From Selenomonadaceae bacterium (lineage in GTDB: Bacteria; Bacillota; Negativicutes; Selenomonadales; Selenomonadaceae): a DNA stretch of 40,716 bases. Location of the stretch: assembly GCA_029338835.1 (NCBI GenBank), contig JAQYBD010000077.1, forward strand, positions 1-40,716, in the 5' to 3' direction. Below, in pieces: positions 1-40,716 of the stretch (positions within the stretch are counted from its first letter, which is position 1; every line of letters begins with the position of its first letter). The notes beneath the pieces are model-generated. The model searched no databases. It saw only the letters and a list, made by a program, of their open reading frames with translations, and was not told the DNA's origin. The translations under genes and the position numbers were made by a program.

Positions 1-141
1 TTCGGAGTAAACTCCTTAGCAAAGCGGGTGTTGTCAGCCACCCGATGATGTAGGCGGATTTAGGAAGACATCTTTTCGATGTCGTTAGTACCTATGTAGT
101 TCCGACTTACAAGCTCCCGACTTTAGTCGGGAGTAGTTGAC
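1..141 (+). mobile_element. Right end of an IS200/IS605-family element (body lies left of the window)
   Basis: The sequence ends in a perfect 8-bp hairpin, CTCCCGAC-TTTA-GTCGGGAG (114-133), followed by TAGTTGAC. This is the layout of the subterminal hairpin that TnpA recognises at the right end of IS200/IS605 elements. The flanking words TCCGACTTA-AAGC and GTAGTTGAC recur around a second hairpin at 1490-1511, so the two ends belong to related elements. No tnpA or tnpB reading frame is visible in these 141 bases, so any transposase or TnpB gene would lie upstream of base 1. The exact element boundary is inferred. Confidence 0.6.
20..141 (+). ncRNA. Possible omega RNA (TnpB guide RNA scaffold), 3' part
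   Basis: Three hairpins follow one another: CGGGTG (25-30) with CACCCG (39-44), GACATC (67-72) with GATGTC (78-83), and the right-end hairpin at 114-133. In IS605-type elements the RNA guide of TnpB is made from the tnpB 3' end through the right end, and its guide part begins just outside the element, here from about base 142. That a TnpB lies upstream is inferred; only the folded tail is seen. Confidence 0.35.
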
Positions 142-228
142 CCACACTATAATCTGCCATAATATTCTTTCCCCACTGTTTTTTAGAATCTCCTTTTTAT
201 CTTCTCCGGTAACAGTCCAGTTTCCTGC

Positions 229-262
229 AAAAAAAGAACGCCCGAAGGCGCTTTTCTTTTTA
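229..262 (-). terminator. Weak reverse-strand terminator-like hairpin
   Basis: Read on the reverse strand, CGCC-TTCG-GGCG forms a stable UUCG tetraloop flanked by A-rich and T-rich arms, and it runs into TTCTTTTTTT. It would end transcription coming from the reverse-strand ORF at 380-733. It also lies inside a 67-codon reverse ORF (85-288), which argues against that ORF being a gene. Confidence 0.4.
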
Positions 263-302
263 TAGACTTTCGGAGTAGTTTCCTCCATCTCCTTTTGTAT
301 AA

Positions 303-337
303 AATAGGCGGCGTCTTAAAATAAAACGCCGCCTATT
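303..337 (-). terminator. 12-bp inverted repeat downstream of the 380-733 ORF
   Basis: AATAGGCGGCGT (303-314) and ACGCCGCCTATT (326-337) are exact reverse complements around an 11-base A/T-rich loop. The hairpin lies 40 bases past the stop codon of the reverse-strand ORF. Only a short TTTTAT follows on that strand, so termination may be inefficient. Confidence 0.45.
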
Positions 338-379
338 GCTTGGATGACGATTCTATTATGGCAGAAGGTTTTGCATCTG

Positions 380-733
380 TCAAATCGATGGATTCCCTGT
401 GAAGCCAGAACCACCAAAGCTTCCACCACTATGATTGCTTCCAGAACTGCTGGATGGATGGTCAATCTTATACTCCATTCTCTCTAGCTCATCCCAAGAA
501 CGAATCTTTATGCTCTTTATCCGATTGATCTCTTCTTGTTCACGAGTGATTTTAACGAAACCAGTACTTCTTGCGATGTCGCAGCTTCTCTTATATTCTT
601 CGAGTAATCTCTGTTTCACGGCTTCAACACGACGCTCGAATTCTCTCTGTTCTTCTTCCTCTTGCTCTCTCCGTCGTTGTTCGCGTGCTTTCTTGTCGAA
701 GAGCAATATCCATAGTTCATGCAATAGTCCCAT
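380..733 (-). CDS. Charged coiled-coil-like hypothetical protein
   Basis: This is a 117-residue protein I do not recognise. It has a short hydrophobic start, then about 50 residues rich in Arg, Glu and Gln with heptad-like spacing, probably a helix or coiled coil. A region rich in Lys, Ile and Glu follows, and then a low-complexity tail of Ser and Gly. The start is supported by GGAGG seven bases before ATG. The gene sits in an AT-richer patch between two IS605-type right ends and is followed by a 12-bp inverted repeat. The same frame stays open upstream to a TAG at 800-802, so it may once have continued into the ORF at 800-1048. No function is proposed. Confidence 0.5.
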   Translation of the reverse strand: MGLLHELWILLFDKKAREQRRREQEEEEQREFERRVEAVKQRLLEEYKRSCDIARSTGFVKITREQEEINRIKSIKIRSWDELERMEYKIDHPSSSSGSNHSGGSFGGSGFTGNPSI

Positions 734-799
734 ACCAAGTCCTCCATTCCTATTTTTTGCTGATAAGAAAGAATTCGATATGGTATACGGAAGCTCCTG

Positions 800-1048
800 C
801 TATCCCTGCTGGATTTCTTCGAACAATCGATTCGGTCTTGTACAACAGGACTGCAAGCGACATGGCTGGCACACAGATACATGATCACACTGATAGCATC
901 TTGATAAGACATACGTCGTCGTGTATTCCGGACAACCATAATGGATGCTTCCGTCTGGATACATCGTATAAGTCTGAGAACAATCAAACTTCCATGTAGC
1001 ATTTTTCTGAAACTGGGGAAAAAGATGGATAAGCCTGCAGCCATGCAC
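800..1048 (-). CDS. Doubtful cysteine-rich ORF
   Basis: This is an 82-codon ORF with a Cys- and Tyr-rich middle, including a CYQC motif and several further Cys. It has no ribosome binding site ahead of its ATG, and other frames are also open across the region. It lies in the same frame as the coding ORF at 380-733, separated only by a TAG and 22 further codons, so it may be the decayed front part of one longer gene. It could equally be chance. I do not recognise the sequence. Confidence 0.22.
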   Translation of the reverse strand: MHGCRLIHLFPQFQKNATWKFDCSQTYTMYPDGSIHYGCPEYTTTYVLSRCYQCDHVSVCQPCRLQSCCTRPNRLFEEIQQG

Positions 1049-1080
1049 GGCCTAGGGATATGACTTCTAAAATGCCAACC

Positions 1081-1326
1081 TCATGTACACTGTTTCAAAC
1101 ACTTGTGCCATAGGATTGGCAGATTTTCCAAGAATGAATCGAGCATTTTATCCAGCTCCTTTTCCATGAAAATCATTCTTTCCTTAATCACCTCGACGAG
1201 CATTTTCAAGATCAGATGCAACGCATCGATATAACGCAAATCCTGCAACTCATCATAAGCTAGAAGGAACAGCTCACCAATGCTTCGTTTGTCAACATTC
1301 CGGCGCTGTTCGAGGGACAGCATCAT
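1081..1326 (-). CDS. Small helical hypothetical protein
   Basis: This is an 81-residue ORF that begins with two adjacent ATG codons preceded by AAGG. The sequence alternates charged and hydrophobic residues in a way that suggests two or three amphipathic helices, with Leu, Ile and Met on one face. There is no signal peptide, metal site or recognisable motif. It lies just upstream of the tnpB remnant and on the opposite strand, inside the AT-richer island. It could be a small accessory protein carried with mobile DNA. I cannot assign a family. Confidence 0.4.
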   Translation of the reverse strand: MMLSLEQRRNVDKRSIGELFLLAYDELQDLRYIDALHLILKMLVEVIKERMIFMEKELDKMLDSFLENLPILWHKCLKQCT

Positions 1327-1393
1327 CTACCTTGCAAAGACAATGGAGACATGTGCCGTCAGGGCATCATAAGAGATGCTTCTGCTCTCCTAA

Positions 1394-1477
1394 GGCACTC
1401 GTACGCACCTGTACCATTGCCAGTGTGGCTATAAGTCCAATGATGACCGCATCGGAGCCATGAACATCCATCTTTCT
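1394..1477 (+). pseudogene. tnpB: TnpB zinc-ribbon remnant
   Basis: The frame starting at 1394 reads YHCQCGYKSNDDRIGAMNI (1412-1468). It matches the end of a TnpB/OrfB zinc ribbon, with CxCGY followed by the N-D-D-R-I-x-A-M-N block that carries the last acidic residue of the RuvC-like nuclease. A TAA at 1391-1393 interrupts the frame just upstream. The bases before it resemble the first Cys pair of the ribbon with small deletions (tgcttctgc then tctcctaagg). Only the last 25 or so codons are recognisable, so this cannot encode an active nuclease. It runs directly into an IS605-type right end. Confidence 0.7.
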
Positions 1478-1519
1478 CCGACTTATAAGCCGCCACTTCT
1501 TCAAGTGGCGGTAGTTGAC
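1478..1519 (+). mobile_element. Solo IS200/IS605-type right end
   Basis: CCGCCACTT-CTTC-AAGTGGCGG (1490-1511) is a perfect 9-bp hairpin. It is flanked by CTCCGACTTATAAGC on the left and GTAGTTGAC on the right. The same flanks surround the hairpin at 114-133 although the stem sequences differ, as expected for related elements with covarying ends. No intact tnpA or tnpB is attached. Confidence 0.7.
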
Positions 1520-1582
1520 GATACGATAATGACAAAGAACGTGACAAGCAAAATGATGCCCTGCCTGTCAGGAATATCAAGC

Positions 1583-1636
1583 AGGATTTTGTGACAGTGC
1601 AGCGAATTCTTTTGTCACAGGATTTTTGTTACAGGG
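1583..1636 (+). repeat. Direct and inverted repeat block upstream of the MmcQ-family gene
   Basis: GGATTTTGTGACAG (1584-1597) is nearly repeated as GGATTTTTGTTACAGG (1620-1635). Between them, TGTGACA (1590-1596) and TGTCACA (1613-1619) form an inverted repeat with a 16-base spacer. The block ends about 25 bases before the ATG at 1659. It could be an operator or the scar of an insertion. The spacing does not fit a Crp/Fnr site. Confidence 0.3.
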
Positions 1637-1658
1637 GTTTGTCAGAGGGGGAGCCGTC

Positions 1659-2342
1659 ATGGAAGTAATCGAAGAACATGTTTTTGCGCGGAAGCGGTGG
1701 GTACTGGGAAAAATGCTCGCCTTTGGCTTTCGCCAAGTCGGGGAGGGCTACGTACTCGAGCGAAACTTCCTGGATGGAGATTTCAAGGCGATCCTGTCAG
1801 TGACGGAAAAAGGGAAGATTGCGGGACGCGTGATTGATACGATCTCCCATGATGATTACTATCAGCTGAGACAGAAGACTGCCACGGGTGCGTACGTCAA
1901 TACGGTCCGCATGGCCTATGAGCAGCTTCTGGAAGAGATCGCAGTGGCCTGCTGCCAGGAGGTATTGTTCGCGTCTGACCAGGCCAACCGCTTGACACAG
2001 TGCATCCTCGAGCGTTTTCAGGTTGAGCCGGATTTTCCTTGGGAGAAAGAGACGCGTTATCAGGCATACGGTGTATTCCGCCACGCATCCAATCGGAAAT
2101 GGTTTGCCCTGATCATGCGCGTGAAGCGCGCCGTCCTCGGCAAGGACGGCAATCCTGCTCTCGCTGACGTCATCAACCTGAAGATACAGCCCGAGCAGGG
2201 AGAAGCCATTCGACAGCTGCCTGGCGTCTATCCGGCTTATCACATGAACCACCGGACATGGATTTCCGTCGTGCTGGATGACACGCAGACCGATGCGACC
2301 ATCATGAAGGGGATCAATGACAGCTACCGGCTGACGGAATGA
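1659..2342 (+). CDS. MmcQ/YjbR-family protein with N-terminal extension
   Basis: The protein is 227 residues from the ATG at 1659, chosen because AGGGGGAG sits six bases upstream; a TTG at 1626 would add 11 residues but has no such site. The second half, from about residue 112, is the MmcQ/YjbR fold (DUF419): PW-E followed by VFRH, NRKWFAL, VINLK and the conserved end block with a His-Trp pair and GIND. The first half is an extra domain of about 110 residues, seen in the long Firmicutes versions of the family. The fold is related to CyaY-like and DNA-binding proteins; no enzymatic role is established. It stands alone, next to two decayed genes. Confidence 0.8.
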   Translation: MEVIEEHVFARKRWVLGKMLAFGFRQVGEGYVLERNFLDGDFKAILSVTEKGKIAGRVIDTISHDDYYQLRQKTATGAYVNTVRMAYEQLLEEIAVACCQEVLFASDQANRLTQCILERFQVEPDFPWEKETRYQAYGVFRHASNRKWFALIMRVKRAVLGKDGNPALADVINLKIQPEQGEAIRQLPGVYPAYHMNHRTWISVVLDDTQTDATIMKGINDSYRLTE

Positions 2343-2414
2343 ATGCAGGAGCATCTATCTCAGAGATCCCGACGGGAATCTGGTCGAGCTGGCAGCATAT
2401 AAAATAGGAGAGAT
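2343..2414 (+). pseudogene. C-terminal remnant of a VOC/glyoxalase-family gene
   Basis: Directly after the MmcQ-family stop, the frame from 2353 reads IYLRDPDGNLVELAAY. This is the closing strand of VOC-superfamily proteins (glyoxalase I and bleomycin-resistance relatives), where the final Glu is a metal ligand. Nothing of the preceding domain is present. The fragment ends at a TGA about 50 bases later. It is a deletion relic and cannot make a working enzyme. Confidence 0.65.
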
Positions 2415-2417
2415 CAC

Positions 2418-2740
2418 ATGTTGACAAGATTTTCACCGCGGACAATCAAGGCGTTGGCATCGTATGTGTATGTCTATATCTGATCCGGATCAGCAATACC
2501 TACAGTGATGCGCTGTCGCCGCTGAAACTCTACGAGATGACACGCGGCTTCTAGCGCGTCGATGTGGAGCGCGCGGCAGGCCGACTACGTCCTGGCCGTC
2601 TATCAGGGCATCGTCCGCGAAGTCTATCAGGTCGCCGACTGGTTCCCTGGCGGCACGACGTTTATGCAGCGGGAAGAAGATGAAGAGTGAGCCAAGGGCC
2701 GCTGCGAATTCGTCGGCCGTATTGCCGAAGAGAATCAAAA
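2418..2740 (+). pseudogene. Frameshifted hypothetical gene
   Basis: A good ribosome site (AGGAG, seven bases before the ATG at 2418) opens a frame that stops after 21 codons. After a shift the frame continues with an RISNTYSDALSPLKLYEMTRGF block, shown here in part, up to a TAG. A further shift gives ADYVLAVYQGIVREVY, then WFPGGTT, a TGA, and RCEFVGRIAEE. The pieces are collinear, so this was one gene of roughly 105 codons, now with at least two frameshifts and two internal stops. From memory the AVYxGIVREVY and WFPGGTT blocks occur in hypothetical proteins linked to restriction-type genes, but I cannot name the family with confidence. Confidence 0.6.
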
Positions 2741-2773
2741 AGCTCGGCGTATGCATAGTACGCCGGGCTTTTT
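2737..2773. terminator. Bidirectional terminator between the decayed gene and ldc
   Basis: AAAAAGCTCGGCGTA pairs with TACGCCGGGCTTTTT around a short loop. It gives a GC-rich stem with T-runs on both strands. It ends forward transcription from the MmcQ region and reverse transcription from the decarboxylase gene, whose stop lies 24 bases away. Confidence 0.85.
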
Positions 2774-2796
2774 ATCATGTATGATATTGGCTGGTT

Positions 2797-3978
2797 TTAC
2801 ATACTGGCTTCTTTTTCCTCATCGTTCTCCTGCTGGTGTCCGATGAGTGCTTCCTGTTCTTCGTAGACGAGGACAGGGGCAAGTGCAAAGCCGTTGAAGT
2901 GTGTGGCTGATACCGTCGTATAGGCGCCCATATCGGTTATGAGTACTTTGTCGCCGATGGCAAGTTTGGGGGCGGGAAAATCACGGTAGAGTACGTCGAT
3001 GCCATCGCAGCTCGGTCCCGCAAAGATGGAGGGGACTGTTTTCCCTTTCCCGCCGAAGCAGTGCAGGGGATACGTCCAGTGGTCGAAGAGAATGCCGGAA
3101 AAGACGCCGTAGATGCCTTCATCGAGGATGTACCAGGGGGTCTGGCCGCGCATTTTCGTGCCGATGACCGAAGCGACGAGATTCATGGCCGTACCGCAGA
3201 GATAACGGCCTGGCTCGGTCCAGACCTGAGTATCCGGGAACAGTCGCTCAAGCTGATGGTTGATGGCTTCCATCATATTGGCGAGGTTTACGGCGAGGCC
3301 GTCGGCATCGGGAATCGGGAAGCCGCCGCCGATGTCGAGGTCGGTGAGATGCATATGGAGGGCTTCTGCCTCATCGAAAAGCCGGCGGGCAAGGAGCAGG
3401 GCTTCTTCGTAAGCCGCCGTTGAAAGAGACTGGCTGCCGACATGGAAGCATATGCCTGCGGCATGCAGCCCTGCTTCTTCTGCTGCTTGGAGCAGCGGCA
3501 GGGCAGCGGTAACCGGGGCGCCAAATTTTGTATTGAGGTCCACGAGTGCTTTTTTGTTATGGACTTGGATGCGTACGAGTACATCGGCGCCGGGAACGAA
3601 CTTTGCAAGTTTTGGGATCTCGCTGGCATCGTCAAATGTGAAGCGGCGGATGCCCAGGTGGGCGGCCGTCTCGAGACCGCAGCGGTCGCGCACAGGATTT
3701 GCGTAGATCATGCGGTCACCTGTGACACCAACGGCCGCTAGCATCTCCATCTCGCCGGCCGAGGCCACATCGAAGTGCGAGCCGAGGGCAGCCAGGCGTT
3801 TGAGGATGCCGTCATGCGGATTGGCCTTGACGGCGTAGCAGGTCTTGGCCCGCGGCAGATGTTTGGCGAGGAAGCGATAATTTTCCTCGACTTTGTCGAG
3901 GGACAGCACCATGAATGGTGTCGATTGCTTCTTGGACAGTTCGTTCATTTCGTTTTCGTTGAGGATAAAGCTTCTCAT
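2797..3978 (-). CDS. ldc: Lysine/ornithine decarboxylase (fold type III PLP enzyme)
   Basis: The protein has 393 residues, the same length as I recall for the Selenomonas ruminantium lysine/ornithine decarboxylase. It makes cadaverine or putrescine, which in Selenomonas is attached covalently to peptidoglycan. The PLP lysine is Lys51 in CYAVKANP. His179 (FHVGSQ), the Gly-rich DIGGGF loop (215-220), EPGRY (255-259) and the catalytic CDG (Cys324-Asp325) are all present, so the barrel and sheet domains are complete. Pro54 right after the PLP lysine is the residue reported to mark lysine use, where eukaryotic ODC has Asp; residues 45-46 (Lys-Thr) differ from what I recall for S. ruminantium. AGGAAGGG lies seven bases before ATG. 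A promoter and a strong leader hairpin lie upstream, and the gene is transcribed alone. Confidence 0.92.
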   Translation of the reverse strand: MRSFILNENEMNELSKKQSTPFMVLSLDKVEENYRFLAKHLPRAKTCYAVKANPHDGILKRLAALGSHFDVASAGEMEMLAAVGVTGDRMIYANPVRDRCGLETAAHLGIRRFTFDDASEIPKLAKFVPGADVLVRIQVHNKKALVDLNTKFGAPVTAALPLLQAAEEAGLHAAGICFHVGSQSLSTAAYEEALLLARRLFDEAEALHMHLTDLDIGGGFPIPDADGLAVNLANMMEAINHQLERLFPDTQVWTEPGRYLCGTAMNLVASVIGTKMRGQTPWYILDEGIYGVFSGILFDHWTYPLHCFGGKGKTVPSIFAGPSCDGIDVLYRDFPAPKLAIGDKVLITDMGAYTTVSATHFNGFALAPVLVYEEQEALIGHQQENDEEKEASM

Positions 3979-4030
3979 AACACAACCCTTCCTGTAGATG
4001 AATCTGGAAAAATCTTCTCGTCATAGGCGA

Positions 4031-4061
4031 AACGGAGCAAACCGCTGTGGTTTGCTCCGTT
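4031..4061 (-). promoter_or_regulatory. Strong hairpin in the ldc leader
   Basis: AACGGAGCAAACC (4031-4043) and GGTTTGCTCCGTT (4049-4061) form a perfect 13-bp stem with a 5-base loop. It lies about 53 bases upstream of the ldc start, inside the leader RNA expected from the promoter at 4083-4111. Only TTTCG follows the stem on the reverse strand, so it is a poor terminator. It is more likely a stability or regulatory structure. Confidence 0.55.
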
Positions 4062-4082
4062 GCAATTCCTGAAGACAACGTC

Positions 4083-4111
4083 AGTATAAAACTTTTTAGC
4101 TGTTTTTTCAA
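4083..4111 (-). promoter_or_regulatory. Sigma-70-type promoter for ldc
   Basis: On the reverse strand, TTGAAA (4106-4111) and TATACT (4083-4088) are separated by exactly 17 bases. Transcription would start near 4076 and give a leader of about 100 bases that contains the 13-bp hairpin. Confidence 0.65.
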
Positions 4112-4183
4112 TAGGGACAGGCCGTTTTTTGAAGTATACATTATATACATAAAAAAGAATTTTTGTACGACTGATGCTTGGGG

Positions 4184-4219
4184 TGAAAAAAAGAGGACGC
4201 CAGTTGCTGACGTCCTCTT
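4184..4219 (-). terminator. Terminator of the rubrerythrin gene
   Basis: On the reverse strand, AAGAGGACG and CGTCCTCTT form a 9-bp stem with an 11-base loop, followed by a run of seven T. It lies 50 bases past the rubrerythrin stop and separates that gene from ldc. Confidence 0.85.
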
Positions 4220-4268
4220 CCGGGATATGTGTATGTTTTTGGATGGTTGGTATCTTGAGGTTCCGGGA

Positions 4269-4814
4269 TTATTTGCCGAAGTAACGGTCGAACAGGCCTT
4301 TGAAGCCGCGGCCATGGCGAGCCTCGTCCTTGGCCATCTCATGAACCGTGTCATGAACAGCATCGAGACCGAGCTGCTTAGCGAGCGTTGCGAGTTCTTT
4401 CTTGCCGGAGCAAGCACCATGCTCTGCATCGATACGCATCGTGAGGTTCTTCTTCGTGCTGTCCGTGAGGACTTCGCCGAGGAGTTCTGCGAACTTGGCA
4501 GCATGCTCAGCTTCTTCGAATGCATAACGCTTGTAAGCTTCTGCAATCTCCGGATAGCCTTCGCGATCTGCCTGACGGCTCATAGCGAGGTACATGCCGA
4601 CTTCGGAGCATTCGCCCGTGAAGTTCTGACGGAGACCTTCGAGGATGCGCGGATCCACATCTTTGGCAACGCCGACGCGATGCTCATCTGCAAACGTCAA
4701 ATCGCCGCTCTGCTCAACGAACTTGGAAGCCGGTGCATGGCAGATCGGGCATTCAGCCGGAGCTGCTTCGCCTTCATAAACATAACCGCAGACAGTGCAA
4801 ACAAACTTTTTCAT
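4269..4814 (-). CDS. Rubrerythrin with N-terminal rubredoxin domain (reverse rubrerythrin)
   Basis: The protein has 181 residues. The ATG at 4814 is preferred over the upstream TTG at 4820 because AGGAGG is then nine bases away rather than three. Residues 6-25 are a rubredoxin-type iron site with two CxxC pairs (Cys6/Cys9 and Cys22/Cys25). The rest is a ferritin-like four-helix domain with the di-iron ligands in [21 protein letters not shown] and DEARHG. Known reverse rubrerythrins reduce hydrogen peroxide (and oxygen) to water with electrons from NADH through the rubredoxin domain, protecting anaerobes. The gene stands alone between its own terminator and an upstream region with a Fur-like palindrome, which suggests iron or peroxide control. 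Confidence 0.92.
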
Positions 4815-5016
4815 ATTCAAAAACCTCCTAAAATATAGATATACACATGATTACTAGTTGATGGGTACCAGATTCTTTTTTGTTTATCTGGTGTTGCTCA
4901 CTTGCTATGCTTTGATTATACGGCATAGTGGAGGAAATAGAAATGCTGATATACGCTTGTTTCATGAGATTATATGGATTATGCTCCTATTTTCTCCTTA
5001 AAACAGCCTTATACAC

Positions 5017-5055
5017 ATTATATCAAATAAATTATTAATGGATAATGATTATCCA
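5017..5055 (-). promoter_or_regulatory. Fur-family-like operator overlapping a reverse promoter
   Basis: TGGATAATGATTATCCA (5039-5055) is a perfect palindrome around one base. Its core, GATAAT-N-ATTATC, matches the 7-1-7 Fur-type box except at the outer base on each side. On the reverse strand it covers the -35 region of an extended -10 (TGATATAAT, 5017-5025) that points at rubrerythrin, leaving a leader of about 195 bases. It also lies about 45 bases upstream of the forward tsaE promoter. Which Fur-family protein binds (Fur, PerR or Zur) cannot be told. Confidence 0.55.
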
Positions 5056-5097
5056 ATTTAGCTGATGGAAATAAGACTAGGCTACTTTCTTGTGTCG

Positions 5098-5106
5098 TGA
5101 TATAAT
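5098..5106 (+). promoter_or_regulatory. Extended -10 promoter for the tsaE operon
   Basis: TG-A-TATAAT is an extended -10 element about 75 bases before the tsaE start. The -35 region is weak. No other promoter of similar quality is visible in front of tsaE. Confidence 0.5.
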
Positions 5107-5179
5107 GTTTAATTGAATTTGAGTGATTTTTTCTTGAAGTGTTTCGTTTTTTATGATAATAGGAGAGATAATAAGCGAC

Positions 5180-5662
5180 ATGTTTACCTGTACAACGAAT
5201 TCTCCCGAGGAGACTGCCCATTTGGCTGAGCTGGTCGGACAGAAAATCAGGGAGGGGACCGTGCTGGGACTGGAAGGCGACTTGGGCGCCGGCAAGACAC
5301 TCTTTGTCCAGAGCCTTGCGCATACGCTGGGGGTCGAGGGCGAAGTGACGAGCCCGACGTTCAATCTCATGAACGTATATGAAGGGATCTGTCCCATCTA
5401 TCATTTCGATCTCTATCGCCTGGAGACGGAAGAGGAGCTGGAGGACATCGGTTTCTACGAATATACAGAGGATCCTGAGGGCATTGTGGTCATTGAGTGG
5501 CCGGACAAGTTCCCACAGTGCATGCCGGAGGACTACGTCGAAGTGCATATTGAGCGTACGGGAACGGAAAGCACGCAGCGGCGGTTCACGTTTGCGAGTG
5601 TAGGGGAGCGCAATCAGGAGTTCATAAAGGAGTTGGAGTCTTTTGTCTATCTTAGCCATTGA
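5180..5662 (+). CDS. tsaE: tRNA t6A biosynthesis ATPase TsaE
   Basis: The protein has 160 residues from the ATG at 5180. An upstream ATG at 5153 lacks a ribosome site, while AGGAGA lies 13 bases before 5180. The P-loop is GDLGAGKT, followed by the SPTFNLMN block, the conserved HFDLYRL and the IEWPDKF motif of the YjeE/TsaE family. TsaE is the ATPase that supports TsaB-TsaD in adding threonylcarbamoyl to A37 of tRNAs reading ANN codons. Its last 20 bases overlap tsaB, and rimI and tsaD follow. TsaC, which makes the threonylcarbamoyl-AMP, is not in the window. Confidence 0.93.
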   Translation: MFTCTTNSPEETAHLAELVGQKIREGTVLGLEGDLGAGKTLFVQSLAHTLGVEGEVTSPTFNLMNVYEGICPIYHFDLYRLETEEELEDIGFYEYTEDPEGIVVIEWPDKFPQCMPEDYVEVHIERTGTESTQRRFTFASVGERNQEFIKELESFVYLSH

Positions 5663-6353
5663 TACGGCAACGCAGGTGTCGAGTGTAGCGGTCGCTTCCG
5701 CCGATAAATTGTCGGCAGAGCTTACGATGCAGGCACGGCTGACGCATTCGGAGACCTTGATGCCCCATATCGAGCAGGTACTCAAGATGGCCTCAGTGAA
5801 GAAAGAAGAGCTTGAGGGGCTGGCCGTGAGCATCGGCCCGGGCTCGTTCACGGGGCTGCGCATCGGCTTGGCTGCGGCGAAAGCGATGGCGTATGCACTC
5901 AGGCTGCCGATTGTTGGCGTTTCGACCCTGAAAGCCCTCGCGTATCATTATCCAGTACCAGGGGTACGCATCGTCAGTTTGCTCGATGCCCAGAAAGGCA
6001 ATGCCTATGTCGAAAGTTACGAATGGGAACAGGGCGAGCTGGTTGTCAAACAGGAAGTGACGGTGCTGCCCGTAAAGGAAATCCTACCTGCCTGCGGGGA
6101 AACGGGACGACCGACTGTGTTGCTCGGTGATGTGGCAGCACGCCGCATCCGCGGACGCATGGAACTGCCTCAGAATGTGACGGTGGCTCCTCCGTATCTC
6201 GTCATGCCGCGTGCTGCCTGTGTCGCCGCACTGGGATTGCAGGAACTGGCCGCTGGCCGCCGCGACAACATCATGGATATGGAACCCATGTACATCCGCC
6301 GCAGCGAGGCGGAAGTCCTCTGGGAGAAACGTCATCCGGAGGCGGCGAAATGA
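5643..6353 (+). CDS. tsaB: tRNA t6A biosynthesis protein TsaB
   Basis: The protein has 236 residues and starts at a TTG that overlaps the end of tsaE, with GGAG close upstream. It has the ASKHA-fold start ILAIDTA and the family signature GPGSFTGLRIGLAAAKA at about residues 65-81. TsaB is the non-catalytic partner of TsaD; in bacteria the TsaB-TsaD heterodimer with TsaE makes the t6A37 modification. The C-terminal part is variable, as usual. Its stop overlaps the ATG of rimI (ATGA), so the genes are probably translationally coupled. Confidence 0.93.
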   Translation: MSILAIDTATQVSSVAVASADKLSAELTMQARLTHSETLMPHIEQVLKMASVKKEELEGLAVSIGPGSFTGLRIGLAAAKAMAYALRLPIVGVSTLKALAYHYPVPGVRIVSLLDAQKGNAYVESYEWEQGELVVKQEVTVLPVKEILPACGETGRPTVLLGDVAARRIRGRMELPQNVTVAPPYLVMPRAACVAALGLQELAAGRRDNIMDMEPMYIRRSEAEVLWEKRHPEAAK

Positions 6354-6805
6354 GTGCGGCTCTTGCTTTGAAATTCCGTGAGATGGTGCCGGATGATGCC
6401 GATGCCGTGGAACTCGTGGAAAAAGCCTGTTTTGCCATCCCGTGGTCACGGGAATCGTTCTGGCGCGAAGCGGCCAATGAGAATACGAGTTATACGCTGG
6501 CTCTGGATGGCGACAAGGTCATCGGTTATGCCGGCTGCTGGATCTCTTTTGAGGAAGCCCAGATCACGAATGTGGCCATCCTGCCCGAGTATCGGGGCCG
6601 CGGAGCCGGCACGCAGCTCATGGCTGCGGCCATCCGGGCTGTCAAGGCGCGTGGTGTCACGGCCATGACCCTGGAAGTGCGCCCCTCGAATGTACCGGCC
6701 CGCGCGCTCTATGCCCGCTACGGGTTCCAGGAAGCCGGCATCCGGCGCGGTTATTATCATGATAATGGCGAGGATGCCATCATCATGTGGAATACGAAAT
6801 TGTGA
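6350..6805 (+). CDS. rimI: RimI-type N-terminal acetyltransferase
   Basis: This is a 151-residue GNAT-fold protein. The acetyl-CoA binding turn is [10 protein letters not shown], with the preceding strand ITNVAI, and the C-terminal block [22 protein letters not shown] is typical of RimI; only part is cited here. RimI acetylates the N-terminal alanine of ribosomal protein S18 in E. coli, and broader N-terminal substrates are possible in other bacteria. It is commonly found between tsaB and tsaD, as here. It overlaps tsaB by four bases, and 41 bases separate it from tsaD. Confidence 0.9.
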
Positions 6806-6846
6806 TCGCTGCCCTGTTTGAGTGCAGCGGTGAGGAGAGATTTATT

Positions 6847-7869
6847 TTGGAAAAGGAAATCCTGACTTTAGGGATCGAATCGAGCTGTGATGAGACCTCG
6901 GCAGCCGTGCTGCGCGGCGGACGGACCATCTTGTCGAACGTCATCTCGACCCAGATCCCCATTCATCAGAAATTTGGCGGCGTGGTACCGGAAATCGCTT
7001 CGCGCAAGCACATCGTCAATATCATGCCGGTCATCGATGAAGCCATCCGGCAGGCAGGGGTGACGCTGCAGGATATCGATCAGGTGGCCGTGACGTATGG
7101 TCCAGGGCTCGTCGGTGCGTTGCTCGTCGGCGTATCGGCAGCGAAATCCCTGGCCTTTGCACTCGATAAGCCGCTCATTGGCGTCAATCACCTGGAAGGC
7201 CATATCTTCGCGAACTTCCTGTCTTCGCCAGAGCTTGAGCCGCCGTTCATGGCACTTGTCGTTTCGGGCGGCCATACGGCACTCGTCGATGTCCGGGATT
7301 ACCACCGCTTCCATCTGATGGGGCAGACGCGTGACGATGCAGCGGGGGAAGCTTTTGACAAGATTGCCCGCGTCATGGGGCTGCCGTATCCTGGCGGTCC
7401 GCGCATTGATGCACTTGCCAAAGAAGGGGATCCTCTGGCCATCGATTTCCCGCGGGCTCTCGAGGAGAAGGGCAATTATGAATTCAGCTTCAGCGGACTG
7501 AAGTCGGCCGTACTCAATTACATCAACAGTGAGAAGATGAAGGGGCATGAACTGCGCAAAGCGGATATTGCCGCTTCCTTCCAGCATTCGGTCGTTGAGG
7601 TCCTTGTCAGCAAGGCATTTGCCGCAGTGAAGGAAGCGGGACGCGATACGCTCGTGCTGGCCGGTGGTGTGGCGGCCAATAGCGGCCTCGAAGCCAGATT
7701 GCGTGAACAGGCAGCAGAATCCGGTGTAGCTTTCCATTACCCGAGCCGTATCCTTTGCACGGATAATGCAGCGATGATTGCCTGCCGCGGTTATTACCAG
7801 GCTCAGCACGGTGAGTTCAGCGATTTGTATCTCAATGCCGTTCCGGGACTGGGACTCGAAGAGAAATAA
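6847..7869 (+). CDS. tsaD: tRNA N6-adenosine threonylcarbamoyltransferase TsaD
   Basis: The protein has 340 residues from the TTG at 6847, which has AGGAG nine bases upstream. An ATG at 6787 would add 20 residues that overlap rimI and resemble nothing in the family, so it is rejected. The signature [11 protein letters not shown] is at the N-terminus. The metal ligands are His115 and His119 (HLEGH), and the [14 protein letters not shown] and DNAAMIA blocks are all present. TsaD transfers the threonylcarbamoyl group to A37 of tRNA, working with TsaB and TsaE encoded just upstream. It is the last gene of this operon; a hairpin with eight T follows. Confidence 0.95.
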
Positions 7870-7888
7870 ATACAATATGTCATGCATA

Positions 7889-7935
7889 AGGTTGCTGATG
7901 GCAAGAGGAATTTGCTACGGTAACCTGTTTTTTTT
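7889..7935 (+). terminator. Terminator of the tsa operon
   Basis: AGGTT (7889-7893) pairs with AACCT (7922-7926), with an inner GCAA/TTGC pairing. The imperfect stem is followed by eight T. It lies 20 bases past the tsaD stop. Confidence 0.6.
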
Positions 7936-7955
7936 ACAAAAATACCATTTTATTG

Positions 7956-7984
7956 TTACAAAATTAAACGTTTTCTGCTATACT
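7956..7984 (+). promoter_or_regulatory. Promoter of the histidine kinase-ANTAR pair
   Basis: TTACAA (7956-7961), 17 bases, then TATACT (7979-7984), preceded by TG at 7976-7977, which makes an extended -10. The start codon of the kinase gene lies 39 bases downstream. Confidence 0.6.
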
Positions 7985-8022
7985 ATAGGACAAATGTGTA
8001 TGTGGAGGAAGGGGCGTGTAAA

Positions 8023-9468
8023 ATGGAAGATATTGCTTCGTTGTGTCGGAAAGAGACGACGCTTTCCGTCATGCAGATCAGCCTATTGATGCGCATGTCG
8101 GTGGTTTTCCCGTTTGTGGCCGATCTTGCGCATGGAGAACTCAAGGTCTATGTGCGCGCCAGGCAGCAGGACGCGTTCCTGCTCATTGCCCAGGAACGTC
8201 CGCATACCATCTATATGCCGGGCAAACCGGAAGCAGTGGGCAGGATTGTCCGCAGCATCGAAGAACCCATTGTGGAGGATACCTTTCGCACGGGGCGTCC
8301 GGGGCGGGGCAAACGAGAATGGAATTATGGCTCCATGATCGACATGTACACGTTCGGCATCCACGATGGCGACAAAGTCATCGGTGTGCTGAATTTCGAA
8401 GTGGATGCCGATAAGCTTTCGATTGACGGCTATCTGCATCTCCTGGAAGCAGCTGTCATGGTACTCCAGTATGCCAGACGCTCGCTTGACCCGGAGCAGT
8501 TCCGTCCCATCACGGCGAGCGACGGCGTCCTGCTGACAGACGCGCATAGCCGCATTGTTTTTGCTGATGCAGCTGCACAGCGCATCTATCGTGTCCTGGG
8601 GGTCGGCAGTTTGCGGGGCTGCCATCTCTTTGATCGGCAGCTCACGCAGCATGTCATGCGGGAGACGGTGGAACGCGGCCGTCCCTGGCAGAAAGAGATT
8701 ACGGCGGGCGGGCTGATCCTCATCCGCCGTGAGATTGTCATCCAGGAAGGCGGTGCGACGAAGATGCGCCTCGTCATCCTGTCCGATGTGACGGATACGC
8801 GGGCCAAGGACAAGGAAATCCGCATCAAGTCGGCGGTCATCCAGGAAATCCACCATCGCGTCAAGAACAATCTGCAGACTATTGCGAGCCTGCTGCGCCT
8901 GCAGGCTCGCCGCTCCAAATCGGAGGATGTCAAAGCTGCCCTGCAGGAGAGCGTCAATCGCATCCTTTCGATTTCCGTAGTCCATGAATACCTTTCGCAG
9001 CAGGGCAGTGAGGATATCGATGTGCAGGAAGTCATGGAGCATATCTTTGATCTGGCGGCGCGCAATATGACGGATCGCCATTTCACGATCCATACGGAAT
9101 TCAAGGGGGCGCGACTGATCCTGCCTTCGAAATGTGCAAGCTCGGTAGCCCTCGTTCTCAATGAACTCGTTCTCAATGCCATGGAGCATGCTTTCCTGGG
9201 GCGCCGGGAAGGACTGATTGGCCTCGCAGTCAAGGAGGGGAAAGATCACTGGCATCTTGATTTTTATGATGACGGCATCGGCCTGCCAGATGATTTTGCC
9301 GAGCGTCCGCGCAAATCCCTGGGGCTTTCCATCGTGCGCACGCTCGTGGAAGGTGATCTGGGCGGCACCTTTGTCCTGGAGAATGATGAGCGGGGATCGG
9401 GGCATGGTACACATGCGCGCCTTAAACTTCCCAAGGCGCAGCCAAATCCGACGGATGGCGCGGCATGA
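8023..9468 (+). CDS. Soluble sensor histidine kinase, PdtaS/EutW type (HisKA_2)
   Basis: The protein has 481 residues from the ATG at 8023, with AAGGGG eight bases upstream; an earlier ATG at 7996 would overlap that ribosome site. Residues 1-150 form a GAF-like sensor region of the PdtaS type, and about 160-265 a PAS-like domain. His278 lies in the HisKA_2 motif IHHRVKNNLQT. The ATPase has the N-box NELVLNAMEHAF, then DDGIGLP and LGLSIVRTLV. No membrane segments are seen, so it senses a cytoplasmic signal. The partner is the ANTAR regulator 60 bases downstream. Known PdtaS and EutW kinases phosphorylate ANTAR proteins that then bind RNA hairpins and prevent transcription termination. No ethanolamine genes are present, so the signal is unknown. 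Confidence 0.88.
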   Translation: MEDIASLCRKETTLSVMQISLLMRMSVVFPFVADLAHGELKVYVRARQQDAFLLIAQERPHTIYMPGKPEAVGRIVRSIEEPIVEDTFRTGRPGRGKREWNYGSMIDMYTFGIHDGDKVIGVLNFEVDADKLSIDGYLHLLEAAVMVLQYARRSLDPEQFRPITASDGVLLTDAHSRIVFADAAAQRIYRVLGVGSLRGCHLFDRQLTQHVMRETVERGRPWQKEITAGGLILIRREIVIQEGGATKMRLVILSDVTDTRAKDKEIRIKSAVIQEIHHRVKNNLQTIASLLRLQARRSKSEDVKAALQESVNRILSISVVHEYLSQQGSEDIDVQEVMEHIFDLAARNMTDRHFTIHTEFKGARLILPSKCASSVALVLNELVLNAMEHAFLGRREGLIGLAVKEGKDHWHLDFYDDGIGLPDDFAERPRKSLGLSIVRTLVEGDLGGTFVLENDERGSGHGTHARLKLPKAQPNPTDGAA

Positions 9469-9528
9469 CAAAGGCATGATTGGTGGCATGAGGCAGGAAA
9501 TGCTGAGGAATGGACAGGGAGTGGGAAT

Positions 9529-10119
9529 ATGGCAAAGCAGGAAAAGTTGAGATTCGTGATAGCGGACAATGAGTCCATCATCCGCATGGACCTTCGTGAG
9601 ATGCTGGAGGAGGCTGGCCATGAGGTCGTCGGTGAGGCTATCGATGGGCGCAAGGCGGTGGAACTCACGCGCCAGCACCGTCCGGATCTTGTCATCATGG
9701 ATATCAAGATGCCGCAGATGGATGGCATCACGGCCGCTGGCAAGATTGCAGAGGAAAAGCTGGCTCCCGTCCTGCTGCTGACGGCGTTCAGCCAGCCGGA
9801 AATCGTAGAGAAAGCGAAAGATTCCGGTGTACTCGGCTATCTGGTGAAACCCGTGCAGGAGAATAATCTGTTCCCCGCCATTGAGATTGCCCTGTCGCGC
9901 TGGCAGGAGATGCAGGGGCTCGAGCAGGAGCTGGCCGGCCTCAGGGATTCCCTGGCCATGCGCAAGACGCTCGATCGGGCCAAAGGCATCCTCATGGCAG
10001 CGCATCATTTATCAGAACCCGAGGCATACCGCCGCATCCAGCAGTATGCCATGATGAAACGACTGACGGTCAAGGAGGTTGCTGAAGCCATCGTCAAGGC
10101 AGCTGGCGGCAAAGTTTGA
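9529..10119 (+). CDS. ANTAR-domain response regulator (RNA-binding antiterminator)
   Basis: The protein has 196 residues. The receiver domain (1-120) has Asp58 in VIMDIKMPQMDG as phosphoacceptor and Lys107 in the LVKP turn. A helical linker follows, and then an ANTAR domain (about 140-192) with the AKGILMA and EAYRRIQQYAM blocks. Phosphorylated ANTAR regulators dimerise and bind tandem hexaloop RNA hairpins that overlap terminators. AGGGAG lies seven bases before ATG. It forms a two-gene operon with the PdtaS-like kinase. I found no clear tandem hexaloop in the window, so its RNA targets are probably elsewhere. Confidence 0.92.
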   Translation: MAKQEKLRFVIADNESIIRMDLREMLEEAGHEVVGEAIDGRKAVELTRQHRPDLVIMDIKMPQMDGITAAGKIAEEKLAPVLLLTAFSQPEIVEKAKDSGVLGYLVKPVQENNLFPAIEIALSRWQEMQGLEQELAGLRDSLAMRKTLDRAKGILMAAHHLSEPEAYRRIQQYAMMKRLTVKEVAEAIVKAAGGKV

Positions 10120-10181
10120 CGCTTTTTGCATATCTGTAAACGTATCAATAGAAAATAAGAAAATTGTTCTGGACATTAAAT

Positions 10182-10216
10182 AACCCTTGCTGTATAAGGA
10201 ATCAGCAAGGGTTTTT
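10182..10216 (+). terminator. Terminator after the ANTAR regulator
   Basis: AACCCTTGCTG (10182-10192) pairs with CAGCAAGGG (10203-10211) and is followed by five T. It lies about 60 bases past the stop and before the mtlR promoter. Confidence 0.88.
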
Positions 10217-10261
10217 GAATTTTGTCCAAAACGAATCGGGACGAAAGCAAAGGTCTTTTGA

Positions 10262-10290
10262 TTGTTTCCAGACGGGGTATCCGTTATAAT
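10262..10290 (+). promoter_or_regulatory. Promoter of mtlR
   Basis: TTGTTT (10262-10267), 17 bases, then TATAAT (10285-10290). The mtlR start is 60 bases downstream. Confidence 0.7.
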
Positions 10291-10350
10291 GAAAGTAACT
10301 TAAGTTGAAGGAATCCAAAAGGCTTCCGAGTGTACATAGGAGGCTGAGAC

Positions 10351-12468
10351 ATGAAGACAAGTGCTCGCGCCATCGCCATTATCCAGTGCCTGCTGGAAGG
10401 TGGCGAGACGGTGACAGCTGGCACGATTGCCAAGGAACTCGGCGTCAGCAGCAAGACGATTTCGCGGGAACTCCCCAAAGTGGAGATGATGCTCAAAGCC
10501 TACGGGCTGAAGCTCATCCGCAAGACAGGAGCGGGACTCCGTCTGGACGGTGATATCAGCCGCCTGGAAGAGATGCGAGAGAACGTCATGCATACGAAGC
10601 TTTCTGCTTATACGCCGCAGCAGCGGCAGATCATCCTGGCCGGGCAGCTCCTGCAGTCGACGGAGCCCATCAAGCTCTTCGCACTGGCAAGCATGCTGCG
10701 CGTGACGGATGGTACCGTCAGCCATGATCTCGACAAGCTCGAAGCGTGGTTCCAGGAACGCCGTCTGCTGCTGGTCCGGCGACCGGGACTCGGTGCTTAT
10801 GTCAAGGGCAGCGAGCAGGATATCCGCCGCGCACTCGTTGAAATCATTTATGCTAATCTTGATGAAGAACAGCTCTTGTGCCTGGTGCATGACCAGCTGC
10901 AGGGGCATGCGGAGAAAAGGAGTGCAGCTGACCAGTATCTCCTGCATCTCGTGGATGTGCATATCGTGCATGAGCTGGAAGCCATGGTGCATGAGATGGA
11001 AAGCGGCTTGCCGCATCATCTTTCCGACACGGCGTTCATTGGCCTGGTCGTCCACCTCTCGCTTGCTGTCCAGCGCATGCGCAAGCAGGAAGAGATCCAT
11101 ATCGACGCTGCGACGCTGTCTGCCCTGCGCGGCCGAAGGGAATACCGGGCAGCGGCAGAGCTGGCCGGGCGCATCGCTGAGCAGTTTGACCTCACGGTCC
11201 CTGAAGATGAGATCGGCTATATCACGATGCATCTTTTGGGAGCGCGGAGCCTTTACCGCACGGATGATGATCAGACGGCTTCCGTGATCGACAATTTCCA
11301 TCTTGTGCGCATGGCACGTTCCATCATGAAGCGTGCCGAGCAGGAGACGGGCAGCAGGCTCCTCGGCAACAAGGATTTGCTGCTGGGGCTTGTCAATCAT
11401 CTCGGTCCGTCCATCAGCCGCCTGCGCATGCACATGGATATCCGGAATCCGCTCCTGAAGGAGATGCGTACGACGTACCCGCAATATATGGAACTCGCGC
11501 GCAAATCCGTCCAGCCCCTGGAAAAGGAACTGGGGGAGGCATTGCCGGAGGCAGAGATCGCTTATATCGCGATGCATCTTGGCGCAGCGCTGACGGAACG
11601 ACGTTCAGTCACGCCGCAGCGCCTGCGCGTCATCGTGGCCTGCCAGACGGGCATGGGGACGAGCCGCATGCTCGCCAGCGGGCTCAAGCAGGCGTATGAC
11701 GCGCTTGAAGTCGTCGATCTCGTTTCAGCGCTGCAGCTCAATCCGGATTACGTGAGACATCACGAAGCGGATTTCGTCATCTCGACGGTGCCGATCCCCT
11801 GGTCGCCGCTGCCGGTCGTCGTTACGACGCCATTGCTTGATGAGGCGGATAAGCGCCGCATCGATGCGGAAGTCCAGCGCCAGCAGAAACGGGCCGTCCA
11901 TCTGCGGACGCCTCTGCCTGTCAAGGCAGCGGTACCGTTTCTCGAGGCCTTGCGCCAGATGGCTGCCTATAATCAGGCTGTCCAGGAACTCTTGCACAAT
12001 TTCTTCAGTCAGGAGCTTCCAGAGGCGCAGCTGGATATCAGGAGCATCTGCCAGGCTGCCAGCCGTGCAGCGAGCCGGGATACTGCCTCGCAGGCGGGCA
12101 TAGCTGCAGCACTGCTGGCCCGTGAAGCAGAAGGAGAGACCGTCTTGCGCGGCAATGCCATGGTTCTGCTGCACGCGCGCACAGGATATGTGTCGTCCCT
12201 GCTGTTCGGCATCCTGCATCTCAAGGAACCGATAAGGTATCCGGCTGAGCATGGAGAACTCGTTCGCACGGCAATCGTCATGCTGGCCCCTGAGGACAGC
12301 AGCCGCGAGGCATTGGAGACCATCGGCGCTGTATCCGCGGCACTCCTCGAACGCTGGGGACTCATCGAGATCCTCAATGAGGGCAAGCCCGATGATATTT
12401 ATCGGGAACTCGAAACCATCTTCAAGGACTTTTATCAGAAGAAATACCGGGAACTTCTCGGCAGCTGA
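10351..12468 (+). CDS. mtlR: Mannitol operon activator MtlR (PRD regulator)
   Basis: The protein has 705 residues, with AGGAGG seven bases before the ATG. In order it has two N-terminal helix-turn-helix regions (about 1-140), two PRD domains (about 165-400) with conserved His, a galactitol-type EIIB-like domain with Cys431 in VACQTGMGTS, and a mannitol-type EIIA-like domain (about 550-695) with His608 in LLHART. This is the full layout of MtlR-type activators. In studied relatives, PTS phosphorylation of the PRDs and dephosphorylation of the EIIB/EIIA-like domains switch the protein on when mannitol is being transported. The genes for the mannitol transporter and dehydrogenase follow directly, so the target is probably the mtlA promoter region. 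Confidence 0.9.
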   Translation: MKTSARAIAIIQCLLEGGETVTAGTIAKELGVSSKTISRELPKVEMMLKAYGLKLIRKTGAGLRLDGDISRLEEMRENVMHTKLSAYTPQQRQIILAGQLLQSTEPIKLFALASMLRVTDGTVSHDLDKLEAWFQERRLLLVRRPGLGAYVKGSEQDIRRALVEIIYANLDEEQLLCLVHDQLQGHAEKRSAADQYLLHLVDVHIVHELEAMVHEMESGLPHHLSDTAFIGLVVHLSLAVQRMRKQEEIHIDAATLSALRGRREYRAAAELAGRIAEQFDLTVPEDEIGYITMHLLGARSLYRTDDDQTASVIDNFHLVRMARSIMKRAEQETGSRLLGNKDLLLGLVNHLGPSISRLRMHMDIRNPLLKEMRTTYPQYMELARKSVQPLEKELGEALPEAEIAYIAMHLGAALTERRSVTPQRLRVIVACQTGMGTSRMLASGLKQAYDALEVVDLVSALQLNPDYVRHHEADFVISTVPIPWSPLPVVVTTPLLDEADKRRIDAEVQRQQKRAVHLRTPLPVKAAVPFLEALRQMAAYNQAVQELLHNFFSQELPEAQLDIRSICQAASRAASRDTASQAGIAAALLAREAEGETVLRGNAMVLLHARTGYVSSLLFGILHLKEPIRYPAEHGELVRTAIVMLAPEDSSREALETIGAVSAALLERWGLIEILNEGKPDDIYRELETIFKDFYQKKYRELLGS

Positions 12469-12546
12469 AATGCTTAGGTTTTATTTTTATATGATTATGA
12501 TTTGATGTATTGTCATGATAGGTTACTTTAATGGAGGGAGATTCTT

Positions 12547-14436
12547 ATGAGCAACCAAAACAAAGAAGGCGCTCAGGAAGCCATGCAGAAATTTGGCCGC
12601 TTCCTTTCCGGCATGGTCCTGCCGAACATTGGCGCATTCATCGCCTGGGGGCTTTTGACGGCCCTGTTCATCCCGACTGGCTGGTGCCCGAATGAGTATC
12701 TGGCTCAGGTTGGCGCTCCGATGAGCAAGTGGCTCATCCCGTTGCTGCTCGGCTATAGCGGCGGCGCTGCCATCTACGGCCACCGCGGTGGTGTCCTCGG
12801 TGCCATCGCCACGTCCGGCGTCATCGCCGGTTCCGACATCCCGATGTTCCTCGGCGCCATGATCATGGGTCCGCTGGGCGGCTGGGTCATCAAGAAATTC
12901 GATAAGGCCATCGAAGACCATATCCCGACGGGCTTCGAGATGCTCATCAATAACTTCTCAGCCGGTATCATCGGCGGTATCCTTGCCATCCTGGCCTTTG
13001 CCGCCATCGGTCCTGTCGTACTCGCAGCCAATGCTGTCCTGCGTGCCGGTGTCGAAGGCATCGTCGCCATGGGTCTCCTGCCGCTCGCTTCCATCATCAT
13101 CGAGCCGGCCAAGGTCCTTTTCCTCAACAACGCCATCAACCACGGCGTTCTCTCGCCGCTCGGCATCCAGCAGGCAGAACAGTACGGCAAATCCATGTTC
13201 TTCCTGCTCGAAGCAAACCCGGGCCCTGGCTTTGGTGTCCTGCTCGCTTACTGGTTCTTCGGCAAAGGCATGGCTAAGGAATCCACGCCTGGTGCCATGA
13301 TCATCCACGTCCTCGGTGGTATCCACGAAATCTACTTCCCGTACATCCTCATGAAGCCGATTCTCGTACTCGCTGTCATCGCAGGCGGCATGAGCGGTGT
13401 CTTCACGCTGAACCTCCTGGGCGGCGGCCTCATCGCTCCGGCTTCCCCTGGCTCGATCCTCGCCGTTCTCGCCATGACGCCGAAAGGCGCATTCCTTGCC
13501 AACGTCGCAGATTTCCTCGTCGCTACAGCCGTTTCGTGTGCCGTTGCTTCCATCTTCATCAAGGGTTCTCATGATGACGGCAATGACGAATCGCTCGCAG
13601 CTGCTCGTGAGTCCATGGTTGAGATGAAGAATCGCGGCAAGGATCTGCCGGCTGATGAGAAGAAGGTTTCCGGTGCCGAACTCAAACGCATCGTCTATGC
13701 CTGCGATGCTGGCATGGGCTCCTCAGCTCTCGGTGCTGCTGCCCTGCGCAAGAAACTCAAGAAAGACGGCTACACGGATATCTCGGTCACGAATTGCGCC
13801 ATCGGCAACATCCCGAAGGATGCCCAGCTCGTTGTTTCTCACGAGAAACTCGCGGAGCGCGCGCTTGAGGATAGCCCGCAGGCTGAACACATCTGGGTCA
13901 AGGATTTCACGCAGAATAACGTTTATGCCATCGTATCGGCACGCCTCAAAGGCGAAGGCGTCCAGACCTCTGATGCTCCGGCTGAAACAGAAGAACTCAA
14001 GGAAGGCATCCTGACGAAAGAGAACGTCAAGGTCGGCCTCAAGAGCGTTTCCAAGGAAGAGGCCATCAAGACGGCCGGTGAGCTGCTCGTCAAGGGCGGT
14101 TACGTCGATACGCCGTACGTCCAGGGCATGCTGAACCGCGAGAAGGATATCACGACGTACATCGGCAAGGGCATTGCCATCCCGCATGGCGAGAATGCCG
14201 TCAAGGACAGCGTCAAGAAATCCGGCATCGTCGTCCTGCAGTATCCGGAAGGCATCCAGTTCGGCGATGACAAGGCACATCTCATCATCGGTATCGCAGG
14301 ACGCGGCAATGACCATCTGGCCATCCTTGCCAATCTCGCCACGACGATGGATGAGTACAGCGACGAACAGTTGCATGAACTCTACACGACGAAGGATCCG
14401 GATGTCCTTTACAAGGTGTTCACGAAGGTTGATTGA
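12547..14436 (+). CDS. mtlA: Mannitol PTS transporter EIICBA
   Basis: This is a 629-residue inner-membrane protein. Residues 1-340 form the EIIC channel, with the conserved GGAAIYGHRGG, GFEMLINNFS and HVLGGIHEIYFPY blocks; the last is a known mannitol-binding loop. EIIB follows with Cys386 in VYACDAGMGSS, then EIIA with His547 in IPHGE. The three domains are fused, so no separate mtlF is needed. It imports mannitol and releases mannitol 1-phosphate. GGAGGGAG lies six bases before the ATG. It sits between mtlR and mtlD. No strong sigma-70 promoter is visible in the 78-base gap, which fits an activator-dependent start. Confidence 0.96.
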   Translation: MSNQNKEGAQEAMQKFGRFLSGMVLPNIGAFIAWGLLTALFIPTGWCPNEYLAQVGAPMSKWLIPLLLGYSGGAAIYGHRGGVLGAIATSGVIAGSDIPMFLGAMIMGPLGGWVIKKFDKAIEDHIPTGFEMLINNFSAGIIGGILAILAFAAIGPVVLAANAVLRAGVEGIVAMGLLPLASIIIEPAKVLFLNNAINHGVLSPLGIQQAEQYGKSMFFLLEANPGPGFGVLLAYWFFGKGMAKESTPGAMIIHVLGGIHEIYFPYILMKPILVLAVIAGGMSGVFTLNLLGGGLIAPASPGSILAVLAMTPKGAFLANVADFLVATAVSCAVASIFIKGSHDDGNDESLAAARESMVEMKNRGKDLPADEKKVSGAELKRIVYACDAGMGSSALGAAALRKKLKKDGYTDISVTNCAIGNIPKDAQLVVSHEKLAERALEDSPQAEHIWVKDFTQNNVYAIVSARLKGEGVQTSDAPAETEELKEGILTKENVKVGLKSVSKEEAIKTAGELLVKGGYVDTPYVQGMLNREKDITTYIGKGIAIPHGENAVKDSVKKSGIVVLQYPEGIQFGDDKAHLIIGIAGRGNDHLAILANLATTMDEYSDEQLHELYTTKDPDVLYKVFTKVD

Positions 14437-14464
14437 GAAATTCACGAGGGATTCACGCAGGTTC

Positions 14465-14485
14465 CCGGCCGGTTGGTTCGGCCGG
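14465..14485 (+). promoter_or_regulatory. Intercistronic hairpin between mtlA and mtlD
   Basis: CCGGCCG (14465-14471) pairs with CGGCCGG (14479-14485) around GTTGGTT. No T-run follows, so it does not terminate. It may protect the 3' end of mtlA mRNA or tune the mtlA to mtlD ratio. Confidence 0.45.
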
Positions 14486-14518
14486 TGAGCCGTGTGAGAT
14501 ATAGGAGGACTCAGAATC

Positions 14519-15670
14519 ATGAAACAGGCAATTCATTTTGGTGCAGGCAATATCGGCCGTGGTTTTATCGGCGAGCTGCTCGTCCAGTCCGGTTATGAAG
14601 TGACGTTTGTCGATGTCAATGAAGAACTGGTCGAGACAATCAATGCCAAGAAAGCCTACAATATCCAGATTGTCGGCGATGAGCCGCAGACCATCCATGT
14701 CGAGCATGTCAAGGCCATCAACAGCAATACGAACCTTGAGGATCTGCTCGAAGCCATCGTGCATGCCGATATCGTCACGACGGCCATTGGCCCGAACATC
14801 CTGAAATTCATCGCACCGAACATTGCCAAGGGGCTTGAGCGCCGCGTCAAGGAAAATACGACGCCGCTCAACATCATCGCCTGCGAGAACATGGTCGGCG
14901 GTTCGACGGTACTCAAGAATTTCGTCTATGAGCATCTCGCCGATGAAGTCAAGCCGCTCGTTGACAAGTACATCGGCTTCCCGGATGCTGCTGTTGACCG
15001 CATCGTGCCGTTGCAGCACAATGAAGAGCCGCTGCTCGTGCAGGTCGAGCCGTACTGCGAGTGGGATGTCAACCGCACGCAGGCCAAAGGCGATGTCCCT
15101 GAGATCAAGGGCCTGACCTGGGTCGACAATCTGCAGGCTTACATCGAGCGCAAGCTCTTCACGGTCAACACGGGCCATGCTTCGATTGCTTACCTCGCTT
15201 ATCAGAAAGGCATCAAGGATATCTACGGTGCCATGCAGGATCCGGAGATTGTCGCTTTTGTCCGCAAGGTCTGGGGCGAGACGGGCAGCATGCTCATCGA
15301 GAAATACGGTTTTGACCCGGAAGTCCATCAGAAATACATCGAGACGACGGAGAAACGCTTTGCCAATCCGCATCTTTCCGATGAGGTTACGCGCGTGGCT
15401 CGCGGCCCGAAACGCAAGCTCGGCGCCAAGGATCGTCTCGTGAGCCCGGCAACCCAGCTCATCGCTCAGGGCAAGACGCCGGCAGCTCTGGCCAAGGTCA
15501 TTGCGGCTGCGCTGCATTTCGACTACGAAGGCGATAAGGAAGCCGTGGAAGTACAGGCCTACGTCAAGGAACACGGTTATGAAGACGCTCTGACGCACTT
15601 CACGGGCATTGAGAAGGGCAGCAAGCTTTACGCTTTGGTCGAGGCAGAACTCAAGGCTTACGAAAAATAA
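14519..15670 (+). CDS. mtlD: Mannitol-1-phosphate 5-dehydrogenase
   Basis: The protein has 383 residues, the usual length for MtlD. The NAD-binding motif HFGAGNIGRGF starts at residue 5. The ENMVGGS, YIGFPDAAVDR and NTGHASIAYL blocks of the mannitol dehydrogenase family follow. It oxidises the mannitol 1-phosphate delivered by MtlA to fructose 6-phosphate, which enters glycolysis. AGGAGG lies ten bases before the ATG. It is the last mtl gene; a promoter for the next operon begins 10 bases after its stop. Confidence 0.96.
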   Translation: MKQAIHFGAGNIGRGFIGELLVQSGYEVTFVDVNEELVETINAKKAYNIQIVGDEPQTIHVEHVKAINSNTNLEDLLEAIVHADIVTTAIGPNILKFIAPNIAKGLERRVKENTTPLNIIACENMVGGSTVLKNFVYEHLADEVKPLVDKYIGFPDAAVDRIVPLQHNEEPLLVQVEPYCEWDVNRTQAKGDVPEIKGLTWVDNLQAYIERKLFTVNTGHASIAYLAYQKGIKDIYGAMQDPEIVAFVRKVWGETGSMLIEKYGFDPEVHQKYIETTEKRFANPHLSDEVTRVARGPKRKLGAKDRLVSPATQLIAQGKTPAALAKVIAAALHFDYEGDKEAVEVQAYVKEHGYEDALTHFTGIEKGSKLYALVEAELKAYEK

Positions 15671-15680
15671 TATTTACATA

Positions 15681-15709
15681 TTGACAAACTATGTTATTTC
15701 GTTTATGAT
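15681..15709 (+). promoter_or_regulatory. Near-consensus promoter of the sulfur operon
   Basis: TTGACA (15681-15686), 17 bases, then TATGAT (15704-15709). The -35 is perfect and the -10 differs by one base. It produces a leader of about 115 bases before the GTG of the transporter gene, with an intrinsic terminator inside. Confidence 0.8.
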
Positions 15710-15744
15710 GAATACATCGTTTGAGAAGAACTGACCAATGAATG

Positions 15745-15794
15745 GAGGTTCTAAGATCACGGGGATATTCCTGTGGCCTTAGAGCCTCTTTTTT
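15745..15794 (+). promoter_or_regulatory. Probable transcription attenuator in the sulfur operon leader
   Basis: GAGGTTCTAAG (15745-15755) pairs along its full length with CTTAGAGCCTC (15778-15788), with one G-U pair. An inner stem CACGGG/TCCTGTG fills the loop, and six T follow. The promoter lies upstream and only 36 bases remain before the next gene, too few for a second promoter, so transcription must read through this terminator. A 14-codon frame (ATG 15738 to TAG 15780-15782) spans the 5' arm, but it lacks a ribosome site. No known riboswitch consensus was recognised. It may also end mtl transcription. Confidence 0.6.
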
Positions 15795-15830
15795 GTTTGC
15801 ATCCTTATTTTTCGGAAAGAAGGGAAGGCC

Positions 15831-17342
15831 GTGGAACACATCATCTCGCAGGACGGGCCGGTCTGGCAGGGCGCACGCCGCGGCTACGGGCAGCTCATGC
15901 GCCTGGCCGGCAGCATGTTGCGCATCGGCGCCATCGGCTTTGGCGGCGGCAATGCCTTGATTCCTGTCATCGAAGCCGAAGTCGTGCAGCGCGGACAGCT
16001 CGTCACGAAGCGCGACTATGAGGAAGACGTGATCGCAGCTTGCATCACGCCAGGAGCCCTGCCTGTCGAGATCGCTGCGGGGATCGGCCAGCGTCTCGGC
16101 GGCTTTCCGGGCATGCTGTTGGCAGCTGCGATGATGGCACTGCCTGGCGCTCTGCTGACCGTACTCATCCTGTCGGTACTGACCGGGGAGCAGGGGGCTG
16201 CACTCCAGGGCATCCGTTATGTGTCACTGGGACTGGGGGCTTTCATCGTGAGCCTGCTGCTCGCCTATGTGCTGAAGACCCTGGCGGCGACGCAGCAGGC
16301 AGGAGCGCGGACCTTCCGGGCCATGTGCCTGGTCATGCTGGCCGTTTTCCTGCTTTCTTCGGAGAAGAATCTTTACGCCTTGCTGGGCTGGCAGATGGTG
16401 CCGCTTTTCAATCTGTCCGTGCTTTCTGTCCTGGGGCTGTCCTTCTTCCTGATTGCCTTTCTCGGCAAGGGCTGTTCACGCAGCAACATCGTGCTGTCCG
16501 GCGGGCTGGCACTGCTTTTCCTTTTGAGTGGCAGTCATATGGCGTCTTTTTCTTCCCCTGCTGTGCATGAAGCCGTCGGTATCCTCATGGCAGTCCTGGG
16601 ACTGCGTGCTGTCTTCCGCAGTTTCCAGCTGGGCGGACAGACTGGCGGCATCAGGCATTTCCTGCAGGATGCCGGCCGTGAAAGTGTTGTCTGGCTGGCA
16701 TTTACGGCTTTGTTGTCCCTGCCGGCCCTGTTGCTGATACCACAGAGCGTTTCCTATCTGGGGCAGGGATTTTTGTCATCGCTGCTCTCCTTTGGTGGCG
16801 GGGATGCGTACCTGACGATTGCCGATGGCCTTTTCGTGCAGGGCGGCACGGTGACGGCTGCTGATTTTTATGGGCAGCTGGTTCCCGTGGCTAATGCGCT
16901 GCCCGGTTCCATTCTCTGCAAGATACTGACCGGCATCGGCTATCTGGCAGGCTTCCGCCTGGGAGGCGTGTCCTGGGGACTCCTTTGGTCACTGGCGGGA
17001 TTTGCCGTGAGCGTGGCTGCTTCGGGCCTGATCTTTGGCCTGGTGGCACGTCTCCTGCGGACGTTCCACGATGTGCCGGTTTTTCGCCAGATCAGCCTCT
17101 GGGTACGGCCCATCATCAGCGGCTTGCTCCTCAATGTCGCACTCTCGATGGTGCGTACCAATATCGAGACGGGCAGCAGCTTGCTTTTGCCGTCCGGCTT
17201 CGTTTTCCTGCTGACAATGGGGTTGGCGGCCATCTGCCTCTATGCCATCCATTACCGCCGTTTGCCGCTGGCTTTGCCCATGTTGCTGGCGGCCGTCAGC
17301 GGTCTGGGTGTGGCACTGATCGGAGTGCCGGGCAGTATGTGA
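15831..17342 (+). CDS. CHR-family (ChrA-like) anion transporter, two-domain
   Basis: This is a 503-residue membrane protein from a GTG start with AAGGG upstream. It holds two copies of the CHR domain. The first begins with FGGGNALIPVIEAEVV (about residues 36-52) and ITPGALPVE. The second has LSFGGGDAYLTIADGLFV and ALPGSILCKI (about 315-365). About ten to twelve membrane segments are seen. The family is named after chromate exporters, but the gene here leads a sulfate activation and APS reduction operon, so import of sulfate or a related oxyanion is a reasonable inference from context. It is not shown by the sequence alone. The reading frame ends 34 bases before the AprA-like gene. Confidence 0.85.
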   Translation: MEHIISQDGPVWQGARRGYGQLMRLAGSMLRIGAIGFGGGNALIPVIEAEVVQRGQLVTKRDYEEDVIAACITPGALPVEIAAGIGQRLGGFPGMLLAAAMMALPGALLTVLILSVLTGEQGAALQGIRYVSLGLGAFIVSLLLAYVLKTLAATQQAGARTFRAMCLVMLAVFLLSSEKNLYALLGWQMVPLFNLSVLSVLGLSFFLIAFLGKGCSRSNIVLSGGLALLFLLSGSHMASFSSPAVHEAVGILMAVLGLRAVFRSFQLGGQTGGIRHFLQDAGRESVVWLAFTALLSLPALLLIPQSVSYLGQGFLSSLLSFGGGDAYLTIADGLFVQGGTVTAADFYGQLVPVANALPGSILCKILTGIGYLAGFRLGGVSWGLLWSLAGFAVSVAASGLIFGLVARLLRTFHDVPVFRQISLWVRPIISGLLLNVALSMVRTNIETGSSLLLPSGFVFLLTMGLAAICLYAIHYRRLPLALPMLLAAVSGLGVALIGVPGSM

Positions 17343-17376
17343 TGATTGGCGATAATATTTTTTAGGAGAGATGTTC

Positions 17377-19074
17377 ATGGAATCGGTACAGATGGAACGG
17401 CAGCGGCTGACAGTCGATGTCCTGATCATTGGCGGCGGTACAGCGGGCTGCTATGCGGCCATGGAGCTTGGCAAGTCGCCGGAGCTTGCGGTGCTGGTGG
17501 CAGAAAAGGCCAATATCGAGCGCAGCGGCTGCCTGGCGGCAGGCGTCAATGCCCTCAATGCCTATATTTCAGACGGTCATACGCCGGCGGATTATGTGGA
17601 GTATGCGCGCAAGGATGCCGAGGGAATCATCCGCGATGACCTCATGCTGACCCTGGCGGAAGATGTCAATGCAGTCACTGAGGACCTGGAGCGGTTGGGA
17701 CTCGTCATCCTGAAGGATGCAGAAGGCCGCTATGTGACGCGCGGCTGGCGCAATGTCAAGATCAATGGCGAGAACATCAAGCCGCTGCTGGCCCGGGAAG
17801 TGCGCAAGCAGGAGAATGTGAGGGTACTCAATCATGTGAACATCACCGATCTCAAGATCCAGCGGGATGCCGCAGGTGCGTGCCGCGTCACAGGAGCCTG
17901 GGGGTTCTCCGTGCGGAAGCCTGTGGCCTACGATATCACGGCACGTGCCGTACTCGTAGCGACGGGCGGAGCTGCCGGGCTTTATCGCCCCAATAATCCG
18001 GGCTTCTCGCGCCACAAGATGTGGTATCCGCCGTTCAATACCGGTGCAGGCTACGCGATGGGCATCCGGGCAGGTGCGGAGATGACGACTTTTGAACATC
18101 GTTTCGTAGCCCTGCGCTGCAAGGATACAATTGCACCGACCGGTACGATTGCCCAAGGCGTCGGTGCCAAACAGGTCAACGCGAAAGGCGAGGTCTATGA
18201 AACGAAATACGGCCTGACGACACCGGAACGCATCTATGGCACGGTTGAGGAGAATCGCAAGGGCAATGGTCCCTGCTATCTCGATACGCGTCACATCCGT
18301 GCAGAACAGCAGCAGGCACTCTACCATGCTTATCTCAACATGGCACCGGCTCAGACGCTCAAATGGGTGGAAGCCGGCAAGGGCCCTAAGGAGCAGCCCG
18401 TGGAAGTGGAGGGGACGGAGCCTTATGTCGTGGGCGGTCATACGGCCAGCGGTTACTGGGTCGATACGAACCGGGCGAGTACGCTGCCGGGGCTCTTTGC
18501 CGCCGGTGATGTGGCAGGCGGCGCACCGCAGAAATATGTGACGGGAGCGCTTGCAGAAGGCCGCATTGCTGCGCGGTCCATTGTTTCGTACCTGGAAGAT
18601 GCGGAGCAGCCAGCAGCAGATGGCGATGACCGCATGGCAGAATACGAGCAGTATCTTACCTCTGCCGCCGGCAATCTCACGACCCTGCAGCTGGAAGAAG
18701 CGATGCAGAAAGTCATGGATGAGTATGCCGGCGGTATCCGCACGGATTACCGTTACAACGAGAGCCGCCTGCAGCTGGCTGCAGAGAAGATACGCCATCT
18801 TGAGACGCTGCTGCCGACCCTGCATGCAGATGATATGTACGGGCTCATGAAAATCTATGAGCTGCGCGAACGGCTGACTGTCTGCCGGGCGCTCATCGCT
18901 CACATGCTTGCGCGCAAGGAAACGCGCTGGCATACATTTGGCGAGAATGCCGATCATCCGGAACAGTCGACGGAAGGGCTCTGCTACGTCAATTCGAGAT
19001 GGCAGGACGGCGCTTTCAAGATCTTGTACCGGCCACTGGTCAAGGGAGGTCATTATGAGCATACGTATCCATGA
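17377..19074 (+). CDS. aprA: AprA-like adenylylsulfate reductase flavoprotein subunit
   Basis: The protein has 565 residues from the ATG at 17377, eight bases after AGGAG; the ATG at 17371 lies too close. FAD binding is by IIGGGTAGCYAA (about 20-31) and the C-terminal LFAAGDVAGGAPQK block, as in the fumarate reductase/AprA superfamily. Residues that hold APS in dissimilatory AprA have counterparts here: Asn in NALNAY, Trp in MWYPPFN, Arg in EHRFVALR and His in VVGGHTASG. It is shorter than dissimilatory AprA (about 650-660). With the ferredoxin-like subunit that overlaps its end, it should reduce APS to sulfite and AMP. CysDN downstream would supply APS, which argues for an assimilatory role. 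Another flavoprotein oxidoreductase function is possible but less likely. Confidence 0.8.
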   Translation: MESVQMERQRLTVDVLIIGGGTAGCYAAMELGKSPELAVLVAEKANIERSGCLAAGVNALNAYISDGHTPADYVEYARKDAEGIIRDDLMLTLAEDVNAVTEDLERLGLVILKDAEGRYVTRGWRNVKINGENIKPLLAREVRKQENVRVLNHVNITDLKIQRDAAGACRVTGAWGFSVRKPVAYDITARAVLVATGGAAGLYRPNNPGFSRHKMWYPPFNTGAGYAMGIRAGAEMTTFEHRFVALRCKDTIAPTGTIAQGVGAKQVNAKGEVYETKYGLTTPERIYGTVEENRKGNGPCYLDTRHIRAEQQQALYHAYLNMAPAQTLKWVEAGKGPKEQPVEVEGTEPYVVGGHTASGYWVDTNRASTLPGLFAAGDVAGGAPQKYVTGALAEGRIAARSIVSYLEDAEQPAADGDDRMAEYEQYLTSAAGNLTTLQLEEAMQKVMDEYAGGIRTDYRYNESRLQLAAEKIRHLETLLPTLHADDMYGLMKIYELRERLTVCRALIAHMLARKETRWHTFGENADHPEQSTEGLCYVNSRWQDGAFKILYRPLVKGGHYEHTYP

Positions 19075-19369
19075 AGAACGCTGTATCGGCTGCGGCCGCT
19101 GCACGGAAGCATGTCCCGGCAATCTGCTGTTCCTTTCCGTCAAGGGCAAGGCACAGATCCGTACGGTGGAGGATTGCTGGGGCTGCACGGCCTGCATGAA
19201 GGAATGCCCGGTGAGTGCCATCGGCTACTTCCTCGGGGCGGATATCGGCAGCAGAGGCGGCACGATGACCATCGAGCGGGACGGTCATTTTTATCACTGG
19301 CGTGTGGCGCAGCCGGGAAGGGATGATGTCGTCATCACCATCGACCGGCAGAATGCCAATCAATATTGA
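19055..19369 (+). CDS. aprB: AprB-like ferredoxin subunit, two [4Fe-4S] clusters
   Basis: The protein has 104 residues, with the ATG inside the end of the AprA-like gene (20-base overlap) and GGGAGG five bases upstream. Two cluster motifs are seen: CIGCGRCTEACP (about 10-21), and CWGCTACMKECP (about 45-56). The rest is a short beta region. Dissimilatory AprB is about 150 residues and has a long tail that wraps around AprA; that tail is missing here. The role is to pass electrons to the FAD of the AprA-like subunit. The electron donor is not encoded nearby. Confidence 0.82.
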   Translation: MSIRIHEERCIGCGRCTEACPGNLLFLSVKGKAQIRTVEDCWGCTACMKECPVSAIGYFLGADIGSRGGTMTIERDGHFYHWRVAQPGRDDVVITIDRQNANQY

Positions 19370-19389
19370 ATCAATAAGGAGTCGTTCAT

Positions 19390-20298
19390 ATGGGAAAATT
19401 ATCGCATCTCGATGCCCTGGAAGCCGAGGCCATTTACATCATCCGCGAGGTGGCGGCCGAATGTGAGAAACCGGTGATGCTCTATTCCATCGGCAAGGAC
19501 AGTACGGTCATGATGCATCTTGCACTCAAAGCCTTTTATCCGGAAAAGCCGCCGTTTCCTTTCCTGCATATCAATACAACCTGGAAATTCCATGAGATGA
19601 TCGCTTTCCGCGATGCTCAGGCACAGGAATACGGCCTTGATATGATCGAGTACAAGAACGAGGAAGGGCTGAAGGCCGGGGTCAATCCCTTCGATTACGG
19701 CGCTTCGTATACGGATATCATGAAGACACAGGCCCTCAAGCAGGCTCTGACGAAATACGGTTTTACGGCAGCGTTCGGCGGCGGCCGCCGCGATGAGGAG
19801 AAGTCCCGTGCGAAAGAACGTGTCTTTTCCTTCCGCAATGCTGCGCAGGCATGGGATCCGAAGAATCAGCGTCCGGAGATGTGGAAACTCTATAATGCGC
19901 AGATCAACAAGGGAGAGAGCATCCGCGTATTCCCGCTCTCAAACTGGACGGAAAAGGACATCTGGCAGTATATCCGCCGCGAGAAGCTCGATATCGTTTC
20001 GCTGTATTTTGCGAAAGAACGTCCCGTCATTGAGCGTGATGGCAATCTCATCATGGTGGATGACAATCGCATCGTAGAGAAACTCCATCTGCAGCCGGAA
20101 GATATCCAGCATAAGAAAGTGCGCTTCCGCACACTCGGCTGCTATCCGCTGACGGGGGCAGTCGAATCGGAAGCCGATACGCTCGATGCCATTGTCGAGG
20201 AAACGCTCGGTGCCGTTGAGTCAGAACGCACGAGCCGCGTCATCGATCACGAGGGAGCCGGCAGCATGGAACGCCGGAAACGGGAGGGTTATTTCTGA
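19390..20298 (+). CDS. cysD: Sulfate adenylyltransferase subunit 2
   Basis: This is a 302-residue PP-loop ATP pyrophosphatase. The SIGKDST motif at 33-39 binds ATP. The [16 protein letters not shown] block, the Trp- and Asn-rich [10 protein letters not shown] and the C-terminal [12 protein letters not shown] are typical of CysD. With CysN it makes APS from ATP and sulfate. AAGGAG lies eight bases before the ATG. One base separates its stop from cysN, so the subunits are coupled. Confidence 0.96.
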
Positions 20299-20299
20299 T

Positions 20300-21934
20300 A
20301 TGAACGATTTACTTAAATTCATTACCTGCGGCAGCGTCGACGATGGCAAATCCACGCTGATCGGTCATCTCTTGTACGATGCCAAGCTCATCTATGCCGA
20401 CCAGGAAGAAGCCTTGCTCCTGGATTCAAAGGTCGGCAGCCGCGGTGGTGCCATTGATTATTCTCTGCTCCTGGACGGCCTTCTGGCAGAACGTGAACAG
20501 GGCATCACGATCGATGTGGCGTACCGTTACTTCACGACGGATAACCGCAGCTTCATTTGTGCGGATACGCCGGGCCACGAAGAATACACGCGCAATATGG
20601 CCTGCGGTGCCTCGTTTGCTGACCTTGCCATCATCCTTATCGATGCCACGCAGGGCGTTTTGACGCAGACGCGCCGTCATGCCCGCATTTGTGCATTGAT
20701 GGGGATCCGCTATTTTGTCTTTGCCGTCAACAAGATGGATCTGGCCGCTTATGATGAGGCCCGCTTCCGGGAAATCGAGACACAGATCGCAGCGCTCCAG
20801 CAGGAACTCAAGCTGCACAGCGTCCAGGTCATCCCCGTGTCCGCTACGGAAGGCGACAACATCACGTCGCCTTCGCCGCACATGGCCTGGTATGAAGGGC
20901 CTGCACTCCTCCCGTATCTGGAGAAGGTCGATGTGACGGCCGTGGCAGAAGAAGGCTTTTACATGCCCGTGCAGCGTGTCTGCCGTCCTAATCATGAATT
21001 CCGGGGGTTCCAGGGACAGATTGAAAGCGGCAGCATCGCGGTGGGCGACACCATCACCTCGCGTCCGAGCGGCGAAACGGCTCAAGTCAAGAAAATCCTG
21101 GTGGCCGACCGCGATGCAGAGACGGCTGTCAAAGGGCAGCCGGTCACGATCCAGCTGAACCGTGAGGTCGATGTCTCGCGTGGCTGCGTGCTTGAGAAGG
21201 ACAGCGGCGTGCAGCTCGCGTCGAATTTCAAGGCGGAACTCCTCTGGATGGACGATGTGCCTCTTTCCATCGGCAAGAACTTTCTCGTCCTGCTCGGCAC
21301 GAAGAAGATCCCGGGGATCCTGACGAAAATCGATTACCGCATCGATATCAATACCGGCGAGCATGTCGAGGCTGACACACTCCATAAGAATGAGATGGCC
21401 GTCTGTGAACTTGCCGTGACGGAACCCATCGTCATCGACCTTTTCGACCATCACCGCACGCAGGGTGAACTCATCCTCATCGACCGCATCAGCAATATGA
21501 CGGCGGCCTGCGGTGTCGTGCGCAAAGTCGTTACGGGGGAGAGCCAGCGCCATCTGGCCGCCAATCCGCAGCTGCGCAGCGCGCTGAATTGGCAGATGCC
21601 GCTGGCTGTGGCATTCCAGCCAGGCCTTGATGGCACGACGCTTGAAGCTGTGGAGGAAGCGGAGTATTACCTTGTCCGCAATGGCCGCCATACGTATCTC
21701 TATGAGCCGGCAGCAGGCGAAGCCTATGAAAAGACGCTCTCGCATCTGCTGCAGGCAGGGCTGATCGTACTGCTGGTACTGCCAAAGAACGCCGCTATCC
21801 CCGAGACGGTTTCGACGTATGCAGAGCTGGCGGCCGGTACGTCTGCACCGGAAGATGCGAAGCAGATTGCAGAAACGATCCTGCATCATTCCATGCTGGA
21901 TTCGATGATGACGCCGAATAACTGGATCATCTGA
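20300..21934 (+). CDS. cysN: Sulfate adenylyltransferase subunit 1 with degenerate APS-kinase-like tail
   Basis: The protein has 544 residues from the ATG at 20300, one base after cysD. The GTPase domain has GSVDDGKST, DTPGHEEYTRNMA and NKMDL, followed by two beta-barrel domains to about residue 425. GTP hydrolysis drives APS formation by CysD. The last 116 residues (429-544) look like a decayed CysC: GRHTYLYEP and LLQAGLIVLLVL match the spacing of the CysC blocks around YLLDGD and DAGLIVLAAF. The P-loop GxSGxGKST is replaced by PGLDGTTLEA. The tail therefore cannot phosphorylate APS, which fits direct APS reduction. A start inside cysD (20186) is rejected because the CysN homology begins at 20300. 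Confidence 0.92.
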   Translation: MNDLLKFITCGSVDDGKSTLIGHLLYDAKLIYADQEEALLLDSKVGSRGGAIDYSLLLDGLLAEREQGITIDVAYRYFTTDNRSFICADTPGHEEYTRNMACGASFADLAIILIDATQGVLTQTRRHARICALMGIRYFVFAVNKMDLAAYDEARFREIETQIAALQQELKLHSVQVIPVSATEGDNITSPSPHMAWYEGPALLPYLEKVDVTAVAEEGFYMPVQRVCRPNHEFRGFQGQIESGSIAVGDTITSRPSGETAQVKKILVADRDAETAVKGQPVTIQLNREVDVSRGCVLEKDSGVQLASNFKAELLWMDDVPLSIGKNFLVLLGTKKIPGILTKIDYRIDINTGEHVEADTLHKNEMAVCELAVTEPIVIDLFDHHRTQGELILIDRISNMTAACGVVRKVVTGESQRHLAANPQLRSALNWQMPLAVAFQPGLDGTTLEAVEEAEYYLVRNGRHTYLYEPAAGEAYEKTLSHLLQAGLIVLLVLPKNAAIPETVSTYAELAAGTSAPEDAKQIAETILHHSMLDSMMTPNNWII

Positions 21935-21952
21935 GGATCGATTGACTTTCAC

Positions 21953-21985
21953 GAGGGCTATACCGGATGGGCAGCCCTCTTTTTT
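21953..21985 (+). terminator. Terminator of the sulfur operon
   Basis: GAGGGCT (21953-21959) pairs with AGCCCTC (21973-21979), followed by six T. It lies 19 bases past the cysN stop. Confidence 0.88.
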
Positions 21986-22037
21986 CTGGGCTTGGTGGCA
22001 GTATATTTTGTTTTTTTGACTTTTTTAGGAATTGATA

Positions 22038-22066
22038 TTGACATTTTGACTAAGACGGGGTAATAT
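22038..22066 (+). promoter_or_regulatory. Promoter of groESL
   Basis: TTGACA (22038-22043), 17 bases, then TAATAT (22061-22066). The CIRCE operator starts 12 bases downstream, over the transcription start. Confidence 0.85.
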
Positions 22067-22077
22067 AAAAACTGTAG

Positions 22078-22104
22078 TTAGCACTCAGAGCTAGTGAGTG
22101 CTAA
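22078..22104 (+). promoter_or_regulatory. CIRCE operator (HrcA site)
   Basis: TTAGCACTC-N9-GAGTGCTAA is an exact match to the CIRCE consensus. HrcA binds it and represses groESL until heat or misfolded protein inactivates HrcA. It sits between the promoter and groES, as in other Firmicutes. Confidence 0.98.
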
Positions 22105-22146
22105 CAGCATGATTGCGTAATTTCATTTTATAGGAGGAAGATACCT

Positions 22147-22428
22147 ATGATTAAGCCATTGGGCGAAAGAGTTGTCATCGAAGTTGCAGAGAGCGATGTA
22201 AAGACGGCCAGCGGCATTGTGCTGCCGGATACGGCTAAAGAGAAGCCGCAGAAGGGCACGGTCGTTGCTGTTGGTGCTGGCAAGCTGCTCGATAATGGCG
22301 AGCGCGTAGCCATGGAAGTCAAGGTTGGCGATGGCGTCATCTTCTCCAAATATTCGGGTTCAGAAGTCAAGGTTGATGGCAAGGATTACCTGATCGTTCG
22401 TGAGAGCGATATCCTCGCAGTCATCTGA
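22147..22428 (+). CDS. groES: Co-chaperonin GroES
   Basis: The protein has 93 residues. It begins with [12 protein letters not shown], has the mobile loop around [18 protein letters not shown], and ends with the [15 protein letters not shown] block; sequences are cited in part. GroES forms the seven-membered lid of the GroEL cage. AGGAGG lies nine bases before the ATG. It is controlled by the CIRCE site upstream and is cotranscribed with groEL, with an unusually strong hairpin between the two genes. Confidence 0.98.
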
Positions 22429-22438
22429 TCGTGAACCG

Positions 22439-22482
22439 GTGGCACCTTCCGCAGGAGAGTCCTGCAGGGAGGGGGCTGCCAC
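22439..22482 (+). promoter_or_regulatory. Long hairpin between groES and groEL
   Basis: Three nested stems, GTGGCA/TGCCAC, CCTTCC/GGGAGG and GCAGGA/TCCTGC, close on a GAG loop. They give about 18 base pairs with only small bulges on the 3' side. No T-run follows, so transcription should continue. It probably marks a processing or stability point in the groESL mRNA. Confidence 0.6.
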
Positions 22483-22548
22483 AGGGCAGTCAGGAGGACC
22501 TCGGCATGAGGCTCTCGCAGAATACAGATTTTTCGGAGGTAATCATAA

Positions 22549-24174
<1,626 letters not shown>

Positions 24175-24230
24175 TCTGTTCGTCATACAGCTGACCAAAG
24201 CGGCATCAACATCCGCAAAAGCAATACAGA

Positions 24231-24264
24231 AGCCCCGTGGGACATGGTCTCGCGGGGCTTTTTA
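24231..24264 (+). terminator. Terminator of groESL
   Basis: AGCCCCG (24231-24237) pairs with CGGGGCT (24253-24259) and five or more T follow. It lies about 55 bases past groEL and directly before the glmS promoter. Confidence 0.88.
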
Positions 24265-24293
24265 TTGACTTTCTTCCATTTATAAGATACAAT
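24265..24293 (+). promoter_or_regulatory. Promoter of glmS
   Basis: TTGACT (24265-24270), 17 bases, then TACAAT (24288-24293). It abuts the groEL terminator and gives a leader of about 265 bases that includes the ribozyme. Confidence 0.78.
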
Positions 24294-24390
24294 AGCTATT
24301 GCCGTAAGGCAAATGAAAATCCAGAGTCAAAAACCTGCTGTTCTGGTATATGGAAAGGGCATGGGTCCTCTTGAGAGTTCCCAGTGATCT

Positions 24391-24537
24391 AGCGCTTGCT
24401 CTCATGCGTTTCTGGCGTCATGAGAGGACGAGGAGAAGGTTGTCGAAATGTCAGCGGATGCCTTCCGGCCGGTCCGGCCGACAGATCCTTGCAAAACTCC
24501 TGTGCGAACAGGACGACAAGGCAAGGTGGGGACACAG
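24391..24537 (+). ncRNA. glmS: glmS ribozyme (glucosamine 6-phosphate-dependent self-cleaving RNA)
   Basis: The cleavage motif A-GCGC is at 24391-24395, with the cut expected between 24391 and 24392. The conserved core follows in order: GACGAGGAGAAGG, TGTCGAAAT, CAGCGGATGCC and TTCCGGCC. It is closed by a P4-like hairpin, CCTTGC...GCAAGG (about 24495-24536). The ribozyme ends just before the glmS ribosome site. With GlcN6P bound it cuts the mRNA and lowers GlmS synthesis. Confidence 0.93.
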
Positions 24538-24563
24538 CAGGAACCTATCAGGAGGTTTCTATT

Positions 24564-26393
24564 ATGTGTGGTATTGTAGGTTATGTAGGTGATAAGCAGG
24601 CAGCAGAATTCCTGCTCGAAGGCCTGTCGAAGCTCGAGTATCGCGGTTATGACTCGGCTGGTATCGCTGTCTTTGACGGCAAGGATATCCGTGTCGAGAA
24701 GAGCGTTGGCCGTCTGGCTGCGCTGCGCGACAAGATCAAGGACAACATGCCGCAGGGTACGATGGGTATCGGCCATACGCGCTGGGCTACGCACGGCCGT
24801 CCGTCCGATCGCAATGCGCATCCGCATACGGACTGCACGGGTGATTTCGTCGTCGTTCACAACGGCATCATTGAGAATTACCTGGCATTGAAAGAAGAAC
24901 TCATCGAGAAGGGCCACGTCTTCAAATCCGAGACGGATACGGAAGTCGTTGCCCATCTGCTGGAGGAAGTCTACAACGGTGATTTCGTTTCTTCCGTCCG
25001 TGAGGTACTGCGCCGCATTGAAGGTTCCTATTCGCTCGTGTTCATGTGCAAGAAGCATCCGGGCGAACTGATCTGCACGAAGCAGGACAATCCGCTTGTC
25101 ATCGGCATCGGCGAAGGCGAGAATTTCATCGCTTCCGATATCCCGGCCATCATTTCGCGCACGCGCCGCACGTACATCCTCAACGATGGCGAACTCGCTG
25201 TCGTCACGAAGGATGCCATCAAGATCACGAACCGTCAGGGCGAGCCTGTGACGAAGAAGGTCTTCGAGGTCAACTGGAATGCAGAAGCTGCTGAGAAGGG
25301 CGGTTATGAGCATTTCATGCTCAAGGAGATCCATGAGCAGCCGAAAGCCGTCCGTGACACGATGAGCCAGCGCATTGCCAAGGACGGCAAGAGCATCGTC
25401 ATGGATGAACTCAAGTGGGATGTCGACTATCTCAATTCGTTCAACAAGATCTATATCGTTGCCTGCGGCACGGCTTATCATGCCGGTCTCGTTGGCAAGT
25501 TCTACATCGAGAAACTGGCCCGCACGGTCGTTGAAGTCGATGTCGCTTCCGAGTTCCGTTATCGCGACCCGATTGTCGATGAGAACACGCTCTTCATCGC
25601 TGTTTCCCAGTCGGGTGAGACGAGTGATACGCTCGCTGCCATGAAGGAGTCGAAACGCCTCGGCGCCAAGACCCTGGCTCTGACGAATGTCGTCGGTTCT
25701 TCCATCGCGCGTGAAGCGGATCAGGTCCTCTATACCTGGGCTGGCCCGGAAATCGCCGTTGCTTCGACGAAGGCTTATACGACGCAGCTCATCCTGTTCT
25801 TCATGCTGGCTCTCTACATGGCCCAGATCAAGAAGACGCAGACGCCGGAACGCATTGCCGACCTCATCAGCCAGCTCAAGAACATCCCGGCTCAGGTCAG
25901 CGAGACGCTTTCCGATGTTGAGCCAATCAAGACGTTTGCCAAGCAGTACGGCTTCAATGAGGATGTCTTCTACATCGGCCGTTCGCTCGATTACGATGTC
26001 GCACTCGAAGGTGCGCTGAAGCTTAAGGAAGTATCTTACATCCATGCAGAAGCATATGCGGCAGGCGAACTCAAACACGGCACGCTGGCTCTTATTGTCG
26101 AAGGCGTCCCTGTCATCGCCCTTGCCACGCAGAAGAGCGTCTATGAGAAGACCCTCTCAAACATCAAGGAAGTCAAGGCTCGCGATGCTGTTGTCATCGG
26201 TATTGCCGCAGAAGGCGATACGGAACTCGAGAAGTATGTCGACCATGTCATGAAGGTTCCCGAGACGGACGAACTCCTGATCCCGCTGCTGACGGTCGTT
26301 CCTCTGCAGCTCCTCGCTTACTACGCTGCCATCACGCGTGGCTGTGACGTTGATAAACCGCGTAACCTCGCCAAGTCTGTTACGGTTGAGTAA
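24564..26393 (+). CDS. glmS: Glutamine-fructose-6-phosphate aminotransferase
   Basis: The protein has 609 residues from the ATG at 24564, nine bases after AGGAGG. This start leaves Cys2 as the N-terminal nucleophile (MCGIVGYVG), as the mechanism requires. Upstream in-frame codons lie inside the ribozyme and are rejected. The glutaminase domain (1-240) has GHTRWATHG and HNGIIEN. Two SIS sugar-isomerase domains follow with CGTAYHAG, SQSGETSDT and the end DKPRNLAKSVTVE. It makes glucosamine 6-phosphate for peptidoglycan and lipopolysaccharide. The ribozyme in its leader gives product feedback. The gene is monocistronic. Confidence 0.98.
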   Translation: MCGIVGYVGDKQAAEFLLEGLSKLEYRGYDSAGIAVFDGKDIRVEKSVGRLAALRDKIKDNMPQGTMGIGHTRWATHGRPSDRNAHPHTDCTGDFVVVHNGIIENYLALKEELIEKGHVFKSETDTEVVAHLLEEVYNGDFVSSVREVLRRIEGSYSLVFMCKKHPGELICTKQDNPLVIGIGEGENFIASDIPAIISRTRRTYILNDGELAVVTKDAIKITNRQGEPVTKKVFEVNWNAEAAEKGGYEHFMLKEIHEQPKAVRDTMSQRIAKDGKSIVMDELKWDVDYLNSFNKIYIVACGTAYHAGLVGKFYIEKLARTVVEVDVASEFRYRDPIVDENTLFIAVSQSGETSDTLAAMKESKRLGAKTLALTNVVGSSIAREADQVLYTWAGPEIAVASTKAYTTQLILFFMLALYMAQIKKTQTPERIADLISQLKNIPAQVSETLSDVEPIKTFAKQYGFNEDVFYIGRSLDYDVALEGALKLKEVSYIHAEAYAAGELKHGTLALIVEGVPVIALATQKSVYEKTLSNIKEVKARDAVVIGIAAEGDTELEKYVDHVMKVPETDELLIPLLTVVPLQLLAYYAAITRGCDVDKPRNLAKSVTVE

Positions 26394-26426
26394 GAGATCC
26401 GTATCAGCAGCCCTCGATTGATTTTC

Positions 26427-26460
26427 AAGAAGCCTTTCTGCCGATGGCAGAGGGCTTCTT
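26427..26460 (+). terminator. Terminator of glmS
   Basis: AAGAAGCC (26427-26434) pairs with GGCTTCTT (26453-26460), with an inner CTGCC/GGCAG stem around GAT. The following bases are T-rich (GTTCTATCTTTC) rather than a pure T-run. Confidence 0.75.
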
Positions 26461-26503
26461 GTTCTATCTTTCTTTTGCGGATGGATAAGAAAGAAGGTTT
26501 TTC

Positions 26504-27154
26504 ATGAAAGCGTTTATTTACGATATGGATGGCGTTATTGTCGATACAGAGCCGCTTCATATGGAAGCAATCGTTCATGTCCTCAACAAGATGGGGGTAC
26601 ACGATGTTACGATCAAGGATCTCCTGAAATACCAGGGAACGACGGATCTTCTGGTTTATGAAGATCTGAAAAAACAAAAGGGGTTTTCTCCGGAACCGCA
26701 GCAGGCTGTGCGTGCGAAAGACTATGTCTTCAAGCGGTTGCTGGCAGAAAAAGGGGTGCAGCCCATCGAGGGGATTGTCGACCTGATTCATAAAACGAAT
26801 GCCCTGCGCCAGCAGGGCATCAAGACGGCGATTGCCAGCTCCAGTCCCAACGAATTCATTCACTTTGTCGTGGATCATCTGGGGATCTCGGACTGCTTTG
26901 ACTGTCTGGTCAGTGGTACGGATTTGCCGGAATCCAAGCCGAATCCTGCCATCTATCTGCAGACCGCTGCGTATCTGTGCGTGGATCCTCAGGAGTGCGT
27001 AGTGCTGGAGGATTCCGGCAATGGTGCCAGAGCTGCGAAAGGTGCCGGCATGACCTGTATCGGATACGCTGCACCAGGCAGTACGCAGGATCTTTCCTGC
27101 TGCGACATGCTTGTCGCCCACATTGCGGATATCGACTTGCAAAAACTGTCCTGA
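26504..27154 (+). CDS. HAD-superfamily sugar-phosphatase / beta-phosphoglucomutase-like hydrolase
   Basis: The protein has 216 residues. Motif I is YDMDGVIVDTE at 5-15, with Asp7 as nucleophile and Asp9 as acid/base. Motif II is ASSSPNE, and motif III/IV is the Lys in SKPNPAIYL followed by LEDSGNGARAAKGAGM. The helical cap starts after residue 15, as in subfamily I members such as PGMB or GPH. The substrate cannot be told; phosphosugars or phosphoglycolate are typical. GAAGG lies six bases before the ATG. It is a single gene, convergent with bioB. Confidence 0.85.
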   Translation: MKAFIYDMDGVIVDTEPLHMEAIVHVLNKMGVHDVTIKDLLKYQGTTDLLVYEDLKKQKGFSPEPQQAVRAKDYVFKRLLAEKGVQPIEGIVDLIHKTNALRQQGIKTAIASSSPNEFIHFVVDHLGISDCFDCLVSGTDLPESKPNPAIYLQTAAYLCVDPQECVVLEDSGNGARAAKGAGMTCIGYAAPGSTQDLSCCDMLVAHIADIDLQKLS

Positions 27155-27188
27155 ATGCGGTGTTTTCGGCCCATACAGGAAGAAAAAA

Positions 27189-27240
27189 ACGGGTTTCCAG
27201 CTTCTCTTGCTTGGCAAGGGCTGGAAATCCGTTCTCTTTT
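27189..27240. terminator. Bidirectional terminator between the HAD gene and bioB
   Basis: ACGGGTTTCCAGC (27189-27201) pairs with GCTGGAAATCCGT (27220-27232), with one G-U pair. TCTCTTTTTCTTTT follows on the forward strand, and TTTTTTTCTTCC on the reverse strand. It serves both converging genes. Confidence 0.88.
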
Positions 27241-27278
27241 TCTTTTGACCGTTTCCTCTGCTGGCGAGGAACTGCGCA

Positions 27279-28283
27279 TCAGTGGTGAGCGCCGCAGGTC
27301 GTGACTTCCTCGGACTCGTCATTCGTGAGTCCCAGATGCCGGATCATCTCCATATCTTCTTTGATGGTCGTGCCTGAAGTCGTCAGCATATCGCCGGTAA
27401 TGGAGGCAGACGCACCGGCACGCAGGGCCGTGGCGCCGTTCTCTGGCAGCAGTTTGCGGCCGGCCGCGAGACGGATGTTGGCCGTCGGGTTGATGAAGCG
27501 GAAGATGGCAATGGTGCGCAGGATTTCTTCAGCAGGGAGAGACGGACGGCCTTCCATGCCTGTTCCCGGGATGGCCATGAGAGCATTGATGGGGATGGAC
27601 TCGATGCCGAGTTCCTGCAGTGCGAAGGCCATGTCAAGGCGGTCCTGCCACGTTTCGCCCATGCCGATGATGCCTCCGGAGCAGACGCAGAAGCCTTCTG
27701 CCTGTGCCATCTTGATAGTGCGGATGCGGTCATCGTACGTATGGCTCGTGCAGATCTGCGGGAAGAAGCGGCGGCTCGTCTCGATGTTGTGATGGTAACT
27801 CCGGACGCCGGCGGCATAGAGGCGATGGAGCTGTTCGCGCGTCAGCAGCCCGTGTGAAGCGCAGAGGCCGATGGACAGGGTCTTGTTCATCTCTTTATAG
27901 GCGTCGATGGCCTTATCGAAATCACGGCCTGTGAGTGCGCGCCCGGAGGTCACGATGGCGAAGCGGTTGGCACCAGCATCTTGATTGGCTTTGGCATGAC
28001 GCAGGATTTCTTCTTTGGGCAGGAAATCGTACGTATCGATGCCCGTATGGTGGCAGGCAGCCTGTGCGCAGTATTTGCAGTTCTCGCCACAGCGTCCGCT
28101 GCGCCCATTGATGATGGTGCAGAAATCGATGTGGTTGCCGCAGAATTCGTCCTGCAGGCGGCGCGCGCCTTCCTGCAGCTCGGCAAGGTCTGCCGTGAGC
28201 AGCAGGCTGACATCGTCCTGAGGCTTCAGGCGATAGCCCGCGAGAATCTGGTCGGTGAGTTTGGCAATGCTGGTAATCTTCAT
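27279..28283 (-). CDS. bioB: Biotin synthase
   Basis: This is a 334-residue radical SAM enzyme. The [4Fe-4S] cluster motif is CGENCKYCAQ. The SAM-binding and substrate residues lie in CSGGIIGMGET, and the YHHNIETSRRFF and AAGRK blocks hold the ligands of the second cluster. It inserts sulfur into dethiobiotin. No other bio genes are nearby, so it is a lone gene, transcribed against its neighbours. A good promoter with a dyad that may be a BirA-type operator lies upstream, and a two-way terminator lies downstream. The His-containing tail (CGAHH) has no known role. Confidence 0.96.
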   Translation of the reverse strand: MKITSIAKLTDQILAGYRLKPQDDVSLLLTADLAELQEGARRLQDEFCGNHIDFCTIINGRSGRCGENCKYCAQAACHHTGIDTYDFLPKEEILRHAKANQDAGANRFAIVTSGRALTGRDFDKAIDAYKEMNKTLSIGLCASHGLLTREQLHRLYAAGVRSYHHNIETSRRFFPQICTSHTYDDRIRTIKMAQAEGFCVCSGGIIGMGETWQDRLDMAFALQELGIESIPINALMAIPGTGMEGRPSLPAEEILRTIAIFRFINPTANIRLAAGRKLLPENGATALRAGASASITGDMLTTSGTTIKEDMEMIRHLGLTNDESEEVTTCGAHH

Positions 28284-28310
28284 CGTGATAGCCTCGATTC
28301 ATTTCATGAT

Positions 28311-28370
28311 TGTAAATGGGATAAAATAAGTTACAGTTAACATTATAGGCGCAATATGGTTTACGGTCAA
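28311..28370 (-). promoter_or_regulatory. bioB promoter with possible operator
   Basis: On the reverse strand TTGACC (28365-28370), 17 bases, then TATAAT (28342-28347). Just downstream, TGTAA (28311-28315) and TTACA (28331-28335) form a dyad with a 15-base spacer, near a TGTTAAC word. BirA operators are dyads of TGTAA- or TGTTAA-type half sites, but the spacing here is shorter than in E. coli, so the operator is only a suggestion. The promoter itself is convincing. Confidence 0.6.
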
Positions 28371-28435
28371 CTGCTTTGTGAAATGATGTTTACACTGAAT
28401 GATTGCCAGGTATTTTTCTGTACAAGGGCAATTTA

Positions 28436-28444
28436 TGTTATAAT
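28436..28444 (+). promoter_or_regulatory. Extended -10 promoter of the phoH-recO operon
   Basis: TG-T-TATAAT is an extended -10. The -35 region is weak. A small CGGGGTG/CACCCG hairpin lies in the leader, and phoH starts 85 bases downstream. Confidence 0.55.
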
Positions 28445-28529
28445 GAAAGAATCACGCCGGGGTGTTTTGGGCACCCGTAATGTATGAGTACTGGATTGAA
28501 ACAGAGAAAGAAGCAGGTGAATCAATTCG

Positions 28530-29555
28530 TTGCAACAGGCATTGGAACGACAGATCGTTTTTGCAGATCATAAAGAAGCATACGCACTCCTGGGAGATCG
28601 AGATGAATTCCTCCAGGTGCTGCGCGAGAATTTCGCTTGTCAGTTCATCAGCCGCGGTGAGCAGCTCGAGATCCTGGGAGAAGGCGCCGAAGTCAAGATG
28701 GCGGCTGAACTCGTGGAAGAACTGCAATATCTCTACCGACAGGGGACGGCCATCACGATGCATGAGGTACGCTACGGCATTGGCCTCGTGCGCGGCGGCA
28801 AAGGGGAAGCTCTGCATACCCTGTTCGGTGACACCATCCTCGTGACTTCGCGCGGGCGCCATGTGCGCCCCAAGACACTCGGGCAGCGCCGCTATCTTGA
28901 CGCCATCCGCCACAGTGCCATCACATTTGGCATCGGGCCTGCCGGTACGGGCAAGACGTACCTTGCTGTCGTCATGGCCGTGGCGGCTCTGCGCAATAAA
29001 GAGGTGCGCCGCATCATCCTGACGCGTCCGGCCGTTGAAGCAGGCGAGCGTCTCGGCTTCCTGCCGGGGGATCTCCAGGACAAGGTTGACCCGTATTTGC
29101 GCCCCCTTTACGATGCCCTGCAGGATATCCTGGGGCAGGACAGCTACCAGAAGCTCATGGCCAAGGGCCTCATCGAGATCGCGCCGCTTGCTTACATGCG
29201 CGGGCGCACTCTGGAAGATGCCTTTGTCATCCTTGACGAAGCACAGAATACGACGGACAAGCAGATGAAGATGTTTTTGACACGTCTGGGCTTTGGTTCT
29301 CGCATGGTCGTTACGGGAGACCTCGGACAGGTCGATCTGCCGCGCGGTGTGACGAGCGGCTTGCGCGAGGCCAGCCAGGTCCTCAAAGACGTCAAGGGCA
29401 TCAGTATCGTGCGCATGGCACCTGTCGATGTCATCCGTCATGATGTCGTAACGCGCATTGTCGAGGCTTATGGCGCCTGGGATGAGAAGCGGAAGAAAGA
29501 AAAGGAACGGGAAAGCAGGCAGCGCGAGAAAGAACGCGAGGAGCGAAAAGCATGA
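28530..29555 (+). CDS. phoH: PhoH-like ATPase
   Basis: The protein has 341 residues from a TTG start nine bases after AGGTGA. An N-terminal KH-like region (about 1-90) is followed by the PhoH ATPase with P-loop GPAGTGKT, the [18 protein letters not shown] block (cited in part), the DEAQNTT Walker B and the [11 protein letters not shown] sensor. The last 20 residues are almost all Lys, Arg and Glu. PhoH proteins are P-loop ATPases linked to RNA metabolism. Synteny with ybeY and era, seen here, supports a role in rRNA maturation or ribosome quality control. The stop overlaps ybeY by four bases. Confidence 0.92.
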
Positions 29556-30016
29556 ATGTCATCATCAGCAATTACCCTGAGAACCTCAAAGTACCGGCAG
29601 AATACGTTGAGAACGTGACGGCTGCGGCAGAGAAAGTCGGGGAGCTATACGGCGTGGAGAACGGCGAGGTCAGCATTACTTTGACGGACAATGCCTACAT
29701 CCATGAACTCAATCGGGAATATCGCGGCATCGACCGCCCGACGGATGTCCTTTCCTTTGCCCTCAATGAAAGTGAGGAGCCAGAGGTCAAGGGCGGCGCG
29801 GATCTCAATGTCCTCGGCGATCTCGTGATTTCTGTGGAACGCGCAGAAGAACAGGCTGCAGAATATGGTCACAGTGTCAAACGCGAGATGGCTTTCCTGA
29901 CGGTTCACGGCATGCTGCATCTCTTGGGGTATGATCATATGGAAGAAGCGGACCGCCTGGAAATGGAGGCGGAGCAGCGCTTCGTCATGGAAAAACTAGG
30001 TATCAGGAGGGAATAA
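29552..30016 (+). CDS. ybeY: Endoribonuclease YbeY
   Basis: The protein has 154 residues. The zinc site is [11 protein letters not shown], with the three His that define the family, preceded by [14 protein letters not shown]. YbeY is a metal-dependent endoribonuclease needed for 16S rRNA 3' end maturation and 70S quality control. Its ATG overlaps the phoH stop, and one base separates its stop from era. It is part of the five-gene ribosome-related operon. Confidence 0.96.
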
Positions 30017-30017
30017 C

Positions 30018-30923
30018 ATGGAACAGAATACGAAACATAAATCCGGCTTCGTCGCCGTCATCGGCCGCCCGAACGTCGGCAAGTCGACACTCATCAACAC
30101 GCTGATCGGCCAGAAGATCGCCATCATGAGCGACAAGCCGCAGACTACGCAGAACCGCATTCTCTGTATCCTGACGGAGCCGGATGCTCAGATCATTTTC
30201 CTCGATACGCCGGGTATCCACAAGCCGAAGCACAAGCTCGGCGAGTACATGGTCAAGGCTGCCGAAGGTACGCTCAAAGAAGTCGATGCCATCCTGTTCG
30301 TCGTCGATGCGACGGAGAAGATGGGCCCGGGCGAGTACTATATCCTTGAACGCCTGCAGTCGACCCGCAAGCCGGTCATCCTCGTCGTCAACAAGCTTGA
30401 CCTCATTGAGAAGGAACAGGCCCTGCCCATCATTTCCCGCTATACGGAGAAATATCCGTTTGTCGGTGTGGTGCCGATTTCGGCCAAGATGGAACTCAAC
30501 CTCGCTTCTCTGCTGACGGAAGTCAAGAAGTATCTGCCGGAGGGGCCGCAGTACTATCCGGAGGATATGGTGACGGATCAGCCAGAGCGCTTGATCGTGG
30601 CGGAACTCGTCCGCGAGAAGGTCCTGCAGCTCACGCGCGATGAAGTACCGCATGCTGTGGCTGTGGAAACGGATGAAATGACTACGCGCGAGAATGGTGA
30701 TGTTTATATCCGTGCCACGATCTATGTGGAGCGCGATTCCCAGAAAGGCATCATCATCGGTGCCAAAGGCGCGATGCTCAAGGAAATCGGCCGCCTGGCC
30801 CGTACGGATATCGAAGCCCTGCTCGGTTCCCGCGTATTCCTGGAACTCTGGGTCAAGGTCAAGAAGGATTGGCGTAACCGCGAAGGCGTCTTGCACAACT
30901 TTGGCTTTGGAGTAGAATCCTGA
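30018..30923 (+). CDS. era: GTPase Era
   Basis: The protein has 301 residues, full length. The GTPase motifs are GRPNVGKST, the Thr of QTTQNR, DTPGIHK and NKLD. The C-terminal KH domain (about 200-295) contains IIGAKGAMLKEIG, which binds the 3' end of 16S rRNA. Era helps mature the 30S subunit. The neighbours ybeY and recO are its usual partners. The stop shares a base with the start of the DUF502 gene. Confidence 0.97.
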   Translation: MEQNTKHKSGFVAVIGRPNVGKSTLINTLIGQKIAIMSDKPQTTQNRILCILTEPDAQIIFLDTPGIHKPKHKLGEYMVKAAEGTLKEVDAILFVVDATEKMGPGEYYILERLQSTRKPVILVVNKLDLIEKEQALPIISRYTEKYPFVGVVPISAKMELNLASLLTEVKKYLPEGPQYYPEDMVTDQPERLIVAELVREKVLQLTRDEVPHAVAVETDEMTTRENGDVYIRATIYVERDSQKGIIIGAKGAMLKEIGRLARTDIEALLGSRVFLELWVKVKKDWRNREGVLHNFGFGVES

Positions 30924-31600
30924 TGAAAGCAGAAGAAAAAGGCCGCAAGAACTGGTCGCGCTGCATTTCCAGGCGTTTTGTCAACGGGCTCATCATCCTG
31001 GTGCCGCTCCTCATCACGCTGCTGGTCGTCGAACAGGCCCTGCATTTCACAGAAGGGGTGCTTGGCAAGCATCTGCCGTTTTATTTCCCGGGCATGGGAC
31101 TCATCACGGTGCTGCTCGTCATCTACTTCGTGGGCTGGCTTTCCTCTTACTGGATCATGCGTCGGCTGATCCATTTCGGTGAAGCCCTGCTCGGCAAGAT
31201 CCCTGTGGTGAAATTCATCTACAACAGTGTCAAGCATCTCTCCACGGCAGTCTTTGAATCGAATAACATGTTCGACCACGTAGTACTCGTGCCGTTCCAT
31301 CAGTCAAAAGCACTGGGCTTCATCATGGCGGATGTGCCGCAGGCCCTGAAGGATGCACTCGGCGATGACTACGTCTGCGTCTTTGTTCCCTGGAGTCTCA
31401 ATATGACCTCGGGTACCAATCTCTTTGTCAGGAAAAGGGATGTCATCTATCTTGACATCAGCAGCGAATCTGCACTGCAGTACATGCTGACGGCAGGAGC
31501 TGTCATGCCGCGCCGCAATGAGCCTCCGCAAAAGCCGGGGCATCCGTCGCCTGAAGCAATGACTGCTGCCAGCAGAGAACGGGAAGAAGGGCATGACTGA
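30923..31600 (+). CDS. DUF502 membrane protein
   Basis: The protein has 225 residues. Two membrane segments are seen, at about 20-38 (LIILVPLLITLLVV) and 60-78 (ITVLLVIYFVGWL). A soluble part with the conserved IPVVKFIYNSVKHLS and VFVPWSLNMTSG blocks follows. The tail is rich in Pro, Glu and Arg. DUF502 has no defined enzymatic function. Start and stop both overlap neighbouring genes (era and recO), so it belongs to this operon, perhaps only by co-transcription. Confidence 0.85.
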   Translation: MKAEEKGRKNWSRCISRRFVNGLIILVPLLITLLVVEQALHFTEGVLGKHLPFYFPGMGLITVLLVIYFVGWLSSYWIMRRLIHFGEALLGKIPVVKFIYNSVKHLSTAVFESNNMFDHVVLVPFHQSKALGFIMADVPQALKDALGDDYVCVFVPWSLNMTSGTNLFVRKRDVIYLDISSESALQYMLTAGAVMPRRNEPPQKPGHPSPEAMTAASREREEGHD

Positions 31601-32337
31601 TGGCACTCTATCAGACGGAGGCTGTCGTACTCGGCTCGAAGAACTGGGGAGAGGCCGACAAGGTCATGACCTTTTTCACGCGGGAACGCGGCCTTGTGCG
31701 CGCCGCAGCCTTTGGTTGCCGCAGGCCGCGCAGTCCGCTGGCCGGAGCCATGCAGATGTTCTCTCATCTCGACCTGCAGCTGGCGGAAGGAAAGCGGCTC
31801 GATACCGTCAGACAGGCCACACTTCTGAATCATTACCGCAAGCTCAGCGAAGATCTCACGGCCATGGCTTATGGCAGCTTTGTCATGGAGTTCTTGCGTG
31901 AGTTCCTGCCAGAGGGACAGCCGGAACCCCATATGCTCGATCAGCTCCTCTTGATCCTGGAGGCGTTTGAGTCACGCAATCCACGCGTGACAGCGCTGGC
32001 CGGCGTCTACCAGCTCATGGAATTCACAGGGATGCAGCTCCATTTTGAGCATTGCGGCCATTGCGGCAAAGATGTGACGGGACAGGCCTATTTCTCCCTG
32101 CGGGAAGGCGGCGTACTCTGTGCGGACTGCCGTACCGAATATGCAGAGTCCTTTCCCGAGGAGCTGCGCCGGCTCATCCTCTCGCTGCGCGACCTCGACT
32201 GGCAGGCCGGCGAGACGCTGCGCATCCGTTCGACACTGCTTGTCCAGGCCGAAACCATCCTGCTCCAATATCTCCAGCAGCTCCTTGGGCGCCCCTTGCG
32301 CTCCCTGGAATTCATCCAGCAGCTGTCCTCTCCATAA
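31600..32337 (+). CDS. recO: DNA repair protein RecO
   Basis: The protein has 245 residues. The N-terminal OB fold contains ETEAVVLGSKNWGEADKV-like sequence, here starting TEAVVLGSKNWGEADKV. A helical domain follows, and then a zinc ribbon with CGHCG and CADC (about residues 149-174). RecO loads RecA on SSB-coated DNA together with RecR and anneals strands. It is the last gene of the phoH operon. Its ATG overlaps the DUF502 stop, and a strong terminator lies downstream. Confidence 0.95.
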   Translation: MALYQTEAVVLGSKNWGEADKVMTFFTRERGLVRAAAFGCRRPRSPLAGAMQMFSHLDLQLAEGKRLDTVRQATLLNHYRKLSEDLTAMAYGSFVMEFLREFLPEGQPEPHMLDQLLLILEAFESRNPRVTALAGVYQLMEFTGMQLHFEHCGHCGKDVTGQAYFSLREGGVLCADCRTEYAESFPEELRRLILSLRDLDWQAGETLRIRSTLLVQAETILLQYLQQLLGRPLRSLEFIQQLSSP

Positions 32338-32405
32338 GCAAAGAACGGCTCGTTCCCTTGTCCACTCCAGCGACTGGATGATACGGAGTGCCGTTGCATG
32401 ATTGA

Positions 32406-32448
32406 AACGGTCTGCTCTGCCCTCTTGAAGGCAGACAGACCGTTTTTT
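32406..32448 (+). terminator. Terminator of the phoH-recO operon
   Basis: AACGGTCTG (32406-32414) pairs with CAGACCGTT (32436-32444), extended by TCTGCC/GGCAGA, and six T follow. It lies about 70 bases past recO. Confidence 0.9.
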
Positions 32449-32585
32449 GGTGTCTTGATATAACTATTTTGTTTGCAGCATATCTGAAATCCGTATTTTC
32501 TTTTTGCGCGCCTATTCCGTATACTTATTTATTGAGCTTTTGCTTTTTATTCGACAGATAACGATGAGGGATGGCTGGAGGTATT

Positions 32586-32603
32586 ATGATAGATCATGGA
32601 TAG
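32586..32603 (+). CDS. Five-codon upstream frame overlapping the PAP2 start
   Basis: ATG ATA GAT CAT GGA TAG begins five bases after GGAGG, the ideal distance, and ends across the ATG of the next gene. The larger gene itself is 15 bases from the same GGAGG. Ribosomes may start here and re-start at 32596. It could also be chance, since only five codons are involved. Confidence 0.25.
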   Translation: MIDHG

Positions 32604-33117
32604 TTGGCTGCTTCTTTTTTTACAGGATCATGTCCGCAATGGTTTTTTGACGCCGGTGATGATCTTCATCACCACGTTGGGCAACAAGGGCCTTATTTGG
32701 CTGCTGATCCTGGCAGCCCTGCTCATGAAACGCCAGACGCGGTGGTTTGGGTTCCTGGCCCTGATGGCTTTTCTCCTGAATGCCGGTTTGGCAGAGATCT
32801 TTCTCAAGCATGCAATCATGCGGCCGCGTCCCTTTTGGGCCATAGCAGATCTGACGCCGCTTGTTCCGCTGCCGCTTACGTATTCGTTTCCATCCGTTCA
32901 TACGGTTTCTTCTTTTTCCGTGGCATTCATTTTATGGAGATCGCCATGGGGAATCTGGAAAAAGGGCTGTATGCTGCTGGCTGCCAGCATGGCCTTTTCC
33001 CGCTTGTATGTCGGCGTGCATTATCCTTCTGATGTGGCAGCCGGTGTGCTGCTCGCATGGCTTGGCAGCAGAATGGTGTGGATGCTCGGGACTCATTGGC
33101 TTCGCGCGCGTTCCTAG
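32596..33117 (+). CDS. PAP2-family membrane phosphatase
   Basis: This is a 173-residue integral membrane protein with about five or six membrane segments. The three phosphatase blocks are the Lys and MRPRP (about 72-80), PSVHT (about 101-105, where PSGH is usual) and SRLYVGVHYPSD (about 136-147) with the catalytic His. Such proteins dephosphorylate lipid phosphates such as undecaprenyl diphosphate or phosphatidylglycerol phosphate on the outer face of the membrane. The exact substrate cannot be told. GGAGG is 15 bases before the ATG, unusually far, and a five-codon frame lies between. The gene is transcribed alone. Confidence 0.88.
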   Translation: MDSWLLLFLQDHVRNGFLTPVMIFITTLGNKGLIWLLILAALLMKRQTRWFGFLALMAFLLNAGLAEIFLKHAIMRPRPFWAIADLTPLVPLPLTYSFPSVHTVSSFSVAFILWRSPWGIWKKGCMLLAASMAFSRLYVGVHYPSDVAAGVLLAWLGSRMVWMLGTHWLRARS

Positions 33118-33132
33118 TCTTGTCACAAAAAG

Positions 33133-33176
33133 ACACCTGTCGTTACTTGGCATTTTGCCAAGGCAACAACAGGTGT
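33133..33176. terminator. Bidirectional terminator after the PAP2 gene
   Basis: ACACCTGT (33133-33140) pairs with ACAGGTGT (33169-33176), with an inner CTTGGCA/TGCCAAG stem. Reverse transcription ends in CTTTTTG, and forward in TTTCC. It separates the PAP2 gene from the converging reverse operon. Confidence 0.75.
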
Positions 33177-33184
33177 TTCCTGCT

Positions 33185-33355
33185 TTATCCTATTGAGCAA
33201 GCTGGCAGCTGATAGCGTTCCAGCGTGTCCATCATGGCGCGTTTCTCAGCAATCGCGTCTTCCAGATAAAAGACGGCAAAGCGATGACCGCTTTCTTCCA
33301 CGCACTGATTCAGCCAGGTGTGAATGCGTGCTTCGATTTCCTGTCGTTGTGACAT
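33185..33355 (-). CDS. Small hypothetical protein downstream of the SnoaL-like gene
   Basis: The protein has 56 residues from the ATG at 33355, with GGAG eight bases upstream; a longer version starting at 33433 would overlap the upstream gene and has no ribosome site. It is acidic to neutral and mostly helical in look (EIEARIHTWLNQCVEES then EKRAMMDTLERY), with two Cys and no signal peptide. It begins 26 bases after the exported SnoaL-like protein and probably shares its mRNA. I do not recognise the family. Confidence 0.55.
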   Translation of the reverse strand: MSQRQEIEARIHTWLNQCVEESGHRFAVFYLEDAIAEKRAMMDTLERYQLPACSIG

Positions 33356-33380
33356 GTGATTTTCTCCGTTCCTTCGTGGC

Positions 33381-33857
33381 TCAGAACATCGTGTTATTGT
33401 TGGCGGATTTTTCCGGGATATCCTGGATGACATCCCAATGCTCTACGATTTTCCCATCCTTGACACGGAAGATATCGACAGCAGCCTGGCCACGATCCGT
33501 AGCATTCAAGGTGATGTGATTGTGGATGAATACGAGATCGCCGTCAGCACCGATGTGCTTGATCTCGGCCTTGCTTTCCGGGAATTCCTGCAGGAAGCCC
33601 TCGATGCCGCTGGCAAAGGCCTGGCGTCCGTCTTCAAAGCCCGGGTTATGCTGGATGTAGTTCGGGGCAGTCATGGTCTTGATGACAGCCGTGTTATGCT
33701 TGTTGAATACCTCGTTCCAGAAATATTCGACCATCTGCTTGTTGTCCGTGAACGCTGGTGCTTTGTCAGCGGCAAAGGCAGGGGTGGCAGAGACGGTTGC
33801 AACCAGGGTCAAGCCCAGCAATACGGCAGTCATTCTTTTCTTCCATTTCATGTTCAT
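33381..33857 (-). CDS. Exported SnoaL-like (NTF2-fold) protein
   Basis: The protein has 158 residues from the ATG at 33857, seven bases after GGAGGAG. Residues 1-29 form a signal peptide: a basic start (KWKKR), a hydrophobic core (AVLLGLTLVAT) and an Ala-x-Ala site before ADKAP. The mature part is a SnoaL-like polyketide-cyclase or NTF2 fold, with YIQHNPGFEDGR and the closing VDIFRVKDGKIVEHWDV. In this family the cavity residues vary, so the substrate cannot be read off. A 17-spaced promoter embedded in a long dyad lies upstream. The next gene upstream codes for an Rrf2 regulator, which probably controls it. Confidence 0.85.
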   Translation of the reverse strand: MNMKWKKRMTAVLLGLTLVATVSATPAFAADKAPAFTDNKQMVEYFWNEVFNKHNTAVIKTMTAPNYIQHNPGFEDGRQAFASGIEGFLQEFPESKAEIKHIGADGDLVFIHNHITLNATDRGQAAVDIFRVKDGKIVEHWDVIQDIPEKSANNNTMF

Positions 33858-33923
33858 GGCAAATCTCCTCCAGTCGATGTGCAACAATGGGGGCTGTTGC
33901 AGATTCTCGTTGTTGTTTTATTG

Positions 33924-33957
33924 ACTACATCATACCATGGAAATGTTGTAGTGTAAA
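33924..33957 (-). promoter_or_regulatory. Promoter within a 29-bp dyad, probable Rrf2-regulator operator
   Basis: On the reverse strand TTTACA (33952-33957), 17 bases, then TATGAT (33929-33934). The same stretch (33924-33952) is a dyad centred on CCATGG: ACTACATCATA on one side and the complement of AATGTTGTAGT on the other, with nine of eleven positions matching. A protein bound here would cover the -10 and spacer. The adjacent Rrf2 gene is the obvious candidate. Confidence 0.65.
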
Positions 33958-33989
33958 GAGCAACAACGAAAATTACGAAAAAGAAATGT

Positions 33990-34427
33990 TCAGGAGGTCT
34001 TTTGCATTTGTTCTTGCATTTCTGCAAATAAGTCCTTTATGGTGACTGCCTGCATCTGTTGCAGGAGCAATTTCTTCCAGGCCTCGAGATGCCCGTCCAG
34101 CACACCTTTGACAGATCTGCCTACCGGGCAGTTGGTATTGGGATGTTCATGCATGTGAAAGAGATTTTCTTTTGCGTCTTCTACTGCTTCAAAGACATCC
34201 CGGACCGTGATGTCTGCCGGTGATTTTTTGAGACAGGCGCCGCCGACGCCCCGGCGGATTTCAATCAAACCGGCTTTCTTCAGCAGCTGCAGCGTTTTGC
34301 GGATATTGACTGCATTTACACCCGTGGTATCCGCAAGAACCTCAGAGGTCACTTTTTCTTCTTCTTCGTATTCTGCCAGGTAGAGAAGGATATGGATGGC
34401 CACGGTCATGCGGCTGGAAAATTTCAA
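33990..34427 (-). CDS. Rrf2-family transcriptional regulator
   Basis: The protein has 145 residues from a TTG start, eight bases after AGGAGG. The winged helix-turn-helix covers residues 1-80, with the family start MKFSSRMTVAIHILLYLAEY cited to its first 20 residues and the wing RRGVGGACLKKSP. Iron-sulfur members such as IscR and NsrR have three Cys in the loop after residue 90; only Cys100 (NTNCPVG) lies there, with Cys65 in the wing. It is therefore more like the cluster-free YwnA group or a thiol sensor. The next gene downstream, an exported SnoaL-like protein, has a large dyad over its promoter. Confidence 0.88.
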   Translation of the reverse strand: MKFSSRMTVAIHILLYLAEYEEEEKVTSEVLADTTGVNAVNIRKTLQLLKKAGLIEIRRGVGGACLKKSPADITVRDVFEAVEDAKENLFHMHEHPNTNCPVGRSVKGVLDGHLEAWKKLLLQQMQAVTIKDLFAEMQEQMQKTS

Positions 34428-34459
34428 GGTTCGTTCCTCCTTTGATACGTTTTTATTTT

Positions 34460-34468
34460 ATTATATCA
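34460..34468 (-). promoter_or_regulatory. Extended -10 promoter of the Rrf2 gene
   Basis: On the reverse strand TGATATAAT gives an extended -10 about 35 bases before the TTG start. It lies just past the DUF554 stop, so the regulator can be transcribed independently. Confidence 0.5.
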
Positions 34469-34473
34469 TCGAT

Positions 34474-35184
34474 TCATGTCGGCCAGAAGATGGCGATGAG
34501 CAGAGCGGGCAGCAGGTTGGCGACGCGGATGCGATAGCCGAACAAAAGATTGATGCCAACGCAAAAAATCAGGATGTTGCCAACGTAGGAAAGGTTGGCA
34601 AGAGCAGCTTCTGTCATCCACGGGGCGATGAGACGGGCAAAGAGTGTGATGCTGCCCTGGAAGATCCCGACGGAAATCGCCGAGAAGATGCAGCCCTTGC
34701 CGAGTGTGGCCGTCATGATCATGACGATGATGAGATCTAGGATGGTCTTGGCAAAGAGGATGGCATGGTCGCCCTGCAGGCTGTCGGTGATGGAGCCGAT
34801 GACGGCCATGGCGCCGATGCAGACGGTCAGCGAGGCGGTGACAAAGCCTTCGACAAAAGAGGAGTCGCTGCTGCTGCCGGAACGTTCCTTGAGCCATTCG
34901 CCAAAGGTCGCGAGCCGGTCTTCCAGATTGATGAGTTCGCCGATGAGTGCGCCGCCGGCGAGACTGGCAATCATCATCATGGTACCTGTCATCTCGAGTC
35001 CTTCTGGTGTGATGTTGAGCATCTGGCGCAAGGTGCCGCCGATGCCGATGAAGATGACGGCAACGGCCGTGGCCATCATCAGGGTATCCTGCAGGCGCTT
35101 CGTGAGCAGGCGGCCGCAGCCGAGCCCTAGAAGCCCGCCGATGACGATGCCGCATACATTTGCAAAGGTGCCAAGTCCGGGCAT
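34474..35184 (-). CDS. DUF554 (YqgA-like) membrane protein
   Basis: The protein has 236 residues from the ATG at 35184, six bases after AAGG; the ATG at 35190 touches that site. About six or seven membrane segments are seen, with the family blocks FANVCGIVIGGLLG at the start, GGALIGE, the FVEGFVTASLTVCIGAMAVIG stretch (cited in part) and LGKGCIFSAISVG. DUF554 proteins are predicted transporters of unknown substrate. The gene is followed by the Rrf2 regulator but has no visible link to it. Confidence 0.85.
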   Translation of the reverse strand: MPGLGTFANVCGIVIGGLLGLGCGRLLTKRLQDTLMMATAVAVIFIGIGGTLRQMLNITPEGLEMTGTMMMIASLAGGALIGELINLEDRLATFGEWLKERSGSSSDSSFVEGFVTASLTVCIGAMAVIGSITDSLQGDHAILFAKTILDLIIVMIMTATLGKGCIFSAISVGIFQGSITLFARLIAPWMTEAALANLSYVGNILIFCVGINLLFGYRIRVANLLPALLIAIFWPT

Positions 35185-35216
35185 AAACATCCTTCTTTCT
35201 TAACAATCATGCACGA

Positions 35217-35253
35217 TGATAAAACCCGCTGGCGAAGTTCGTCAGCGGGCTGT
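35217..35253. terminator. Terminator of the SpeD-like gene
   Basis: CCCGCTG (35224-35230) pairs with CAGCGGG (35242-35248), extended by CGAA/TTCG. TTTTATC follows on the reverse strand, for the SpeD-like gene. TGTCTTTTT follows on the forward strand. Confidence 0.82.
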
Positions 35254-35280
35254 CTTTTTCCTATCTGTCCGTATAGAGGC

Positions 35281-35739
35281 TCAGCTGCGATTGCGGCGGG
35301 CCAGGACGCGCAGGACCTTGGCGCCCGTGTTATGAATCTTGCGCAGCGGGGCTACCTTGGTCTTGACTTTCGGGCGGATGTCCTTCGGCGTGCCGAAATT
35401 GCCGCGTTTCAAGAGCGTGGATTTTATCTTGTCCGGCTTGAAGAAATTACGCATGGCCTGTGCGATGCGTTCGGGGTCGGCATTTTCCTGGCAGAGGAAG
35501 ATGTCAATGGCCACGTATTTGAGTTCGGTATAGATATGCAGGACGATATGGCCCTCGCGGAACAGCAGCATGATGGCATAATGCTGTTCGTCGAGCTGCT
35601 CCGAGCAGCTGTTGATGGGAGTGAAATGGAATTCCTCCTGGATTCCCTCGATGGCTTCGTTGATCTGTTTGCTGTCCTGGAGCTTGCTGTTCTTGCAGTT
35701 GAAGAGATCTACCGTAAGATGACGTGCTAAGATTTTCAT
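35281..35739 (-). CDS. SpeD-fold protein lacking the pyruvoyl-forming serine, with basic tail
   Basis: The protein has 152 residues from the ATG at 35739, nine bases after AAGGAG. Residues 1-110 align with bacterial AdoMet decarboxylase: ARHLTVDLFNC for GRHLLVDLYGC, and EGHIVLH...YVAIDIFLC for ESHISIH...YAAVDVFTC. With this start the numbering matches the family: His68 and Cys83 are kept. Position 63, the Ser that self-cleaves and becomes the pyruvoyl group, is Gly, and position 55 (Ser in Thermotoga) is Ala. No Ser, Thr or Cys lies within several residues of 63 that could replace it. It cannot be a normal decarboxylase. Residues 111-152 add a very basic tail with about 14 Lys and Arg, suggesting nucleic-acid or acidic-protein binding. 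It has its own promoter and terminator. Confidence 0.8.
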   Translation of the reverse strand: MKILARHLTVDLFNCKNSKLQDSKQINEAIEGIQEEFHFTPINSCSEQLDEQHYAIMLLFREGHIVLHIYTELKYVAIDIFLCQENADPERIAQAMRNFFKPDKIKSTLLKRGNFGTPKDIRPKVKTKVAPLRKIHNTGAKVLRVLARRNRS

Positions 35740-35783
35740 ACATCCGCTCTCCTTCATGATGATTTGCTATAAGTCCACCTTAC

Positions 35784-35813
35784 ATTATAGAGGATGGAGC
35801 TGCATGACGTCAA
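35784..35813 (-). promoter_or_regulatory. Promoter of the SpeD-like gene
   Basis: On the reverse strand TTGACG (35808-35813), 18 bases, then TATAAT (35784-35789). It overlaps the end of lgt, so the SpeD-like gene can be expressed separately from lgt. The start codon is about 45 bases downstream. Confidence 0.72.
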
Positions 35814-36631
35814 TTCTTTCGCCGCGCCTTGACTGGGATTTCCTTTTGCCTGTCCGGGGTATCTTTCCGGTAGAGAGGAAGCGCGAGGAAGAAGATCAGG
35901 GCAATGGTGAAAGCGGCAAGACTCGTCGTCTGGGCACTCGTGAAGAGGCCGAGGACTTTTTCCGTATAATCGCCGCGCAGGAATTCGAGGCCGAAGCGGG
36001 CGGCACTGTAGAGCATGACGTAGAGCGCGAAGCATTGTCCTTTGGCATGGTGTGTCGTGCGGAACAGGAGCAGCAATGCGAAGATGACGATATCGAGCTG
36101 TCCTTCCCAGACCTCAGCAGGCCAGAGGGGCTGACTGCCGTAGACATGGTGTGCCAGTGTCGTATCCGGGTAGATGATGCCGAATGAGGAGCCTGTTGGC
36201 GCACCAAAGGCATCGCCGTTGAGGAGATTGGCACAGCGTCCGAGTGCCTGTCCGAGTACGATGGCAGGAGCCAGCACGTCCATGAGGTGTACGGTATCGA
36301 GATGGTGGTGACGGCAGTACCAGACGCCTGTGAGGACGCCGAGGATGACGCCGCCCTGGATGGCCATGCCGCCCTGCCAGACGTTGAAGAGTTCTGTCAG
36401 ATGATGGCTGTAGTAATCCCAGTCGAAGAAAAAAACATCCCATAGCCGCGCGCCGATGAGTCCGGCCACCCCGCAGTAGATGCCGAGATCGACGATGTGG
36501 TCTTCATAGCCGCGCCGGTCAGCCTTTGCGAGGAAGTAGCCGACGCCTGTGGCCAGGATGATGGAAAGGGAGAGGACGAGTCCATACGTGCGGATGGGGA
36601 ACCCGTCGATGAAAAAGAGATATTGATGCAT
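35810..36631 (-). CDS. lgt: Prolipoprotein diacylglyceryl transferase
   Basis: This is a 273-residue inner-membrane enzyme with about seven membrane segments. The FPIRTYGL start (His/Arg-Tyr-Gly block), GGMAIQGG, and the Lgt signature GRCANLLNGDAFG are present, with the essential Arg and Asn residues. It moves a diacylglyceryl group from phosphatidylglycerol to the Cys of prolipoproteins, the first step of lipoprotein maturation. GGAAGG lies six bases before ATG. The C-terminus is basic and cytoplasmic. The leader upstream holds a GTTGCC/GGCAAC hairpin (36661-36676) and a possible -10 (TATAAT at 36714-36719). Confidence 0.95.
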   Translation of the reverse strand: MHQYLFFIDGFPIRTYGLVLSLSIILATGVGYFLAKADRRGYEDHIVDLGIYCGVAGLIGARLWDVFFFDWDYYSHHLTELFNVWQGGMAIQGGVILGVLTGVWYCRHHHLDTVHLMDVLAPAIVLGQALGRCANLLNGDAFGAPTGSSFGIIYPDTTLAHHVYGSQPLWPAEVWEGQLDIVIFALLLLFRTTHHAKGQCFALYVMLYSAARFGLEFLRGDYTEKVLGLFTSAQTTSLAAFTIALIFFLALPLYRKDTPDRQKEIPVKARRKN

Positions 36632-36753
36632 AAGGAACCTTCCTTTTTTCTTTTTTTGCCGTTGCCAGCGGGCAACTGACGTCAGGCATATGCCGCAAAC
36701 GGCTCATAGCGCTATTATAGACGATGTAGCGGGAAAAAAGAAGCAAAATAGAT

Positions 36754-36782
36754 TTGAATTCCGTCCACCCCTGTGGTACAAT
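36754..36782 (+). promoter_or_regulatory. Promoter of ileS
   Basis: TTGAAT (36754-36759), 17 bases, then TACAAT (36777-36782). It starts the T-box leader of about 265 bases. Confidence 0.75.
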
Positions 36783-36804
36783 GAATCCTGTTAACATGTA
36801 AATA

Positions 36805-37035
36805 AATGCGGTGAAGAAGAGAGTACCTTGTCTTGAAAGCGATAGCGAACCGGGGATGGTGGGAGCCGGGCGTGAGTAGGAATGAGGGAAGATCACTTCG
36901 GAGCAGCGGGCTGAACAAAGTAGGTTTCGCCGGTATTCCCCGTTATGGAACAGCGCATGGTGGTGCGTGAGGAAAAATAGGTGGTTTTAACGTAGGCAGC
37001 AAGCCTGCATCCTGTTTGGATGCAGGTTTTTATTT
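36805..37035 (+). ncRNA. T-box riboswitch, isoleucine specifier
   Basis: The leader has the T-box order: GAAGAAGAGAGTA at the base of stem I, then the distal AGCGAACCGGGG and GGGAGCCGGGC arms. The specifier side GAAG-ATC-ACTTCGGAGC follows, with ATC (Ile) at 36914-36916 or close to it, then GCTGAAC and AGTAGG. The tRNA-end pairing word UGGU (36982-36985) follows, and the terminator CCTGCATCC/GGATGCAGG (37004-37026) with TTTTTATTTTT. Uncharged tRNA-Ile binding should prevent termination and raise ileS expression. The T-box core (AGGTGGTTTTAACG) is less conserved than usual. Confidence 0.88.
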
Positions 37036-37054
37036 TTATAAGGAGGAATTTCGT

Positions 37055-40000
37055 TTGTACAGCAAAGTAGATACCAATCTGAATTTCGTTGCACGCGAAA
37101 GAGAAATTGCGAAGTTCTGGAAAGAACACAATATCGCGCAGAAAGCCATTGACCAGCGTGAAGGCTGTGATACCTTCACGTTCTATGACGGCCCGCCGAC
37201 GGCAAACGGCAAACCGCATATCGGCCATGTGCTGACGCGCGTCATCAAGGATATGCTGCCGCGCTTCCAGTCCATGAAGGGCAAAAAGGTCCTGCGCAAG
37301 GCCGGCTGGGATACGCATGGCCTGCCGGTTGAACTCGAGGTCGAGAAGGCTGTCGGCATCAACGGCAAGGAGCAGATCGAGGAATACGGCATCGAGCCGT
37401 TCATCAAGAAGTGCCGCGAATCCGTCTGGAAGTACAAGGGCATGTGGGAGCAGTTCTCCGAGGTCGTCGGTTTCTGGGCGGATATGGAACACCCGTACAT
37501 CACCTATGAAAACAACTTCATCGAGTCCGAGTGGTGGGCACTGAAGGAAATCTGGAATAAGGGCCTGCTCTATGAGGGCTATAAGGTCGTCCCGTATTGC
37601 CCGCGCTGCGGCACGCCTCTTTCCTCGCACGAGGTGGCTCAGGGCTACAAGGACATCACGGAGCGTTCGGCCATGGTCAAGTTCAAGGTCAAGGGCGAAG
37701 ATGCGTATTTCCTCGCCTGGACGACGACGCCGTGGACGCTGCCGTCGAATCTCGCACTCTGCGTCAATCCGGAAGTCGATTACGTCAAGGTACGCGTGAA
37801 CGGCACGGTATACATCCTGGCAGAAGCACTGGTCGATACCGTATTTGAAGGTGTGGAAGGAGAACGTGAAGTCCTCGGCAAATGCAAGGGCAAGGATCTC
37901 GAGTACAAGGAATACGAGCCGCTTTATCCGTTTGCCGACGCAGCTGTGGCAAAACAGGCGAAAGCCGGCAAGAAGGCGTTCATCGTCACTTGTGATGATT
38001 ACGTCACGACGGAAGACGGCACGGGCATCGTCCACATGGCTCCGGCCTTTGGTGAAGACGATAACCGCGTCTGCCGCAACTACAATGTCGCCTTTGTCAA
38101 CCTCGTCAACAGCAAGGGCGAGCTGACGGCAGAGACGGCTTGGCCGGGTGTCTTCGTCAAGAAGGCCGATCCCATGATCCTTGACGATCTCAAGCAGCAG
38201 GGCAAGCTCTTCAAGGCACCGGAATTCACGCACAGCTATCCGCATTGCTGGCGCTGCGATACGCCGCTGCTCTATTATTCGTTCCCGACCTGGTTCATCA
38301 AGATGACGGCAGTCAAGGACGAACTCGTGGCCAACAACAAGACAGTCAACTGGATCCCGAAATCCATCGGCGAGGGCCGTTTCGGCAACTGGCTCGAGCA
38401 TGTGCAGGACTGGGGGCTCTCGCGCAACCGTTACTGGGGCACGCCGCTGCCGGTATGGCAGTGCGAATGCGGCCACCAGCATGTCATCGGTTCCATTGAA
38501 GAACTCAAGAGCCTCAGTGATAACTGTCCTGATGATATTGAGCTGCATCGTCCGTACATCGATAAAGTCACGATCAAATGCCCCAATTGCGGCAAGGAAA
38601 TGCATCGTGTGCCGGAAGTCATTGACTGCTGGTTCGATTCTGGCTCCATGCCGTTTGCGCAGTGGCATTATCCGTTCGAGAACAAAGATATCTTTGCCAA
38701 AAGGTTCCCGGCGGATTTCATCTCCGAGGCTGTCGACCAGACGCGCGGCTGGTTCTATTCGCTGATCGCCATCTCGACGCTGCTCTTCCATAAGGCACCG
38801 TACAAGAATGTCATTGTACTCGGCCATGTCCAGGACAAGGACGGCCGCAAGATGTCGAAGTCGAAGGGCAATGCCGTCGATCCGATGGAAGCGCTCAACA
38901 AGCATGGCGCCGATGCCATCCGCTGGTATTTCTATGAGAACAGCGCGCCGTGGCTGCCGAACCGCTTCCATGATGATGCCGTACAGGAAGGCCAGCGCAA
39001 ATTCATGGGGACGCTCTGGAATACGTATGCGTTCTTCGTGCTTTATGCCAATATCGACAATTTTGATGCGACGAAGTACACGCTCGATTACGACAAGCTG
39101 CCAGTCATGGACAAGTGGTGTCTCTCGCGTCTCAACACGATGGTCAAGGATGTCGATTACGACCTCTCGAACTATCGCGTCACGGAAGCTGCGAAAGCCA
39201 TTGAGCAGTTCGTCGATGAACTCTCGAACTGGTATGTCCGCCGCAGCCGCAGCCGCTTCTGGGCCAAGGGCATGGAGCAGGATAAGATCAATGCCTACAT
39301 GACGCTCTACACGGCTCTCGTGACAACGGTCAAGGCCGCTGCGCCGATGATCCCGTTCATGACGGAATCCATCTATCGCAATCTCGTCTGCAGCATCGAC
39401 AAGCAGGCTCCGGAATCCGTTCACCTGTGCGATTTCCCGAAGGTCAATGAGGCGCATATCGATAAGGAACTCGAGAAGAACATGGGCGAGGTCCTCGAGA
39501 TCGTCGTACTCGGCCGCGCTGCCCGCAACGAAGCGAACATCAAGAACCGTCAGCCGATCGGCAACATGTATGTCAAGGCACCGGTCGTGCTGCCGGACTT
39601 CTACAAGCAGATCGTTGAGGAAGAACTCAACGTCAAGCATGTCGTCTTCAAGGACGATATGGAAGCATATCTCACGTACAGTTTCAAGCCGCAGTTCCGT
39701 GTCCTCGGCCCGAAGGTCGGCAAGAAGATGGGAGCCATCCAGAAGGCCCTCAAGGCTGTCAATGGACATAAGGCCAAGGAAGAACTCGATACGACGGGCA
39801 AGCTCGTCATCTCGCTGCCGGATGGCGATGTGACGCTGTTGCCGGAAGATATCGAAGTCTCCATGGCACAGACGGAAGGCTATAATTGCCAGCGCTACAA
39901 CGGCGTGACGATTGCTCTTGAGACGACGCTTTCTGAAGAACTCCTCGAAGAGGGCTTTGTGCGCGAGATCATCAGCAAGATCCAGACGATGCGCAAGGAA

Positions 40001-40192
40001 AATGGCTATGAGGTCACGGATCACATCAAGGTCGGCATGGCAGGCAATGAGAAGCTGGAAGGACTTGTCAGGAAGAATGAAGCTTTCCTCAAGGAAATCA
40101 CGCTCTGCGACGAAGTGACGTACAGCACGCTCGTAGGCCATGAAAAAGAATGGAACATCAACGGTGAGACGGTAACGCTTTCTGTAAAGTAA
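37055..40192 (+). CDS. ileS: Isoleucyl-tRNA synthetase, IleS2-like
   Basis: The protein has 1045 residues from the TTG at 37055, which follows AAGGAGG after the T-box terminator; an earlier in-frame start would lie inside the terminator hairpin. HIGH is at 55-58 (ANGKPHIGH) and KMSKS at 599-603. The editing domain lies between, with TTTPWTLPSN, and GTGIVHMAPAFGEDD. The length, and the DSGSMPFAQWHYPFEN block, suggest the long IleS2 class rather than the usual bacterial IleS1 of about 930 residues. That class is typically poorly inhibited by mupirocin, which I infer and have not tested. It is controlled by the T-box upstream. Confidence 0.95.
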   Translation: MYSKVDTNLNFVAREREIAKFWKEHNIAQKAIDQREGCDTFTFYDGPPTANGKPHIGHVLTRVIKDMLPRFQSMKGKKVLRKAGWDTHGLPVELEVEKAVGINGKEQIEEYGIEPFIKKCRESVWKYKGMWEQFSEVVGFWADMEHPYITYENNFIESEWWALKEIWNKGLLYEGYKVVPYCPRCGTPLSSHEVAQGYKDITERSAMVKFKVKGEDAYFLAWTTTPWTLPSNLALCVNPEVDYVKVRVNGTVYILAEALVDTVFEGVEGEREVLGKCKGKDLEYKEYEPLYPFADAAVAKQAKAGKKAFIVTCDDYVTTEDGTGIVHMAPAFGEDDNRVCRNYNVAFVNLVNSKGELTAETAWPGVFVKKADPMILDDLKQQGKLFKAPEFTHSYPHCWRCDTPLLYYSFPTWFIKMTAVKDELVANNKTVNWIPKSIGEGRFGNWLEHVQDWGLSRNRYWGTPLPVWQCECGHQHVIGSIEELKSLSDNCPDDIELHRPYIDKVTIKCPNCGKEMHRVPEVIDCWFDSGSMPFAQWHYPFENKDIFAKRFPADFISEAVDQTRGWFYSLIAISTLLFHKAPYKNVIVLGHVQDKDGRKMSKSKGNAVDPMEALNKHGADAIRWYFYENSAPWLPNRFHDDAVQEGQRKFMGTLWNTYAFFVLYANIDNFDATKYTLDYDKLPVMDKWCLSRLNTMVKDVDYDLSNYRVTEAAKAIEQFVDELSNWYVRRSRSRFWAKGMEQDKINAYMTLYTALVTTVKAAAPMIPFMTESIYRNLVCSIDKQAPESVHLCDFPKVNEAHIDKELEKNMGEVLEIVVLGRAARNEANIKNRQPIGNMYVKAPVVLPDFYKQIVEEELNVKHVVFKDDMEAYLTYSFKPQFRVLGPKVGKKMGAIQKALKAVNGHKAKEELDTTGKLVISLPDGDVTLLPEDIEVSMAQTEGYNCQRYNGVTIALETTLSEELLEEGFVREIISKIQTMRKENGYEVTDHIKVGMAGNEKLEGLVRKNEAFLKEITLCDEVTYSTLVGHEKEWNINGETVTLSVK

Positions 40193-40221
40193 GCAATGCA
40201 TTCATGCCGTTATTGGCAAAG

Positions 40222-40254
40222 GCTCCCTTTCGGCGAAAGGGAGCTTTTCTCTTT
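40222..40254 (+). terminator. Terminator of ileS
   Basis: GCTCCCTTT (40222-40230) pairs with AAAGGGAGC (40236-40244) around CGGCG, followed by TTTTCTCTTTT. It lies 30 bases past the ileS stop. Confidence 0.88.
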
Positions 40255-40345
40255 TGGTTTGTATGCAGGGAAAGAAGACAGCAGGAGATTGCGTGCGGAA
40301 CGCGAATAAAAGAAATGGGAAAAAAGAAAAGAAAGGGGGGATATC

Positions 40346-40681
40346 GTGGAGGAACATACGCATGTGCTGGCTGATGGAACGGTCGTGACGCATACGCATG
40401 GTGCGCACGGCCATCAGCATAGTCATACGCAGACGAAGGCAGTCCTCAACCGCATGGCTCGCCTCATCGGTCATCTGGAGTCCATCAAGCAGATGATTGC
40501 CGATGGCAGGGACTGCAGTGATGTACTCATACAGCTTTCCGCGGTGGACAGTGCCATCAAAGGGGTCAGCCGCATCATCCTCAAGGATCATCTCGAGCAT
40601 TGCATCGTGGATGCTGTGCGTGAGAATGACAAGGAAGCGCTTGATCAGCTCAACAAGGCCATCGACCGTTTTTTGAAGTAA
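40346..40681 (+). CDS. CsoR/RcnR-family metal-sensing repressor with His-rich N-terminus
   Basis: The protein has 111 residues from a GTG start five bases after AGGGGGG. Residues 32-111 are the all-helical DUF156 fold. Cys57, His82 and Cys86 match the Cys-His-Cys set that binds Cu(I) in CsoR (C in GRDCSDV, H and C in KDHLEHC). Residues 4-27 hold eight His in HxH patterns, an unusual extension that could bind Ni, Zn or Cu or deliver metal to the sensor site. CsoR proteins release DNA when metal is bound. A target transporter gene is expected downstream but the window ends 35 bases later. Confidence 0.87.
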   Translation: MEEHTHVLADGTVVTHTHGAHGHQHSHTQTKAVLNRMARLIGHLESIKQMIADGRDCSDVLIQLSAVDSAIKGVSRIILKDHLEHCIVDAVRENDKEALDQLNKAIDRFLK

Positions 40682-40716
40682 GCGGGCGGCCAAACGGCAA
40701 TCCAGCGTTTTGTGAG

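Follow-up and report, generated by a model that had tools for sequence, protein, structure and literature searches.

The 152-residue protein encoded at 35281-35739 on the minus strand is best explained as the Selenomonadaceae form of a protein present across Negativicutes, which derives from a class 1b (short) SpeD, or adenosylmethionine decarboxylase (AdoMetDC), and carries a conserved C-terminal extension. Since the residue needed for SpeD activity has been lost in many members, the tailed protein most likely does a job other than that of the SpeD enzyme. In the following, the window means the whole stretch of 40,716 nucleotides that was analysed.

An AdoMetDC fold without the catalytic serine

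The SpeD (AdoMet_dc) domain occupies residues 7-113 of the protein (35401-35721, minus strand), where the Pfam model matches with 85 bits and an E value of 5.6e-24. The NCBIfam model TIGR03330 is also matched above its cut-off (78.9 against 75.65 bits). The top PDB chains by sequence are 1tlu, 1tmi, and 1vr7, all of them the AdoMetDC of Thermotoga maritima. An AlphaFold2 model built with 25 relatives has a core pLDDT of about 81-94 up to residue 110, and Foldseek aligns it to the same enzyme (1vr7/1tlu) with a target-normalised TM score of 0.84-0.86. The class 1b SpeD TM0655 of T. maritima is thus the best PDB match by sequence as well as by structure. The two proteins share the fold over residues 1-116 together with H64, H68, an aromatic residue at position 70 (Y here, W in T. 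maritima), D79, and C83, and E72 is also present in the window protein.

Unlike the T. maritima enzyme, the window protein has Gly63 (codon GGC, 35551-35553) in place of the pyruvoyl-forming Ser63 and Ala55 in place of Ser55, and bears a class-specific basic tail of 40 residues. Additionally, the pocket formed by F49 and E72, presumably the AdoMet contacts, is weakened in its clade. Ser55, His68, and Cys83 are taken here to be the processing and proton-donor residues of class 1b SpeD; position 55 is Ser or Thr in only 3 of 34 Selenomonadaceae proteins. Because residue 63 is Gly, a Ser-derived pyruvoyl cofactor cannot form. An earlier sequence-only reading of this DNA had proposed the SpeD fold, the Gly63 and Ala55 substitutions beside retained H68 and C83, and the inability to form the pyruvoyl group, and it was right on each of these points.

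Departures from SpeD chemistry have been described elsewhere. The SpeD-SpeD fusion of Lentisphaerota (Victivallis) contains a degenerate C-terminal domain whose active-site residues are gone and which cannot self-cleave (PMC10407285); that dead domain is fused to an active SpeD, whereas the tailed protein is free-standing and conserved class-wide. SpeD-derived pyruvoyl ornithine and arginine decarboxylases have likewise changed function (PMC10407285), but they self-cleave at an internal Ser that the window protein lacks. A literature search, with subscription journals mostly outside it, found no paper describing the tailed SpeD-like family of Negativicutes.

The gene and its surroundings

The coding sequence is complete, running from an ATG at 35739 on the minus strand to a stop codon that ends at 35281. 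This ATG is preferred over an in-frame ATG at 35757 because of a Shine-Dalgarno sequence, AAGGAG, at 35749-35754. A 173-residue open reading frame on the plus strand (35209-35730) overlaps the gene and is taken as spurious, since 43 relatives encode the minus-strand protein. The Pfam match and purifying selection rule out a chance reading frame. Phage and plasmid records among the matches listed are ordinary distant SpeDs of 23-28% identity, and a search of viral contigs for the SpeD-like protein found none; a mobile or phage origin was accordingly rejected.

The gene had been credited with a promoter and a terminator of its own. The promoter is plausible, as a candidate TTGACG-18-TATAAT site matching at 11 of 12 positions lies at 35784-35813 on the minus strand and overlaps the end of lgt. 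For the terminator, there is a strong hairpin at 35225-35249, 3' of the stop codon, with no defined strand; however, its long T-run is on the plus-strand side, and the strand of the gene offers only TTTTAT, so that it remains a possible terminator. With this promoter the leader would be only about 20 nt long, too short to hold a riboswitch, and an Rfam scan of 30000-40716 gave no match; a riboswitch or similar RNA element was rejected on both grounds.

Within the window, lgt lies upstream and a DUF554 gene downstream, both on the same strand as the SpeD-like gene. The commonest setting in the class is divergent, near ctsR-mcsA-mcsB-clpC and often close to rRNA (gene names by sequence reading). 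Across loci L136-L175, the tailed gene often sits near contig ends and adjoins apparent rRNA operons and ctsR-mcsAB-clpC, a position conserved in distant families. Membership of the CtsR regulon was rejected, as the boxes sit at ctsR and only L167 has one in the shared divergent region. No conserved operon partner was found across the class loci, which suggests action in trans. Elsewhere in the window, the isoleucyl-tRNA synthetase (IleRS) at 37016-40192 on the plus strand has the look of a type-2 IleRS, scoring 1033 and 1005 bits with the MupB/MupA models (cut-offs 1900) against 986 bits for ileS. A 168-residue protein with a possible signal peptide and no NCBIfam match is encoded at 33381-33887 on the minus strand, adjoining an Rrf2-type regulator at 33990-34427 on the same strand.

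A basic tail more conserved than the core

The tail, residues 111-152 (35284-35409, minus strand), holds 14 Lys or Arg residues and a single acidic one, just as the Lys/Arg-rich extension had been described. It consists of a flexible linker with the family consensus RGDFG..DMKPKxK, followed by a predicted cationic amphipathic helix (residues 132-151) around APLRKIHNTGAKV, whose hydrophobic moment is 0.64 (shuffle p 0.02). In the AlphaFold2 model the linker is of low confidence and the helix of reduced confidence, with a tail pLDDT of 52-74. Across the class, the net charge of the tail ranges from +6 to +22, against -12 to +2 (median -2) for the core.

The tail is the most constrained part of the protein. 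Class-wide, 88.5% of pairs have a higher identity in the tail than in the core (mean 0.50 vs 0.36), and in a Selenomonadaceae-centred set 99.8% do (0.66 vs 0.43). The tail is thus the slower-evolving part, which is the opposite of what is expected for an enzyme with an accessory tail. Moreover, dN/dS is about 0.03-0.17 for the whole gene, in line with the maintained function suggested earlier, and lower still in the tail in the pairs where it could be computed.

The tail is also specific to the class. A tail-only profile was run against 299 Bacillota genomes, 10 of them Negativicutes and 289 from outside the class. It matched in all 10 class genomes and in one marginal, unrelated place outside the class. 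SpeD is present in 223 of the 289 non-class genomes, and none of these SpeDs bears the tail; the outside match, in genome G396, is short and marginal, and the SpeD of that genome is on a different contig. Searches of the tail against Pfam and PDB families gave no significant match.

Distribution and the loss of Ser63

One scan of species genomes retrieved the 43 relatives, all Selenomonadaceae-type (Mitsuokella, itself a member of Negativicutes, Selenomonas, and uncultured relatives), and every one of them has Gly63. In a wider survey, a homologue was found in 145 of 150 Negativicutes genomes, in 122 of the 124 of high quality, and in 67 of 70 genera. There is nearly always one copy per genome, and the same kind of tail recurs throughout the translations from most genera. 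Two near-complete, high-quality genomes of family f15 (G015 and G110) are without any AdoMet_dc (PF02675) protein while their f15 relatives keep the tailed one, so its function is not universal. At one locus (L133, G093:C1:161304-162155), the tail is encoded in a different frame from the rest of the gene, owing either to a frameshift or to an assembly error.

Residue 63 was scored in 95 aligned homologues, as had been proposed. Of these, 58 carry Gly and 30 carry Ser, and the other 7 have Ala, Cys, Phe, Thr, or His. Gly63 is fixed in the sampled Selenomonadaceae and in several other families, and both a sequencing error and an isolated mutation can therefore be rejected. The sequence-only reading had named homologues with Ser63 in the same clade as a refutation, since they would point to one of these two causes. 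Such homologues do exist in the class, but mostly in families other than Selenomonadaceae, and the objection stands only by half.

The pocket residues F49, S/T55, and E72 decay where Ser63 is gone, and the tail stays. An aromatic residue (F/Y/W) at position 49 is found in 24/30 Ser63 proteins vs 9/58 Gly63 proteins (Fisher p 4e-9), S/T55 in 26/30 vs 20/58 (p 4e-6), and E72 in 24/30 vs 18/58 (p 2e-5), all p values being uncorrected for relatedness. Despite this clade-wide decay, Glu72 is still present in the window protein. H64, the aromatic residue 70, and D79, and mostly H68 and C83, persist with either Ser63 or Gly63.

Repeated loss of Ser63 is likely, because parsimony on the best trees requires 5-7 changes between Ser and non-Ser, and family f10 holds both states. 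A single origin of Gly63 is disfavoured by these changes, yet a tree that unites all Gly rows in one clade is not rejected by the AU test (p 0.41 for the core, 0.14 for the full length). As the tail is found on both the Ser63 and the non-Ser63 side, it most simply predates the loss of Ser, and probably came first.

Relation to spermidine synthesis

The same genome encodes a complete E. coli-type SpeD (TIGR03331, 418 bits; C111:6915-7751) and, near it, SpeE (C111:4569-5111), so that the search for a second, intact speD and for speE was successful on both counts. The window protein is therefore not needed for catalysis. In genomes of the Selenomonas group g2, the tailed protein is kept with no other SpeD. 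Furthermore, about 11 genomes that are at least 96% complete keep it with no second SpeD, SpeE, or carboxyspermidine dehydrogenase (CASDH) among the matches listed (G048, G058, G068, G094, G101, G102, G106, G114, G118, G122, and G146; the number may shift by a few). G015 and G110, which have no AdoMet_dc protein, yet encode both SpeE and CASDH. The presence of the tailed protein does not follow the spermidine pathway.

SpeE also occurs in Selenomonas genomes that have no catalytic SpeD (locus L193, 4353-9225, and L195, L197, and L202). The speE-like operon of group g2 comprises a basic amino acid decarboxylase, a dehydrogenase resembling carboxynorspermidine synthase, and an nspC decarboxylase, a gene content that points to a route with no need of SpeD.

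Possible functions

The reading favoured here, tentatively and at somewhat less than an even chance, is that of a SpeD-derived non-catalytic scaffold that binds RNA or another polyanion through its basic arm and cationic amphipathic helix. A class 1b SpeD would have gained the conserved extension and then lost Ser63, with the fold kept as a scaffold that is probably dimeric. The partner of the flexible basic arms may be an abundant polyanion, with RNA of the ribosome or mRNA as the likeliest candidate, and the protein would act in trans as a structural or regulatory factor independent of spermidine synthesis. RNA binding would be the most plausible of the ideas raised in the sequence-only reading. 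The fuller account, held with rather less confidence, is that of one origin at the base of Negativicutes, giving a non-catalytic SpeD derivative that may bind RNA or the ribosome, with a functional tail and with Ser repeatedly discarded, mostly in favour of Gly. The protein has the conserved basic tail and helix of a nucleic-acid-binding protein, but its tail matches no known binding family in Pfam or PDB, and this, together with the low tail pLDDT, counts against a scaffold that binds RNA. The cationic amphipathic helix would equally suit binding to a membrane or a protein. Moreover, the cavity could still bind something, as Selenomonadaceae keep H68 in 30/34 and C83 in 31/34 proteins.

That last point leads to a metabolite sensor, a possible but unlikely role, in which the old active site would bind AdoMet or an amine such as putrescine or cadaverine, and the tail would relay this to RNA, to DNA, or to a protein, for instance a decarboxylase. 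It accords with the large retention of H64, H68, the aromatic residue 70, D79, and C83; however, most Gly-type proteins have lost F49 and E72, the presumed AdoMet contacts. The polyamine sensor put forward earlier survives as a reading, though with an AdoMet pocket that its clade has not kept. The peptidoglycan of Negativicutes carries cadaverine or putrescine, which is needed for outer-membrane anchoring (PMC10628300, PMC8503589), and this also speaks for a sensor, but the protein is retained in genomes that have none of the spermidine routes tested.

The amphipathic helix could alternatively make the protein an adaptor that docks on the inner membrane or on a specific protein, which is judged rather improbable. 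The hydrophobic moment of the helix fits this role, as does a conserved N-T-G within it, a hint of a specific contact. The gene comes after lgt both in the window and at L136, but lgt is not conserved as a neighbour, and the K/R-P-K/R-x-K linker is, in our judgement, more typical of nucleic-acid contacts.

It is very unlikely that the protein is still an enzyme, either as a decarboxylase with another cofactor or, for the Ser63 members, as active AdoMetDCs or ornithine/arginine decarboxylases. The Ser63 homologues mostly carry F49, T/S55, H68, E72, and C83 as well, and ornithine or arginine decarboxylase activity is known among SpeD homologues (PMC10407285). However, another SpeD is present in nearly all Ser63 genomes, and Gly63 excludes a pyruvoyl group in the window protein.

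Least probable of all, and strongly disfavoured because the tailed protein is retained without a partner in Selenomonas g2 and in part of f15, is the prozyme-like role suggested earlier, in which the dead SpeD would form a pair with the cell's own active SpeD and modulate it allosterically. The trypanosome prozyme is likewise a dead AdoMetDC paralogue beside an active enzyme (PMC5201418, PMC6221367), with which it heterodimerises and which it activates (PMC5201418), and dead and intact forms do occur together in this genome; but the active SpeD here belongs to a distant subfamily, the long E. coli type, and it is not obvious what the class-specific basic tail would do in a pairing of this kind.

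Implications

As it exceeds the TIGR03330 cut-off, the tailed protein has probably been named adenosylmethionine decarboxylase in the annotation of many genomes from gut, oral, and rumen bacteria. Such misannotation would give false predictions of the spermidine pathway, including in genomes where no spermidine route was found here. The family is a near-universal, class-specific protein of diderm Firmicutes with a putative function only. Its members naturally differ at residue 63, with Ser, Gly, Ala, Cys, or Phe there, which makes the loss of catalysis and the gain of function directly traceable. If the scaffold reading is true, the conversion of an enzyme into a scaffold would have been caught midway across one class. 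Additionally, polyamines anchor the outer membrane in Negativicutes (PMC10628300, PMC8503589), and a class-wide SpeD derivative is therefore of interest even if its own role is unrelated.
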